A DNA stretch of 64,000 bases from an uncultured Oscillospiraceae bacterium (lineage in GTDB: Bacteria; Bacillota; Clostridia; Oscillospirales; Oscillospiraceae): assembly GCA_947589745.1 (NCBI GenBank), contig CANQCS010000003.1:53421-117420 (forward strand). Direction: 5' to 3'. The position numbers and the translations under genes were made by a program. Under the pieces are notes generated by a model. That model was not told the DNA's origin. It saw only the letters and a program-made list of their open reading frames with translations, and did not search any database. This document shows positions 1 through 64,000 of the stretch, one piece after another; position 1 is the stretch's first letter, and every line of letters begins with the position of its first letter.

Positions 1-178
1 AGCTTCCCCCCCGGGGGAGGATGCCGGCCGCGCCGGCCACCAGCGCCACCGCCGCCGCTGCCGCCGCCCAGCGCTTCCAGTGGACGCGCTTCTTCGGCGG
101 GTCCTCCGCCGCCTCCTCCACGAGCTCCGGCCTGATCCCGCTGAAATATCGCAGCAAACGCTCGCTTCGTTCGCTCAT
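1..178 (-). CDS. Partial CDS (C-terminus off window), N-terminus MSERSERLLRYFSGIRPELVEEAAEDPPKKRVHWKRWAAAAAA; possible anti-sigma/membrane protein downstream of ECF sigma
   Basis: ATG at 178 overlaps the stop of the upstream sigma gene (ATGA overlap); hydrophobic segment begins before the window edge. Confidence 0.6.
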   Translation of the reverse strand, partial: MSERSERLLRYFSGIRPELVEEAAEDPPKKRVHWKRWAAAAAAVALVAGAAGILPRGGS

Positions 179-738
179 ACGCTGATCCCCTCCTTTTCCA
201 GGGCCCGGCGCAGGCTGCCCCGCATCCGGCGCAGCTTCTGGGCCAGGCGGTTCCCGGGGACGCCCCGGCGGGCGGCCAGCTCCTCCACCGTGTCGCCGTA
301 CCAGTACCGCCGGACGAACAGGACCCGATCCTCCCGCGGCAGCCCCTCCAGCCACCGGCTGATGCAGGCGGCCACCTCCCGGCCCTCCGTCAGCTCCTCC
401 GCGCTGGGCGCCGCTGGGAGGCAGTCCTCCAGCTCCAGGGAGAGAAACGTCAGGTTCCCGCCCCTCCGCCGGGCCGTCCTCTGCCGCCAGCGGTCGATGC
501 ACAGGTTCCGGACGATCCTGGCCATATAGGCCTGCAGGGAGCCGGGCCGCTGGGGCGGGATCGTCTCCCAGAGCCGGTGCAGGGCGTCGTTGAGGCACTC
601 CTCGGCGTCCTCCGGGCTGTCCAGGAGCTTTTGGGCCAGGCCCCTGCAAAAGCCCCCGTACTTCTCCTCAGCCGCCGGGATGGCCTGGGCGTCCTTCTGC
701 CAGAACAGGGCAACGATGGTCTCGTCCTCCATAGGCAT
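175..738 (-). CDS. ECF-type RNA polymerase sigma-70 family sigma factor
   Basis: Region 2 (AEECLNDALHRLWETIPP..LQAYMARIVRNLCIDRWR) and region 4 (LPREDRVLFVRRYWYGDTVEELAARRGVPGNRLAQKLRRMRGSLR). Confidence 0.85.
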   Translation of the reverse strand: MPMEDETIVALFWQKDAQAIPAAEEKYGGFCRGLAQKLLDSPEDAEECLNDALHRLWETIPPQRPGSLQAYMARIVRNLCIDRWRQRTARRRGGNLTFLSLELEDCLPAAPSAEELTEGREVAACISRWLEGLPREDRVLFVRRYWYGDTVEELAARRGVPGNRLAQKLRRMRGSLRRALEKEGISV

Positions 739-882
739 CCCCCTCTCTCTCATTGGTATAAAAGGCCTTTCACTGGTATAGACGGAGATCGCCCCGCCGG
801 TATGACGGGCGGCCGCGATTTTTTTGCGGGGAAAAATTTCCCGCCAGGGTGTGATTCCCACGGAAGAACGGAGATTTCATCA

Positions 883-911
883 TTGAAAAAGCCGCCGCCC
901 TGGGGTAAAAT
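883..911 (+). promoter_or_regulatory. SigA-type promoter candidate TTGAAA-N17-TAAAAT upstream of GH31
   Basis: Motif and spacing read directly, ~40 bp before ATG 951. Confidence 0.5.
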
Positions 912-950
912 GGAGCGTGAAAAACAATCCTGCGAAAGGAGCGCCTGAAC

Positions 951-2903
951 ATGGTGACAAAAACGGAAAACGCCCTCATTTTACGCCTGGGCCATGAACA
1001 TCTGCGCATCGAGGCCTGGGGCCGCGGCATCCGGGTCCGCGCCGTGCCCATGGGCGAGCTTCCCGGGGAGGACTGGGCCCTGACCGAGCCGGTGGAGCAC
1101 CAGGCCGGCACGGTATCTGCCGGGGATAGCCCCGCGTGTTTGGAGTGCGGCGGCCTGCGGTGCGAGGTGCTGGACGGGCATCTGCGGTTCACCCGGGGCG
1201 GCGAGGTGCTGCTGGAGGAACAGCGGTACCCCTGGTCCCTCCGGGACCGGGCGCGGGTGTACAGGATGCACCCGGGCAGCGACACCTTTGCCGCGGAGGT
1301 CCGATTTGCCGCCTGTGAGGGGGAGCGGCTCTACGGCATGGGCCAGTACCGGGATATGCGCTTCGATCTGAAAGGCATGACGCTAGAGCTGGCCCAGCGG
1401 AACTCCCAGATCTCCGTGCCGTTCCTGCTGTCCTCCCGGGGCTACGGATTTCTGTGGAACAACCCCGCCATCGGCCGGGCGGCCTTCGCGGAGAACGTGA
1501 CGGAGTGGCGCGCGGAGGCCACCCGGTGCGTGGACTACTGGGTCTGCGCCGGGGACACGCCGGCGGAGATTTTAGAGAAGTACACCGAGGCCACCGGCCG
1601 GGCCTCCCCCCTGCCGGAGTCCCTGCTGGGGCTTTGGCAGTGCAAGCTCCGCTACCGCACCCAGGACGAGCTGCTGGAAGCCGCCAGGGAGTACCGCCGC
1701 CGGGGGATCCAGCTGGACGTGATCGTGGCGGACTACTTCCACTGGGTCTACCAGGGGGACTGGGATTTTGACCCGGCCTACTGGCCCGACCCCAGGGCCA
1801 TGGTGGAGGAGCTGCGGTCCATGGGCACCCGCCTGATGGTGTCCGTGTGGCCCACGGTGGACCAGCGGTCCGGAAATTACCGGGACTTTGCCGAAAACGG
1901 CTATCTCATCCGCACGGAGCGGGGGCTGCCCGCCGCCATGGACGTCTTCGGCCAGGTGTGTTTCTACGACGCCACCAACCCCGGCGCGAGGGAGTTTGCC
2001 TATGATCTTCTCAAGAAAAACTACGGCAAGTACGGCGTCGATATGTTTTGGCTGGACGAGGCCGAGCCGGAATACTCCGTGACGGACTTTGACCACTACC
2101 GGCAGTACATCGGCCCCGTGCTCGCCACCGGCAACATTTACCCCAAGTTCCACGCCAGGATGGCCTTTGACGGGCAGAGGCGGGACGGGGTCCGGGACAT
2201 CCTGAACCTGGTCCGCTGCGCCTGGGTGGGGAGCGCCAAATACGGAGTCCTGGTGTGGAGCGGGGATATCGAGTCCTCCTTCCGGGAGATGCGGGTGCAG
2301 ATCCGGAACGGCCTCCACATGGGCGTGGCCGGTATCCCCTGGTGGATCACCGACACCGGCGGCTTCTACGGCGGCGACGTCCGGGACCCGGTCTTCCGGG
2401 AGCTGCTGGTCCGCTGGTTCCAGTGGGCGGTGTACACCCCCATTCTGCGGATGCACGGCGACCGGCTGCCCTCCAAGGGCCCGCTGGCCGGGGATACCGA
2501 CCACGGCGGCGGCTTCTGTCCCTCCGGCGCGGACAACGAGCTGTGGGTGTATGGCGAGGAGATCTATGGGATCTTGCGGCGCTACCTGGATATCCGCGAG
2601 GGCCTGAAGCCCTACATTGTCCGGGCGGCCCGGGAGACGGTGGAAACCGGCCTCCCCATGCTGCGGGCCATGTTCCTAGAGTTTCCCGGGGACCCGGAGT
2701 GCTGGCGGACGGACGACCAGTATATGTTCGGCCCCGATTACCTCGTGGCTCCCGTCACCGAGTACGGCACCAGAGAGCGCCGGGTCTATCTCCCCCGCGG
2801 CCGCTGGCAGCCCTGCGACGGCGGCCGCGTCATAGAGAGCGCCGGGCAGTATGTGACGGCCAGCGCTCCGCTGGACTATATGCCGGTGTACCAGCGGCTC
2901 TGA
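951..2903 (+). CDS. Glycoside hydrolase family 31 (alpha-xylosidase/alpha-glucosidase-like)
   Basis: GH31 catalytic region GVDMFWLDEAEPEYSV and GIPWWITDTGGFYGG; 650 aa. Confidence 0.85.
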   Translation: MVTKTENALILRLGHEHLRIEAWGRGIRVRAVPMGELPGEDWALTEPVEHQAGTVSAGDSPACLECGGLRCEVLDGHLRFTRGGEVLLEEQRYPWSLRDRARVYRMHPGSDTFAAEVRFAACEGERLYGMGQYRDMRFDLKGMTLELAQRNSQISVPFLLSSRGYGFLWNNPAIGRAAFAENVTEWRAEATRCVDYWVCAGDTPAEILEKYTEATGRASPLPESLLGLWQCKLRYRTQDELLEAAREYRRRGIQLDVIVADYFHWVYQGDWDFDPAYWPDPRAMVEELRSMGTRLMVSVWPTVDQRSGNYRDFAENGYLIRTERGLPAAMDVFGQVCFYDATNPGAREFAYDLLKKNYGKYGVDMFWLDEAEPEYSVTDFDHYRQYIGPVLATGNIYPKFHARMAFDGQRRDGVRDILNLVRCAWVGSAKYGVLVWSGDIESSFREMRVQIRNGLHMGVAGIPWWITDTGGFYGGDVRDPVFRELLVRWFQWAVYTPILRMHGDRLPSKGPLAGDTDHGGGFCPSGADNELWVYGEEIYGILRRYLDIREGLKPYIVRAARETVETGLPMLRAMFLEFPGDPECWRTDDQYMFGPDYLVAPVTEYGTRERRVYLPRGRWQPCDGGRVIESAGQYVTASAPLDYMPVYQRL

Positions 2904-2961
2904 CCTCTCCGGCCCCCGCCCCGTGCGGGATGGGAGTTGCTTGCGCAAAGGAGGATGGCAA

Positions 2962-3507
2962 GTGAACGTTTTGATCTCAGGCGGCTGCAAAAACGGAAAA
3001 TCCACCTTTGCCCGGAACATTGCGCTGCGGCTGGCCGGGGACGGGAAACGGTACTATGTGGCCACCATGATTCCCTGCGACGATGAGGACCGGGCCCGGA
3101 TAGCGCGGCATGTGGCGGACCGGGCGGGCCTGGGCTTTGAGACGCTGGAGCTGGGCCGGAAGGTGGAACGGTGCCTGGAGCTGGCAGACCCCGGCGCCAC
3201 ATTTCTTGTGGACAGCGTCACGGCGCTGCTGCTCAACGAGATGTACCCGGGCGGCCACGGTGCCGGGGTAGACCCTGATGCCGTGGACCGGTGTGCGGCG
3301 GGTCTGCTGAAGGTAGCGGCGGGCGCCGGGAACGCGGTCTTCGTGTCCGACTACATCTACTCCGACGCTGTCCGCTACGACAGCTTTACGGAAAAATACC
3401 GGGCAGATTTGGCCTTTGTGGACAAGGCGCTGGCAAATGTATGCGACGTGGTCATAGAGGTCTGCGCGGGCAATGTATTGGTGCATAAGGGAGAATGGGA
3501 ACCGTGA
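2962..3507 (+). CDS. CobU-like adenosylcobinamide kinase/guanylyltransferase family P-loop protein
   Basis: GTG start after AAGGAGG; VLISGGCKNGKSTFARN P-loop, overall CobU-like pattern. Confidence 0.65.
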   Translation: MNVLISGGCKNGKSTFARNIALRLAGDGKRYYVATMIPCDDEDRARIARHVADRAGLGFETLELGRKVERCLELADPGATFLVDSVTALLLNEMYPGGHGAGVDPDAVDRCAAGLLKVAAGAGNAVFVSDYIYSDAVRYDSFTEKYRADLAFVDKALANVCDVVIEVCAGNVLVHKGEWEP

Positions 3508-3540
3508 GCGGTGATCCGATTGTCTTTCATTCAGATGCCT

Positions 3541-3630
3541 CTCTCGTCACCGTGCGGAAAATGTAGGTATCGCAGCATTTTGGAAGCGATGGTAAAGTTC
3601 TTTTTGATTCTTTTTCTTTCAAGAAAAAGA
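3541..3630 (+). repeat. RPT-2 copy 1
   Basis: gtcaccgtgcggaaaatgtaggtatcgcagcattttggaagcgatggtaaagttctttttgattctttttctttcaagaaaaaga. Confidence 0.85.
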
Positions 3631-3644
3631 ATGAGGAGGTCAGG

Positions 3645-4022
3645 ATGGAGCTTATTATCGGCGGGGCGTATCAGGGAAAACGGGAATACGCCAAGCGCCG
3701 CTTTTCGGTGGAGGAAGGGCGGATTTTTACCTGCCGGGAGGATGGGGAGATCGATTTTTCCAGCCGCTGCATTGACAGGATCGAGGAATTTACCCTCTGG
3801 TGCGTCCGGAACGACGCTGACCCGGCGGAGCTCTTCCGGGCCCACCGGGACCAGTGGCGCGGCAGCGTCCTCATCTGCACGGACATCTTCTGCGGCGTGG
3901 TCCCATTGGAGGCGGAGGCCCGGGCGTGGCGGGAGGCGACCGCCAGGCTGTGCGCGTACCTTTCGGGGGAGGCCGCCGGTGTGACCAGGATGTTCTGCGG
4001 GCTTGCCCAAAAACTCAAGTAA
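3645..4022 (+). CDS. Short CobU-like protein (GGAYQGK variant)
   Basis: MELIIGGAYQGKREYA...DIFCGVVPLEAEARAWREATARLCAYLSGEAAGVTRMFCGLAQKLK. Confidence 0.6.
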   Translation: MELIIGGAYQGKREYAKRRFSVEEGRIFTCREDGEIDFSSRCIDRIEEFTLWCVRNDADPAELFRAHRDQWRGSVLICTDIFCGVVPLEAEARAWREATARLCAYLSGEAAGVTRMFCGLAQKLK

Positions 4023-4076
4023 CGCGGGAGGCACGGACAGCGGCCTGGCCGCTGTCCGGCTTGCCATCTTTTCCTT

Positions 4077-4796
4077 TTAAGAACTAGAGGCAGCGTTCAG
4101 GTCCAGGCGCAGCACCCACGCGTCCGCAATGGCATCCTTGATGATCCCTCTGTTGAGGTTGTACCAGCTCACGCAGTTGTCCAGGATAATGGCGTCGGAG
4201 GTGACCACATTTTCCCTCTGATAGAGCTCCCTGTCCACGCAGGGGCTCAGCACGGTTTGGACATTCACCGCGTACTTCTCCCCCGCCTCCCGTAGCAGGG
4301 CGCTCAGGCGGCCGGAGTTGGACACCTGCTTGTCCAGGAAGAAGACCGCCTCCCGGACGCCGAGGGCGTCCATCCGCGCCAGCAGCAGTTCCACCGCCCG
4401 GACGGTCTTGTCCACGATGCGGTAGGTCCCCCGCAGTCCGGCCAGGTCCCGGACCGTGCCGTCCATCCCCGCCAGGAGCAGGGACCCGGACAGGGCCACC
4501 TCCAGGGTGATGACGGTGTTGAAGCCGTCCAGCGCCAGACTGGCCGGGGCCTGGGGCAGCATCGTCTGCCGCCGCCGCGCTAGGGAGGCCGCCGGGGAGG
4601 TGATGCGGGCCAGGGCCAGCCGCTGCCGCTCGGAGAGCAGGTGGTGGTTCCCTACAAAGATCGAGGCGGGCTTCACCGGGTAGCCGCGGTCCATGAGATA
4701 GCAGAGCTCCTCCCCTGCCCTGGTCAGCTTCTCCCGCGCCGCCTCTCCGAACTCATTTCTGTCGCTGGGGACATATCCGCGTCTTACGATTTCCAA
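4077..4796 (-). CDS. DUF434 domain-containing protein
   Basis: TTG start after AGGAGG; EIVRRGYVPSDRNEFGEAAREKL...LLSERQRLALAR. Confidence 0.65.
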   Translation of the reverse strand: MEIVRRGYVPSDRNEFGEAAREKLTRAGEELCYLMDRGYPVKPASIFVGNHHLLSERQRLALARITSPAASLARRRQTMLPQAPASLALDGFNTVITLEVALSGSLLLAGMDGTVRDLAGLRGTYRIVDKTVRAVELLLARMDALGVREAVFFLDKQVSNSGRLSALLREAGEKYAVNVQTVLSPCVDRELYQRENVVTSDAIILDNCVSWYNLNRGIIKDAIADAWVLRLDLNAASSS

Positions 4797-5031
4797 ATTG
4801 CCGCCTCCTGGTTCCTTTGCCGGATAAAGGGCAGATTTTTTCTGGGGTTGTCTGGATCCCATTCCATCATACCGCATATGCGGAGGGATTTCAACAGACA
4901 GGTGGCAAAGCGTTTTTATGCCTTGACGGCAGCGCGGCGTCCGCATAATTTCTCCAGAAAATACCGGCTTGACTTTTTCCAGGAGCAGGTATATGGTTAG
5001 CATCAGATTTTTGTTGGGAAGGAGCGGTCGC

Positions 5032-6051
5032 ATGAAAGAGCAAGCCTCCGAGCCGGTGTCTGTCCCGGCCCCGTCCTCGGAAAAGCTCCTGCTTGCCAGC
5101 GGCGTGCTGTTGAAGGCGGTGGAGGACCTACAGCCTGTCATGGAGGAGCGCTACTACACGCCCCTGGCGGAGATCACCGACAAGCGGGATGCGGGCCGTG
5201 AGGCCCTGGAGGACGAGATCCAGCAGGAGCTGGCGACGCTCCACGCCGCGGCCAATGACCTCCAGCGGGCACACCAGGGCGTCATCTCCATGTCGGACGA
5301 GCTCCGGGCCAGGGCCAGGGACACCCAGCGCAGTGTGGACAGAAAGCTGCTGCGCCCCAATCCGCCCGCCAACGGTGCCATCGACCTGAAGGAGAAACAG
5401 AAGGACCATTTCGCCCAGGGGCTGAACATCTACAAGATTCTGTTGGTGCTGGCGGTGGGCAGCTTTGCCGGGGTCATCGTCGAGATGCTGTGGTGCTATC
5501 TGACCAACGGCTATTTCGAGAGCCGCCGGGGGCTGGTGTACGGGCCCTTCAACCTTCTCTACGGTGCCGGCGCCGCCGCCCTGTCGGTGGCGCTCTACAA
5601 GTACAGGAATCGCGGCTTCATCTGGTCTTTCCTAGGTGGCTTCATTGTCGGCAGCGTCCTGGAGTACCTGTGCTCCTGGGGACAGGAGATGCTGATCGGG
5701 TCCACCTCCTGGGACTACAGCAATATGCCGCTGAACCTCAACGGGCGTATCTGCTTCGCCTACTCCATCTTCTGGGGCGTGCTGGGCGTTCTGTGGATCA
5801 AGGACCTGTATCCACGGATGGCCAAACTGATCCTGAAGATCCCGAACCGCATCGGAAAGGTCCTGACTTGGGCCCTGACTATATTTCTCATCTTTGACGC
5901 GGTGGTCAGCTGCGTCGCCGTGGGCCGCTGGTCCCAGCGGGTCAAGGGAGAACTCGCCGAAAACGGATTCTGGGAGATGGTGGACCAGCGGTTCCCGGAC
6001 CAGAGGATGGAGCGCATCTTTGCCAACATGGAGTTTGATACGCAGGATTGA
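5032..6051 (+). CDS. Multi-TM protein of the 'putative ABC transporter permease' family (PF06541-like)
   Basis: FAGVIVEMLWCYLTNGYFESRRGLVYGPFNLLYGAGA...LEYLCSWGQEMLIGSTSWDYS; RBS ggaagg before ATG 5032. Confidence 0.65.
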   Translation: MKEQASEPVSVPAPSSEKLLLASGVLLKAVEDLQPVMEERYYTPLAEITDKRDAGREALEDEIQQELATLHAAANDLQRAHQGVISMSDELRARARDTQRSVDRKLLRPNPPANGAIDLKEKQKDHFAQGLNIYKILLVLAVGSFAGVIVEMLWCYLTNGYFESRRGLVYGPFNLLYGAGAAALSVALYKYRNRGFIWSFLGGFIVGSVLEYLCSWGQEMLIGSTSWDYSNMPLNLNGRICFAYSIFWGVLGVLWIKDLYPRMAKLILKIPNRIGKVLTWALTIFLIFDAVVSCVAVGRWSQRVKGELAENGFWEMVDQRFPDQRMERIFANMEFDTQD

Positions 6052-6120
6052 TGATTCGGATGGTTGCAGGGAATATGGTAGGGAGAGCTGGGATCAGCTC
6101 TCCCTACTAACTTTTTAACA

Positions 6121-6176
6121 TATGATGTAGGTATCGCAACGCTGCGGCAGCGATGGTAAAGTTCTTTTTGATACTT
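6121..6176 (+). repeat. RPT-2 copy 2 (3' truncated)
   Basis: gatgtaggtatcgcaacgctgcggcagcgatggtaaagttctttttgatacttt, then diverges. Confidence 0.8.
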
Positions 6177-6344
6177 TGATTGGGATATTGAAATGGTAGA
6201 CATGAACGGTTGGCTTCTCCAGCTCGGAGAGATCCTGCCCGGGGAGGTTTCTTCTGATCGTCTCCAGTATTTCCGGTGAATAATAGGGGAAAATCCCATC
6301 GTATTTCGCGCCGAGCTTCTCAAAGACGTGGATGCTGTGTTCAT
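6177..6344 (-). pseudogene. C-terminal fragment resembling a GNAT acetyltransferase
   Basis: VKVRIRQENEHSIHVFEKLGAKYDGIFPYYSPEILETIRRNLPG..VHVYHFNI; no N-terminal GNAT domain; reads into RPT-2. Confidence 0.5.
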
Positions 6345-6508
6345 TCTCCTGCCGTATCCGGACCTTGACCTGCGGGATGTGTCGCTGCCCGCCTTTCATT
6401 CTGCTGCGGGAGGTATCCAAACCTCTTGAGCACACAAAATCGAAAAAATTTCCGCCCTTGTTTGGAGGAAAAGGGTATGGTATACTGGTCAAAAAGGAGT
6501 GATGCCAC

Positions 6509-7048
6509 ATGAAAAGCGCGGCAGATCAGGCGCAGCGGATCAGCAGAAAGATGTCCTATCTGCTGCGCCACAGCACGGCGTTCATTGACGGCCACGGCTG
6601 GGCGCAAATCGGCGCCATCGTTGAAGAGGTCCGAAAGAGCTATCCTGATTTCACGGAAGCCATGCTCCGGGAGATCGTTGCCGCCGACGAAAAGGGCCGG
6701 TACTCCATCGACGCCTCCGGCCTCAGGATCAGGGCCAACCAGGGGCACTCCGTACCGGTGGACGTGGAGCTGAAACGGGCGGAACCCCCGGAGGTGCTGT
6801 ACCACGGTACTGCCAGCAGATTTTTGTCCTCCATCATGGCGGAGGGCCTGACGGGCCGGACACGGCTGTATGTCCACCTCAGCACCACGGCAGAGGCCGC
6901 CCGCAAGGTCGGCGCCCGCCACGGCAAACCGGTGGCCCTGCAAATCGACACCTCAAAAATGGCACGGGATGGATATGATTTTTTCCTGTCGGAAAATCAT
7001 ATCTGGCTGACAAAGGCGGTGCCTGCCGGGTATATTACGATCCTGTAA
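6509..7048 (+). CDS. kptA: RNA 2'-phosphotransferase (Tpt1/KptA family)
   Basis: RISRKMSYLLRHS...LYHGTASRFLSSIMAEGL...RLYVHLSTTAEAARKVGARHGKPVALQIDT...ENHIWLTKAVPAGYI. Confidence 0.9.
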   Translation: MKSAADQAQRISRKMSYLLRHSTAFIDGHGWAQIGAIVEEVRKSYPDFTEAMLREIVAADEKGRYSIDASGLRIRANQGHSVPVDVELKRAEPPEVLYHGTASRFLSSIMAEGLTGRTRLYVHLSTTAEAARKVGARHGKPVALQIDTSKMARDGYDFFLSENHIWLTKAVPAGYITIL

Positions 7049-7054
7049 TCTGGC

Positions 7055-7690
7055 GGGTGGGGGCTCCGCCCCCACCGGAATTGATGCGCACCCCCAGTGG
7101 GGCGCCCCCGGGGTTACTTTTCTCTCGCGAGAAAAGTAACCAAAAGCGCGTTTAAGAAAACCAAGGTTTTCTTAAAAATCTTTCCTCATTTTTTATTTTG
7201 TTTTGCGCTCCACCTTTGGTCTGTTTTGTCTAAACCGCGCTGCGTCCCGTGTATAAGATTTTTGCGGCTGTTTTAGTATGTCCACAAGAAATACCAGCAA
7301 AAATCCCTCGGCTCGCTCCACGTTTCGGGGTGCTACTTACCCTTCGTGCGTCATGCCTACCTCGCAAGTACATGAGTCTCATCTAAACCGACAACCACCG
7401 CACCATCAATTGCGTAGTGGAACGGAGCAACCAGCAGTTGGACTACGGAAAACCAACACCGCAGTACCGATGAAAGCCTTCCCTGGGTCCCACCCAACAC
7501 CCAACTGCCCTTAACCGTCATCCCTGGGGATTCTTAAGGGGCCCCAGCCCCTTAAGCAATTTTTTGGTTACTTTTTGTTTGCACAAAAAGTAACCCAGGG
7601 TGCCGGCAGGCACTGAAAGATATATTAAGAGGTGGTAGGGGCCGGAGGCCCCTACAGATAGGCACTGTGGGGGCTGCGCCCCCTATCCCC
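7055..7690 (-). repeat. RPT-1 copy A (central region rearranged)
   Basis: Shares terminal hairpins, gcgtagtggaacggagcaaccagcagttgg arm and ttaagggcag core with other copies. Confidence 0.85.
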
Positions 7691-7697
7691 CCTGCTT

Positions 7698-8411
7698 TTA
7701 ACTCATTTTCAATATTTCCCGTTTCAGCCGGCTGATAATCCTCTTCTCCAGCCGGGAGATATACGACTGCGATATCCCCAGCCGGTCGGCTACCTCCTTC
7801 TGCGTCTGCTCCTTTCGTCCGTCCAGGCCGAAACGAAGGACTATGATCTCCCGCTCCCGCTCCGACAGCTTGCCGATGGCCGCCCCCAGGAGCTGCCGCT
7901 CCACGTCCTCCTCGATGGGCCGCATCACCACGTCCGGGTCCGTGCCCAGCACGTCGCTGAGCAGCAGTTCGTTGCCGTCCCAATCCGTATTCAGCGGCTC
8001 GTCCAGGCTTACCTCCGTCCGCTGGGACGCGCTCTTGCGGAGAAACATCAGGATCTCATTCTCAATGCAGCGGCTGGCGTAGGTGGCCAGCTTGATATTC
8101 TTGTCCGTGCGGTAGGTGTTGATGGACTTGATAAGGCCGATGGTGCCGATGGAGATCAAGTCCTCGATATTGATGCCCGTGTTCTCAAACCGCCGGGCGA
8201 TATAGACTACCAGGCGCAGATTCCGCTCGATCAAAACCTGGCGCACCGCCTCCTCTCCGGCGTCCAGGCGGGAGAGCAGCTCCGCCTCCTCCTCCCGGCT
8301 GAGGGCCGGGGGCAGCGTGTCGCTGCCCCCGATGTAAAATACCTTCTCCGCCGGCAGCAGCCCCAGGCGCACCAGCAGCCGCAGCAGCGCCGTCTTCCAG
8401 TCAGGCCGCAT
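7698..8411 (-). CDS. sigE: RNA polymerase sporulation sigma factor SigE
   Basis: [64 protein letters not shown]; adjacent to spoIIGA. Confidence 0.95.
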
Positions 8412-9261
8412 ACTGTCCCTCCTTTTCCCCTTCTCCGCCCCACAGGGCGTTGGCCCCGCCCTCGGACACCGCCGTGGGCGACAGCGCCACCGTCACCCGC
8501 CCCAGGTCCCGCCCCTCCAGCGTCACCTTGTCCGGGCGGAAGCACAGCAGCAGGCCATCCTCCACCCCCACCGCCCGGTAGGGCAGCAGCCGGAACCCGG
8601 CCCCCAGCTCCGGGAGGCAGGCCGCCGCGCCCAGCCGCTCCAGGCGCTGGAGCGCCCGCCGCTCCTCCGGGGTCCAGAGGGCGTCCAGGGCGGACCAATG
8701 GACCGTCAATACCGGCGCGCCGGTGAGCCCGTCGGTGAGGCCGTGGCCGGTATCCAGCAGGGCTGTCACGGGGGCCTTCCGCCCCCGCCGCTCTACGGCG
8801 CCGTGGTACAGCTGTCCCCGGACGGCGTGGCGGGCCTCCCCCCGGAACACCACCGACAGCACCGCAAAGCATCCGCCTCCGGCAAGGAAAAACACTTTCC
8901 AGTCCAGGCTCCGCAAAATGGTCATGCCCTGTCTGGACTGCAAAAGCTGTACCGCCGCCAGCAGGACGCCTCCCATGGTACAGGAGAGCAGGAAGAACAT
9001 GAGAAACTGCCGCGGGAACGTCCCGCTCCTTCCGTAGGCCAGCCGCACCAGCGCCGCGGCCACCGCCAGCTCCGGCAGCACCGCCGCGCCCATGCGGAAC
9101 ACAGGCAGGGCGCACAGCGCCCCATATGTACCTCCCAGCCCGGCGGCCAGCAGGAGTTTCCGCCGGTCCACCGGCAGCGCGGACACCCGTGCCGTCACAT
9201 ACAGCGCCAAAGCGTCGGCAAAAAAGTTGAGGAAAAACGCGATATCCAGGTAGACCACCAT
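8401..9261 (-). CDS. spoIIGA: Sigma-E processing peptidase SpoIIGA
   Basis: N-terminal membrane domain [23 protein letters not shown], aspartic-protease-like [18 protein letters not shown]; overlaps sigE start. Confidence 0.93.
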
Positions 9262-9349
9262 CCGGCCTCCCCCTTTCCCGTCTGTTGATAGGGATTAGTA
9301 TAGACCTGTCCGGGGGAGATTTGTTGTCGGAACATGGGCGCTGAACAAG

Positions 9350-9381
9350 AAAAGGCCGGGCCCCGGCAGGGGTCCGGCCTC
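9350..9381 (-). terminator. Intrinsic terminator after FGGY kinase
   Basis: Minus strand GGCCGGACCCCTGCCGGGGCCCGGCCTTTTC. Confidence 0.6.
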
Positions 9382-9400
9382 AGTATGTCTTTGACAAAGA

Positions 9401-10969
9401 TTATACGGTTTCGGTCGCCAGCCGCTCCACCGGCAGCGCCTGGCGGTATTTTGCCAGGAAGGTATTGAATCCCGCGATATCATCCTTTTCCGCCATGAGA
9501 GTGGAGGATTTGGCGCCGGCAAAGACCTTCTTCTCCAGATAGTCCTCCAGGGCCTCGCCCTGATCCTTCCAGATTCGGTACGCCGCCAGCAGGGCCATGC
9601 CGTAGGGCCCGCCCTCCCCGGCAGTCTCCATCACGGACACCGGCACGCCCGCGGCGGCGGACAGCATCCGCTGACCCACGCCGGGCGTCTTGAAGAAGCC
9701 CCCGTGGCCGTAGAGCTTGTCAATGGCCACCTTCTCCTGCTCCGTCAGGATGTCCAGGCCGATCTTCAGCGTGGCCAGGGCCGACAGCAGATGGGTGCGC
9801 ATGAAGTTGGCCAGGGTGAACCGGGCGTCCGGCGTGCGGACAAAGAGGGGCCGACCCTCGTCCAGGTCCGTGACTCCCTCGCCGGAGAAGTAGTTGTAGC
9901 TGAGCAGTCCGCCGCAGTCCGCGTCGCCCTCCAGGGCCTTCTGGAACAGCAAGGTAAAGAGCGCCCCCCTGTCCACCTTGGCGCCCACGGCCCCGGCAAA
10001 CTCGGCAAACAGATTCACCCAGGCGTTGATGTCGCTGGTGCAGTTGTTGCAGTGGACCATGGCCACCGGCGCGCCGGAGGGCGTGGTCACCATGTCGATC
10101 TCCCGGTGGACGCCCAAAGGCCGGTCCACCACCACCATGGCGAAGTCGCTGGTCCCGGCGGACACGTTGCCGGTCCGCACACGGACGGAGTTGGTGGCCG
10201 CCATGCCGGTGCCCGCGTCGCCCTCGCAGGGGGCCACGGGGATGCCGGGCTCCAGGTCGCCGTCCGGGTCCAGGAACCGGGCACCCTCCGGGGTGAGGGC
10301 CCCCGCCTCCGCTCCGGCGGGCAGCACCTTGGGCAGCACGTCCCGCAGCGTCCAGCCGAAGCCCTTGGGGGCAATCAGGGCGTCAAACTTCTCCACCATG
10401 GCCTGGTCGTAGTCCAGGGCGGCGCTGTCGATGGGGAACATGCCGCTGGCCTCGCCCACGCCCATGACCTTCTCGCCGGTGAGCTTCCAGTGGATGTAAC
10501 CCGCCAGGGTGGTCAGATAGTCCAGCTTCGGCAGGTGCTCCTCTCCGTTGAGGATGGCCTGGTACAGGTGGGCGATGGACCACCGCTGGGGGATGTTGAA
10601 GCCCAGCAGCTCCGTCAGCTCCGCCGCCGCCGGGCCGGTGATGGTGTTGCGCCAGGTGCGGAACTCCGCCAGCTGGTTCCCCTCTCTGTCAAAGGGCAGG
10701 TAGCCGTGCATCATGGCGCTGACGCCCAGGGCCCCCACTGTGGTCAGGGTGACGCCGAACTTCTCCTTCACGTCCCGCTTCAGGTCCGCATAGCAGGCCC
10801 GGAGGCCGGTGTGGATATCCTCCATGGAGTAGGTCCACACGCCGTCCACCAGACGGTTCTCCCAGTCGTGGCTGCCGGAGGCGATGGGCACGTGGCGCTG
10901 GTCCAGCAGCACCGCCTTGATGCGGGTGGAGCCCAGCTCGATGCCCAGTACGGTCTGTTTCAATTCCAT
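9401..10969 (-). CDS. FGGY-family carbohydrate kinase
   Basis: [17 protein letters not shown]...; FGGY_C region [24 protein letters not shown]. Confidence 0.85.
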
Positions 10970-11009
10970 AGTGTTCCCTCGCTTTTCATTGATGTAAAAA
11001 GGTCGTGCG

Positions 11010-13043
11010 CTATACCCGGAACCAGACGCGCATCTCGCCCTCGCCCCGGTTGGCCCAGGCGTAGTAGGGGATCAGCCGCAGCGCGGCGTCCTCCTCCTTT
11101 GGTGCGCGGTACGGTGTGTAGAGGGCGTCCGCGTCCGCCCGCAGCTTTTTGGCCGGGACCGTCAGCACCCGCAGGGGCGTGCCCTGTATGTCCGCGTCCT
11201 CGACGCTGGCCCTGTCCATCCGCGCCATGTCCAGCCGGTAGAGCTGGAGGGAGGGGCCGTTGTCCGCCTCCTCGGCGCAGTAGACCACGGGGCCCCGGGT
11301 CACGGCGGCTTTGCCGGTGTCCTCCCGGACCCTGGGGTCCGCCGTCATCACCCGGATCTCCATGGGGAAGTCCAGCGTCACCCGCTCCTCCCCGGTCCAG
11401 GTGCCGGTCAGGTACAGATAGCCGTCCCGGAGCTCCCGCCGTTTGCCGCCGGTGGCGGTGACGCTGGCCCTGTCCGGGCCGCACCAGCCGGGGATGCGGA
11501 AGGCCAGGGTGGCCGTCACCGCCTCCGGGGCGTGGACCGTCACCTCCGTCCGGCCCTCCCAGGGCATCTCGGTACAGACCTCCACCTGGAGTTCTTTATC
11601 TCCCACGGTCTTGGTCAGGGAGCCGCTCATGTAGAGGTGGAACCACAGGGTATCCGCGGACTCGGTGTAGGCGTAGGCCCCCACGGAGCCCACCATCCGG
11701 GCCAGGTTGGGCGGGCAGCAGGCGCAGCCGAACCACTTCTGCCGGACGGGCTTCACGTGGCGGACCCGGTAATCCTTGTGGCAGGCCTCCGGCAGCACCT
11801 CCAGGGGGTTGACGTAGAAGAAGCTCTTTCCGTCCAGGGCCATGCCGCTGAGGACCGTGTTGTAGAGGGCCAGCTCCATCACGTCGGCATACTCGCTCCT
11901 GGCCTCCATCTGGAGCATCCGCCGGGCGAAGAACACCAGGGCGATGGCTGCGCAGGTTTCGGAGTAGGCGGTGTCGTTGGGCAGGTCGTAGGGGAAGGAG
12001 AAGGCCTCCCCTGACACGGTGCCGCCCACGCCGCCGGTGATGTACAGCTTCTCCCTGGTGACGCTCCGCCACAGGCGGCGGCAGGCGTCCGCCAGGGTCC
12101 GGTCCCCGGTCAGGCGGGCAGCGTCGGCCATGCCGGAGTACAGGTATCCCGCCCGGACCGCGTGGCCCACCGCCTCGTCCTGCTCCCGGACCGGCCTGTG
12201 GGACTGGGTGTAGGCGTTGTGCATGGGGTCGGTGCTGGGGCGCCAGGGCTTGCCGTCCCGCCGGGCGTTCCGCTCCTCCTCCTGGTCGAAGTAGTTGGGC
12301 TCGGTGCCCCGCTGGTCCAGGAAGAACTTGCTGAGGCGGAGGTACTTCTCCTCCCCGGTGGCCTCGTAGAGCCGGGCCAGGGCCATCTCCGCGATCTCGT
12401 GGCCGGGGTAGCCCTTGCACTTTTCCGGCTCCGGGCCGAAGATCTCGTCCACCAGGTCCGCGAAGCGGCGGGCGGCCCCCAGCAGCTTGTCCTTGCCCGT
12501 GGCCTCGTAGTAGGCCACGGCGGCCTCCAGCAGGTGGCCCAGGCAGTACAGCTCGTGGAAGCTGCCCAGGTCGGTGAAGGCACGGTCCATGCCGGTGAGG
12601 ATGTAGTAGGTGTCCAGGTAGCCGTTCTCCAGCTGGGCCCCGCAGACGGCGTCGATGGCCCCGTCGGCGATTTTCTCCAGCTCCGGGTCCGGGTGGACCG
12701 CCAGGGAGTAGGCCACGGCCTCGATCCACTTGTAGAGGTCCGTGTCCTGGAACACGTAGCCGTAGAACTGGTCCTCCGCCGGGTGGGCCGGGTCCTCCGG
12801 CCACACGTCAAATCCCCGGTAGCTGTAGACCGGGGCGGTATACTGTTTTCCCTGCTCCCGGCGGCGCTGTCCCAGCAGCCCCGCGGCCCGGAAGTTGTGC
12901 ATACAGAAGCTGGGGGAGGCATCGGGCAGCCGGTCGTTGAGGGCCTCCCACTGGTAGGGGATCATCTCCCGGCGCACCAGCTCCTGGGTCCTGGTCCAGA
13001 ATGCGTCGGTGAGTGTCACGCGCTTGACGCTGAGCGGTTCCAT
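11010..13043 (-). CDS. Glycoside hydrolase family 127 (beta-L-arabinofuranosidase-like)
   Basis: [37 protein letters not shown]...[24 protein letters not shown]. Confidence 0.9.
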
Positions 13044-13087
13044 GATAGTTTCCTCCTGTGTCGTTTTTCGCCGCACAGTGCTGTGCG

Positions 13088-13762
13088 TTAAAGGATCACG
13101 GTCTCCCCCATCCGGGGGATGAGAATGTTGGCCTCCGGGTGGCTGGCAGCCACGGCCCGGACCGGGGGACAGAGCCCCGCGCTGTCCGCCTCCGGCAGCG
13201 GCAGGTGCAACAGCACCACCGCCCTGGGCGACAGGGCCGCCGTCAGCTTCCACGCCGCATCGGTGCCGGCGTAGGGGAACGGGGCCAGCAGGATGTCCGG
13301 CGGCGGCAGCTCCTCCCTGCCCCGCCACTGGGTGGGGGTGGCGTCTCCCAGGAACCAGACCCGGCGGGAGCCCTGTATCAGGAAGCTCCAGTGGGCGATA
13401 TGCCGCTTGGCGTCCCCCATGTGGCGGCTGGGGACAGGGGTGATCTCCACATCCCCCACCCGCACAGGCCCGTCCAGCACGGGGAACTCCCCCAGGGCCG
13501 ACGCCACCGTCCGGGGGCCCAGCAGGGGCGGCATTTTGCGGGTACCGCCATAGCGGCGGATAAAGTCCGGCGAGAAGTGGTCGGGGTGGCTGTGGGTAAA
13601 TGCGATCAGGTCAAAGCTCTTCCCGGCCAGGCTGTCCCGGAGCGCCGGGGGCGTGGGCAGGTAGTCGCCGTTCTGTTCGCTGACGCCGTCCAGCAGGATG
13701 CTGACGCCGTCCAGCTCCAGGACCCCTCCGGCGTTGGCGGTCCGGGTAAATCTTACCTCCAC
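13088..13762 (-). CDS. MBL-fold metallo-hydrolase
   Basis: AFTHSHPDHFSPDFI; VWFLGDATPT; ~225 aa UlaG/YtkL-like architecture. Confidence 0.7.
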   Translation of the reverse strand: MEVRFTRTANAGGVLELDGVSILLDGVSEQNGDYLPTPPALRDSLAGKSFDLIAFTHSHPDHFSPDFIRRYGGTRKMPPLLGPRTVASALGEFPVLDGPVRVGDVEITPVPSRHMGDAKRHIAHWSFLIQGSRRVWFLGDATPTQWRGREELPPPDILLAPFPYAGTDAAWKLTAALSPRAVVLLHLPLPEADSAGLCPPVRAVAASHPEANILIPRMGETVIL

Positions 13763-13817
13763 ACAGGGCCTCCTTTCAAAGACGGATACCGGGAGTCGCC
13801 GAAGGGCAGCTCCCGGT

Positions 13818-13910
13818 AATACTTTTTCTTGAAAGAAAAAGTATCAAAAAGAACTTTACCATCGCTACCAAAACGCTGCGATACTTACATGTTCCGCACG
13901 GTAACGATAC
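13818..13910 (-). repeat. RPT-2 copy 3
   Basis: atactttttcttgaaagaaaaagtatcaaaaagaactttaccatcgctaccaaaacgctgcgatacttacatgttccgcacggtaacg. Confidence 0.9.
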
Positions 13911-13956
13911 CTTATTCTATACGGAGAATCGTATGATATTTTCATGCGTTCCGCCT

Positions 13957-15123
13957 TCACAGAGCGCGCTTCCCCGCCTCGTGCTCAATGAGCATCCAGG
14001 TGGAGTCAATGAGGTTGGCAAACAGGGGGTCCTCCATGGCCCGGATGACGAAGGACTGGCGAGGGGAGTTGATGTCCTCGCCGGAGACCTGGAGCATCCC
14101 GTTCTCGTCGCAGAGATGGCGGATGCGGGCCAGCTGCTCCGGGGTGTTCCGGGTGGGCATATAGGTCACCGCTCGGAGGCCGCAGTCCCTGATGCAGGCC
14201 ATCACCTCGTCCAGGTAGTCGTCCTCGAACTTCTGGGCCTTCTTGTCCCCGGTGACGGAGGCGGTGACGTCGCCCAGGTAGGCGTAACAGCCCAGGGCGT
14301 CGATCTCGTCGCACAGCTTGGCCACGTCCCGGATGGAGGGGCACTCCTCCCCGGCGTCCACGTAGATGCGGGGCACGAAGGCGCTTTTGAGGATGCCCAG
14401 CAGATCGTACTCGTAGAAGGGGTAGGCATTGTCCAGCATCTGGACGGTCTGCTTGGCGGAGAGAGTCAGGCCGATGGACGCCAGGTAGTCCACCATCCCC
14501 CGGCCCTTTCCCGCCTTCTCCACCATCTTCCGGGCCAGGGCGTACATGAGGTGCCGCTCCGTGACGCTGCCGCCCTCGGCGGCCTGGGAGAGGGGGCGGA
14601 CATCCCGGTCGTAGTCCAGGCCGATGCCGGGCAGGAGGCGGTCAATGTTCTCCACCATCTTTCGGTTGCGTTCCTCCCGGGCGGCCCGGTAGGGGGCGAA
14701 GAAAGCGTTCAGCTCCTCGATCCTGTCGTGGGGCACGGACTGGATGGTCATGTAGCTGATCCCCACCTGGTCCGGGTTGTTGGTGCGTTTGTTCTCCAGG
14801 GCGGTGCCCGCCATGGACACCCGGCACTCCATGCCCACCGTCACCGGCAGGTCCGCCAGCTCCGCCGCCTCCAGGAACTCCCTGGCCCCGGAGATGGAGT
14901 CGTGGTCGATGATCCCGGCGGTGCAGAGGCCCTCCATCTTCGCGGCGTACACCGCCGCCGTGGGGGAGTAGGGCGAGAAGGAGTAGATGGTGTGGATGTG
15001 GTTGTTGATATACTCCCGCCGGGCCGGGGGAAACTGGGTGGTCTTCAGGACCACCGCCAGGTTCGCCAGCCGTGCCTCCTTCGTGGGAGCGTTGAGCCGG
15101 TCAAGGATCTCAATGTCGATCAT
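13957..15123 (-). CDS. PHP domain-containing metal-dependent hydrolase
   Basis: INNHIHTIYSFSPYSPTAAVYAAKMEGLCTAGIIDHDSISGAREF. Confidence 0.8.
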   Translation of the reverse strand: MIDIEILDRLNAPTKEARLANLAVVLKTTQFPPARREYINNHIHTIYSFSPYSPTAAVYAAKMEGLCTAGIIDHDSISGAREFLEAAELADLPVTVGMECRVSMAGTALENKRTNNPDQVGISYMTIQSVPHDRIEELNAFFAPYRAAREERNRKMVENIDRLLPGIGLDYDRDVRPLSQAAEGGSVTERHLMYALARKMVEKAGKGRGMVDYLASIGLTLSAKQTVQMLDNAYPFYEYDLLGILKSAFVPRIYVDAGEECPSIRDVAKLCDEIDALGCYAYLGDVTASVTGDKKAQKFEDDYLDEVMACIRDCGLRAVTYMPTRNTPEQLARIRHLCDENGMLQVSGEDINSPRQSFVIRAMEDPLFANLIDSTWMLIEHEAGKRAL

Positions 15124-15138
15124 AGCCGTTTTCCCCGC

Positions 15139-16017
15139 TCAGTTCAGCATCACCTGGCCGCCGGTGACGGGGATGGCCTGGCCGGTCTCGTACTTCTGCT
15201 CCACGCAGTACATCACCGCCTTGGCCACGTCGGAGGGCAGGCAGCCCCGGTTCATGGGCACCTTGGCCTCGTAGTACCGGCGCACGTCGTCCACGGTCTT
15301 GGCACCGGGGACCTTGCCAGCCTGGAGGTACTGGACGAAGAGGCCCCGCACCGGGTCGGACCACAGGGGACCGTCCAGGTAGTTGCCCGGGCAGACGGCG
15401 TTGACCTTGATGTTGTAGGCGCACAGCTCCAGGGCGAAGGACTGGGTCAGGCCGATGCCGCCGAACTTGGAGCCGGCGTAGGCGAAGTTCTTGTTAGAGC
15501 CCTCCAGGCCGGACTTGGAGTTCAGCTCCACGATGTCGAACCAGGCCTCCGGGTCCGCCTCGTGCTGGGCCTCCATGATGATGGCGGCGTACTTGGCGCA
15601 GAGGAAGAAGCCGGTGTAGTTGACGCTGGTGACAAAGTCGAAGTCCTTCTTCTCCAGCTGGGCGATGGGGCCGGAGCGGACCACGCCGGCGTTGGACAGC
15701 ATCACGTCCAGCCCGCCGAACCGCTCCACGGTCTGGGCCACCATGTTGGCCACGCTCTCCTCGTCGGAGACGTTGACGGCGATGGCCACGGCCCGCTCGC
15801 CCATCTCCTGGGCCACCTGCTTGGCCAGGGGCTCGTTCATATCGGCGATGACGATGGTGGCGCCCTCCTTATAGAGCTCCTCGGCGATGCCCTTGCCGAA
15901 GCCCTGGGCCGCGCCGGTGACAATGCAGATCTTGCCGACCAAGCGGCCCGTCCCGGCGGGGCGCTTGCCCATGTTGGCCTTGGCGATCTCGCACCACTTG
16001 GTCATATCAACGGACAT
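15139..16017 (-). CDS. SDR-family oxidoreductase (candidate RhaW/sorbitol-6-P dehydrogenase-like)
   Basis: KICIVTGAAQGFGKGIAEELYKEGATIVIAD...YAGSKFGGIGLTQSFALEL. Confidence 0.8.
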   Translation of the reverse strand: MSVDMTKWCEIAKANMGKRPAGTGRLVGKICIVTGAAQGFGKGIAEELYKEGATIVIADMNEPLAKQVAQEMGERAVAIAVNVSDEESVANMVAQTVERFGGLDVMLSNAGVVRSGPIAQLEKKDFDFVTSVNYTGFFLCAKYAAIIMEAQHEADPEAWFDIVELNSKSGLEGSNKNFAYAGSKFGGIGLTQSFALELCAYNIKVNAVCPGNYLDGPLWSDPVRGLFVQYLQAGKVPGAKTVDDVRRYYEAKVPMNRGCLPSDVAKAVMYCVEQKYETGQAIPVTGGQVMLN

Positions 16018-16055
16018 TTTCTTTATCCTTCTTTCTTCCGGTCATCTACAGACGA

Positions 16056-17309
16056 TTATTTGTGGGACAGCAGGTACTTCTCTGCCTCGGCGCTCCAGAG
16101 GCCGTTGTGCCGCTCGGTGATCTCCGCCAGAGCCGCGAACAGGGGATCGGTCTCGCCCAGCTTGGCGAAGTCGGCGATGGCGGTGAGGGGCATGTCGATC
16201 TGGGTGTAGATCAGCTTCTTGCCGCCCTTGATGTTGGGCAGGTTCAGGGTGGTGTCCACCACCGCGTTGAGGCCGCCCACATGGGTGACCATGGTGGCGG
16301 GGTTGATCTTCCCGGCGGTCATCATCTCGATGGCCTCCTTCATGTCGCTGGTGTTGCCGCCGGAGGTGCCCACCACGTGGGTGTACAGGTAGTGGACGTT
16401 GTACCAGTTGAACTCGGCCTTGAACTGGGTGTTGGTGGGACCGGCGAAGAAGTTGAGGCAGCCGTCGTAGCCCAGGATGTCCCCGGCCTGCTCCACCACC
16501 GGCTTCACGGGGGCGAAGCAGATCACGTCGTCATATCCGGTGCCGCCGGAGAGCTGCCGCAGATAGGCGGTGTCGCAGCCGGGCTTGGCGGTGTTCACGT
16601 AGTGCAGCTCGATGCCCTGCTCCCTGGCGTGCTCCACGGTGTAGATGCTGGCGGCACGGGCCAGGCGCTCGTCGTCGATGTCGGTGACCACTAGCAGGCT
16701 GGGACGGCGGTCGCAGTGGAGCGCGTAGTCGATGGCGCCCAGGCCCATGGGGCCCACGGAGGCCAGGAGGGCCATCTTGCCGCCCTCCTTAATGCCCATC
16801 TCGTGGACATAGGAGCCGGCCTTGGTGTGGTACATGGCGTGGTAGGTGCCCACGATGCAGCTCATGGGCTCGGCCAGGGAGCCGTAGAAGTACACGTCGG
16901 AGTCGTAGGGCAGCAGGCAGTCCATCAGCAGCGTCTCGATGGGCACGTTGCCGTACTGGGCGTCGCCGCCGCAGAACTGGTAGGAGTAGCCGGGGGCCAT
17001 CTGGGAGCCCTTGTAGTAGTGGGCGGGCTGGATGGAGAAGCCCTGGCCGGGGTGGTACTTGTCCTTCCAGTTGTCGCCCACGGTCTCGATGACGCCACAG
17101 AACTCGTGGCCCACGATGGTGGGGTGCTCCGCCACGTCGTCGGGGACCCGCTTGTGCTCCGCGCCCTCCACGGCCGCCTTGTAGGTGCTCATGCAGATGG
17201 AGTCGGAGATGATCTTGACCTGGACGTCGTCCGGCCCTACGGGCGGGAGCTCGATCTCCTCCAGCCGCAGGTCCATCTTCCCGTGGATGCGAACCGCCTT
17301 AGTCTTCAT
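16056..17309 (-). CDS. Zn-dependent alcohol dehydrogenase-like (L-sorbose-1-P reductase-like)
   Basis: VGHEFCGVIETVGDNW...ALLASVGPMGLGAIDYAL. Confidence 0.75.
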   Translation of the reverse strand: MKTKAVRIHGKMDLRLEEIELPPVGPDDVQVKIISDSICMSTYKAAVEGAEHKRVPDDVAEHPTIVGHEFCGVIETVGDNWKDKYHPGQGFSIQPAHYYKGSQMAPGYSYQFCGGDAQYGNVPIETLLMDCLLPYDSDVYFYGSLAEPMSCIVGTYHAMYHTKAGSYVHEMGIKEGGKMALLASVGPMGLGAIDYALHCDRRPSLLVVTDIDDERLARAASIYTVEHAREQGIELHYVNTAKPGCDTAYLRQLSGGTGYDDVICFAPVKPVVEQAGDILGYDGCLNFFAGPTNTQFKAEFNWYNVHYLYTHVVGTSGGNTSDMKEAIEMMTAGKINPATMVTHVGGLNAVVDTTLNLPNIKGGKKLIYTQIDMPLTAIADFAKLGETDPLFAALAEITERHNGLWSAEAEKYLLSHK

Positions 17310-17344
17310 AGTTGTCGTCCTCCCTAATATTCAATCGATCAGTC

Positions 17345-17436
17345 ATACTTTTTCTTGAAAGAAAAAGTATCAAAAAGAACTTTAACATCGCTACCTAAAT
17401 GTTGCAATTCCTACACTTCTCGCACGGTAACGATAT
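17345..17436 (-). repeat. RPT-2 copy 4
   Basis: atactttttcttgaaagaaaaagtatcaaaaagaactttaacatcgctacctaaatgttgcaattcctacacttctcgcacggtaacga. Confidence 0.9.
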
Positions 17437-17471
17437 ATGGTTTTCATTGAAGAATAGTATCAGAATGTATT

Positions 17472-18938
17472 TTACGCTTTCTTGAACGCCTTCAGCCGGG
17501 CATAGGCCCGCTCCCAGGCCTCGGTGTGGCGGGGCGTCCAGCGCTCCACCGGCTCGGAGCGGCGGACGATCTCCCGCAGCTCCGCGATATCCCTGACCTC
17601 CCCCAGGGCGATGGCCTGAGAGAGCAGGTTGCCGATGGCCGCGCCCTCAATGGGCCCGGTGATGACCGTGCGGTCCATGGCGTCCGTCGCCATCTGATCC
17701 AGGAGCCGGTTCTGGATGCCGCCGCCGGTGATGTTCAGCGCGTCGATGCGCTGCCCCTTGATGCGCTCCAGGTCCTCCAGCGCCGCGCGGTAGGCCAGGG
17801 CCAGGGACTCATAGACGCACCGGGCCACCTGGCCCACGCTCTTCGGCACCGGCTGACCGGTCCGGGCGCAGAAGTCCTGAATCTTTTTCACCATGCCGCC
17901 GCCGGCGAAGAAGGGCCGGTCGTCGGGGTCGATAAGGGAGCGGAAGGGCTCCGCCGCCTCCGCCTGGGCCACGATGTCGTTCCAGCTCAGGTCCAGGCCT
18001 TGGCGCTGCCAGTCCCGGCGGCACTCCTGGATGAGCCAGAGGCCCATGATATTCCGCAGTGGCCGGAAGCCGCCCTGGATGGTGCCCTCGTTGGAGAAAC
18101 CCGCGTCCCGGACCGCGTCCGTCAGCACCGGCTGGTCGGTCTCCACGCCGAAGAGGGACCAGGTGCCGCTGGAGCAGAAGGCGAAGCTGCCCTCTCCGGG
18201 GATGGCCGCCACGGCGGAGGCGGTGTCGTGGGTGCCCACGGCGGCAAAGGGGGCTTGGTTGATGCCCAGCTCCTCCGCGATTTCCTTCTTCAGGCAGCCC
18301 CGGAGGGTGCTGGAGGGGTCGATGGCGGTGAAGATCTTCCGGGGCAGGCCCAGGGCGCCGATGGTCTCCCAGTCCCAGTCCTTTGTCAATGGGCTGTAGA
18401 GCATGGTGGTGGTGACGTTGGTGTACTCCGAGCCGGTCTCCCCGGTGAGGAGATAGCCCAGCAGGTCCGGCATCAGCAGCAGGGCGGACGCCTTCTCCAG
18501 GGCCGGGTCCCCCTCCTGCTTCCGCCGGAGGAGCTGGTGGACGGTGTTGAAATCCTGGTGGGCGATGCCGGTGCGGGCGAAGAGGGTGGGAAAATCCACC
18601 ACGGCGTAGGTCCGCCGGGCGTCCTCGTCCACCGCCGAGCGGTAGGCCCGGGGCAGGTCCAACAGCTCCCCCTTTTCATCCAGCAGGCCGTAGTCCACGG
18701 CCCAGGTGTCGATGCCGAAGCAGTCCAGGTCCCCCACATTGGCGGCCTTGAACGCGGCCAATCCCCGCTTCAGCTCCTCCAGCAGGGCGGGCAGATCCCA
18801 GCACAGGACGCCGTCCCGCTCCACGTAGTTGTTCTCGAACCGGTGGAGCTCCCGGGTGGTCAGGCGGCCGTTCTCCAGCTGGCCCAGGATGGCCCGGCCG
18901 TTGCTGGCCCCCAGGTCGAACGCCAACAGATTCTTCAT
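17472..18938 (-). CDS. rhaB: Rhamnulokinase
   Basis: LLAFDLGASNGRAILGQLENGRLTTRELHRFENNYVERDGVLCWDLPALLEELKRGL. Confidence 0.93.
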   Translation of the reverse strand: MKNLLAFDLGASNGRAILGQLENGRLTTRELHRFENNYVERDGVLCWDLPALLEELKRGLAAFKAANVGDLDCFGIDTWAVDYGLLDEKGELLDLPRAYRSAVDEDARRTYAVVDFPTLFARTGIAHQDFNTVHQLLRRKQEGDPALEKASALLLMPDLLGYLLTGETGSEYTNVTTTMLYSPLTKDWDWETIGALGLPRKIFTAIDPSSTLRGCLKKEIAEELGINQAPFAAVGTHDTASAVAAIPGEGSFAFCSSGTWSLFGVETDQPVLTDAVRDAGFSNEGTIQGGFRPLRNIMGLWLIQECRRDWQRQGLDLSWNDIVAQAEAAEPFRSLIDPDDRPFFAGGGMVKKIQDFCARTGQPVPKSVGQVARCVYESLALAYRAALEDLERIKGQRIDALNITGGGIQNRLLDQMATDAMDRTVITGPIEGAAIGNLLSQAIALGEVRDIAELREIVRRSEPVERWTPRHTEAWERAYARLKAFKKA

Positions 18939-18941
18939 GAC

Positions 18942-20021
18942 TTATCCTTTCTTCCCGGCCAGGGACTTGCGGTACTTCTCGCTCTCCCAGTTGGCGATGA
19001 AGCTCTTGGCCGCCTCGCCCATGGTGGACACCTGGTAGCCCGCGGCCTGAATGTGCTCCATGATGAAGAGCACCGCGATCAGCGTCTCGGTGAGGGTCCT
19101 GGCCTTCTTTCCGTCCATGCGCAGGAGAAGCTCCCCGGTCCCGGTGCTGGCCACGGCCTGGCCCTCCTCGATCGTATCCTTGTCCATGTAGAAGGTGTCC
19201 GCCAGGAACACCATCTGGTCCGGGTACAGGGGCTTCTCCAGGAGGTCGGCCTGGGTGTAGGCGCAGTCCATGAACTGCCCGTCCAGATAGTCCGTCTCCG
19301 CCAGCCAGTACCCGGCGGCCAGCTCCCGCATCTCCATCCAGGGGAAGTCGTCCCCGGTGAGGCCGAACATCCGGGCCAGACGGCCGTTGGCGTCGGTGTG
19401 GATGGTGAGGCACATGTCCGGGTCGTCGTCGTGGACGATGATGCCGTGGTTCTGCATGAGGATGACGGAGGGGATCTTTCCGGTCTCCCGCTCCACCCGG
19501 GCCATCTCGTCCCGGATGGCGAAGGTCAGGTTGGCGCCGGGGTCGGTGTAGGGCACCCAGCCCCAGGTGTAGGGCGCGCCGGCGAAGGCCGCCGCCGCGA
19601 TCTGGCGGCAGGCGGTGGAGCAGGCGGCCAGGTTGGCGTACACGCTGTGGGTGTGGAGCACGTAGGTCTTCAGGATGGAGTGGAACCCGGCCTCCACCGA
19701 GGGTCGGAGCTGGGCCAGGCCCTCGATCTGCTTCACGTTGGCCTTGGTGCAGGCGGAGCCGGCGGCCTCCACGTCCTCCAGGTCCCTGGGCTCATTGCCG
19801 TAGTAGAACCTCCGCAGGGCCTCGTAGTCCAGCACGGCATAGGCTTTGTCCATCTGGATGTCGGACAGGCAGAAGCCGGAGGCCTTGATGGCCATGAGGC
19901 CGTTCTCCAGCTTCACAGAGGTGTTGCCGCCGCCGCCCTGGACGTAGTCGCTGCGGGCGCCCGCCGCCTGGGAGACGCGGACGAAGCCCGCCAGCCGCTC
20001 TCTGTTGTCTTCAAAAAACAT
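18942..20021 (-). CDS. Class II aldolase/adducin family protein (candidate rhamnulose-1-P aldolase, RhaE-type)
   Basis: GGGGNTSVKLENGLMAIKASGFCLSDIQ...ILMQNHGIIVHDDDPD; between rhaA and rhaB. Confidence 0.75.
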   Translation of the reverse strand: MFFEDNRERLAGFVRVSQAAGARSDYVQGGGGNTSVKLENGLMAIKASGFCLSDIQMDKAYAVLDYEALRRFYYGNEPRDLEDVEAAGSACTKANVKQIEGLAQLRPSVEAGFHSILKTYVLHTHSVYANLAACSTACRQIAAAAFAGAPYTWGWVPYTDPGANLTFAIRDEMARVERETGKIPSVILMQNHGIIVHDDDPDMCLTIHTDANGRLARMFGLTGDDFPWMEMRELAAGYWLAETDYLDGQFMDCAYTQADLLEKPLYPDQMVFLADTFYMDKDTIEEGQAVASTGTGELLLRMDGKKARTLTETLIAVLFIMEHIQAAGYQVSTMGEAAKSFIANWESEKYRKSLAGKKG

Positions 20022-20035
20022 GTGTATACCTCACG

Positions 20036-21295
20036 TTACCGATTGGACAGGACGTCCTTCTCGTACTGCTTCACGGCGGCCAGCCACTCGCTGCCGGTCT
20101 TGACGCCGGACTTCATGCAGTAGTAATCCCACACCGCGCCGAAGGGCATGGTCTTGCGCTCCTCCATGAGGGCCAGACGGCTGGTGAAGTCCCGGGCGTA
20201 CTCGGCCTCCCGGATGGCGGCGGGGGCCAGGCAGGCGTTCAGCAGGGCCTTGCGGGTGTTGCGCATCCCGATGGCCCAGGCGGCCACGCGGTCGATGGAG
20301 GCGTCGAAGTAGTCCAGGGCGATGTAGGTCCTGGGGATGAAGTCGTTGAACACCAGCTCGTCCATGATCCGCTGGAGCTCGTCGTCCAGCACCACCACGT
20401 GGTCGGAGTCCCAGCGCACGGGGCGGGAGACGTGGAGCAGGATCTCGTCCAGGAACTGGAGGCAGGCGGAGATCTTGGCGGAGATCACCTCGGTGGGATG
20501 GAAGTGGCCGGCGTCCAGGGTGTACAGCAGGCCGTTCTTCACCGCGTAGCCGTAGGCGTACTCGTGGCTGCACACGGTGTAGCTCTCCACGCCGATGCCG
20601 AAGAGCTTGGACTCGATGCCGCAGGGCACCAGCTTGCGGTCGATGCCCTCCTCGGCGAAGATCTCGTCCAGGGAGGCGGTCATCAGGTCCCGGTGCCGCT
20701 TGGTGTCGGCGCAGGTGTCCTTGTAGCCGTCGGGCATCCAGAAGTTGATGGCGCAGGGCTGGCCCAGCTCCTTGGCGAACTCCTGGCCGATCTCCCGGCA
20801 GCGCTTGCCGTGCTCCACCCAGAAGCGGCGGGTGCTCTCGTCGGTGCTGCTCAGGGAGAAATCCCCGTCCATCTTGGGGTGGGAGAAGTAGGTGGGGTTG
20901 AAGTCCAGGCCCATGCCCTGCTCCTTGGCGAAGTCCACCCAGCTGCGGAACTCCTCGATGGTGTAGGCGTCCCGGTCGATGGCCTTGCCGTTCTTCTCGG
21001 CGTAGCTGGCGTGAAGGTTGAACTTGGTCTTGCCGGGGATCAGGGTCTTGGCAAAGGCCGCGTCGGCCCGCAGCTCCTCCGGGGTCCGGGCCCGGCCGGG
21101 GTAGTTGCCGGTGGTGGCGATGCCGCCGGTGAGCTCGCCCACGCCGTCAAAGCCGATGACGTCGTCGCCCTGCCAGCAGTTCATGGACACGGGGATGGCG
21201 TCGGCCCTGGCGATGGCGGCGTCCACGTCCACGCCCGCCTCGCGGTAGGCCTCCTTAGCGTACTCATAGCCCTTCAAGATCTGTTCCTGATTCAT
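20036..21295 (-). CDS. rhaA: L-rhamnose isomerase
   Basis: SMNCWQGDDVIGF...GKTKFNLHASYAE...LDFNPTYFSHPKMDGDFSLSSTDE...HVSRPVRWDSDHVV. Confidence 0.95.
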   Translation of the reverse strand: MNQEQILKGYEYAKEAYREAGVDVDAAIARADAIPVSMNCWQGDDVIGFDGVGELTGGIATTGNYPGRARTPEELRADAAFAKTLIPGKTKFNLHASYAEKNGKAIDRDAYTIEEFRSWVDFAKEQGMGLDFNPTYFSHPKMDGDFSLSSTDESTRRFWVEHGKRCREIGQEFAKELGQPCAINFWMPDGYKDTCADTKRHRDLMTASLDEIFAEEGIDRKLVPCGIESKLFGIGVESYTVCSHEYAYGYAVKNGLLYTLDAGHFHPTEVISAKISACLQFLDEILLHVSRPVRWDSDHVVVLDDELQRIMDELVFNDFIPRTYIALDYFDASIDRVAAWAIGMRNTRKALLNACLAPAAIREAEYARDFTSRLALMEERKTMPFGAVWDYYCMKSGVKTGSEWLAAVKQYEKDVLSNR

Positions 21296-21547
21296 ACTGT
21301 TTTGCTCCTCCCAATATAAATTTAAGTATCGTGATAGACCTGTGCAATCATGCGCTCACCGGGCGAAGCGCCCAAAACCGGGGCTCTGCGGGGAAAGCGC
21401 CCGCTCTTTCATCGAAAATTTTCAGAAAAGACTGTACTTCTCCGGATACTGCTTGTATAATATCACTATACTTTCCAAGATGCACGACGCAATCTTGCCG
21501 ATTATTTGCACTATCCTGTCATTGGATTTTCAAAGGAGGCGGCACGT

Positions 21548-22471
21548 ATGGCCCAACTGCTGGAATACCATCTGGACATGGAGCCCCAGTCCCGCTGGAA
21601 GTACTACTCCGCCCTGCCCGCCACCAAGGCCAACCTCCTGTATCTCCAAGAGGCCGGGGACTTCTACGCCGGGCCGGCGTACTACACCGCCCGGGAGGGG
21701 CTGGCCTCCTACCTGCTGAAGTTGACGGTCAGCGGCTGCGGCCTGCTGAGCTACGGCGGGAAGCAGTACCGGGTCCCGCCGGGGCAGTTCTACCTCATTG
21801 ACTGCCAGCAGCGGCAGACCTACCGCACGGACCCGGACGCCGGGCACTGGCACGTGGTGTGGCTCCACTTCCACGGCCCCGCCGCCGCCTTCTACTATGA
21901 GGCCTTTTTGCAGCAGACCGACGGCAGCCCCATGGCCAGCCTGCCCCCCGACGCCTCCGCCTATGAGCTGGTGGAGAAGCTGCTGGACCTGGACCCGGAG
22001 CAGTCCAGCCAGAGGGAGGTGGACCTGGAGGCCGCCTCCCTGCTGACCCAGCTGCTGACCCAGTGCGTCTCCGCCGCCCGGCAGCCCCTCCAGCGGCAGG
22101 TCCCCGCCCTCATTGAGGAGATCCGGGCCTATCTGGCCCGGAACTACACCCAGAAGCTCACATTGAATGATCTCAGCGCCCGGTTCGGCCTGAGCCCCTG
22201 CTACCTCCAGCGGCTCTTCAAGCGCTGCATCGGCCAGTCCCCCACCGACTATCTCATCTATCTCCGCATGAGCCGGGCCAAGGAGCTGATGCACACCACG
22301 GGCCTGTCCATCAGCGAGATCGCCTACGCCGTGGGCATCGAGAACCTGGGGTACTTCACCCGCCAGTTCCGCCAGCAGGAGGGCCAGACGCCCCAGCAGT
22401 ACCGCAAGCAGCTTATCATGCCCCCCGACAGCGGCGGCCCGGCGGAGAGGGACGGGATCGCTGCGGAGTGA
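21548..22471 (+). CDS. AraC-family transcriptional regulator
   Basis: C-terminal HTH LTLNDLSARFGLSPCYLQRLFKRCIGQSPTDYLIYLRMSRAKELMHTTGLSISEIAYAVGIENLGYFTRQFRQQEGQTPQQYRK; divergent from rhaA. Confidence 0.9.
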   Translation: MAQLLEYHLDMEPQSRWKYYSALPATKANLLYLQEAGDFYAGPAYYTAREGLASYLLKLTVSGCGLLSYGGKQYRVPPGQFYLIDCQQRQTYRTDPDAGHWHVVWLHFHGPAAAFYYEAFLQQTDGSPMASLPPDASAYELVEKLLDLDPEQSSQREVDLEAASLLTQLLTQCVSAARQPLQRQVPALIEEIRAYLARNYTQKLTLNDLSARFGLSPCYLQRLFKRCIGQSPTDYLIYLRMSRAKELMHTTGLSISEIAYAVGIENLGYFTRQFRQQEGQTPQQYRKQLIMPPDSGGPAERDGIAAE

Positions 22472-22550
22472 TTTTTTACCGGGGAGGTTTATCCGCGTCC
22501 CGTTCGGGGGACAATGGGAGTATCCTTCATTTTCTCTGAAAGGAGCCCCC

Positions 22551-22742
22551 ATGATCGCGGCTGAATTCAAGACTCCCCTGTCCACCGTCCGGGTCCACGA
22601 CGAATACTGTGAGGCGCCGGACCGCTGCCTGTCCCGCCTGAGCCTCGTCGTGTCCGAATCCTACAAGCGCAGGGCCCTGCCCTCCGCCCTCCCCCATCCC
22701 CTTCTTCAGAGCGACGGGACTGGCGGCCAAGCCGTGCAGTGA
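22551..22742 (+). CDS. Small hypothetical protein upstream of recombinase
   Basis: RBS gaaaggag before ATG; MIAAEFKTPLSTVRVHDEYCEAPDRCLSRLSLVVSESYKRRALP. Confidence 0.45.
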   Translation: MIAAEFKTPLSTVRVHDEYCEAPDRCLSRLSLVVSESYKRRALPSALPHPLLQSDGTGGQAVQ

Positions 22743-22852
22743 GCGGTCCCGCAAGAAAATGCCGTGCCCCAGGGGCCCGGCATTTTCCAGTATTTGGCCC
22801 GTTGTCATGCAGCCAGAGAGGGCGTATCATGGGAGGCGAAGGGAGGCGAGCC

Positions 22853-24391
22853 ATGGAGAAATATGTCAAATACCTCCGAAAGTCCCGCTTTGACCGGGAC
22901 TACGCCGACGCCAGCGTCGAGGAGACGCTGAAGCGGCACGACGCCATTCTGGACAAACTGGCCAGGGACCGGGGCTACCATGTGGCCAGGACCTACTACG
23001 AGGTGGTCTCCGGGGAGTCCATCGCGGCAAGGCCGGAGATCCGGAAGCTGCTGGCGGAGGTCAGCGCGGGCATGTACGCCGGGGTGCTGGTGGTGGACCT
23101 GGAGCGCCTGGCCAGGGGCAACGGCGCGGACCAGGCCTACATCAGCCAGGTGTTCCAGTTCTCCGGCACGAAGATCGTCACCCCCCTGAAGGTCTACGAC
23201 CCCAACAACGAGTTTGACGAGGAGTACTTCGAGTTCGGCCTGTTCATGAGCCGCCGGGAGTACAAGACCATCAACCGCCGCCTGGTCCGGGGCCGGGACA
23301 GCTCCGCGGCGGAGGGGAAGTATATCAGCGGCATCGCCCCCTACGGCTACACCCGGGTGAAGCTGGCGGGCGAAAAGGGCTACACCCTGGCCCCCTGTCC
23401 GGGGGAGGCGGAGGCGGTCCGGGACATCTTCGCCCTCTTCCTGGAGCACACCGGCACCCAGCGGATCGCCAACGCCCTCAACGACCGGCAGGTCCCCACC
23501 CGCCACGGCGGCCTCTGGTCCTGCTCCACCGTGTCCAACATTCTCTCCAACCCGGTGTACATGGGGAAGATCCGCCGGGGCTGGAGCCGGCAGGTCAGGA
23601 CCTTTGAGGACGGGCAGGTCAAAAAGCACACCAAGCGGCACAAAAGCCTCTCCAACTACCAGGTGTTCGATGGCCTCCACCCGCCCCTCGTCACCGAGGA
23701 GGACTTTCTCCGGGTCCAGGAGCTGCGGACGGCGCGGCAGCCGTCTCCCAAGGTGAAGGCGGACCACCCGCTTCAAAACGCCTTTGCCGGGCTGTTGTAC
23801 TGCTCCCTCTGCGGGAAGCGCATCGCCCGCACCACTCTCTCCAGGCAGCGGGGGCAGCCCGCCCGCCTGCGGTGCGTCAACAGCCGGAACTGCCACAACG
23901 GCACCGCCAACTACGACGTGGTGGAGCGGGAGATTCTCTCCGCCCTGAGCGCCTGGCTGGAGGGCTACCGGGTGAAGATCGACACAGCGGGGTTCGGCCA
24001 GGAGATCGCCGCGCAGCGGGCCGTGCTGGACGGCTGCGGCGAGGCGCTGGCCAGGCTGTCCGCCCAGCTGGACAACGCCTATGATCTGGTGGAACAGGGG
24101 CTCTACACGCCGGACCTGTTCCGGGAGAGGCGGGACAAGCTTCAGCAGGCCATGGAGATGGAGAAGGCCCGGCGGGACGCCGCCGCGGAGGCCCTGGAGG
24201 CGCTGGAGGCCGGAGAGGCCGCCCAGTCCGCCCTGGTTCCCCGGACAGAGGCCCTCCTGGCCAGCTACGGCGAGATGACCGGACAGGAGCGCAACGCCCT
24301 GCTCAAGGCGGTCCTCCGGAAGATCGAATACCGCAAGGGAGCCGATAGGGCGATAGAGATCGACCTCTATCCCCGGCTCCCCCATCTCTAG
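22853..24391 (+). CDS. Large serine recombinase (resolvase N-term + recombinase + zinc-ribbon domains)
   Basis: YVKYLRKSRFD...VVDLERLARGNGADQ...GIAPYGYTRVK...RIANALNDRQVPTRHGGLWSCSTVSNILSNPVYMGKI...GLLYCSLCGKRIAR. Confidence 0.93.
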   Translation: MEKYVKYLRKSRFDRDYADASVEETLKRHDAILDKLARDRGYHVARTYYEVVSGESIAARPEIRKLLAEVSAGMYAGVLVVDLERLARGNGADQAYISQVFQFSGTKIVTPLKVYDPNNEFDEEYFEFGLFMSRREYKTINRRLVRGRDSSAAEGKYISGIAPYGYTRVKLAGEKGYTLAPCPGEAEAVRDIFALFLEHTGTQRIANALNDRQVPTRHGGLWSCSTVSNILSNPVYMGKIRRGWSRQVRTFEDGQVKKHTKRHKSLSNYQVFDGLHPPLVTEEDFLRVQELRTARQPSPKVKADHPLQNAFAGLLYCSLCGKRIARTTLSRQRGQPARLRCVNSRNCHNGTANYDVVEREILSALSAWLEGYRVKIDTAGFGQEIAAQRAVLDGCGEALARLSAQLDNAYDLVEQGLYTPDLFRERRDKLQQAMEMEKARRDAAAEALEALEAGEAAQSALVPRTEALLASYGEMTGQERNALLKAVLRKIEYRKGADRAIEIDLYPRLPHL

Positions 24392-24499
24392 GCCGGTGCA
24401 GGCATCATAGTAGTCACTCACGTGTTAGTGAATGATCCTGCCAAGGGCTACGGCATCCTGATTGAGAATATGCTGTCGGCGGCGGGCCGGGAGACCTGA
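24392..24499 (+). pseudogene. spoIVB: Orphan 3' end of spoIVB (SpoIVB/S55 peptidase C-terminus)
   Basis: AGAGIIVVTHVLVNDPAKGYGILIENMLSAAGRET*; matches B. subtilis SpoIVB tail as recalled ([27 protein letters not shown]); directly upstream of spo0A, the canonical position. Confidence 0.82.
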
Positions 24500-24509
24500 G
24501 CTCCGGCAA

Positions 24510-24538
24510 GGGGCCGGGAGGTGTTTCCTCCCGGCCCC
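24510..24538 (+). terminator. GC hairpin after spoIVB remnant
   Basis: ggggccgggagg-tgttt-cctcccggcccc; no good U-tract. Confidence 0.4.
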
Positions 24539-24814
24539 GGCCGGTTGGAAAGACCGGCGGCCTTTTTGGCAGTCTTGCTTTGTATATATGCAGTCGTCAA
24601 GGACTGCGGTTATTACATTTTATTCACCAGTTTTTCCAAATTTTTACTAATATGGGGAACGGTTTTTGACATTTAAACAAAGATTATACTTGAGTTTTCT
24701 GTCTGTTTATGGTAATTTATAAGCAAGCGGAACCAAAACCTCAGGATTCCGTCTAAACGGCCTGATGCTCCTCACATCATGTCGAGCCGCAAATAACTGA
24801 AAGGACACACGTAT

Positions 24815-25567
24815 ATGGACAAACTTATCAGAGTCATGCTGACAGACACCAACGCAGACGCCCGGGAAATGCTTCAAGAGGTGCTGGAGCAGACGGGCAA
24901 GTTCGTCGTGACCGCCTCCACTGGAGATGGCAGTCAGGTCCTGGACCTGATCGCCGAGACAAAGCCCGATCTTCTGGTGCTGGACCTGATCCTCCCGGGC
25001 CTGGATGGCATCGGTATCCTGCGGCAGCTGGATAAAACCAACCGCCCGCGGATCCTGTCCATCTACCATTTCGCCTCCCAGGACACGCTGGCCGAAGCGG
25101 GGAGCCTGGGGGTCTCCGTATTCCTTCCCAAGCCCTACAATGAGGGGTCCATGGTAGAGCACCTGATCCGGCTGTCGGAGAAGCGGGAGGAGCCGCTGCA
25201 CGCGCCGGGACTGGAGGAACTTGTCACCTCCATCATCCACGAGGTGGGGGTCCCCGCCCATATCAAGGGCTACAAGTACGTCCGGGAGGCCATTATGATC
25301 ACCGTGGAGGACATGGACGTCATCAACTCCGTCACCAAGGTCCTGTACCCCGAGGTGGCCAAGCGCTACCACACCACCCCCAGCCGGGTGGAGCGGGCCA
25401 TCCGCCACGCCATCGAGGTGGCCTGGGACCGGGGCGACCTGGAGACCCTCCAGCGCTTCTTCGGCTACACCGTCAGCAACGCCAAGGGCAAGCCCACCAA
25501 CTCCGAATTCATCGCCATGATCAGCGACCGCATCCGCCTGAAGCTGAAGAAGGGGTCCGTGGGCTGA
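24815..25567 (+). CDS. spo0A: Sporulation transcription factor Spo0A
   Basis: Receiver domain [18 protein letters not shown]; effector domain [24 protein letters not shown]...[53 protein letters not shown]. Confidence 0.97.
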
Positions 25568-25599
25568 GATATCCCGCATCTGTTCGATCTCCACCGGGG

Positions 25600-25626
25600 G
25601 AGCGTTTTCGCTCCCCTTTTTTTGCG
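25600..25626 (+). terminator. Intrinsic terminator of spo0A
   Basis: ggggagcgttttcgctcccctttttttt. Confidence 0.7.
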
Positions 25627-25690
25627 GCATATTCCTCTTGTCTCCTGCTTCTTCCTGAAAGGAAAAGAGCATATTCTTCCATCAGAACCA

Positions 25691-25780
25691 TATATCGTTA
25701 CTGTGTAAGAAATGTGGGAGCGCAGCGTTTTGGCAGCGACAGTAACGTTCTTTTGGATACTTTCTCTTTCAGGAAAAAAT
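25691..25780 (+). repeat. RPT-2 copy 5 (diverged)
   Basis: cgttactgtgtaagaaatgtgggagcgcagcgttttggcagcgacagtaacgttcttttggatactttctctttcagg. Confidence 0.75.
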
Positions 25781-25856
25781 ATTTTTACTGTCCGTTTTTT
25801 TGGACAGAACATTTGTTACACTATCAGCAGAAGATCAAATGAAGGAGGAACCCGCT

Positions 25857-26138
25857 ATGTATCAAGCCGTCTCCACCACTGTCATCGACCTGACCCCCTA
25901 CCTGCTCCGGAGCACCCGGGAGCGCGCCCGCGACGCGCTCTACACCGTTCTGGCCCTGTGGACCCAGTATCTGGCCATAGGCGTCCTGGGGCTGTACGGC
26001 CTGCTGCGCCTGCTGCTCCACCCGGAGATACCCGCCGGGTGCTACACAGGGCCGCTGGCGCTCCTGTGGGCCGCGTCGTTCTTCCTGCTGCTGACCAGCT
26101 ATGTCTCGGACCTGGTGCTGTGGCGGGAGGAGGAGTAG
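25857..26138 (+). CDS. Small membrane protein, unknown function
   Basis: RBS aaggagg; MYQAVSTTVIDLTPYLLRSTRERARDALYTVLALWTQYLAIGVLGLYGLLRLLL; two TM segments. Confidence 0.55.
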   Translation: MYQAVSTTVIDLTPYLLRSTRERARDALYTVLALWTQYLAIGVLGLYGLLRLLLHPEIPAGCYTGPLALLWAASFFLLLTSYVSDLVLWREEE

Positions 26139-26233
26139 CTCCCCGCCGGGATGCCCCCTTGACAACCGCGCCGGATGGAGTACAATCTTGTCAAGGGGGC
26201 GCCGCCCCACACTGCCGAATGGAGGAACACGCA

Positions 26234-26764
26234 ATGAGAGAGATTCCTGTACAGGAGCTGCAGATCAACCCCATGACCATGATCGCCCGGGAGTGGATGC
26301 TGGTCACCGCCGGAAATCAGGAGAGGGGCTACAACACCATGACCGCCTCCTGGGGCCACCTGGGCTCCATCTGGGGCCGCCCAGACGGCAAGTGGCCCGG
26401 CGGCCTGCCCACCGCCGTGGTCTACGTCCGGCCCCAGCGGTACACCAAGGAGTTTGTGGATCGGGAGGAGCTGTTCACCCTGTCCGTGCTGGACGAGAGT
26501 TGGCGCAAGGCCCTGGGCTATCTGGGCTCCCACTCCGGCCGGGACGGGGACAAGGTGGCGGCGGTGGGATTGACGCCGGTGTTCGACGGCGGCACCACCT
26601 ACTTCGCCGAGGCCCGGCTGGTGCTGGTCTGCCGGAAGCTGTACCGCGCCCCGCTGCTGGAGAGCGGGTTCATCGACAGGGATATCGTCACCTACGACTA
26701 CCCGGAAAAGGATTTCCACGATATGTACGTGGGCGAGATCCTCAAGGTGCTGGTGGCCGATTGA
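26234..26764 (+). CDS. Flavin reductase-like domain protein
   Basis: MLVTAGNQERGYNTMTASWGHLGSIWGRP...AVVYVRPQRYTKEFVD. Confidence 0.75.
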   Translation: MREIPVQELQINPMTMIAREWMLVTAGNQERGYNTMTASWGHLGSIWGRPDGKWPGGLPTAVVYVRPQRYTKEFVDREELFTLSVLDESWRKALGYLGSHSGRDGDKVAAVGLTPVFDGGTTYFAEARLVLVCRKLYRAPLLESGFIDRDIVTYDYPEKDFHDMYVGEILKVLVAD

Positions 26765-26826
26765 TCCCGCTCCAATGGGCCTTGGGACCGCCTGCCTAGT
26801 ATTTTCCGGCTTCCCGGTCAGAAGAG

Positions 26827-26862
26827 ATGCCCGCCGCGCAAAAGCGGCGGGCATCCTTTTGT
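26827..26862 (+). terminator. Intrinsic terminator
   Basis: gatgcccgccgcgcaaaagcggcgggcatccttttg. Confidence 0.7.
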
Positions 26863-26969
26863 TTATTTCCACAAAATTTTGCTCTTGACTGTCAGATTTT
26901 ATAGAAAAACTTGCCACACATTTTCTTCTGTGCTAGAATAAAGCTATACAAGAAAAGGAGGCGTCCACT

Positions 26970-28565
26970 ATGAAGCTCAGCTTTTTCGGCGCGGATCAGT
27001 GCGTCACCGGCAGCTGCCACTGCCTGGAGGTAAACGGCAAGCGCATCCTCATTGACTGCGGCCTTCAGCAGGGCAGGGACGAGATCGACAACCGGGAGCT
27101 GCCCTTCGCCCCCAACACCATCGACTACGTCCTTATCACCCACGCCCACATCGACCACAGCGGCCGTGTGCCCATGCTGGTCAAGCAGGGCTTCGGCGGC
27201 CAGATCTGGACCACCCGCCTGACGGCGGAGCTGCTGGAGATCATGCTGGCCGACAGCGCCCACATCCAGGAGTCCGACGCCCAGTATGAGAACCGCAAGA
27301 ACCAGCGGGCGGGCCGGGCCCTGGTGGAGCCCATCTACACCGTGGAGGACGCCCAGCGGACCATGACCTACGTCCACACCTGCGAGTACGAGCAGACGGT
27401 GCAGCTCTGCGACGGCGTGAAGGCCACTTTCACCGACGCCGGCCATCTGCTGGGCTCCGCCAGCATCACCCTGGAGCTCAGCGAGAACGGCGTGGAGAAG
27501 ACCGTCGTCTTCTCCGGCGATATCGGCAATATCAACCAGCCCATCATCCGAGACCCCATCCCCCTGGACAGGGCGGATTACGTGGTCATGGAGTCCACCT
27601 ACGGCGACCGGAACCATGTGGAGGTGTGGAGCTACACCTCGGAGCTGGCCCATGTCATCGACCGTACCCTGGGCCGGGGCGGCAATGTGGTCATCCCCGC
27701 CTTCGCCGTGGGCCGCACCCAGGAGATCCTGTACTTTATCCACCGCATCAAGATGGAGGGCCTGGTGAAGTCCATGCCCGACTTCCAGGTCTACATCGAC
27801 TCCCCCCTGGCGGGCAAGGCCACCGGCATCTTCGCCGGGGACCTCCACGGCTACCTGGACGACGAGGCCCTAGACCTGGTGAAGAGCGGCGCGGCCATGT
27901 TCTCCTTCCCCGGCCTGCAGCTGACGGAGTCGGTGGAGGAGTCCAAGCTCCTGAACGCCGACAGGACCCCCAAGGTCATCATCTCCGCCTCCGGCATGTG
28001 CGACGCAGGCCGCATCCGGCACCATCTGAAGTACAACCTCTGGCGGCCCGAGAGCACCATCGTGTTCGTGGGCTTCCAGTCCCCCGGCACCCTGGGCCGG
28101 AACCTGCTGGAGGGGGCCAAGAGCGTGAAGCTCTTCGGCGAGGACGTGGCGGTCCGGGCGGAGGTCCTGAACTTCCAGGGCCTCAGCAGCCACGCCGACC
28201 GTGACCACCTCATCGACTGGGCCAAGCACTTCCAGCCGGAGACCCGGTTCTTCGTGGTCCACGGCGACCGCGAGGTGGCGCCCTACTTCGCGGACACCCT
28301 GGTGAAGCTGGGCTACAAGGCCCACGCTCCCCAGTACACGGAGGTCTACGACCTGGCGGCGGACCGCCAGCTGGAGCGGGGCTATCTGCCCGAGCGGAAG
28401 AAAGTCTTCTACGGCGGCGCCAAGGTCTCCAGCGCCTATCAGCGTCTGGTGGCCGTGGGCAAGCTGCTCCAGGAGGTCATCGTCCGCAGCAAGGGTCGGG
28501 CCAACAAGGATCTGGCCAACTTTGCCGACCAGCTCAAGCAGCTCATCGACCGGTTCGAGAAATAA
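26970..28565 (+). CDS. MBL-fold RNA metallo-hydrolase (beta-CASP, YSH1-like)
   Basis: ITHAHIDHSGRVPMLVKQGF...DAGHLLGSASI...ISASGMCDAGRIRHHLKYNLW...LSSHADRDHL. Confidence 0.88.
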   Translation: MKLSFFGADQCVTGSCHCLEVNGKRILIDCGLQQGRDEIDNRELPFAPNTIDYVLITHAHIDHSGRVPMLVKQGFGGQIWTTRLTAELLEIMLADSAHIQESDAQYENRKNQRAGRALVEPIYTVEDAQRTMTYVHTCEYEQTVQLCDGVKATFTDAGHLLGSASITLELSENGVEKTVVFSGDIGNINQPIIRDPIPLDRADYVVMESTYGDRNHVEVWSYTSELAHVIDRTLGRGGNVVIPAFAVGRTQEILYFIHRIKMEGLVKSMPDFQVYIDSPLAGKATGIFAGDLHGYLDDEALDLVKSGAAMFSFPGLQLTESVEESKLLNADRTPKVIISASGMCDAGRIRHHLKYNLWRPESTIVFVGFQSPGTLGRNLLEGAKSVKLFGEDVAVRAEVLNFQGLSSHADRDHLIDWAKHFQPETRFFVVHGDREVAPYFADTLVKLGYKAHAPQYTEVYDLAADRQLERGYLPERKKVFYGGAKVSSAYQRLVAVGKLLQEVIVRSKGRANKDLANFADQLKQLIDRFEK

Positions 28566-28579
28566 GGAAGGAGACGGCC

Positions 28580-28741
28580 ATGAAGAAACTGCGGATCGCG
28601 GCGATCGTGTTCCTGGTCATCGCGCTGATCGGCGCCGCCCGCTATTTCGGCGGGGTCTCCCCGGTCAACGCCGGGATATTCCTCTTCCCCGGGATCATCG
28701 CGGCGGTGCTGTTCGTCCTGTCGCGGAAGAAGGAGGCATGA
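28580..28741 (+). CDS. Small membrane protein (53 aa)
   Basis: RBS aaggag; MKKLRIAAIVFLVIALIGAARYFGGVSPVNAGIFLFPGIIAAVLFVLSRKKEA. Confidence 0.55.
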   Translation: MKKLRIAAIVFLVIALIGAARYFGGVSPVNAGIFLFPGIIAAVLFVLSRKKEA

Positions 28742-28836
28742 CTTTTTCCGCTGGGAAAAGCCGTCAAGCCGGAAGGTTTTTGCAAAAGGAGGCCCGCCGC
28801 TTATGGAGCGGCGGGCCTCCTTATCCGTTCTGCGGC

Positions 28837-30459
28837 TCACGCTGATTGCAGATAGGGTGTTACCGGCTGCAGATCGTACACCTGGGTAAACTGTCTCTTC
28901 CGCTCCGGAGTGAGATGGTGGCTGACCAAGATCAGCGTCAGGTCTGGGTTCGCCAGCAGGCTTTTTTCTACAATGTCCGCATTCTTCTGGTCCAATGCGC
29001 TGGTGCCCTCGTCCACCAGGAGGATGGAGCGGTGGTGGATCAGGGCGCGGGCGATGGCCACCCGCTGCTTCTGCCCGCCGGAGAGATTGCTGCCGTCCTC
29101 GCCCACCGGGGTGTCCAGACCCTCCGGCATGGCGGCAAGGTCCCCCGCGAGAGCGCTGTCCCGCAGAGCCTTTTCCATCTGCTCGTTGGTAAACGTCTCG
29201 CCCAAAGTGATGTTGTCCCGGATGGTGGAGTTGAAAAGGAACACGTTCTGTTCGATGTAACTCATCTGCCGCTGGAGCTGCTCTGGTGTAAAGTCGTGGG
29301 CGTCCGCGCCGTCAAAGCAGATGGTCCCGCTGTAATCCGGCAGCCAGCCCAGCAGGAGCTTCAATAGCGTGGACTTGCCGCACCCGGAGGGGCCGGTCAG
29401 AGCGTACTTGCCGCCCTTTTTGAAGGTGAGGGACAAACCCTCAAGGACAGGCTTCTCTTCGTATTGGAAGGTCAGGTCCTTCACGGTGATGGCGCTGTTG
29501 ACCTCGGGCAGGCCGCCGCTTTCTTTGTCCTGCCCACTGTCGCCGCGGACGGCGATCTTGTCAAAGTAAGGTTTCGTGGAGGAGAACGACAGCAGGTACT
29601 GAGCCAGGTTGCCGACGCCGTTGGAGAGGCTTCCGACCAGATTTCCCCCGCCCATCAGGGCGCCCTGGAGGATCACACCCCGGATGGAAAGCACACCGAT
29701 AAGTACATTTGTCAGCATCTGCATGACGATGTTGACGCACTCAAATCCCGCGCCGATAAACGCCTTCACATAGGTGAGTTTATATTTTGGCTTTTCAATT
29801 TGCTCACTGGCCTCCTTTGCGCCCTGGCGGAACCGTTGTTCCCGGCCAAAGGAGCGCAAGACATCATAGCCTGCCAGAATGTCTTTCAGCTTGCTTGTGG
29901 CCTTGGACTGCCCCGCTTCGCAGTCTGCACCCAACTTCTCCATGCGCTTCGTGAAAAGCTGCGGGACAAGCATCATCACGGCCACATTGGCCAGTGCCGC
30001 CACGAGCAATGACCAGTGGAGCGTCAAGAGGGCGATGGCGCTGAATATGACGTTGGCTGCGCAACCGACACACCGATAAAAGGGCTGCCATGCCAGTTCT
30101 TCTATCTGATTTACGTCGTTGGTGAACCAGGATAGGTACTCTCCCGTGTCCTTCCCGTGGAACTCCACATGGGACTTTTGAAGCAGAGTCGCCGTCATGT
30201 CCCGCCGGACCGCGTTGTTCATGTCCCGAATGGCGCGGCCCTGGAGAAGCTCATAGAGGCTGTCGACCCATAGGAGAATAAACCAAGAGCCCGTCAGTAT
30301 CAACTCCCAAAAGAAAAATCCCCGCAGATCAAGCTCAATGATGCTTTGAAAGGTCTGCATCATCAGAAGATTGTTCCCGATCTGCAGGGCGCTCACGATA
30401 AGCAGCATCAGGATCGCCGAAAGATTGGCGAACCAATATTTTTTGAGATAATAGCTCAT
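28837..30459 (-). CDS. ABC transporter, fused permease/ATP-binding protein
   Basis: Walker A LTGPSGCGKSTLLK, signature LSGGQKQRVAIARAL, Walker B ILLVDEGTSAL. Confidence 0.88.
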   Translation of the reverse strand: MSYYLKKYWFANLSAILMLLIVSALQIGNNLLMMQTFQSIIELDLRGFFFWELILTGSWFILLWVDSLYELLQGRAIRDMNNAVRRDMTATLLQKSHVEFHGKDTGEYLSWFTNDVNQIEELAWQPFYRCVGCAANVIFSAIALLTLHWSLLVAALANVAVMMLVPQLFTKRMEKLGADCEAGQSKATSKLKDILAGYDVLRSFGREQRFRQGAKEASEQIEKPKYKLTYVKAFIGAGFECVNIVMQMLTNVLIGVLSIRGVILQGALMGGGNLVGSLSNGVGNLAQYLLSFSSTKPYFDKIAVRGDSGQDKESGGLPEVNSAITVKDLTFQYEEKPVLEGLSLTFKKGGKYALTGPSGCGKSTLLKLLLGWLPDYSGTICFDGADAHDFTPEQLQRQMSYIEQNVFLFNSTIRDNITLGETFTNEQMEKALRDSALAGDLAAMPEGLDTPVGEDGSNLSGGQKQRVAIARALIHHRSILLVDEGTSALDQKNADIVEKSLLANPDLTLILVSHHLTPERKRQFTQVYDLQPVTPYLQSA

Positions 30460-30475
30460 TTTGATCACTCCTTTT

Positions 30476-31369
30476 TCATTCAGATACTTGTTTTGCATCT
30501 TCCCATTTTTCGCCCGGCCCAAAGAGAGGCATTGGGGAGTACAGCTTCAGATAATTGGACTCGGACTGCATCAGCGTCCGGGTAAGCAGCAGGAAAGGGA
30601 TCAGCTTCCATGGCTCTGAAACCTCATAGACATTAGTTTCGCCATCCTCCAATTCAAGCTCCATGGAGGACACCAATCTCAACTCCGCCAGCGCATTCAG
30701 CAGCTCTTCCGCAGCTTCCCGCGCCATGTTCAGATGCTTCGTCACAACGCTTGTAGAGAACCAGCCTATTTTCCGGTTATAAATGTATTCCATCAGTTCC
30801 AGACACCCCGGCCTTGCCAGGACCGCGAAAAGCTTTCGGTATTCCTCCTTGGGTGACAGCCATTGCCCCCAACCGCCTTGGGGCCTGGGCCAGAGCGTCA
30901 CAAAGGACAGGTCTTCGGCGTGAACGTCAAAGAAGATGCCGCCCTCTGCCGCGATCTGCGAAAGCTGCAAGAGTTCGCTGCCATCACCATAGGCGAATCT
31001 GCACGTCTCGGGATAGTCTGTCATCGGCAGACTGATCCTGCCGTCCTCGTCCGGCACGAAGTATTGCTTAGACGACCAAACCAGCCGGCAGAACTGATCC
31101 AGCCGTTCCTTTGCGGGGAAACCCCGCAGCCACCGGCCTACTGCGTCCGCCGGGTCCTCCTGTTCCCTGCCCTCCATGCCAAAGAGGGCATCGATGGTCA
31201 CGCCCAGCTGCCTTGACAGCACCGGCAGCAGCTCCACATCCGGCGCGCCGCCCCTCTCCCATTTGCCCACGGCCTGGGAGGATACGCCCACCATTTTCCC
31301 CAACTGCTCTTGGGTAAGGCCCCGCTCTTTCCGCAGGGCCGCGATATTTTCGCTCAAAACACTTGACAT
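30476..31369 (-). CDS. XRE-family transcriptional regulator with C-terminal extension
   Basis: NIAALRKERGLTQEQLGKMVGVSSQAVGKWERGGAPDVELLPVLSRQLGVTIDALFG. Confidence 0.85.
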   Translation of the reverse strand: MSSVLSENIAALRKERGLTQEQLGKMVGVSSQAVGKWERGGAPDVELLPVLSRQLGVTIDALFGMEGREQEDPADAVGRWLRGFPAKERLDQFCRLVWSSKQYFVPDEDGRISLPMTDYPETCRFAYGDGSELLQLSQIAAEGGIFFDVHAEDLSFVTLWPRPQGGWGQWLSPKEEYRKLFAVLARPGCLELMEYIYNRKIGWFSTSVVTKHLNMAREAAEELLNALAELRLVSSMELELEDGETNVYEVSEPWKLIPFLLLTRTLMQSESNYLKLYSPMPLFGPGEKWEDAKQVSE

Positions 31370-31568
31370 CTCGAGCACCCTCCTTTTGTTTGCTGGTTGT
31401 ATTATAGCAAAAATAATGGTTGTATTCAATGGAGACGTTTTTTCATAAAAACAACCATAGGTTTCAAAACAAAACTACAAGGGGCATTTTGGGGCACGCC
31501 AACAGGCGCGCCGCTCTATGAGCGGTGGGCCTGCTTTCATGCGATCCTTCAATTTCTTTAAAAAAGTA

Positions 31569-32057
31569 TCAGTTTTCCTCTGCCATCCGTTCCAGCGGCG
31601 GGCCCTCCAATTGGTAGGTGTCCCACTCGTCCACCAGTTCCGCGTCCATGCTCTTGTAGAACCGGATGGCGGGCTCGTTCCACTTCAGACAGCTCCACTC
31701 CAATCTGGCGCAGTCCCGCTCCTTCACCAGCGCACACAGGTAGGCCATGGCCGCACGGCCCAGGCCCCTGCCCCGGTACTCCGGCAGGATGAACAGGTCC
31801 TCCAGATGGATGGCCGCACGGCCCCGGAAGGTGGAGAAGGTGTAGAAGAACACCGCGAAGCCCACCTCTTTCCCGTCCTCCAGGACGAACAGGGCCTCCG
31901 CCTGACGGCGGTCAAAGAGGGCCTTTTCCAGCATGGCCTCCGAAGCCACCACCTGCTCGGGCCGCTTCTCATAGACGGACAGGCACCGGATGAAGTCCAG
32001 CACCAGTCCCACATCCTCCCGCCGGGCGAAGCGGAAGGAGACATCAGGTCTTTCCAT
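31569..32057 (-). CDS. GNAT-family N-acetyltransferase
   Basis: FVLEDGKEVGFAVFFYTFSTFRGRAAIHLEDLFILPEYRGRGLGRAAMAYL. Confidence 0.88.
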   Translation of the reverse strand: MERPDVSFRFARREDVGLVLDFIRCLSVYEKRPEQVVASEAMLEKALFDRRQAEALFVLEDGKEVGFAVFFYTFSTFRGRAAIHLEDLFILPEYRGRGLGRAAMAYLCALVKERDCARLEWSCLKWNEPAIRFYKSMDAELVDEWDTYQLEGPPLERMAEEN

Positions 32058-32070
32058 ATGTACCTCCGTC

Positions 32071-32166
32071 TTATGCCAGCATCGGCAGGATCAGGCCCGC
32101 TAGCATCGACAGCACCAGCAGGGCGATGACGGCCCTGGAGATGATCTTGACCCACTTCTGATTCAT
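32071..32166 (-). CDS. 31-aa single-TM peptide (DUF4044/Prli42-like size and topology)
   Basis: MNQKWVKIISRAVIALLVLSMLAGLILPMLA; ATG overlaps end of DUF951 gene. Confidence 0.5.
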   Translation of the reverse strand: MNQKWVKIISRAVIALLVLSMLAGLILPMLA

Positions 32167-32354
32167 ATGGCATCCTCCTCGTTCAAAATCTTTTTGATCG
32201 CCTTTTCCACCTTGCTCCGGGGCAGCATCAGCTCGTGGCCGCAGCCCTCGCAACGCAGCTTGATATCCATTCCCACCCGCAGCACGGTCCACACCTTGCT
32301 GCCGCAGGGGTGCTGTTTTTTCAGCTCCACCTTCTGGCCCAATTTCAAGTCCAA
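32163..32354 (-). CDS. DUF951 domain-containing protein
   Basis: LKLGQKVELKKQHPCGSKVWTVLRVGMDIKLRCEGCGHELMLPRSKVEKAIKKI. Confidence 0.85.
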   Translation of the reverse strand: MDLKLGQKVELKKQHPCGSKVWTVLRVGMDIKLRCEGCGHELMLPRSKVEKAIKKILNEEDAI

Positions 32355-32438
32355 GCAAAAATCACCTCATATCTTCAACGGTCAAGCTCCCACACGCATA
32401 CACTGTCCTATCCAGAAACAAAAGGACGGTGTATCATT

Positions 32439-33320
32439 TTGCGAAGAGAACAATACTTGCCGGAGGGCTGCTCCCCCCAATTTCCCAGCCACCAGCCCCT
32501 GTCCGCGCTCCAGGAGGCCATGGAGCGGCAGACCATCCTGGAGGGCATGGCCCTCCGCTGCGACGCCAAGCGGGACCTGACGGTCAGCCTGGGCGGCTAT
32601 GAGGGCACCATCCCCCGCGCCGAGGCGGTCCACCCCTCTATCAGCGGTTCAGAGCGGGACATTGCCGTCCTTTCAAGGGTCGGCAAGCAAGTCTGCTTTA
32701 CAGTTACCAGCATCGACATCGACGGCGGCGGGCGGCCCCATCTGACGCTTTCCCGGCGGGCAGCCCAGGAGCAGGCCCTGGCGTGGCTGCTGGAGCACGC
32801 CGAGCCAGGCGGCGTCCTGCCCGCCCGGGTGACCCACCTGGAGCGGTTCGGTGCCTTTGTGGACCTGGGCTGCGGGGTGACGTCTCTCATCCCGCTGGAG
32901 AATATCTCGGTCTCCCGCATCCCCCACCCCTCGGCCCGGTTCCGGGTGGGGCAGGACATACTGGTCTGCGTCACAGACGTGGACCCGACTGCCAACCGTT
33001 TCTACTTAACACATAAGGAATTGCTAGGCACCTGGCTGGAGAACGCCGCCGCCTTCGCCCCCGGCGACACGGTGACGGGCATCGTCCGCAGCATCCGGGA
33101 CTACGGGGCCTTCATTGAGCTGACGCCCAACCTGTCCGGGCTGTCGGACTGGCGGGGGGACCTGTCCCCCGGCGACCGGGTGTCGGTATACATCAAGTCG
33201 ATCCGCCCGGAGGGGCGGAAGATCAAGCTCCAAGTGGTAGAAAATTTGGGTCCCGCCGGGACCCCAGAGGAGATACATTACTTTATCACCGACGGGGTGA
33301 TAAAGGGGTGGGAGTATTAG
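32439..33320 (+). CDS. S1 RNA-binding domain protein
   Basis: Two S1-like repeats (VLPARVTHLERFGAFVDLGCGVTSLIPLENIS; VTGIVRSIRDYGAFIELTPNLSGLSDW); TTG start assumed. Confidence 0.75.
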   Translation: MRREQYLPEGCSPQFPSHQPLSALQEAMERQTILEGMALRCDAKRDLTVSLGGYEGTIPRAEAVHPSISGSERDIAVLSRVGKQVCFTVTSIDIDGGGRPHLTLSRRAAQEQALAWLLEHAEPGGVLPARVTHLERFGAFVDLGCGVTSLIPLENISVSRIPHPSARFRVGQDILVCVTDVDPTANRFYLTHKELLGTWLENAAAFAPGDTVTGIVRSIRDYGAFIELTPNLSGLSDWRGDLSPGDRVSVYIKSIRPEGRKIKLQVVENLGPAGTPEEIHYFITDGVIKGWEY

Positions 33321-33332
33321 CCCTTCGGACTG

Positions 33333-33970
33333 GGGGCGTGGGGGGCTCCGCCCCCCACCGGGGTTGGTAGGGACCTTCGGTCCCTGCCGGCCCTGGGTTA
33401 CTTTTTGTGCAAACAAAAAGTAACCAAAAAATTGCTTAAGGGGCTGGCGCCCCTTAAGAATCCCTGGGGAGGACGGTTAAGGGCAGATAGATGGTGGAAC
33501 TAGGGGCCAGGGAAAGCATTCACCGGGGATGCTGTGTTGGTTTTTCCGTAGTCTTACTGCCGGTTGCTCCGTTCCACTACGCAATTGATAGATGTTTCGT
33601 TTTGAGCCGTATACGGAAATCTGTCCTGTGCGTAGTGGAACGGAGCAGAACGCAGTGGGACTACGGAAAACGACCAGCGCACCCAATGTCCGGTTTCGCC
33701 GCCCCAAGCGGCGAAACTTGCGCCGCAGAAGGATCTTCTTGGGGACATACTATCAGTAGCCGCTTCGCCTTTATACACGGGACCCGGCCCGGTTTAGACA
33801 AAACAGACCACAGGGGGAGCGCAAACCTAAACAAAAAATAAGGAAAGATTCTCAAGAAAACCATTCCTGGTTTTCTTGAGCGTGCTTTTGGGTACTTTTC
33901 CCACGGGGGAAGAGTACCCCAGGGCGTGGGGGCGGAGCCCCCACACCCCCGTGGGGCCGGAGGCCCCTAC
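33333..33970 (+). repeat. RPT-1 copy B (subtype I)
   Basis: Hairpin 33396-33425, hairpin 33435-33458, 41-nt inverted arms 33542-33582/33630-33670. Confidence 0.9.
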
Positions 33971-35265
33971 TCCCATTCTTCTTTGGGTTCTACCCACCCC
34001 TCGATATACGGTTTGACCGTACCAATCACCCTGGGGTCGCACACCGCGACAATGTCAATAGTCCCGGCGTAGTCCACCGCCTCCACTCGGGCCTCCCGGT
34101 ACAGGAGGTCCAGGAGATTCCCCTTGTCATACGGGAGGTGTAAGGTGACTCTCCTTGTCCCCTTATCCAACTTCTTGTCGATGGCCTTGAGAAGGTCCGA
34201 AAGCCCCTCTCCGGTCTTGGCGGAGATATTGACCTCCCCCTCCGCGTGGGGGCGCACCTCGCCCCAGTAGAGGTCCGACTTATTGTAGACCCGCAGGCAG
34301 GGTGTGCTCTCCGCCCCCAGCTCCCGGATCAGCTCATCCACGATCCTGGCCTGCTCCCGCCAGGCGGGATTGGAGATATCAATGACGTGGAGCAGCAGGT
34401 CCGCGTACTCCAGCTCCTCCAGAGTGGCCTTGAAAGCATCCACCAGCTGGTGGGGCAGCTTACGGATAAAGCCCACGGTGTCGGAGATCACCACATCCAG
34501 GGTGTCGCTGACAGTCAGCAGGCGGGTGGTGGTGTCCAGGGTGTCGAAGAGCCGGTCGTTGGCCGGAATGTCCGCCCCGGTGAGGGCGTTCAGGAGCGTG
34601 GACTTCCCGGCGTTGGTATAGCCCACGATGGCTACCACCGGGATCTCGTTCTTCATCCGCCGCTGGCGCTGGGTGCCACGGACCCGGCGCACCTCCTCCA
34701 GCTCCGCCTTCAGCTTGTCGATCTTTCGGTGGATGTGGCGGCGGTCCGTCTCCAGCTGGGTCTCGCCGGGGCCCTTTGAGCCGATGGGCCCCTTGCCGCT
34801 GGTGCCCGCCTGGCGCTCCAGATGGGTCCACATGCCGGTCAGCCGGGGAAGCAGATACTGATACTGGGCCAGCTCCACCTGGAGCCGTCCCTCCTTCGTC
34901 CTGGCCCGCTGGGCAAAGATGTCCAGAATGAGGCCGCTGCGGTCCAGGACCTGGACCCCCAGCTCCTCCGTGAGCACCCGCATCTGGGACGGGCTCAGGT
35001 CGTTGTCGAAGATGACCATGGTGGCCTCCTCGTTCTTTACCAGCTCCTTGATCTCAGCGACCTTGCCCTCCCCGATAAACGTACGGGGGTCTGGGGACTC
35101 CCGGTTTTGCAGCACCACGGCGGCGGTCTCTCCCCCGGCGGTGGTCACAAGGGCCTCCAGCTCCTCCATGGTCTCCTCGTCGGCGTTGTCCCGCTCGTCC
35201 AGCCGGGGGCTGGACAGGCCCGCCAGCACCGCCCGGTCTCTGGGTTTTTCTGCGATGTGTTCCAT
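33967..35265 (-). CDS. hflX: GTPase HflX
   Basis: GKGPIGSKGPGETQLETDRR...VAIVGYTNAGKSTLLNALT...DTVGFIRKLPHQLVDAFKATLEE. Confidence 0.95.
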   Translation of the reverse strand: MEHIAEKPRDRAVLAGLSSPRLDERDNADEETMEELEALVTTAGGETAAVVLQNRESPDPRTFIGEGKVAEIKELVKNEEATMVIFDNDLSPSQMRVLTEELGVQVLDRSGLILDIFAQRARTKEGRLQVELAQYQYLLPRLTGMWTHLERQAGTSGKGPIGSKGPGETQLETDRRHIHRKIDKLKAELEEVRRVRGTQRQRRMKNEIPVVAIVGYTNAGKSTLLNALTGADIPANDRLFDTLDTTTRLLTVSDTLDVVISDTVGFIRKLPHQLVDAFKATLEELEYADLLLHVIDISNPAWREQARIVDELIRELGAESTPCLRVYNKSDLYWGEVRPHAEGEVNISAKTGEGLSDLLKAIDKKLDKGTRRVTLHLPYDKGNLLDLLYREARVEAVDYAGTIDIVAVCDPRVIGTVKPYIEGWVEPKEEWE

Positions 35266-35317
35266 GCAACGATTTCCTTTGTTTTCTTCTATAGAACAAT
35301 ATTTTGTTACTAAAGTA

Positions 35318-36232
35318 TTACTTGTCATACCGCTCAAAGAAGCGGAAGCTCATGGGCCACACGCACCCGGCCACGAGGACCATGAGAAAATAGCGGATGG
35401 CGTTGGCCGCCTGATGCCCGCCGCAGAGGGCGTTCAGGGGCGACTTCAGCGCCATGCGCACCAGGAGGACCAGGGCCAGTCCCCCGGCCATCTTGATGGC
35501 CTGGCCCCACCAGGGCGCCCGGTTGGGGAACTGGAGCAGCTTGGTGTCAAATGTGTACACCACCAGCACCCCCGCGGTGGCGCCCAGGAGGGTATAGGAG
35601 TTCTTCACGGCCTCCGCCAGATTCTCCGGGTCCACGTCCGCCGGGAAGGGGCACAGCTCCATGAACAGCACAAAGGCCGCGCTGAGCCCCAGCATCCCGC
35701 CCAGAATCAGATACATCCGATTGGGGAACCATAGAGTGCTCTCGATCAGCGGGTACAGCAGAAATACCAGCGCCGTAGCCACCACCAGCGACACGCCCAC
35801 ATCCGCCGGAGTGTGGACCCCCAGGTACATCCGGGAGACGAGTACCAGCGCCGCCAGGGCGATACACACCACCCGCAGCCAGGTGCGCTCCGTGAACCGG
35901 GCCGTGCCGCCCAGATAGCCCACGGCGCTCTGAACGTGGCCGCTGGGGAAGCTGTAGCCCGTGGCCTCCGCCCGGGCGGATTCCACAATGGTGAAATCCG
36001 GGTCCCGGACCCACGGCCTGGGGATGCGGCAGACGATCTTCAGCCACTGGTTCACCAGCGTTCCCACGAACCCCACCGTCAGCAGGTAGTAGCCCTTTCG
36101 CTTGTCCACACACCAGAATACGAACAGCCCCGCCACCATGAAGAAGGTCTCCTCCCCCAGGTGTGTGACCAGGGACATGAACGTGTCCAGGACCGGAGTG
36201 CGCACGGACTCGAACCAGTAGAGCAGGGACAT
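35318..36232 (-). CDS. PAP2-family phosphatase
   Basis: KIVCRIPRPW...GYSFPSGHVQSAVGYLG...SRMYLGVHTPADV. Confidence 0.88.
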   Translation of the reverse strand: MSLLYWFESVRTPVLDTFMSLVTHLGEETFFMVAGLFVFWCVDKRKGYYLLTVGFVGTLVNQWLKIVCRIPRPWVRDPDFTIVESARAEATGYSFPSGHVQSAVGYLGGTARFTERTWLRVVCIALAALVLVSRMYLGVHTPADVGVSLVVATALVFLLYPLIESTLWFPNRMYLILGGMLGLSAAFVLFMELCPFPADVDPENLAEAVKNSYTLLGATAGVLVVYTFDTKLLQFPNRAPWWGQAIKMAGGLALVLLVRMALKSPLNALCGGHQAANAIRYFLMVLVAGCVWPMSFRFFERYDK

Positions 36233-36380
36233 GGCGGGGACCTCCTCGGCGGTAGTTTCCTGTTTCCCAGTATTATAGCCCGATTCGCGGAAATAAGCAA
36301 GCCCCAGCCTGGACAGCCGGGCAAAAAGTTCCGGCGCCGGCTGAGGCGGTATCTATTACTGTTCTCCCATTAGAAGTATC

Positions 36381-36470
36381 CCTCGTTACCGTGCGGGAAA
36401 TGTAAGTATCGCAGCGCTTTGAGAGCGATCGTAAAGTTCTTTTTGATACTTTTTCTTTCAAGAAAAAGTA
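36381..36470 (+). repeat. RPT-2 copy 6
   Basis: cgttaccgtgcgggaaatgtaagtatcgcagcgctttgagagcgatcgtaaagttctttttgatactttttctttcaagaaaaagta. Confidence 0.9.
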
Positions 36471-36632
36471 TGAGCCGGTTCGCCGCTGTTACCCTTTGTT
36501 ACCACATTTTCCCTGAACCGTCATGAATTATATCCTACTTCGTTACTGTTTGTTCACATTTTATTCACAAATATCTGGTACCGTGTACCGTACAGTCCCG
36601 GTGAGATCCCGGCCCGGAAAGGAGTCGCTTTC

Positions 36633-37661
36633 ATGCCCAGAACCCGCAGCCGCCATAGGCGCGGCATCCATATCCTCCCCCTGCTGCTGGCCGCCGTGGC
36701 ACTGGGTATCGGCCTGTTCGTCTACCTCCGCAGCGGCGCGGAGACGCCGCCCTATGAGCACAGTATCCAGGGCTCCGATACTTCCGATTCCGATGAAGTT
36801 CAGGCCCCGGACGCGGAGGACAACGGCGGCAGCGGTGAGACCGCTCCCCCGCCCCGGCCGGACCACGTGACCACCGCCTCCGGCATCGACTGCACCCTGA
36901 CGGAGCTGGGCGATGACGCCATCTACACCGGGGAGCTGCTGGTGGTGAGCAACGCCGTGCCCTTCCACTTCCCGGAGGAGCAGGAGTTGGTGAACGTGTA
37001 CGACAACAAGACCACCAGCTACTACGTGCGGGACATGGAGGTCTACCTGGCCCCGGTGGCCCTGGAGGCCCTCAACCGGATGATGGACGGCTTCATCGCC
37101 CAGGGCGGCAGCAAGACGGTGAACATGGTGGCGGGCCACCGGACAAAGGAGGTCCAGGAGCACCTCTTCGACCAGAGCAGCGACCTCAACGGTCTGGACC
37201 ACGCCCAGGAGTATGTGGCCCAGCCTGGGTGCAGCGAGCACCACACCGGCCTGGTGCTGGACCTACACCTCTTCTTCTCCGACGGCACCAGCGAGGACTA
37301 CGACGGCACCGGCGAGTACGCCTGGATCAACCAGCACTGCCAGGACTACGGCTTTGTGGTCCGCTATAGGGGGGACAAGCAGGCCATCACCGGCATCGCG
37401 GACGAGCCCTGGCACTTCCGATACGTGGGGCTGCCCCACGCCGCGGAGATGGTGGAGCAGGACCTGTGTCTGGAGGAATATATCGACTATCTGCGGGGCT
37501 TCACGTTTGAAGGGGAGCACCTGACCATCGAGTGCGGGGCCGGGACCTACGAGGTGTGGTATGAGAAGGGCACGGAGACCTACCTCCCGGACAGCGGGGA
37601 GTACTGGGTGTCCGGCAACAATATCGACGGCGTCATCGTCACCTGCAAGGTGAACGAATGA
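36633..37661 (+). CDS. D-alanyl-D-alanine carboxypeptidase (VanY/M15-like)
   Basis: VAGHRTKEVQEHLFDQ...AQPGCSEHHTGLVLDLHL...GIADEPWHFRYVG. Confidence 0.88.
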   Translation: MPRTRSRHRRGIHILPLLLAAVALGIGLFVYLRSGAETPPYEHSIQGSDTSDSDEVQAPDAEDNGGSGETAPPPRPDHVTTASGIDCTLTELGDDAIYTGELLVVSNAVPFHFPEEQELVNVYDNKTTSYYVRDMEVYLAPVALEALNRMMDGFIAQGGSKTVNMVAGHRTKEVQEHLFDQSSDLNGLDHAQEYVAQPGCSEHHTGLVLDLHLFFSDGTSEDYDGTGEYAWINQHCQDYGFVVRYRGDKQAITGIADEPWHFRYVGLPHAAEMVEQDLCLEEYIDYLRGFTFEGEHLTIECGAGTYEVWYEKGTETYLPDSGEYWVSGNNIDGVIVTCKVNE

Positions 37662-37685
37662 TACGGTTTTTTCATGAGAGCGCTC

Positions 37686-37778
37686 TATCGTTACCGGGCA
37701 AAAAATGAGGTGTCGCAGCGCTTTGGGAGCGATGGTAAAGTTCTTTTTGATACTTTTTCTTTCAAGAAAAAGTATCAA
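37686..37778 (+). repeat. RPT-2 copy 7
   Basis: tatcgttaccgggcaaaaaatgaggtgtcgcagcgctttgggagcgatggtaaagttctttttgatactttttctttcaagaaaaagtat. Confidence 0.9.
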
Positions 37779-37862
37779 TTGACTTTTTTGCCATATTTAG
37801 TATAATAGTTCCGGGACGGGTTTTCTTCCCGCCCCGGAATTTTTGTATGGGAGGCTTCTCGT

Positions 37863-38423
37863 ATGACCTATACTATGAAAGTCGCGGGCCTGGAGCGGGA
37901 GCTGCCGCTGTGCAAGGTCAGCGACGATCTGTACATCGGCGCGTTCATCATCTTCGGCGATGCGGAGCTGACGGTAGCCTGCGCCTCGGCGCTGCTGGAA
38001 AAGATCCCGGCGGACAGCTATGATTACATGCTGACGGCGGAGGCCAAGAGCATTCCTCTGATCCACGAGATGGCCCGTCAGTCCGGGGCCAAGAAGTATT
38101 TCATTGCCCGCAAGGGGTCCAAGGTGTACATGCCCGACCCCATCCACGTCTCGGTGCGGTCCATCACCACGCTGCGGCAGCAGGACCTGTTCCTGGGGGC
38201 GGACGACTGCGCCCTCATCAAGGGCAAGCGGATCCTCATTGTGGACGACGTGATCTCCACAGGCGAGAGCCTGCACGCCCTGGAGGAGCTGGTGAAGACG
38301 GCCGGCGGCATCGTCGCCGGCAAAGCGGCGATTCTGGCTGAGGGTGACGCCCTCAGCCGGCCGGACATCACTGTCTTGGCGCCCCTGCCGGTATTCAATC
38401 CTGACGGAACGGTTAAGGGCTGA
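37863..38423 (+). CDS. Phosphoribosyltransferase family protein (APRT-like)
   Basis: PRPP motif GKRILIVDDVISTGESLHALEELV. Confidence 0.75.
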   Translation: MTYTMKVAGLERELPLCKVSDDLYIGAFIIFGDAELTVACASALLEKIPADSYDYMLTAEAKSIPLIHEMARQSGAKKYFIARKGSKVYMPDPIHVSVRSITTLRQQDLFLGADDCALIKGKRILIVDDVISTGESLHALEELVKTAGGIVAGKAAILAEGDALSRPDITVLAPLPVFNPDGTVKG

Positions 38424-38499
38424 CCCCTGCGGGGTCAGCCTGGGAAAGCAGAGGGGCCTCGCGGCCCCTCTGCTTTCCTCTCCCCTCTTCACTGGGGGA

Positions 38500-39196
38500 G
38501 TGGGGGCGGCAGCCCCCTAATGCTGTCAAAAGGGGCCTCCGGCCCCTTTCACCTCTTTATCTTGTCGTAGCTGCGCCGCGCACCCTGGGTTACTTTTTGT
38601 GCAAACAAAAAGTAACCAAAAAATTGCTTAAGGGGCTGAGGCCCCTTAAGAATCCCTGGGGAGGACGTTAAGGGCAGATGGATGGTGGAACTGGGGGCCA
38701 GGGAAAGCATTCATCGGGGGTGCTGTTTTTTGCCGTATTCCGACTGCCGGTTGCTCCGTTCCACTACGCAATTGAGGGCGCGGTGCTTGTCGAGTCCGTA
38801 GACGGAAATCTGTTCTGTGCGTAGTGGAACGGAGCAGGACGCAGTACGACGCGGGCCGTATGCGGAAATCTACCAATTGCGGAGTGGAACGGAGCAACCA
38901 GCAGTTGGACAAAGTAAAACGACCAACGCACCCAATGAGCCCCCGCACCAGCGCTTCACTCTCCTTGGGGACATACTAAAACAGCCGCTTCGCCCCATAC
39001 ACGGGACCCGGCTCGGTTTAGGCCAAACCAACCAAAGGGGGAGCGCAAAACAAAACAAAAAATGCGGAAAGATTTTTAAGAAAACCATAGGTTTTCTTAA
39101 ACGTGCTTTTGGTGACTTTTCCCACGGGGGAAAAGTCACCAGGGGACGGCAGGCACCCCCCGGGTGCCTATCGCCCCCGAGGGGGCGGAGCCCCCT
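38500..39196 (+). repeat. RPT-1 copy C (subtype II, three arm motifs)
   Basis: ggttactttttgtgcaaacaaaaagtaacc; ttgctccgttccactacgc plus two gtggaacggagca arms; ggtgacttttcccacgggggaaaagtcacc. Confidence 0.9.
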
Positions 39197-39272
39197 TGCT
39201 TTTCTGCGTTTCTTATGGTATAGTTTTTATATCATTTGTTAACCTGTTAACGAAGAACAGAAGGAGCCCGCC

Positions 39273-40199
39273 ATGGACATCGAAACATTAAAAGCAAAAC
39301 TGGAAGAAGAAAAATATGTCTGCGACGACCAGCTGGTCACCACCCTGCTGGTGGCCCTGAAGCTGGGCCGCCCCCTGCTCATTGAGGGCGCCGCCGGCGT
39401 CGGCAAGACCGAGGTGGCCAAGGTCATGGCTGCCGCCCTGGACCGGGACCTGGTGCGCCTCCAGTGCTACGAGGGCCTGGACGAGAGCAAGGCCCTCTAT
39501 GAGTGGAACTACCAGAAGCAGCTCCTCTCCATCCAGGTGCAGATGAACCGGCGGGACCCCGACGAGCTGACCAAGTCCCTGTTCAGCGACGAATACCTGC
39601 TGGAGCGCCCCCTGCTCCAGTCCATCCGCTCCGAAAAGCCCGTGGTGCTGCTCATTGACGAGATCGACAAGGCGGACGAGGAGTTCGAGGCGTTCCTGCT
39701 GGAGCTGCTCTCCGAGATGCAGGTCACCATTCCCGAGGTGGGCGTGGTGAAAGCTGCCTCCATCCCCTTCGTGGTGCTGACCTCCAACCGCACCCGGCCC
39801 CTCAGCGAGGCCTTGCGGCGGCGGTGCGCCTACCTCTATATCCAGTACCCCGACCTCAACAAGGAGGTGGCCATCATCCGCGCCAAGGTGCCCAATGTCA
39901 ACGAGCACCTGGCCGTCCAGGTGGCCCAGGCCATCCACGCCCTGCGGGACAGCGAGGCCATCCTGAAAAAGCCCTCCATCGCCGAGACCCTGGACTGGGT
40001 GGCCGCCCTGGAGGCCCTGGGCGTCAGCGACCTGACCCCGGAGGCCGCCCGGCAGACCATGGGCTTCGTCCTCAAGAGCAGCGACGACTTGGACGCCGCC
40101 GCCCCTCTGCTCACCGGACAGGGCAACGGGTGCGGCTGCGGGTGCGGCCACGACCACGGCGGCGAGGGCTGCGGGCACCACCACCATCACGGCCAATGA
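39273..40199 (+). CDS. MoxR-family AAA+ ATPase with Cys/His-rich C-terminal tail (CoxD-like)
   Basis: LLIEGAAGVGKTEVAKVMA...VLLIDEIDKADEEFEAFLLELLSE; tail GNGCGCGCGHDHGGEGCGHHHHHGQ. Confidence 0.85.
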   Translation: MDIETLKAKLEEEKYVCDDQLVTTLLVALKLGRPLLIEGAAGVGKTEVAKVMAAALDRDLVRLQCYEGLDESKALYEWNYQKQLLSIQVQMNRRDPDELTKSLFSDEYLLERPLLQSIRSEKPVVLLIDEIDKADEEFEAFLLELLSEMQVTIPEVGVVKAASIPFVVLTSNRTRPLSEALRRRCAYLYIQYPDLNKEVAIIRAKVPNVNEHLAVQVAQAIHALRDSEAILKKPSIAETLDWVAALEALGVSDLTPEAARQTMGFVLKSSDDLDAAAPLLTGQGNGCGCGCGHDHGGEGCGHHHHHGQ

Positions 40200-41470
40200 G
40201 CGAGACTGTCTACATTGAGAAGATGGCGGAGTTCTCCCAGCGGCTCCGCCAGGAGGGACTGGCGGTGGGGCTCCAGGAGACCGCCGACGTCTGCAGGCTC
40301 CTCAGCGATCTGGAGCTGACGGACCGGGTGTACGTCCGGGCCGCCCTGTCCGCCCTCTTTGCCAAGAGCCGGGAGGAGCAGGCCGTCTTTGACCGGGTGT
40401 TCGAGGGCTTCTTCGTCAGCCGGGAGCGCCGGGAGGCGCTTCGGCGGCAGCAGGAGGCCGAGGCCCAGGAGATCGCCCGCAAGCGGGCCGAGGCGGAACG
40501 GGAGCTCCAGTTCGAGGGGCAGCCCATCGAACTGCGGGAAGACCTGAAGGACGTCTATGTCACCATGGAGGACGACAAAAAGGAGTACCTCCGCCAGCTC
40601 CTGGAGAAGACCAAGGTCAACGCCCAGCGGAGTCCCAAGCTGTACGGCAGCTTCATCAAGTCCGTGTTCATGCGCTTCCTGCTGGAGCAGCAGATGGTCA
40701 TGGAGGACGCCGCGGTGGGGGCCGAGGAGGCCGACCCGGACCTGGCCCTCCTCTACCGGGACATCTCCCGGTTCCGGGACGCCGACATCCCCCGGGCCGC
40801 CGCCCTTATCTCCGCCATCGCCCGGCAGCTGGACGCGGAGCTGAGCCGCCAGCGCCAGGGCCGGGGCCACAGCGGGCAGCTGGACTTCCGCCGCACCATC
40901 CGCAAGGGCCTGGAGACCGGCGGCAGCTTCTACCGCCTGGCCTACCGCCGGAAGCGGCGGCGGCGGAAAAAGCTGGTGCTGCTGTGCGACGTGTCCGGGT
41001 CCATGCTCCAGTTCTCCGAGTTCGCCCTGCGGTTCATCAAGTCCATGAGCGAGGTGTCCGAGTCCTCGGCGGCGTTCCTCTTCTCCGAGGAGCTGCGGCG
41101 GGTGGACCCCTTCGCCCTCCAGAACATGGACGCTTTCCGGGACTATGTCCGGTCCTCCGGCCTCTACGGCCGGGGCACGGACCTGGGCACGGCGCTGGAG
41201 GCCCTGTGCGCCTGGAAGCCCGCCGCCCTGGGGCCGGGTACCACCCTGCTGATCCTCTCCGACACCAAGACCGTGGACCTGCCCCGGGCCGCCCGGCAGC
41301 TCCTGGAGGCCAAGCGGCAGGCCGGAAAGGTCCTGTGGCTGAACCCCATCCCGGCGGGTAAGTGGCCCTACGTCCGCAGCATCCAGACCATGTCCATGCT
41401 CTGCCAGATGGTGCCCTGCTCCACCCTGGACGAGCTGGCCAGGACCTGCCGGAAGCTGTTGAGCAATTGA
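40196..41470 (+). CDS. VWA domain protein (CoxE-like)
   Basis: ATGA overlap with MoxR gene; MIDAS-like LLCDVSGSMLQFSEFALRFIKSM. Confidence 0.83.
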   Translation: MSETVYIEKMAEFSQRLRQEGLAVGLQETADVCRLLSDLELTDRVYVRAALSALFAKSREEQAVFDRVFEGFFVSRERREALRRQQEAEAQEIARKRAEAERELQFEGQPIELREDLKDVYVTMEDDKKEYLRQLLEKTKVNAQRSPKLYGSFIKSVFMRFLLEQQMVMEDAAVGAEEADPDLALLYRDISRFRDADIPRAAALISAIARQLDAELSRQRQGRGHSGQLDFRRTIRKGLETGGSFYRLAYRRKRRRRKKLVLLCDVSGSMLQFSEFALRFIKSMSEVSESSAAFLFSEELRRVDPFALQNMDAFRDYVRSSGLYGRGTDLGTALEALCAWKPAALGPGTTLLILSDTKTVDLPRAARQLLEAKRQAGKVLWLNPIPAGKWPYVRSIQTMSMLCQMVPCSTLDELARTCRKLLSN

Positions 41471-41475
41471 GAATA

Positions 41476-41512
41476 AATGGATGGAAAGCAGTTTTCCTTT
41501 CCATCCATTTTC
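41476..41512 (+). terminator. Intrinsic terminator after VWA gene
   Basis: aaatggatggaaagcagttttcctttccatccatttt. Confidence 0.65.
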
Positions 41513-41581
41513 CGTTATTTTCATAAGTGTGATGGTATGATTCAATAACATAAACAAATCGAAGTTTATGGATGCGTTATT

Positions 41582-42004
41582 ATGCGGAGGCACAAAGTGA
41601 TTCGATATGCTGATATGCAAGATTTTTCCGTTTTAAAGGAACATGACAAACATATTTCTGAATCTGAATTGAGAAAAATTGTCCCAGCAAAGAGAGTTTT
41701 CGTCATGTATCAAGGGAATACCTTTACAGGGTGGCTGAGGTTCGGATTATTTTGGGACAATATCCCGTTTATGAATATGCTATATATTCTGGATGGTTAT
41801 AGAGGAAAGGGGAACGGGACGGAGCTTGTCTTGTTTTGGGAAAAAGAAATGGCAAAAGAGGGATATCGACAAGTTTTAACATCCACACAGTCAAATGAAC
41901 AGGCACAGTTCTTTTATCGAAAAATCGGTTATACTGAATGCGGCGCACTTTTGCTGCCGAAAGAACCCTTGGAGATGTTTTTTATCAAAGATTTAACACG
42001 ATAA
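41582..42004 (+). CDS. GNAT-family N-acetyltransferase, AT-rich
   Basis: FMNMLYILDGYRGKGNGTELVLFWEKEMAKEGYRQVLTSTQSNEQAQFFYRKIGY. Confidence 0.82.
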   Translation: MRRHKVIRYADMQDFSVLKEHDKHISESELRKIVPAKRVFVMYQGNTFTGWLRFGLFWDNIPFMNMLYILDGYRGKGNGTELVLFWEKEMAKEGYRQVLTSTQSNEQAQFFYRKIGYTECGALLLPKEPLEMFFIKDLTR

Positions 42005-42084
42005 ACTTCCGTTTCTTGGGGAGTTATCATCCATACGAAGAAGAGCCGCCGGTTCAAAACCGGCGGCTCCCATGCCTTTATGAC

Positions 42085-43326
42085 TTATTCCACCACGATA
42101 TTATTCTCCGCGAACGCCTTCAGCAGCAGGTCCATGTCGCTGGGGATGGAGATGGGGTCGCCGCAGTGGGCGATGGCGTTGGCCACGTCCTTCAGGCCGT
42201 TGCCGGTGACCACGGACACCACCGTGGCATCGGGGGAGATCTTCCCCTCCTCGCAGAGCTTCTTCAGGCCCGCGGTGCCGGTGACGCCTGCGGGCTCGCC
42301 GAAGACGCCGCAGGTGCGGCCCAGCAGCTTCTGGGCGGCCATGATCTCCTCGTCGGTGACGTTCACCGTGAGGCCGTTGGACTCGCGGATGGCCATGAGG
42401 GCCTTGTCGGCGTTCCGGGGCACACCCACGGCGATGGAGTCCGCCAGGGTGTTCTCCTCCATGGGATGCCAGTCCTCCCCCGTCTCGATGGCCCGGTTCA
42501 GGGGGCAGCAGCCGGAGGCCTGGGCGGAGATCAGCCGGGGCAGATGGTCGATGAAGCCGATGGCGTACAGGTCCTTCAGGCCCTTCCAGAGGCCGGCGAT
42601 GGTGCAGCCGTCGCCCACGGAGATGGCGATGTAGTCGGGCACGACCCAGTTCAGCTGCTCCATGATCTCCAGGCCCACGGTCTTCTTGCCCTCGGACAGG
42701 TAGAGGTTGATGGCGGCGTTGCGGTTGTACCAGCCCCACCTGTCGATGGCCTGTTTGCTCAGATCGAAAGTGTCCTCGTAGCTGCCCTGGACGGAGATGA
42801 CGGTGGCGCCGAAAGTCATCAGCTGGGCCACCTTGCCCTTGGGGGCGCGGCTGGGGACGAAGATATAGGTTTTCAGCCCCGCGGCGGCGGCGTTGCCGGC
42901 CAGGGAGCTGGCGGCGTTGCCGGTGGAGGAACAGGCGATGACCTTGGCCCCGGCCTCCCTGGCCTTGGCCACGGCCATGGAGGAGGCGCGGTCCTTGAGG
43001 GACGCGGTGGGGTTCACGCCGTCGTCCTTAACGTACAGCTTTTTGATGCCCAGCTGGGCGGCCAAGCGGCCGGCCTCATAGAGGGGGCTCCACCCCACCC
43101 GCAGGGGCGGGGCCTCGGTGGTTTCTTCTACCGGGAGCAGCTCCCGGTAGCGCCACATGGAATTGTCGCTGCGCTGGGCCAGCTTGTCCTTGGTCAGGAC
43201 GGACTTGATATAATCATAATCATAGATGATATCTAAAATTCCTCCACAGGAGCAGTTGGTCAGGTTCGGCGTGGCCTCATAGATTTTGCCGCACTTTACG
43301 CATTTTGCAAACTTAACGTTCTTCAT
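42085..43326 (-). CDS. thrC: Threonine synthase
   Basis: KCVKCGKIYEA...LYVKDDGVNPTASLKDRASSMAVAKA...ACSSTGNAASSLAG...ISVGDGCTIAGLWKG. Confidence 0.88.
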   Translation of the reverse strand: MKNVKFAKCVKCGKIYEATPNLTNCSCGGILDIIYDYDYIKSVLTKDKLAQRSDNSMWRYRELLPVEETTEAPPLRVGWSPLYEAGRLAAQLGIKKLYVKDDGVNPTASLKDRASSMAVAKAREAGAKVIACSSTGNAASSLAGNAAAAGLKTYIFVPSRAPKGKVAQLMTFGATVISVQGSYEDTFDLSKQAIDRWGWYNRNAAINLYLSEGKKTVGLEIMEQLNWVVPDYIAISVGDGCTIAGLWKGLKDLYAIGFIDHLPRLISAQASGCCPLNRAIETGEDWHPMEENTLADSIAVGVPRNADKALMAIRESNGLTVNVTDEEIMAAQKLLGRTCGVFGEPAGVTGTAGLKKLCEEGKISPDATVVSVVTGNGLKDVANAIAHCGDPISIPSDMDLLLKAFAENNIVVE

Positions 43327-43723
43327 TGTCGGTTTCTAACCTCCTAGAATCATCTAAGGGGCCTCCGGCCCCTGGGGTGGAGTGGTAGGGACCTCCGGTC
43401 CCTGCTGACCCTGGGTTCCTTTTCCCACGCGGGAAAAGGAACCAAAAGGGCGCCAGCCCGTAGGGCTGGACCTCTAACTATTTTTTGTTAAGGGCAGATG
43501 GATGGTAGAACTAGGGGCCAGGGAAAGCATTCATCGGTACTGCTGGTTTGTTTTTCCGTATTCTTACTGCCGGTTGCTCCGTTCCACTACGCAATTGATG
43601 AATGTTTCTTGTCGATGTGGAAATTGGTGCTGCGGTTGTATGACAAAACGCAATTCAAATGTAATGCTGACAGATTTGGGAAATCGTCATACACTTGTCA
43701 TATCAACCCCTTTGAGGTGCGAT

Positions 43724-43918
43724 ATGGCAGAATTCAGAATTCCAAAAATCATTCCTACAACCAGCAAAAGTATCCGCTTCCCCAATGATATGATTAAGGA
43801 AGTCGAGTCTGTCATCCAGGGCCGCGACTGTACATTCTCCGCTTTTGTGGTGGAGGCTGTGCGCGTGGCGCTGAAAAGCTTACAGGAACAATCTGAAAAT
43901 ACAATCTCTACGAGGTGA
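43724..43918 (+). CDS. RHH-like small protein (YlcI/YnfO-like)
   Basis: MAEFRIPKIIPTTSKSIRFPNDMIKEVESVIQGRDCTFSAFVVEAVRVALKSL; GAGGTG RBS. Confidence 0.65.
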   Translation: MAEFRIPKIIPTTSKSIRFPNDMIKEVESVIQGRDCTFSAFVVEAVRVALKSLQEQSENTISTR

Positions 43919-43923
43919 CGACT

Positions 43924-44118
43924 ATGACCGATATTCCCAATTATTACACCCTGCTTTTCAACCGCGTGACAGACGCGATCAAAGCATTGGAGCAACAGAA
44001 CTACGGCACTGCCAGAGACATACTGGTAAAGGCGCAGCAAGAGGCGGAAGAGCTGTACATTGAAGCGGGAGAAGCACCTGCCGCCCAGAGCGACAAGAAT
44101 CATCTACCCCTTGCGTAG
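43924..44118 (+). CDS. Small hypothetical protein, paired with the RHH-like gene
   Basis: MTDIPNYYTLLFNRVTDAIKALEQQNYGTARDILVKAQQEAEELYIEAGE; GAGGTG RBS; stop codon lies in the RPT-1 arm. Confidence 0.6.
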   Translation: MTDIPNYYTLLFNRVTDAIKALEQQNYGTARDILVKAQQEAEELYIEAGEAPAAQSDKNHLPLA

Positions 44119-44412
44119 TGGAACGGAGCAACCGGCAGTCGGACGATGGAAAAAGAAAGCCGCACCCCCGCTGAATGCCTTCTCTGGGTACATCCTACCC
44201 ACGATCTTCCCCGAAATAAAGGGGGTCCAGCCCGTAGGGCTGGCGGTTTTTTGGTGACTTTTTGTCCGCACAAAAAGTCACCCAGGGTCAGCAGGGACCG
44301 CAGGTCCCTACCAGGGCTCCGAGGGGCTGGAAGCCCCCCGGCACCCAGTCCCGGTGCAGCACAGCCGGAATGAAAATTGTGGGGACGGGGCAAAGCCCCG
44401 CCCCCTCGCTTT

Positions 44413-45894
44413 TTACAGGGCCTTCAGGAGGCCGGTGGCCTCATTGAATTCGTTAATGAGGTCATCCAGCTCGGCGGCCTGGGCGTGGACGGCGTCCCAG
44501 GTGCCCTTGGTGTCGTACCACAGGGCGTTCAAGTCGTGGACGTCGCGGGCCTGCTGCTCCACCCAAGTGTAATACTTCAGGTTGTGGATGCGCTTGCGGT
44601 CGGCGTAGGTCAGCTCCATCAGGTTGTCGGTCTTCATGCCCAGCAGGTGGACATGGTGGTCGATGGCGGCCTCCCGGGCGTTGTACGCGCCGTGCATCTC
44701 GTTCAGCTCCGCGATGCGGCTCTGATACATGGCGGCGGAGTCGGTGAGGACCGTGCACACCACGTCGTGCTCGGTGAACTCATAGTACTTGGCCATCTTG
44801 ATGCAGCAGAGGATATTGGCGATGCCGCTGATGCCCAGCCAGGTCATCTTCTCCACCAGCTCGTCGTCCAGGCCCAGCTCCTCCTTCATGTACTTGTGGC
44901 CCTCGGGAGTGTTGAACAGGCGCAGCAGCCGCTGGCTGTCCTCGTCGTCAATGGCGATGGCCATGTCGGTGTTCTTCACATTGTGGATCCAGGGGACGTG
45001 CTTGTCGCCGATGCCCTCGATGCGGTGGCCGCCGAAGCCGTTCTCCAGGATGGTGGGGCACTGCAGCGCCTCGCCCACGGCCAGCTTCAGATGGGGATAC
45101 TTCTCCTTCAGCAGGTCGCCGGCGCTCATGGTGCCCGCGGAGCCGGAGGTGAAGCAGGCGCCCACCAGCTCGTCGCCGGGGCGCTTCACGGCCTCGTACA
45201 GGTCCGCCAGGGCGTTGCCGGTGACGTTGTAGTGCCACAGGGGGTTGCCCATCTCCTCAAACTGGTTGAAGATCATCATGCTGGGGTCCTGCCGCAGCTC
45301 CCAGGTCTTGTCGAAGATCTCCTTCACGTTGCTCTCGCAGCCGGGGGTGGCGATGACCTGGCCCGCGATCTTGCTCAGCCAGTCGAACCGCTCCTGGCTC
45401 ATCTCGGCGGGCAGGATGGCCACGCTGTCGCAGGCCAGCAGCTTGCTGTTGAACGCGCCGCCGCGGCAGTAGTTGCCCGTGGAGGGCCACACCGCGTGGT
45501 GGTAGGTGGCGTCAAACTGGCCGGTGACCAGCCGGGGAGCCAGGCAGCCGAAGCTGGCGCCCACCTTGTGGCAGCCGGTGGGGAACCACTTGCCGGCCAT
45601 GGCGATGATGCGGCAGGGCACGCCGGACAGCACGGACGGGATCTCCACGTAGTTGGGCACCGCCTGGTACAGGCCGCCGGTCTCCTTGGCCTCGTTCTTC
45701 CAGGTGATCCGGAACAGGTTCAGCGGGTTCACGTCCCATAGGCCCACGGACTTCAGCTTCTCCTGGACCTTCTCGGGGATGGTCTCGGGGTGCTGCATCT
45801 GGGCGAAGGTGGGGATGATGACGTTGTTCTCCTTGGCCTTCTGGATATTGTGCTGAAGGCCCTCCTTGTTGATGGTCAGATCGATCTTGCTCAT
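44413..45894 (-). CDS. PLP-dependent enzyme (cysteine synthase/threonine deaminase fold)
   Basis: GCHKVGASFGCLAPRLVTGQFD...WPSTGNYCRGGAFNSKLLACDSVAILP; 3 bp after the regulator gene. Confidence 0.7.
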   Translation of the reverse strand: MSKIDLTINKEGLQHNIQKAKENNVIIPTFAQMQHPETIPEKVQEKLKSVGLWDVNPLNLFRITWKNEAKETGGLYQAVPNYVEIPSVLSGVPCRIIAMAGKWFPTGCHKVGASFGCLAPRLVTGQFDATYHHAVWPSTGNYCRGGAFNSKLLACDSVAILPAEMSQERFDWLSKIAGQVIATPGCESNVKEIFDKTWELRQDPSMMIFNQFEEMGNPLWHYNVTGNALADLYEAVKRPGDELVGACFTSGSAGTMSAGDLLKEKYPHLKLAVGEALQCPTILENGFGGHRIEGIGDKHVPWIHNVKNTDMAIAIDDEDSQRLLRLFNTPEGHKYMKEELGLDDELVEKMTWLGISGIANILCCIKMAKYYEFTEHDVVCTVLTDSAAMYQSRIAELNEMHGAYNAREAAIDHHVHLLGMKTDNLMELTYADRKRIHNLKYYTWVEQQARDVHDLNALWYDTKGTWDAVHAQAAELDDLINEFNEATGLLKAL

Positions 45895-45897
45895 GTT

Positions 45898-46542
45898 CTA
45901 CTTCTCCTCCTGTTTTGTGTCGATATAAGAATAAAGCGTGTACTTGGAGATCCCAAAATATTTGGCCACCTTATCGCCGGACTTGGTGATAAGGAAGGCG
46001 CCGTGGTCGTTCAGGAACTGGATGGCCCGGACCTTATCGGCTTTGTTCATAATGGCCACCGGCTTTCCCACCAGGGCCACGCTCTGCTCAATGAGGTCGT
46101 CCAGCATGTCGTTGACGTTCAGTACCGTGATGTTCTGCTCCTCCCGGCTGGGCTCGGCGGTCTGCACCAGCCCCTCCACCGCAGCGTTCACCATCAGCAG
46201 CGCGGAGATGTCGTAGTTCACGGAGAGGATGGCGGTGACCTTCCCCCTCCGGTCCCGGATATACATGGTGGAGGACTTCAGCACCTTCCCTCCCGGCGTC
46301 CTGGTCAGGTAGGCCAGGTGGTCCTTGGGGTCCTCCGCTCCGCTGAGGATCTGGTCCATCACCACCCGGGAGGGGCCATCCCCTACCTTGCGGCCGGTGA
46401 CGTGGCCGTTCTCGATGTGGACAATGGCTGGCTCCTCGCTGTCCGTGGACAGGTCGTGAACCACTACCTCGCAATTGGGGCCGAACTGCGCGGCCAGGGC
46501 GGCCGCGATCTGCTTGAGCATCTGTAGCTGGCTGGTCTCCAC
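45898..46542 (-). CDS. PAS/YheO-like helix-turn-helix transcriptional regulator
   Basis: LKQIAAALAAQFGPNCEVVVHDLS...LSVNYDISALLMVNAAVEG; C-terminal HTH FLITKSGDKVAKYFGISKYTLYSYID; GTG start after GGGAGG. Confidence 0.8.
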   Translation of the reverse strand: METSQLQMLKQIAAALAAQFGPNCEVVVHDLSTDSEEPAIVHIENGHVTGRKVGDGPSRVVMDQILSGAEDPKDHLAYLTRTPGGKVLKSSTMYIRDRRGKVTAILSVNYDISALLMVNAAVEGLVQTAEPSREEQNITVLNVNDMLDDLIEQSVALVGKPVAIMNKADKVRAIQFLNDHGAFLITKSGDKVAKYFGISKYTLYSYIDTKQEEK

Positions 46543-46622
46543 TCCGTGTATCCTCCCTCTTTCTTCCTCCGTATTCCTCCGGGTCACCTCCATCATACCA
46601 GCATCCGCGGAAGAATGCAATG

Positions 46623-46660
46623 GGTTTTCTAAAAATTTTTTTGGTTTTCTAAAATTTTGT
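46623..46660. promoter_or_regulatory. Candidate operator array GGTTTTCTAAAA x2, 20-bp spacing
   Basis: ggttttctaaaaattttttt ggttttctaaaattttgttt. Confidence 0.5.
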
Positions 46661-46767
46661 TTGCCCGGACAAATTCGGCAACCCTTTTGCGGTGGATTTT
46701 TTGCCGGACCTGTGGTATTCTGTCTCTGTCATTAGAGAATAATCTGTGGAGGAACGGAGGAAGCGGC

Positions 46768-47283
46768 ATGATACTGGAGACGGAGCGGCTGTATTTCCGG
46801 GAGCTGGAGGAGGGCGACCTCGGCGCGCTGTGCCTGATTTTGCAGGACGAGGAAACCATGTACGCCTACGAGGGGGCGTTCAGCGACGCGGAGGCGCGGG
46901 AGTGGCTGGACCGGCAGCTTGCGCGATATAAAAGGTGGGGCTTTGGCTCCTGGGCGGTGGTGCGGAAGGAGACCGGGGAGGTCATCGGCCAGTGCGGCCT
47001 CACCATGCAGCCCTGGAAGGACCGGGAGGTGCTGGAGATCGGCTACCTGTTCCGGCGGGACTGCTGGCACCGGGGCTATGCCACCGAGGCCGCTCTGGCC
47101 TGCAAACGCTACGCCTTTGAGGTGCTGGGGGCGGAGGAGGTGTGCGCCATCATCCGGGACACCAACCTGCCCTCCCAGCGCGTGGCGCTGCGCTGCGGGA
47201 TGGTCCCCGAGGACACCTGGACCAAGCACTACCGGGGCGTGGACATGCCCCACTGCCGGTACGCGGCCCGGCGGCCGCGGTAG
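46768..47283 (+). CDS. GNAT-family N-acetyltransferase (RimJ/RimL type)
   Basis: LETERLYFRELEEGDLGALCLILQDEETM...EIGYLFRRDCWHRGYATEAALACKRYAF. Confidence 0.88.
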   Translation: MILETERLYFRELEEGDLGALCLILQDEETMYAYEGAFSDAEAREWLDRQLARYKRWGFGSWAVVRKETGEVIGQCGLTMQPWKDREVLEIGYLFRRDCWHRGYATEAALACKRYAFEVLGAEEVCAIIRDTNLPSQRVALRCGMVPEDTWTKHYRGVDMPHCRYAARRPR

Positions 47284-47290
47284 TCCGCCG

Positions 47291-47330
47291 GTCTTTTTCA
47301 AAAAAATTTTTAGGTTTTCTAAAAAAATGT
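47291..47330. promoter_or_regulatory. Candidate operator array upstream of ygeY
   Basis: gtctttttcaaaaaaatttttaggttttctaaaaaaatgt, alignable to 46623-46660. Confidence 0.5.
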
Positions 47331-47358
47331 TTGACAACTGAAAAAACTATGCTATGAT
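47331..47358 (+). promoter_or_regulatory. SigA-type promoter of ygeY: TTGACA-N16-TATGAT
   Basis: ttgacaactgaaaaaactatgctatgat. Confidence 0.65.
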
Positions 47359-47437
47359 AGAGACAGGAGGGCTGAGGACAGCCCTCAGAGATGGAGAAAT
47401 TCATAAATCATCTGAGAACAGTTTGGAGGGACTTCAC

Positions 47438-48808
47438 ATGGATTTTGAGGCGATCAAGAGAGCGGCGGAAGGTTACCGGGACGACATGAGCAAATTCCTG
47501 CGGGACCTCATTGCCATCCCCAGCGAGAGCTGCGAGGAGGAGGGCGTCATCAAGCGGACCATCGTGGAGATGGAGCGCCTGGGCTTTGACAAGGCGGAGA
47601 TCGACCCCGAGGGCAACGCGCTGGGCTGGATGGGCCAGGGCGACAAGATCATCGCTTTCGACGGCCACATCGACACCGTGGGCATCGGCAACATCAACAA
47701 CTGGGAGCAGGACCCCTACCAGGGCTACGAGACGGACGACATCATCTACGGCCGGGGCGGCTCCGACCAGGAGGGCGGCGTAGTGTCCGCCGTGTACGGC
47801 GCGAAGATCATGAAAGACCTGGGGCTCATTCCCGAGGGCTACAAGATCCTGGTCACCGCCACGGTCCAGGAGGAGGACTGCGACGGCCTGTGCTGGCAGT
47901 ACATCCACAATGAAGACGGTATCACCCCCGAGTTCGTGGTGTCCACCGAGCCCACTGACGGCGGCATCTACCGGGGCCACCGGGGCCGCATGGAGATCCG
48001 GGTGGACGTGAAGGGCATCAGCTGCCACGGCTCCGCCCCCGAGCGCGGCGACAACGCCATTTACAAGATGGCGGACATCGTCCGGGAGGTCCGGGCGCTG
48101 AACGAGAACGACGCCGGCGAGGAGACGGAGATCAAGGGCCTCGTCAAGATGCTGGATCCCAAGTACAACCCGGAGCACTGGGAGGACGCCCGTTTCCTGG
48201 GCCGGGGCACCTGCACGGTGAGCCAGATCTTCTACACCTCCCCCAGCCGCTGCGCGGTGGCGGACAGCTGCGCCATCTCCATCGACCGCCGCATGACCGC
48301 CGGCGAGACCTGGGACAGCTGCCTGGACGAGATCCGGGCCCTGCCCGCCGTCCAGAAGTACGGCGAGGACGTGAAGGTCAGTATGTACATGTATGACCGT
48401 CCGGCGTGGACAGGTCTGAAGTACGAGACGGAGTGCTACTTCCCCACCTGGATCAACAAGGAGACCGCGCCCCACGTCCAGGCCCTGGCGGACGCCCACA
48501 AGGCGCTGTACGGCGACGTGCGCATCGGCCACCCCACCGCCATGAGCAAGCGGGAGGGCCGCCCCCTCATCGACAAGTGGACCTTCTCCACCAACGGCGT
48601 GTCCATCCAGGGGCGGTATGGCATCCCCTGCGTGGGGTTCGGCCCTGGCGCCGAGAGCCAGGCTCACGCCCCCAATGAGATCACCTGGAAGCAGGACCTG
48701 GTGACCTGCGCCGCCGTGTATGCTGCCGCCGTCGCCCTTTACAAGGGCAAGGGTGACGAGGACGTGACGCAGTTCCGGGCCGGGAAAACGAATAATAACA
48801 TTAAGTAA
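47438..48808 (+). CDS. ygeY: YgeY-family M20 hydrolase/peptidase
   Basis: [54 protein letters not shown]...[32 protein letters not shown]. Confidence 0.88.
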
Positions 48809-48812
48809 GTCT

Positions 48813-49460
48813 GGCGTGGGGGCTCCGCCCCCACCGGGTCAGCAGGCACCCCCGGGCGGGGTGCGCCCCTGGCCTACTTTTCCCCCACGGGAAAAGTAGG
48901 CAAAAGCGTGCTCAAGAAAACCGAGGTTTTCTTGAGAATCTTTCCTCATTATTTTATTTGTTTTGCGCTCCCCCTGTGGTTGGTTTTTCCTAAACCGGGC
49001 CGGGTCCCGTGTATGGGGCGTTGCGGCTACCCTAATATGTCCCCAAGGGGATTGAAGCGCTGGTGCAGGGGCTCATTGGGTGCGCTGGTCGTTTTTACGT
49101 CGTCCGACTGCGTTCTGCTCCGTTCCACTACGCATAAGAAACATTTCCGTTGACGGCTCGATACGAAACATCCATCAATTGCGTAGTGGAACGGAGCAAC
49201 CAGCAGTTGGACTACGGAAAAACAAACCGGCACCCCCGATGAATGCTTTCCCTGGCCCCTAGTTCCACCATCCATCTGCCCTTAACTAAAATTAGTCAGA
49301 GGTCCAGCCCTACGGGCTGGCGCCCTTTTGGGTACTTTTCCTCCGTGGGAAAAGTACCCCAGGGTGCCGGCGGGCACTGATAGATAGAATAAGAGGTGGT
49401 AGGGGCCGGAGGCCCCTACAGATTGGCACTGTGGGGCTGCGCCCCCACACCCCCCTGGCA
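48813..49460 (-). repeat. RPT-1 copy E (subtype II)
   Basis: gcctacttttcccccacgggaaaagtaggc; ctcaagaaaaccgaggttttcttgag; both arms; ccagccctacgggctgg. Confidence 0.9.
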
Positions 49461-49510
49461 GGAAAACGAAAATCACTTCATTTTTATTTGAACAAGGAGA
49501 AAATAAAAAT

Positions 49511-50704
49511 ATGAGCAAAACCGAGCAGTTGGTCCAGCATCTGGAGCGGCTCCAGATCAACGACATGTACAAGAAGGATTTCTACTGGACTTGGGACAAG
49601 ACCGACGACGAGCTGGACGCCATCTTCACCGTGGCCGACGCCCTGCGCGACCTGCGGGAGCGTAACATCTCCACCAAGGTCTTTGAGTCCGGCCTGGGCA
49701 TCTCCATCTTCCGCGACAACTCCACCCGGACCCGCTTCTCCTTCGCCTCCGCCTGCAACCTGCTGGGTCTGGACATCAAGGACCTGGACGAGAAGGTGAG
49801 CCAGATCGCCCACGGTGAGACCGTCCGCGAAACCGCCAACATGGTTTCCTTCATGGCCGACGTCATCGGCATCCGGGACGACATGTTCATCGAGGAGGGC
49901 CACAAGTACCAGAAGACCTTCATGGACGCCCTGGACGAGGGCTACGAGAAGGGCATCCTGGAGCAGCGCCCCACCCTGGTCAACCTCCAGTGCGACGTGG
50001 ACCACCCCACGCAGGCCATGGCCGACCTGCTCCATGTCATCCATGAGATGGGCGGCGTGGAGAACCTGAAGGGCAAAAAGGTGGCCATGACCTGGGCCTA
50101 CTCCCCCAGCTACGGCAAGCCCCTCTCCGTGCCCCAGGGCATCATCGGCCTCTTCTCCCGCTTCGGCATGGACGTGGTGCTGGCCCATCCCGAGGGCTAT
50201 GAGATCCTGCCCGAGGTGGAGGAGATCGCCGCCAAAAACGCCGCGGCCTCCGGCGGCTCCTTCAAGAAGGTCAACTCCATGGAGGAGGCCTTCAAGGACG
50301 CCGACATCGTCTATCCCAAGAGCTGGGCCCCCTTCAAGGCCATGGAGAAGCGCACCCAGCTGTACCGCGCCGGGGACAAGGCCGGCATCGACCAGCTGGA
50401 GAAGGAGCTCCTGGCCCAGAACGCCGAGCACAAGGACTGGACCTGCTCCGAGGAGATGATGAAGCTCACCAAGGACGGCAAGGCCCTCTATATGCACTGC
50501 CTGCCCGCCGACATCTCCGGCCTCTCCTGCAAGGAGGGCGAGGTGGACAACAGCGTCTTTGACCGCTACATCGTCCCCCTGTACAAGGAGGCCTCCTTCA
50601 AGCCCTACATCATCGCCGCCATGATCTTCCTGGCCAAGGTGAAGGACCCCGCCAGCGCCCTCCGCGCCATGGAGGCCCGCGGCGAGAAGCGGAAGGAGTT
50701 CTGA
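49511..50704 (+). CDS. ygeW: Knotted carbamoyltransferase YgeW
   Basis: ISIFRDNSTRTRFSFASACNLLGLDIKDLDE...NLQCDVDHPTQAMADLLH...MHCLPADISGLSC. Confidence 0.92.
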   Translation: MSKTEQLVQHLERLQINDMYKKDFYWTWDKTDDELDAIFTVADALRDLRERNISTKVFESGLGISIFRDNSTRTRFSFASACNLLGLDIKDLDEKVSQIAHGETVRETANMVSFMADVIGIRDDMFIEEGHKYQKTFMDALDEGYEKGILEQRPTLVNLQCDVDHPTQAMADLLHVIHEMGGVENLKGKKVAMTWAYSPSYGKPLSVPQGIIGLFSRFGMDVVLAHPEGYEILPEVEEIAAKNAAASGGSFKKVNSMEEAFKDADIVYPKSWAPFKAMEKRTQLYRAGDKAGIDQLEKELLAQNAEHKDWTCSEEMMKLTKDGKALYMHCLPADISGLSCKEGEVDNSVFDRYIVPLYKEASFKPYIIAAMIFLAKVKDPASALRAMEARGEKRKEF

Positions 50705-50794
50705 TTCTTTTTCTTGAAAGAAAAAGAGCCAAAAAGAACTTTTAATTTCGCTCCCGAGGCGCTGCGGGTCCGGGGTTTCCCCACGATAACGGTA
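50704..50794 (-). repeat. RPT-2 copy 8 (diverged)
   Basis: attctttttcttgaaagaaaaagagccaaaaagaacttttaatttcgctcccgaggcgctgcgggtccggggtttccccacgataacggta. Confidence 0.7.
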
Positions 50795-50910
50795 CAGGAT
50801 TCTCACCGAGGGAGCGTATGATCAGTTTCCAAAATTTCTGACAGACCGGAAAAAGGAGCATCCCCAGATGCTCCTTTTCCAGTCCTCTGATGGAGAGGAG
50901 AAGCACATAT

Positions 50911-51852
50911 ATGAAAAAGCGCATCGTCATCGCCCTGGGCGGCAACGCCCTGGGCAACACCCTTCCCGAACAGGCCAAGGCCGTGAAGATCACCGCCCGG
51001 GCCATCGTGGACCTCATCGAGGACGGCAACACCGTCGTGGTCGCCCACGGCAACGGCCCCCAGGTGGGCATCATCAACAACGCCATGGCCGCCCTCCAGA
51101 AGGAGGACCCCGCCCAGGGCTTCACCCCCCTGTCCGTCTGCGGGGCCATGAGCCAGGCCTACATCGGCTACGACCTCCAGAACGCCTTCCGGGAGGAGCT
51201 GCTGGACCGGGGCATCACCAACATCCCCGTCTGCTCCATCGTCACCCAGGTGGAGGTGGACCCGGCGGACCCGGCGTTCCAGGATCCCAGCAAGCCCATC
51301 GGCAAGTTCATGACCGAGGAGGAGGCCATGGACTACGCCGCCAAGACCGGCAATCCCGTCAAGGAGGACGCGGGCCGGGGCTGGCGCCGCTACGTGGCCT
51401 CCCCCAAGCCCAAGCACATCATCGAGGCCGGCGCCATCCACGCCCTCAGCGAAGACGGCCACCTGGTCATCTGCTGCGGCGGCGGCGGCATCCCGGTGTA
51501 CCGCACCGAGAAGAACCACCTGAAGGGCGCGGCGGCGGTCATCGACAAGGACTTCGCCTCCGAGCTCCTGGCGGAACAGCTGGATGCCGACATCCTCATC
51601 ATCCTCACCGCCGTGGAGAAGGTGGCGGTGAACTTCCGCAAGCCAGGCGAGCGGTGGCTGGACTCCATGACCCCGGACGAGGCCAGGGAGTACATCGCCC
51701 AGGGCCAGTTCGCCCCCGGCTCCATGCTGCCCAAGGTGGAGGCGGCGGTGAAGTTCGCCGAGTCCAAGCCCGGACGGGAGGCACTTATCACCCTTCTGGA
51801 GAAGGCCAGGGACGGCATCGCCGGAAAGACCGGCACCTCCATCCGGGCGTGA
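50911..51852 (+). CDS. arcC: Carbamate kinase
   Basis: VIALGGNALG...VAHGNGPQVGIINNAM...VICCGGGGIPVY...AVIDKDFASELLAEQLDADILIILT. Confidence 0.95.
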   Translation: MKKRIVIALGGNALGNTLPEQAKAVKITARAIVDLIEDGNTVVVAHGNGPQVGIINNAMAALQKEDPAQGFTPLSVCGAMSQAYIGYDLQNAFREELLDRGITNIPVCSIVTQVEVDPADPAFQDPSKPIGKFMTEEEAMDYAAKTGNPVKEDAGRGWRRYVASPKPKHIIEAGAIHALSEDGHLVICCGGGGIPVYRTEKNHLKGAAAVIDKDFASELLAEQLDADILIILTAVEKVAVNFRKPGERWLDSMTPDEAREYIAQGQFAPGSMLPKVEAAVKFAESKPGREALITLLEKARDGIAGKTGTSIRA

Positions 51853-51922
51853 GGGGGACGTTTCTGTCGCTTCTGAACAATATCTGCATAGTGAAAAAGT
51901 CCAGGTTTGTATAGTCTGCATC

Positions 51923-51945
51923 AAAAATTTTTCAGAAATCCAAAA
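51923..51945 (-). promoter_or_regulatory. Possible third operator site (reverse strand) upstream of BMP lipoprotein
   Basis: Reverse complement TTTTGGATTTCTGAAAAATTTTT resembles TTTTTTGGTTTTCTAAAAATTTT. Confidence 0.35.
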
Positions 51946-51952
51946 GTTTTTG

Positions 51953-51981
51953 TTGAAATGCCGGGCGGTTTCCTGTATAAT
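51953..51981 (+). promoter_or_regulatory. SigA-type promoter TTGAAA-N17-TATAAT
   Basis: ttgaaatgccgggcggtttcctgtataat. Confidence 0.65.
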
Positions 51982-52053
51982 GAGGGCGTGGAAATTGTTC
52001 ACCACATGCAGGATCAGAACAAATCGTACAAATGTGAAAAAGGAGGCACAACA

Positions 52054-53334
52054 ATGAAGAAAGTATTGGCACTTCTGCTGGCCCTGTCCATGGCCCTGGC
52101 CCTGGTGGCCTGCGGCGGAAACAGCGGCGGCAACAGCAGCAGCAACAGCGGCGGTCAGACCAATAACGGCGGCCAGACCGACGACGGCGGCAGCTCCGAG
52201 GGCGAGACCAAGCACATCAAGGTCGGCATGGTCTGCATCGGCGACGAGAATGACCAGGGTTACACCTACAACTTCATGCGCGGCGTGGAGGGCGCCACCG
52301 AGGACCTGAAGGCCAAGGGCATCGAGGTCGAGTGGGTTTTCAAGTACAACATCCTGGAGAACTCCGGGTGCGAGGACGCCAACATCGAGCTGGCTGAGGA
52401 CGGCTGCCAGCTCATCATCGACAACTCCTTCGGACATGAGGAATTCATGCTGAAAGTGGCGCCGGACTACCCCGACATCCAGTTCGTGGCCTGCACCAAC
52501 CAGGCCAGCTGGGGCGACGATCTGCCCAACACCCACAACGCCTTCGCCAACATCTATGAGGGCCGCTACCTGGCCGGCGTGGCCGCGGGCATGAAGCTCC
52601 AGCAGATGATCGACGACGGCGAGATCACCGCCGACCAGGCCGTGATCGGCTATGTGGGCGCGTACTCCTTCGCGGAAGTGATCTCCGGCTTCACCTCCTA
52701 CTTCCTGGGCGCCCGGAGCGTGTGCCCCAGCGTGACCATGAAGGTCCAGTTCGTGGGCTCCTGGTCCGACGCCACCGAGGAGGCCAACGCCGCCTCCGCC
52801 CTGTGCGACATGGGCTGCGTGCTGATCTCCCAGCACTCCGACAACACCACTCCCGCCACCACTGCCCAGAGCAAGGGCGCGTTCCACACCGGCTATAACA
52901 ACGACATGACCGGCGTGGCTCCCGAGGCCTCCATCATCGGCACCCGAATCGATTGGTCCGTGTACTTCACCCACATCATTGAGTGCGTGGTCAACGGTGA
53001 GGAGTTCGAGCAGGATTGGTGCAAGGGCCTCGCCGACGGCGCCGTGGTCCTGACTCCCCTGAACGAGGCCATCGCCGCCCCCGGCACCGCCGAGAAGCTG
53101 GAGGAAGTGGAGGCCGCCATCAAGTCCGGTGAGCTGAACGTGTTCGACACCAGCACCTTCACCGTGGACGGCGCGGAGCTGACCCAGGCTTTCGCCCTGG
53201 ATACCGACGGCGACTACGCCGCCGACAGCGAGGAGGCCGTGTTCGACGGCGCGTTCCACGAGTCCTACTTCCAGTCCGCGCCCTACTTCACCATTGAGAT
53301 CGACGGCATCGAGTGGCTGAACAGCGAGTACTAA
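52054..53334 (+). CDS. BMP-family (PnrA/Med-like) ABC transporter substrate-binding lipoprotein
   Basis: Lipobox MKKVLALLLALSMALALVACGG; KVGMVCIGDENDQGYTYNFMRGVEGA...NDMTGVAPEASIIGTRIDWSVYF. Confidence 0.9.
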   Translation: MKKVLALLLALSMALALVACGGNSGGNSSSNSGGQTNNGGQTDDGGSSEGETKHIKVGMVCIGDENDQGYTYNFMRGVEGATEDLKAKGIEVEWVFKYNILENSGCEDANIELAEDGCQLIIDNSFGHEEFMLKVAPDYPDIQFVACTNQASWGDDLPNTHNAFANIYEGRYLAGVAAGMKLQQMIDDGEITADQAVIGYVGAYSFAEVISGFTSYFLGARSVCPSVTMKVQFVGSWSDATEEANAASALCDMGCVLISQHSDNTTPATTAQSKGAFHTGYNNDMTGVAPEASIIGTRIDWSVYFTHIIECVVNGEEFEQDWCKGLADGAVVLTPLNEAIAAPGTAEKLEEVEAAIKSGELNVFDTSTFTVDGAELTQAFALDTDGDYAADSEEAVFDGAFHESYFQSAPYFTIEIDGIEWLNSEY

Positions 53335-53352
53335 CCCATTGACTCCCCGCAC

Positions 53353-53385
53353 AAAAGGGGGCTGCGTCCCGCAGCCCCCTTTTCT
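53353..53385 (+). terminator. Intrinsic terminator after BMP gene
   Basis: aaaagggggctgcgtcccgcagcccccttttct. Confidence 0.7.
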
Positions 53386-53389
53386 AAGA

Positions 53390-53735
53390 CCGTCAAAAAA
53401 GGCCATGGGCCTTTTTTGACAAAGGGTTTCGCTGCGCTACGCGCCTCACTTGAGCGCCAAGGGCGCTCAAGTTCGACGCACGCCGTCGGGCGGCTTTTGG
53501 CCGCCATAGGCCTGGGCTCGCCGAAGGCGAGCTAACGGCTCCGCGCAAAGTGTTTTTTCCGACGCCGCAGCGTTAAGAAAATGTGCCGGTGGCACATTTT
53601 TAGCGTAGGCCGAGCGGCTGTGCCGCGAGGAGGGAACCACGCAAGGACTTTTTCATTTCGCGCCTGCGGGCGCGAAACTCTGCGAGGCTTTTTGAAACGC
53701 TGCAAAGGGGCTGCGTCCCGCAGCCCCTTTGCTGT
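53390..53735. repeat. Multi-hairpin intergenic block
   Basis: Series of perfect inverted repeats including gtcaaaaaaggcc-atg-ggccttttttgac, acttgagcgcc-aag-ggcgctcaagt, aaaatgtgcc-ggt-ggcacatttt. Confidence 0.75.
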
Positions 53736-53806
53736 AAAAACAGGCGGGTGCTCCTAACCTTTCCAGCCCCGCCGTGAACTCCATACATAGAAAGGGATGA
53801 GACCGT

Positions 53807-55348
53807 TTGGAAAAGACTCATGCCATTGAATGCCGGGGGATCGTCAAGCGCTTCGGCGAGGTAGTCGCCAACGACGGCATCGACCTCTGCCTGGAGCGCG
53901 GTGAGATTCTGGCCCTGCTGGGAGAGAACGGCAGCGGCAAGACGACCCTGATGAACATGCTCTCCGGCATCTACTTCCCCGACGAGGGGGAGATCTTTGT
54001 CAATGGACAGCCCGTCTCCATCCGCTCCCCCAAGGACGCCTTTGCCCACGGCATCGGCATGATCCACCAGCACTACAAGCTGGTGGACGTGTTCACCGCC
54101 GCGGAGAACATCGTCCTGGGCCTGGAGGAGAAGGGCAAGCTGGACATCAAGGCCGCCAACGAGAAGGTCAAGGCCATCTGCGACAGGTACGGCTTTGACA
54201 TTGATCCTACACAGAAGGTCTACAACATGTCCGTCTCCCAGAAGCAGACGGTGGAGATCGTGAAGGTCCTCTACCGGGGCGCGGACATTCTCATTCTGGA
54301 TGAGCCCACCGCCGTGCTGACGCCCCAGGAGACGAACAAGCTCTTTGCCGTCCTCCGGAACATGCGGGCCGACGGCAAGGCCATCGTCATCATCACCCAC
54401 AAGCTCCATGAGGTCATGGACCTCTCCGACAAGGTGGCGGTGCTCCGCAAGGGCAAGTACATCGGCACCGTCAACACCAGCGAGACCAACCCCCAGGCCC
54501 TCACCGACATGATGGTGGGCCATGCGGTGACCCTGAACATCGACCGGCCCCGGCACGAGCACCCGGTGGAGCGGCTGACGCTGAAGGGCGTCACCTGCGT
54601 GGACGGCGAGGGGGTCAAGCGGCTGGACGGCGTCAGCTTCACCGCCATGGGCGGCGAGATCCTGGGCATCGCCGGTATCGCCGGCTCCGGGCAGAAGGAG
54701 CTGCTGGAGGCTATCTCCGGCCTCTACCCCTGCCAGGGCTCCATCACCTACTCCCCCGAGGGCAAGGCCCCCTCGGAGCTGGTGGGCAAGACGCCCATGC
54801 AGATCCGGAAGGCGGGCGTGGCCATGGCTTTCGTGCCGGAGGACCGGCTGGGCATGGGCCTGGTGGGCTCCATGGGCATGACCGGCAACATGATGCTCCG
54901 CTCCTGGAAGAAGGGCGGCGGCCCCTTCGTCAACCGGAAGGACCCCAATGAGCTGGCCATGCAGATCTGGAAGGAGCTGGAGGTCGTCACCCCCGGCACC
55001 GAGTTCCCCGTCCGCCGCATGTCCGGCGGCAACGTGCAGAAGGTGCTGGTGGGCCGCGAGATCGCCAGCGCCCCGTCGGTGCTGATGACGGCCTACGCGG
55101 TCCGGGGCCTGGACATCAACACGTCGTACACCATCTACAACCTACTCACCGAACAGAAGATGAAGGGCGTGGCGGTCATCTACGTGGGCGAGGACCTGGA
55201 CGTGCTGCTGGAGCTGTGCGACCGGATCCTGGTCCTCTGCGGCGGCAGGGTCAGCGGCATCGTGGACGCCCGCACCACCACCAAGGAGGAGGTCGGCCTG
55301 CTGATGACCCGGGTCGGCGGCGGAAAGGAGGCGGCGGACCATGTATGA
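53807..55348 (+). CDS. ABC transporter ATP-binding protein (BMP/nucleoside type, two ATPase domains)
   Basis: LLGENGSGKTTLMNMLSGIYFPDEGEIFVNG...; second domain with SGGNVQKVLVGRE; TTG start. Confidence 0.92.
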   Translation: MEKTHAIECRGIVKRFGEVVANDGIDLCLERGEILALLGENGSGKTTLMNMLSGIYFPDEGEIFVNGQPVSIRSPKDAFAHGIGMIHQHYKLVDVFTAAENIVLGLEEKGKLDIKAANEKVKAICDRYGFDIDPTQKVYNMSVSQKQTVEIVKVLYRGADILILDEPTAVLTPQETNKLFAVLRNMRADGKAIVIITHKLHEVMDLSDKVAVLRKGKYIGTVNTSETNPQALTDMMVGHAVTLNIDRPRHEHPVERLTLKGVTCVDGEGVKRLDGVSFTAMGGEILGIAGIAGSGQKELLEAISGLYPCQGSITYSPEGKAPSELVGKTPMQIRKAGVAMAFVPEDRLGMGLVGSMGMTGNMMLRSWKKGGGPFVNRKDPNELAMQIWKELEVVTPGTEFPVRRMSGGNVQKVLVGREIASAPSVLMTAYAVRGLDINTSYTIYNLLTEQKMKGVAVIYVGEDLDVLLELCDRILVLCGGRVSGIVDARTTTKEEVGLLMTRVGGGKEAADHV

Positions 55349-56441
55349 ACAGAAGGTACCTCTCGTCCGGCTCGCCAAGCGGGACGGGATGCCGGGCTGG
55401 CAGGCCTGGTGCATCCGGCTGGCCTCCATTCTGGTGGCGCTCATTCTGGGCGGCCTGGTGATGATGATTGCCCTCCCCGACGGCTCCAACCCCGTCGCCG
55501 CCTACGGCACCATCATCACCGGCGCTCTGGGCACCAAGACCGCCATCCGGCAGACGGTGAAGATCGCCGTTCCCCTGCTGGGCTGTGCCCTGGCCATCGC
55601 CCCCTGCTTCAAGATGCGGTTCTGGAACATCGGCGCGGAGGGCCAGATCACCGCCGGGGCCATCGCGGCCAGCTACTTCGCCCTCTACTGGGTGGGCCGG
55701 GTGCCCAGCGTGCTGCTCATCGTCATCATGGGCCTGGCCGGTGCCATCGCCGGCGGCCTGTGGGCTCTGATCCCCGCCTTCTTCAAGGCCAAGTGGAACA
55801 CCAACGAGACCCTCTTCACTCTGATGATGAACTACATCATCATCGGCGTGGTCCGCTGGCTCCAGGGCGGCCCCTGGGAGGGCCGTCCCGGCTCCCAGAT
55901 CATCCCCAACTTCGACCAGTCCGTGTGGCTGCCCAAGGTGTTGGGCGTCCACTGCGGCTGGATCATCGTCCTGGTGCTGGTGGTGGTCATGCACATCTAC
56001 ATGAACCACACCAAGCAGGGCTATGAGATCGCCGTCATCGGCGACAGCGTCAACACCGCCCGGTACGCGGGCATGAACGTGGGCCGGATCATGATGCGGA
56101 CCATGTTCATCTCCGGGGCCATCAGCGGCCTGGTGGGCTTCATCGTGGCCGCCGGCGCCAACAACACCCTGTACGACGGCGTGGCCAACGGCGTGGGCTT
56201 CACCTCCATCACGGTGGCCTGGCTGAGCCAGCTGAACGCCTTCGCCATGGTGGCCATCTCCCTGATGCTGGCGGTGCTCTCCAAGGGCGCGGACACCCTC
56301 CAGACCAAGCTCCAGGTGCCCGCCTCCATCTCCGACATCATCACCGGCATCCTGCTCTTCTGTATGCTGGGCTGCGAGTTTTTCATCAACTACCGGCTGA
56401 TCTTCCGGAAACAAGGCCATAAGGAGGGGGCGAAGTCATGA
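55341..56441 (+). CDS. ABC transporter permease (BMP/nucleoside type)
   Basis: FKMRFWNIGAEGQITAGAIAASYFAL...NTNETLFTLMMNYI. Confidence 0.92.
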   Translation: MYEQKVPLVRLAKRDGMPGWQAWCIRLASILVALILGGLVMMIALPDGSNPVAAYGTIITGALGTKTAIRQTVKIAVPLLGCALAIAPCFKMRFWNIGAEGQITAGAIAASYFALYWVGRVPSVLLIVIMGLAGAIAGGLWALIPAFFKAKWNTNETLFTLMMNYIIIGVVRWLQGGPWEGRPGSQIIPNFDQSVWLPKVLGVHCGWIIVLVLVVVMHIYMNHTKQGYEIAVIGDSVNTARYAGMNVGRIMMRTMFISGAISGLVGFIVAAGANNTLYDGVANGVGFTSITVAWLSQLNAFAMVAISLMLAVLSKGADTLQTKLQVPASISDIITGILLFCMLGCEFFINYRLIFRKQGHKEGAKS

Positions 56442-57421
56442 ATATGTTCCTCGCTTTGATCGTGGCCGCCATCACCTACGGCACGCCGCTGCTCTTCGGC
56501 ACCCTGGGAGAGATCCTGACGGAGAAGTCCGGCAACCTGAACCTGGGCGTGGAGGGCATCATGTTCATGGGCGGCGCCGTCGGCCTGGGCGGCGTGTACT
56601 ACTACGAGAAGGCCGTGGGGGCCAGCGCCAACGGCTATCTGGCGGTGATCATCGCCATCGCCTGCGCCTTTCTGGCCGGGGCGGTCGCCTCCCTCATCTT
56701 CAGCTTTCTCACCATCACCCTCCGGACCAACCAGAACGTGACGGGCCTGGCCCTGGCCATCTTCGGCACCGGCATCGGCCAGTTCGTGGGCGAGTATATG
56801 CGGGTCAGCGAGGGCGGCTACATCTCCATCGGCAATGCCCTCAAGGGCTACTTCGCCAACTCCCCCTTCCCCGCCGCCCTGCGGAACATCCCGGTGGTGG
56901 GCAGCCTGCTCTTTGCCCACAGCATTTTCTTCTACCTGGGCATCCTCCTGGCGGCGGTCATGTTCTGGTATCTGGGCAAGACCCGGTCGGGCCTGTACCT
57001 CCGGGCGGTGGGCGAGTCCCCCGCCACGGCGGACGCGGCGGGCATCAACGTCACCCGCAACAAGTACCTGGCCACCGTCATCGGCGGCGGTATCTCCGCC
57101 GTGGGCGGCATGGTGTACATCACCACCATCGCCGGGTGCGTGTGGAACCACGAGGGCCTCAGCGGTGTCGGCTGGCTGGCCGTGGCGCTGGTCATTTTCT
57201 GCATGTGGCGTCCCATGTCCGCCATCTGGGGCTCGGTGCTCTTCGGTGCGCTGATGATCCTGTACCTGCGGCTGGTGATCCCGTTCATCCCCACGCAGCT
57301 GTATAAAATTTTACCCTACGTGGTAACGGTTATCGTCCTTATTGTTTCCAGTATGCGGAACAACAAGGACAAGCAGCCGCCGGCCAACCTGGGGCTCTCC
57401 TACTTCCGGGAGGACCGGTAG
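56438..57421 (+). CDS. ABC transporter permease (BMP/nucleoside type)
   Basis: GTPLLFGTLGEILTEKSGNLNLGVEGIMFMGGAVG...GLYLRAVGESPATADAAGINV. Confidence 0.92.
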   Translation: MNMFLALIVAAITYGTPLLFGTLGEILTEKSGNLNLGVEGIMFMGGAVGLGGVYYYEKAVGASANGYLAVIIAIACAFLAGAVASLIFSFLTITLRTNQNVTGLALAIFGTGIGQFVGEYMRVSEGGYISIGNALKGYFANSPFPAALRNIPVVGSLLFAHSIFFYLGILLAAVMFWYLGKTRSGLYLRAVGESPATADAAGINVTRNKYLATVIGGGISAVGGMVYITTIAGCVWNHEGLSGVGWLAVALVIFCMWRPMSAIWGSVLFGALMILYLRLVIPFIPTQLYKILPYVVTVIVLIVSSMRNNKDKQPPANLGLSYFREDR

Positions 57422-57426
57422 CCCAA

Positions 57427-57460
57427 AAAGAGAGGGACCGAAAGGTCCCTCTCTTTTTGT
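57427..57460 (+). terminator. Intrinsic terminator
   Basis: aagagagggaccgaaaggtccctctctttttg. Confidence 0.75.
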
Positions 57461-57484
57461 CCTCCGGACGGGCAGAGCACTACC

Positions 57485-58155
57485 CCGCCTGGGGGGGGGC
57501 AGGGGGGCGCAGCCCCACAGTGCAAATCAAGTAGGGGCCTCCGGCCCCTACCACCTTTTTTCTAGCCGCAGCTCCGCCGCGCACCCTGGGTTACTTTTTG
57601 TGCAAACAAAAAGTAACCAAAAAATTGCTCAAGGGGGCTTTGGCCCCCTTGAGAATCCCCTCCGTGTGGGAAGGGCGTTAAGGGCAGATGGATGGTGGAA
57701 CTAGTGGCCAGGGAAAGCTTTCATCGGGGGTGCTGTTTTGTTTTTCCGTAGTCCGACTGCCGGTTGCTCCGTTCCACTACGCAATTGAGGGCGCGGTACT
57801 TGTCGAGTCCGTAGACGGAAATCTATCCTGTGCGTAGTGGAACGGAGCAGGACGCAGTCGGACAAGCATAAAACGACCAACGCACCCAATGAGTCCCCGC
57901 ACCAGCGCTTCAATCCCCTTGAGATCATACTCAAACAGCCGCTTCGCCCCATACACGGGACCCGGCCCGGTTTAGACAAAACCAGCCAAAGGGCGAGCGC
58001 AAAACTAAACAAATAATAAGGAAAGATTCTCAAGAAAACCTCGGTTTTCTTGAGTGCACTTTTGGTTACTTTTCCTGCAAGGGAAAAGTAACCCAGGGGT
58101 GCACCCATCGGGGGGGTGCGCATCAGCCCTGGTGGGGGCGGAGCCCCCACACCCC
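57485..58155 (+). repeat. RPT-1 copy F (subtype II)
   Basis: ggttactttttgtgcaaacaaaaagtaacc; gctcaagggggctttggcccccttgag; both arms; ctcaagaaaacctcggttttcttgag. Confidence 0.9.
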
Positions 58156-58162
58156 CAGCTTC

Positions 58163-59332
58163 TTATCGGGAGAAAATAATCTTTTCACTGTTGAACATTT
58201 TCGCCAGAACAAACACCCCCAGCAGGGTGAACGCCCCATTCACCCCTGCCGTCACCGCCACGGCGGCGGGCATGACGGTGAAGGAAAACACCCCGCTCAT
58301 GCACTGGACGCTGTTATACAGCGGGATGCAGTAGACTGCCAGGTTCCGGCTGGCTCCGCCGCCAAACATGCCGGACACCCCCAGCAGCATCACCAGCACC
58401 ATCAGGGGCGTGGCATAGCTCTGGGCCTCCTTCACCGTCTTGGCAAAGGCCGAGAGGATGGAGATGACCGTCACCAGCACCAGCACGGTGGACAGGATCA
58501 CCACCGCCAGCAGCAGATAGTCCCTCATGCTGTAGATATTCGTGGAGATGCCCTCCATAGCGCCGCCCATCAGCCTGGGCAGGGCCAGGATGGTGCCCAG
58601 GGCGCTGGACGCGCCGGACAGCAGCGCCACTATCGCCAGGGCCAGGATTTTCCCCACCGCGATATCGCCCCGGCGGATGGGGGTGATAAGCATGGTGGCG
58701 ATGGTGCCCCGCTCCTTCTCCCCCGCGATGGACTCCGGCGCCACCGACGAGCACCCCGAATATAGGAACGTCATCAACAGCATAGGCAGCAGCATGGCGA
58801 AGATGCTGCCCGCCGTGTCCTCCTCCGTGGCCAGGTCGCAGTCCACCCCGGCGTTCACATCGAACTTGTTGGCAAGGCCGGACTCGTAGGCGTCCAGCAG
58901 GGACGTGACCGTCATGTAGGCCGTCTGTGACGCAGCGGAGGCGGAGTTGTAGTAGACCTCCACGTTGGGCGCGGCCTGCCCGGAACCTGCCTCATACGCC
59001 GCCACCTCCCGGTCGAACTCCTCCGAAAACACCAGCAGCAGGTCCAACTCCTGGGCCGTCACTTCCTCTTTCGCGGCCTGAATGTCCTGGCATGGCTCTG
59101 TCGGCAGACCCGCGGCTTGGGTCAAGGCTGCTATGGAGTCCGGCAGCGCTGCGGCCTGGATGGTGGGCACATAGTCCTCGTCCACAGAGAACAGATCCCC
59201 CATGGCGCTGCCCATGAAGGTGTACACCACATAGATCAGGATGCCGGGCATGAGGATACTGACCATCAGCCTTCGGTCGCCGAAGAACCGGGCCAGCTCC
59301 TTTTTCATAATGGTAAAGACGCTGCTTCTCAT
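58163..59332 (-). CDS. ABC-2 type permease (NatB-like)
   Basis: MKKELARFFGDRRLMVSILMPGILIYVVYTFMG...GEKERGTIATMLITPIRRGDIAVGKI. Confidence 0.85.
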   Translation of the reverse strand: MRSSVFTIMKKELARFFGDRRLMVSILMPGILIYVVYTFMGSAMGDLFSVDEDYVPTIQAAALPDSIAALTQAAGLPTEPCQDIQAAKEEVTAQELDLLLVFSEEFDREVAAYEAGSGQAAPNVEVYYNSASAASQTAYMTVTSLLDAYESGLANKFDVNAGVDCDLATEEDTAGSIFAMLLPMLLMTFLYSGCSSVAPESIAGEKERGTIATMLITPIRRGDIAVGKILALAIVALLSGASSALGTILALPRLMGGAMEGISTNIYSMRDYLLLAVVILSTVLVLVTVISILSAFAKTVKEAQSYATPLMVLVMLLGVSGMFGGGASRNLAVYCIPLYNSVQCMSGVFSFTVMPAAVAVTAGVNGAFTLLGVFVLAKMFNSEKIIFSR

Positions 59333-60105
59333 TCCATCTCACCTGCCGTTTCCTTGTAGATGGCGAAGAACCGGTCCTCCAGGCTCTCGCCCCGGGTGAT
59401 ATTGGCCAGGGTATCGCACTGGACCATCCTCCCGTCGATGAGGATGCCGACCCGGTCGCAGAGCTTCTCCACCAGACTGAAGATATGTGTGGAGACGATG
59501 ACGGTCCTGCCCCGGTCCCGCAGTTCCTCCAGGAAATCCGTCACCACCCTGGCCGTCAGCACGTCCAGGCCGTTGGTGGGCTCGTCGAAGATGATGATCT
59601 CCGGGTCGTGGACCAGGGACACGGCCAGGGATACCTTCTGCTTCATGCCGGTGGACAGGTCCGCCACCTTGACCTCCGCAAAGCGGTCAATGCCAAAGCG
59701 TGTGAAGATGTCTTCCTTGCGGGCTATTCGGACCGCCCGGTCCACCTGATGGAGCTCAGAAAAGAAGTCGTAGAGATAATTAGGGGTGAAGCAGTCCTCC
59801 AGCTTCAGCTCGCTGGTGAGGAAGCCGATGCGCCGCCGTACCTGGTCCGGCTCCCGGACAATGCTCTTTCCGTCCACAAATGTGTCGCCGCTGTCCGGGC
59901 GGATGAGAGTGGCCAGCATCCGCAAAGTCGTGGTCTTCCCCGCCCCATTGGGACCCAGGAGCCCAAAAATTTCGCCCTCCCGGGCGGTGAAGCTCAGGCC
60001 GTTGACGGCCACCCGGAGCTTTTGTTTTGTCCGCTCAAGCTTTTGTTGCTTGGCGGACAGCCGGAAGGTCTTTGTCAGGTCTCTGACCTCCAGAATATCG
60101 CTCAT
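59329..60105 (-). CDS. ABC transporter ATP-binding protein (NatA-like)
   Basis: FGLLGPNGAGKTTTLRMLATLIRPDSGDTFVDG...LSTGMKQKVSLAVSLVHDPEIIIFDEPTNGLDV. Confidence 0.9.
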   Translation of the reverse strand: MSDILEVRDLTKTFRLSAKQQKLERTKQKLRVAVNGLSFTAREGEIFGLLGPNGAGKTTTLRMLATLIRPDSGDTFVDGKSIVREPDQVRRRIGFLTSELKLEDCFTPNYLYDFFSELHQVDRAVRIARKEDIFTRFGIDRFAEVKVADLSTGMKQKVSLAVSLVHDPEIIIFDEPTNGLDVLTARVVTDFLEELRDRGRTVIVSTHIFSLVEKLCDRVGILIDGRMVQCDTLANITRGESLEDRFFAIYKETAGEME

Positions 60106-60130
60106 TGGGCCTCTCTCCTTTCGGAAGATG

Positions 60131-60151
60131 ATATATCGTATGATGATATAT
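60131..60151. promoter_or_regulatory. Palindromic operator candidate ATATATC-N7-GATATAT at the natA promoter
   Basis: Minus-strand promoter TTGACA (60174-60179)-N18-TACTAT (60150-60155); palindrome overlaps its -10. Confidence 0.5.
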
Positions 60152-60194
60152 AGTAGCATGGATAGGGGTGGTTTGTCAAGCAGACCTGAAACAT

Positions 60195-60903
60195 ATTTTT
60201 GGGGGCTCCGCCCCCAGGGATAGTTTTGGTAGGGACCTGCCGGCCCCTGCCCTCCCCTGGCACTAGGCCGCCTTTGGCGGCCCAAGCCCTAGGGCCGTCC
60301 TACGGACGGCCCGACGGGTGACTTTTCCCTCGCAGGAAAAGTCACCAAAAGTGCGCTTAAGGGGGCTTTCGCCCCCTTAAGAATCCCTCGGGGATGACGG
60401 TTAAGGGCAGATGGGGGTTGGGTAGGACCCAGAGAAGGCTTTCATCGGTACTGCGGTGTTGGTTTTTCCGTAGTCTTACTGCCGGTTGCTCCGTTCCACT
60501 ACGCAATTGATAGATGTTTCGTTTCGAGCCGTATACGGAAATCTGTCCTGTGCGTAGTGGAACGGAGCAGAACGCAGTCCGTCAACGTAAAAAACGACCA
60601 GCGCAACCAATGTTCTGGTTTCGCCGCCCCAAGCGGCGAAACTTGCGCCGCAGCAGGATCTCCTTGGGGACATACTAAAGTAGCCGCTTCGCTCCATACA
60701 CGGGAACCAGGCCCGGTTTAGACCAAACCAACCACAGGGCGAGCGCAAAACCAAACAAAAAATAAGGAAAGATTCTCAAGAAAACCATTCCTGGTTTTCT
60801 TGAGCACGCTTTTGCCTACTTTTCCCGTGGGGGAAAAGTAGGCCAGGGGGCGCAGTGGAACTGCGACATGAAAAAGAGGTGGGAGGGGGCGGAGCCCCCT
60901 CCC
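60195..60903 (+). repeat. RPT-1 copy G (subtype I)
   Basis: gggtgacttttccctcgcaggaaaagtcacc; gcttaagggggctttcgcccccttaag; both arms; gtttcgccgccccaagcggcgaaac; gcctacttttcccgtgggggaaaagtaggc. Confidence 0.9.
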
Positions 60904-60905
60904 GA

Positions 60906-62804
60906 TTATTCTAATTCAAATGCCCCTGTGTAGAGCTGATAGTAGGTGCCCTTCTGGGCAATCAGCTGCTCATGAGTGCCGCGCTCGATGATGTGGCCGT
61001 GGTCCAGGACCATAATGGCGTTGGAGTTCATGACCGTGGAGAGCCTGTGGGCGATGACGAAGACCGTGCGGCCCTCCATCAGGCGGTCCATGCCCTGCTG
61101 GACCAGGCGCTCGGTGCGGGTGTCGATGGAGCTGGTGGCCTCGTCCAGGATCATCACCGGGGGGTCGGCCACGGCGGCCCGGGCGATGGAGATCAGCTGC
61201 CGCTGGCCCTGGCTCAGGCGGGCGCCGTTGTTGGTGAGCATGGTGTCGTAGCCCTCGGGCAGGCGGGTGATGAAGTCGTGGGCGTTGGCCAGCTTCGCCG
61301 CCGCGATGCACTCCTCGTCCGTGGCGTCCAGCTTCCCGTAGCGGATGTTCTCCATCACCGTGCCGGTGAAGAGGTTCACGTCCTGGAGCACCACGCCCAG
61401 GGAGCGGCGCAGGTCCGGCTTTTTGATCTTGTTGATGTTGATGCCGTCGTAGCGGATCTTGCCGTCCTCGATATCGTAGAAGCGATTGATAAGGTTGGTG
61501 ATGGTGGTCTTCCCCGCGCCGGTGGCGCCCACGAAGGCCAGCTTCTGGCCGGGCTTGGCGTAGAGGGAGATATCGTAGAGGATCTGCTTATCCGGCACAT
61601 AGCTGAAGTCCACCTGGTCCATGACGATGTCGCCCTTCAGCTCGGTGTAGGTGACGGTGCCGTCGGCCTTGTGGGGGTGCCTCCAGGCCCAGTGGCCGGT
61701 GCGCTTCTCGGACTCGGTGACGGTGCCGTCGGGGCTGATCTCCGCATTGACCAGGGTGACATAGCCGTTGTCCGCCTCCGGCTCCTCGTCCATCAGGTCG
61801 AAGATGCGCTCCGCGCCGGCGAGAGCCAGCACGATGGCGTTCAGCTGGTTGCTGATCTGGGCGATGGGCATGTTGAAGGTGCGGGAGAGGATCATGAAGT
61901 TCATGAGGGCGCCCAGCTGCAGGAGCTTGTTACCGGAGAGCACCACCAGGAGGCCGCCCACCACGGCCAGGACGGCGTACTGGACGTAACCCAGGTTGTT
62001 GTTGATGGGGCCCATGGCGTTGGCATACTTGCCGGCGGTGTAGGCGTTCTGGCACAGCTCCTCGTTGAGCTGGTCGAACTCCTCCTTGCAGGTCTCCTCG
62101 TGGTTGAAGACCTTCACCACCCGCTGGCCATTGATGAGCTCCTCCACGTAGCCGTTGACCTTGCCCAGCGCCTGCTGCTGCTGGAGGAAGTACTTGCCGG
62201 AGCGGCCCACCACAAAGGTGGTGACCCGCACGATCACAAACACCGTGAATACCATGACGAGGCACAGGATCCAGGAGGTGGTGATCAGCTTCACCGAGAC
62301 CACGACGAGGGTGATGATGGAGGAGGCGCACTGGGGGATGGACTGGGAAACCATCTGCCGCAGGGTGTCGATGTCGCTGGTGTAGCGGGACATGATGTTG
62401 CCGGCGGTGTTCTGGTCGAAGTACCGGAGGGGCAGCTTCTGCATCTTGGCGAACATCTCGTCCCGGATGACCTTCTGAGTGCCCTGGGCCACGGAAACCA
62501 TCAGGAAGTTATAGAGCCAGGCGCAGAAGACGCCTAGTACCAGCACGGCCGCCAGATGCAGGAGGAACTGCCCGATGGCGGCGAAGTCCGCCTGGCCGGA
62601 GGCCACCATGGGCAGCAGGTAGTCGTCCACCAGGTTGCCCAAGGCGGTGGAGCTGCGGGTCTGGGCGTAGGCGGTGACGCCGATGCAGATCAGCACCAGC
62701 ACAAGGATGGGGATGTACTTCCTCATGTAGCTTAACAGCCGCAGAAGCGTCTTTTTCGGGTTCCGGGCCTTCCGGCCATCCCCGCGGGGTCTGACAGGGG
62801 GCAT
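60906..62804 (-). CDS. ABC multidrug-type transporter, permease/ATP-binding
   Basis: LAFVGATGAGKTTITNLINRFYDI...NNGARLSQGQRQLISIARAAVADPPVMILDEATSSIDT. Confidence 0.92.
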   Translation of the reverse strand: MPPVRPRGDGRKARNPKKTLLRLLSYMRKYIPILVLVLICIGVTAYAQTRSSTALGNLVDDYLLPMVASGQADFAAIGQFLLHLAAVLVLGVFCAWLYNFLMVSVAQGTQKVIRDEMFAKMQKLPLRYFDQNTAGNIMSRYTSDIDTLRQMVSQSIPQCASSIITLVVVSVKLITTSWILCLVMVFTVFVIVRVTTFVVGRSGKYFLQQQQALGKVNGYVEELINGQRVVKVFNHEETCKEEFDQLNEELCQNAYTAGKYANAMGPINNNLGYVQYAVLAVVGGLLVVLSGNKLLQLGALMNFMILSRTFNMPIAQISNQLNAIVLALAGAERIFDLMDEEPEADNGYVTLVNAEISPDGTVTESEKRTGHWAWRHPHKADGTVTYTELKGDIVMDQVDFSYVPDKQILYDISLYAKPGQKLAFVGATGAGKTTITNLINRFYDIEDGKIRYDGININKIKKPDLRRSLGVVLQDVNLFTGTVMENIRYGKLDATDEECIAAAKLANAHDFITRLPEGYDTMLTNNGARLSQGQRQLISIARAAVADPPVMILDEATSSIDTRTERLVQQGMDRLMEGRTVFVIAHRLSTVMNSNAIMVLDHGHIIERGTHEQLIAQKGTYYQLYTGAFELE

Positions 62805-64000
62805 CAGTCCTCGCCTCCTTTCACCTGGGACGAATAGACCTCCTGGTAGATGGAGGAGGTCTTCAAGAGCTCCTCATGGGTGCCCATGGCGGCGACGGCG
62901 CCGCCGTCCATAATGAGGATCAGGTCCGCGTCCTGGACGCTGGCCACACGCTGGGCGATGATGAGCTTGGTGGTGTTGGGGATCTCCTCGGCGAAGGCCT
63001 TGCGGATCATGGCGTCGGTCTTGGTGTCCACCGCGGAGGTGGAGTCGTCAAGGATGAGGATCTTCGGCTTCTTCAAGAGGGCCCGGGCGATGCAGAGCCG
63101 CTGCTTCTGGCCGCCGGAGACGTTGGTGCCGCCCTGCTCAATGTAGGTGTCGTAGCCCTTGGGGAAGCCCTGGATGAACTCGTCGGCGCAGGCCAGCTGG
63201 CAGGCGTGCTGGATCTCCTCGTCCGTGGCCTCCGCGTTGCCCCAGCGCAGGTTCTCCTTGATGGTGCCGGAGAAGAGCTCGTTTTTCTGGAGCACCATGG
63301 CCACGGCGTCCCGCAGGGCCGTCAGGTCGTAGTCCCGCACGTCCACGCCGCCCACCTTCAGCGTCCCCTCGGTCACGTCGTAGAGCCGGGGGATCAGCTG
63401 GACCAGGGTGGATTTGCTGGAGCCGGTGCCGCCCAGGATGCCCACGGTGGCGCCGGAGGGGATGTGCAGGTCCACGTCCCGGAGGGCCATGTTTTTGGCC
63501 TTGGCGGAGTATTTGAAGCTGACGTTCTCAAAGTCGATGGAGCCGTCGTGGACCTCTGTCACCGGGTCCGGGGGGCTCACCAGGTCCGGCTCCTCGGTGA
63601 GGATCTCGTAGGTACGCCGAAGCGGCGCGCGGCTCATGATCATCATGACGTAGACCATGGAGAGCATCATGAGGGAGGAGAGCACCTGGGTGGTGTAGGT
63701 GAACATGGAGCTCAACTCGCCGGTGGACAGGCCCAGATCGGGATTGTTGCCGGAGGCGATGACCATCTTGGAGCCGAACCAGGAGATGGCCAGGATGCAC
63801 CCGTAGATGCAGGTCTGCATGATGGGGTTGTTGAAGGCCAGGATCTTCTCGGCCTTGCAGAAGTCCCTGTAGATGGAGTCGGAGATGGAGGTGAACTTCT
63901 CCACCTCCTTGTCCTCCCGGACGAAGCTCTTCACCACCCGGATGCCGTGGACGTTCTCCTGGACCACGTTGTTGAGCTTGTCGTAGGTCCGGAAGACCCG
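62804..64000 (-). CDS. ABC multidrug-type transporter, permease/ATP-binding (partial; N-terminus beyond window)
   Basis: GILGGTGSSKSTLVQLIPRLYDVTEG...VSGGQKQRLCIARALLKKPKILILDDSTSAVDT; abuts 60906-62804, heterodimer pair. Confidence 0.9.
   Translation of the reverse strand, partial: RVFRTYDKLNNVVQENVHGIRVVKSFVREDKEVEKFTSISDSIYRDFCKAEKILAFNNPIMQTCIYGCILAISWFGSKMVIASGNNPDLGLSTGELSSMFTYTTQVLSSLMMLSMVYVMMIMSRAPLRRTYEILTEEPDLVSPPDPVTEVHDGSIDFENVSFKYSAKAKNMALRDVDLHIPSGATVGILGGTGSSKSTLVQLIPRLYDVTEGTLKVGGVDVRDYDLTALRDAVAMVLQKNELFSGTIKENLRWGNAEATDEEIQHACQLACADEFIQGFPKGYDTYIEQGGTNVSGGQKQRLCIARALLKKPKILILDDSTSAVDTKTDAMIRKAFAEEIPNTTKLIIAQRVASVQDADLILIMDGGAVAAMGTHEELLKTSSIYQEVYSSQVKGGED

Follow-up and report, generated by a model that had tools for sequence, protein, structure and literature searches.

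Seven copies of RPT-1 in the window

The window, the whole 64-kb stretch of DNA that we analyzed, contains seven copies of a long palindromic repeat, RPT-1, each located in a gap between genes. An earlier note, made from the sequence alone, had placed seven intergenic copies here, and a BLASTN search of the window with copy B recovered every one of them at the place and on the strand claimed, with the hairpins in the order described. The seven intervals sum to about 7–8% of the window, in agreement with the ~7% given in the note. Six of the copies are simple elements made of one L-type and one R-type half (LR, see below). Copy D had been called composite, which it is, because its halves flank a two-gene insert. 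The copies and this insert are as follows:

7055-7690 (-): copy A, LR element; convergent gap between RNA 2'-phosphotransferase (+) and sigE (-)
33333-33970 (+): copy B, LR element; convergent gap between an S1-domain gene (+) and hflX (-)
38500-39196 (+): copy C, LR element; tandem gap between apt-like and MadB-like ATPase genes; the right inner arm has an extra copy
43355-44408 (unstranded): copy D, two halves around an insert of two genes; gap between thrC and a cysK-like gene
43724-43918 (+): copy D insert, gene 1, a 64-aa protein that is RHH-like by eye; no Pfam match
43922-44120 (+): copy D insert, gene 2, a small protein (MTDIPNYYTLLFN...); no Pfam match
48813-49460 (-): copy E, LR element; tandem gap between M20 peptidase and OTCase-like genes
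57485-58155 (+): copy F, LR element; gap between convergent transporter genes
60195-60903 (+): copy G, LR element; gap between tandem ABC transporter genes

An alignment of the six simple copies spans a core of ~500 bp, with a mean column identity of 72% and long invariant blocks. The note had also stated that RPT-1 lacks a consistent ORF; no ORF is indeed common to the copies, but some copies do contain genes. The outer hairpin pattern ACTTTTN{4,24}AAAAGT matched 17 times in the window, compared to 0 expected from shuffled sequences, with four of the 17 matches representing a second, unpaired hairpin family. This second family, ACTTTTTCTTGAAAGAAAAAGT, is found at window positions 13819, 17345, 36446 and 37747 and recurs singly throughout the genome; it also fits the loose outer-hairpin pattern and so inflates that count.

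Architecture of the element

Each element consists of two facing, inverted halves of nested hairpins. Read from the outside in, a half comprises H4, H3, H2, a T-run, H1, a core of either L or R type, and an inner arm. H4 is the outermost GC hairpin (typically GGGGGCGGAGCCCCC), H3 a second GC-rich hairpin that occurs as several interchangeable sequences, and H2 the outer, near-perfect palindrome (GGNNACTTTT...AAAAGTNNCC). The T-run, 4–6 T read outward, lies between H1 and H2, and the inner arm of each half contains GCTCCGTTCCACTACGC. Half-elements are about 200–300 bp long and hold several hairpins, four of them nested at each end. Copy B is organized as follows:

33338-33358 (unstranded): left H4, outermost GC hairpin; outward flank conserved
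33366-33388 (unstranded): left H3 hairpin
33396-33425 (unstranded): left H2, outer palindrome (GGTTACTTTTTG/CAAAAAGTAACC)
33435-33458 (-): left H1, inner hairpin, followed by TTTTTT on the minus strand; terminator-like, outward
33475-33565 (+): L-type core (GTTAAGGGCAGATGG...)
33566-33582 (+): left inner arm, GCTCCGTTCCACTACGC
33630-33646 (+): right inner arm, GCGTAGTGGAACGGAGC; the cargo of other copies sits between the two arms
33700-33850 (+): R-type core, with the conserved motif TACACGGGACCCGGCCCGGTTTAG at 33774-33797
33851-33880 (+): right H1, inner hairpin, followed by CTTTTG; terminator-like, outward
33890-33919 (unstranded): right H2, outer palindrome
33926-33944 (unstranded): right H4, outermost GC hairpin

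This terminal order was strict. All 127 ends that we scored had H1, a T-run of at least 4 and H2, with the T-run facing outward, and at none of them did the 14 nt outside H2 contain a T-run. The H2 stem was perfect over the 12 positions examined at 119 of the 127 ends, and several of its positions vary by paired changes. A terminator scan called both H1 hairpins of copy B, and a consensus search found no promoters within this copy. When two halves were paired they were always inverted, with the outer hairpins outside and the arms inside. Most compact elements were of the LR type (42), with four LL elements and one RR element.

Copy number and mosaicism in the genome

The genome from which the window comes (G000) is 4.05 Mb in 252 contigs. 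Whole-genome figures given here are pattern counts, and the detailed reading covers 2.39 Mb of stretches, 59% of G000, scanned with profile HMMs. A strict, oriented end signature, TTTTGGNNACTTTTN{6,14}AAAAGTNNCC, matched G000 329 times (169 forward and 160 reverse), corresponding to ~165 elements genome-wide, and the reversed-pattern control matched 0 times. A BLASTN search of G000 with copy B gave at least ~40 near-complete copies among the matches listed. Within the 2.39 Mb we identified 80 complete elements, 11 elements truncated at contig ends and 34 lone halves, which together make up 2.8% of the bases; about 14 of the lone halves border cargo. Several contigs start or stop within an element, indicating that the assembly breaks there and that the count is a lower bound. 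The density of elements was uneven, from one per 100 kb of contig C4 to seven in the 64-kb window. RPT-1 is a real, abundant and apparently undescribed repeat; our search of open-licence papers for accounts of such repeats in Faecalibacterium, Oscillibacter or Oscillospiraceae found nothing relevant.

The copies within G000 have the core in common and not the terminators alone, a possibility that the earlier note had raised. Among the 42 compact LR copies compared, pairwise identity had a mean of 82% and a maximum of 93%. Distances between left halves were uncorrelated with those between right halves (Mantel r 0.006, p = 0.44), and there was no correlation of distances within the L half either. 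Taken with the range of identities, this absence of correlation indicates that the copies are mosaics, and with no pair above 93% identity we see no evidence of recent transposition.

Presence, absence and exchange among relatives

Diverged elements or their ends were found throughout the genus. Within the family, the strict signature was present in 9 of the 121 genomes drawn, belonging to 8 of 106 genera, and outside the family it was absent from all Clostridia drawn. Two genomes of other genera (G264 and G324) have the layout H2 / T-run / H1 ... H1 / T-run / H2 around unrelated cores, such that the terminal architecture alone is common across genera and the cores are not conserved. In a genome of another family (G030), one locus is similar by eye.

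Comparing orthologous sites revealed insertion polymorphism between species. G000 has an element at three sites on contig C14 (28318, 33812 and 39003), where the nearest species, G019, has an element or a reduced relic, and G012 and G006 have short, element-free gaps. The site of copy E has no element in G017 or G006 and is filled with different versions in G019, G012 and G020. Shared sites differ between sister species in orientation, end type or cargo: G000 and G019 have opposite orientations at site E and at C14:28318; at C14:33812 the copy in G000 is compact and that in G019 encloses an XRE-type gene plus another ORF with no Pfam match; and at C14:39003 the G019 copy is reduced to two H2 hairpins around one H1. 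No target-site duplication was readable, the only empty sites being in species too diverged to show one. At the site of copy C (window 38423-39273 compared to L082), G019 has another gene and no element, indicating that a gene loss accompanied or preceded the element in G000. This G019 gene reads, by eye, like a type III pantothenate kinase.

Placement at the 3' ends of genes

Using codon-based, approximate gene calls, we found that divergent gaps were avoided: they held 3 of the 64 placed elements, whereas among 500 other gaps 95 were divergent (Fisher p = 0.0026). Convergent gaps were enriched, with 18 of the 64 elements compared to 71 of the 500 (p = 0.0096). Selection against blocked promoters would account for the avoidance of divergent gaps. 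On the 3' side of genes, the spacing between the stop codon and H2 clusters at 52 nt and above, often at 52–75 nt. H3 and H4 together take up about this length, so that in many cases the element directly adjoins the stop codon. On the 5' side, H2 lies at least 78 nt away. The orientation of elements relative to neighboring genes was mixed.

This placement could mean that RPT-1 is a two-way terminator or 3'-UTR element that the host maintains and inherits vertically, that ends and stabilizes the flanking transcripts, and in which cargo is incidental. The outward hairpin and T-run at every scored end, the terminator calls for both H1 hairpins of copy B, the location near stop codons with its preference among gaps, and the retention across genera of the terminal architecture and not of the cores all point in this direction. 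However, many orthologous gaps do without the element, the same genes can have it in either orientation, and a conserved core of 500 bp plus inner arms far exceeds what termination needs. A bias toward 3' ends is also common in parasitic repeats (PMC3049150). We consider a host-maintained terminator a serious but unlikely explanation for RPT-1 as a whole.

Separately, we observed TGTTTCACGTGAAACA (parS-like) sites adjoining two elements, in the flanks of G000 C14:36416 and 39003, which suggests that contig C14 is near the replication origin.

Genes carried between the two halves

The carriage of accessory and defense genes between the palindromic halves is the most interesting property of RPT-1, and one that the earlier note had missed. 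In the sampled 2.39 Mb of G000, nine elements hold genes between their inner arms, as does one more in G019. The G000 cargo is as follows:

copy D: 64-aa RHH-like protein and a small partner
one element: SAM methyltransferase and DUF6199 lipoprotein
three elements: GNAT acetyltransferases
one element: XRE-type regulator and DUF6809 protein
one element: small membrane protein
one element: one small ORF
L234 (G000 C28), 1-2224: type IIG (MmeI-type) restriction-modification enzyme

The MmeI-type gene is closely followed by an inner arm and an R half, its left side being lost at the contig end. GC content was 0.39–0.55 in the eight of nine inserts measured, whereas genes average 0.65, with a 1% quantile of 0.55, so the cargo genes look foreign. 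Some of them also occur outside of elements. The RHH-like pair is present at site D in G006 without element ends, and a homolog of one of the GNATs is free-standing in G017, again without element ends, indicating that the cargo consists of ordinary accessory genes of the genus. In some cases, such as site D, the genes may have been there first and the halves added later.

In the gap between thrC and the cysK-like gene, an RHH-like gene and a small 'YYTxLFN' protein, related to the pair inserted in copy D, are conserved in G006, G008, G012, G017 and G020, and G008 and G012 have further genes at this site. This pair, which has no Pfam match, looks like a toxin-antitoxin or regulatory pair.

Search for a mobilizing enzyme

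We found no recombinase or autonomous version of RPT-1 among the cargo in the 2.39 Mb of G000, nor any transposase there bordered by RPT-1 ends. The sole transposase found belongs to an insertion sequence that has interrupted one of the R cores (G000 C12:12653-14126), which is an ordinary insertion. It is of the DDE type, with weak DDE_Tnp matches and ends like AATGCGAATCAAG/CTTGATTCGCATT.

Mobilization of the RAYT/IS200 type was rejected, as Y1 transposases (RAYT, PF01797) had 0 matches in G000 and the two Y1 genes found in the genus, in G008 and G011, have no RPT-1 ends beside them. We also rejected an integron, since no integron integrase (TIGR02249) scored above the cut-off in any of 26 genomes, a result that remains compatible with a source in trans. 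An origin from phage or plasmid was rejected as well, there being no similar DNA in phage or plasmid collections.

Is RPT-1 a single DNA unit?

The mosaicism of the copies raises the question of whether there is one mobile unit at all. By a BIME-like accretion, independent short repeats (the H1/H2 ends, the L core, the R core and the GC hairpins) would gather in tolerant gaps and be shuffled there. Modular mosaics, the coexistence of LL, RR and LR elements with lone halves, the swapping of hairpin types at the same position, and the lack of correlation, whether from one half to the other or inside the L half, are what such a process would leave. It is harder to reconcile with the strict order and polarity of the modules, with paired halves that are always inverted, and with cargo between the arms, and we judge it improbable.

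The earlier note had also suggested a large structured RNA. Predicted folds of RPT-1 are very stable, far stronger than those of shuffled sequence (z about -7 to -14), and the stems covary, as a large structured non-coding RNA would have it. A transcribed structure under selection is expected to have wobble pairs on one strand. The two strands of RPT-1 are instead nearly equal, with mean folding energies of -234 (+) and -230 kcal/mol (-), the plus strand being the more stable in 27 of 42 copies, and G-U fractions of 8.3% and 8.0%. Moreover, of the H2 pair cells scored in 127 stems a single one was a wobble, the orientation relative to neighbors is mixed, the cores vary between genera, and no Rfam family matched in the window at gathering thresholds. 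Together, these results make the RNA explanation very improbable. A chromosome-organizing or protein-binding repeat, for which gene context gave no evidence, is likewise very improbable: the high copy number and long conserved core blocks would suit one, but the density is very uneven, presence varies between species and there is no fixed orientation.

Probably a recombining element that acts as a gene cassette

We conclude that RPT-1 is probably a non-autonomous, recombining DNA element of one Oscillospiraceae genus, similar to MITEs and BIMEs, that acts as a gene cassette. By analogy, its closest counterpart in behavior appears to be a MITE that also has cargo-bearing versions of the MIC type, combined with mosaicism of the BIME kind and a distribution resembling that of BOX, RUP and SPRITE repeats. 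We do not file it under any of these systems because no parent transposon, duplication, RAYT or integrase was seen.

The MITE-like character proposed in the earlier note stands insofar as RPT-1 varies in presence between species, ends in inverted repeats, encodes no enzyme and has forms with cargo, but no transposase that might mobilize it was found. The note had further held RPT-1 too long for a REP or BIME. BIME and REP units are short (20–40 bp) palindromes with a GTAG or CGTC end tag, and in unit size the objection holds: RPT-1 halves are far longer (200–300 bp) and multi-part, with gene cargo, and G000 has no RAYT. In behavior the two are alike, as BIMEs are also mosaic (PMC3733652) and RPT-1 is an extragenic mosaic of inverted palindromic pairs in hundreds of copies.

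MITEs and MICs differ only in the presence of coding sequence (PMC5444012). Like them, RPT-1 has inverted-repeat ends, formed by H1–H4 inverted at both ends, lacks a transposase, occupies intergenic sites that are filled in some species and empty in others, and exists both as compact, empty copies and as copies with passenger genes between non-autonomous ends. It differs in that its ends are ~200–300 bp and each contain four nested hairpins, no parent IS was found, no target-site duplication was seen, and its copies are mosaic rather than near-identical. In pneumococcus, BOX repeats are modular, BOX, RUP and SPRITE are enriched in convergent gaps, SPRITE is terminator-like, and the repeats occur in few related species (PMC3049150). 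RPT-1 has each of these features, with few related hosts, though its sequences are unrelated and we noticed no cargo between inverted halves in that account. As in integron cassettes, single accessory genes (GNAT, HTH, methyltransferase) lie between palindromic sites and the cargo varies among relatives; unlike them, the loci are scattered rather than in an array, two long inverted halves flank each cargo, and none of 26 genomes has an integrase above the cut-off. Finally, inversion by recombination between terminal repeats has been described for Wolbachia insertion sequences (PMC3004938) and would account for the opposite orientations of RPT-1 at one site.

We infer the following history for the gene-cassette element. 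An enzyme acting in trans would insert elements immediately 3' of genes, after which recombination or gene conversion between copies would exchange their halves and hairpins. This exchange would maintain the copies in species-specific form and could flip them. The palindromic center may be a preferred or tolerated site for foreign accessory genes, such that some copies come to act as cassettes. From their sequence, the hairpin and outward T-run at both ends are predicted to stop transcripts leaving the element, in which case an insert would be insulated from its neighbors and a compact copy could serve as a two-way terminator. Palindrome breakage, in which SbcCD cuts the center and repair proceeds from another copy or captures foreign DNA, is an attractive candidate mechanism that fits both the mosaicism and the position of the cargo. 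A bolder possibility, to which we give limited credence, is that RPT-1 represents a new class of dispersed gene-cassette system, with paired multi-hairpin halves, insulated ends that terminate transcription outward and a center that acquires and exchanges accessory and defense genes by its own recombination route, the compact copies being empty docking sites along the chromosome.

RPT-1 accounts for about 3% of the sampled genome in a gut lineage that has received little study, and contigs of these metagenome assemblies frequently end at it. If cargo carriage is as we propose, these bacteria would have well over a hundred insulated intergenic sites for the turnover of accessory genes, at which acetyltransferases, regulator/toxin-like pairs and a restriction enzyme would come and go outside of prophages, integrons and conjugative elements.
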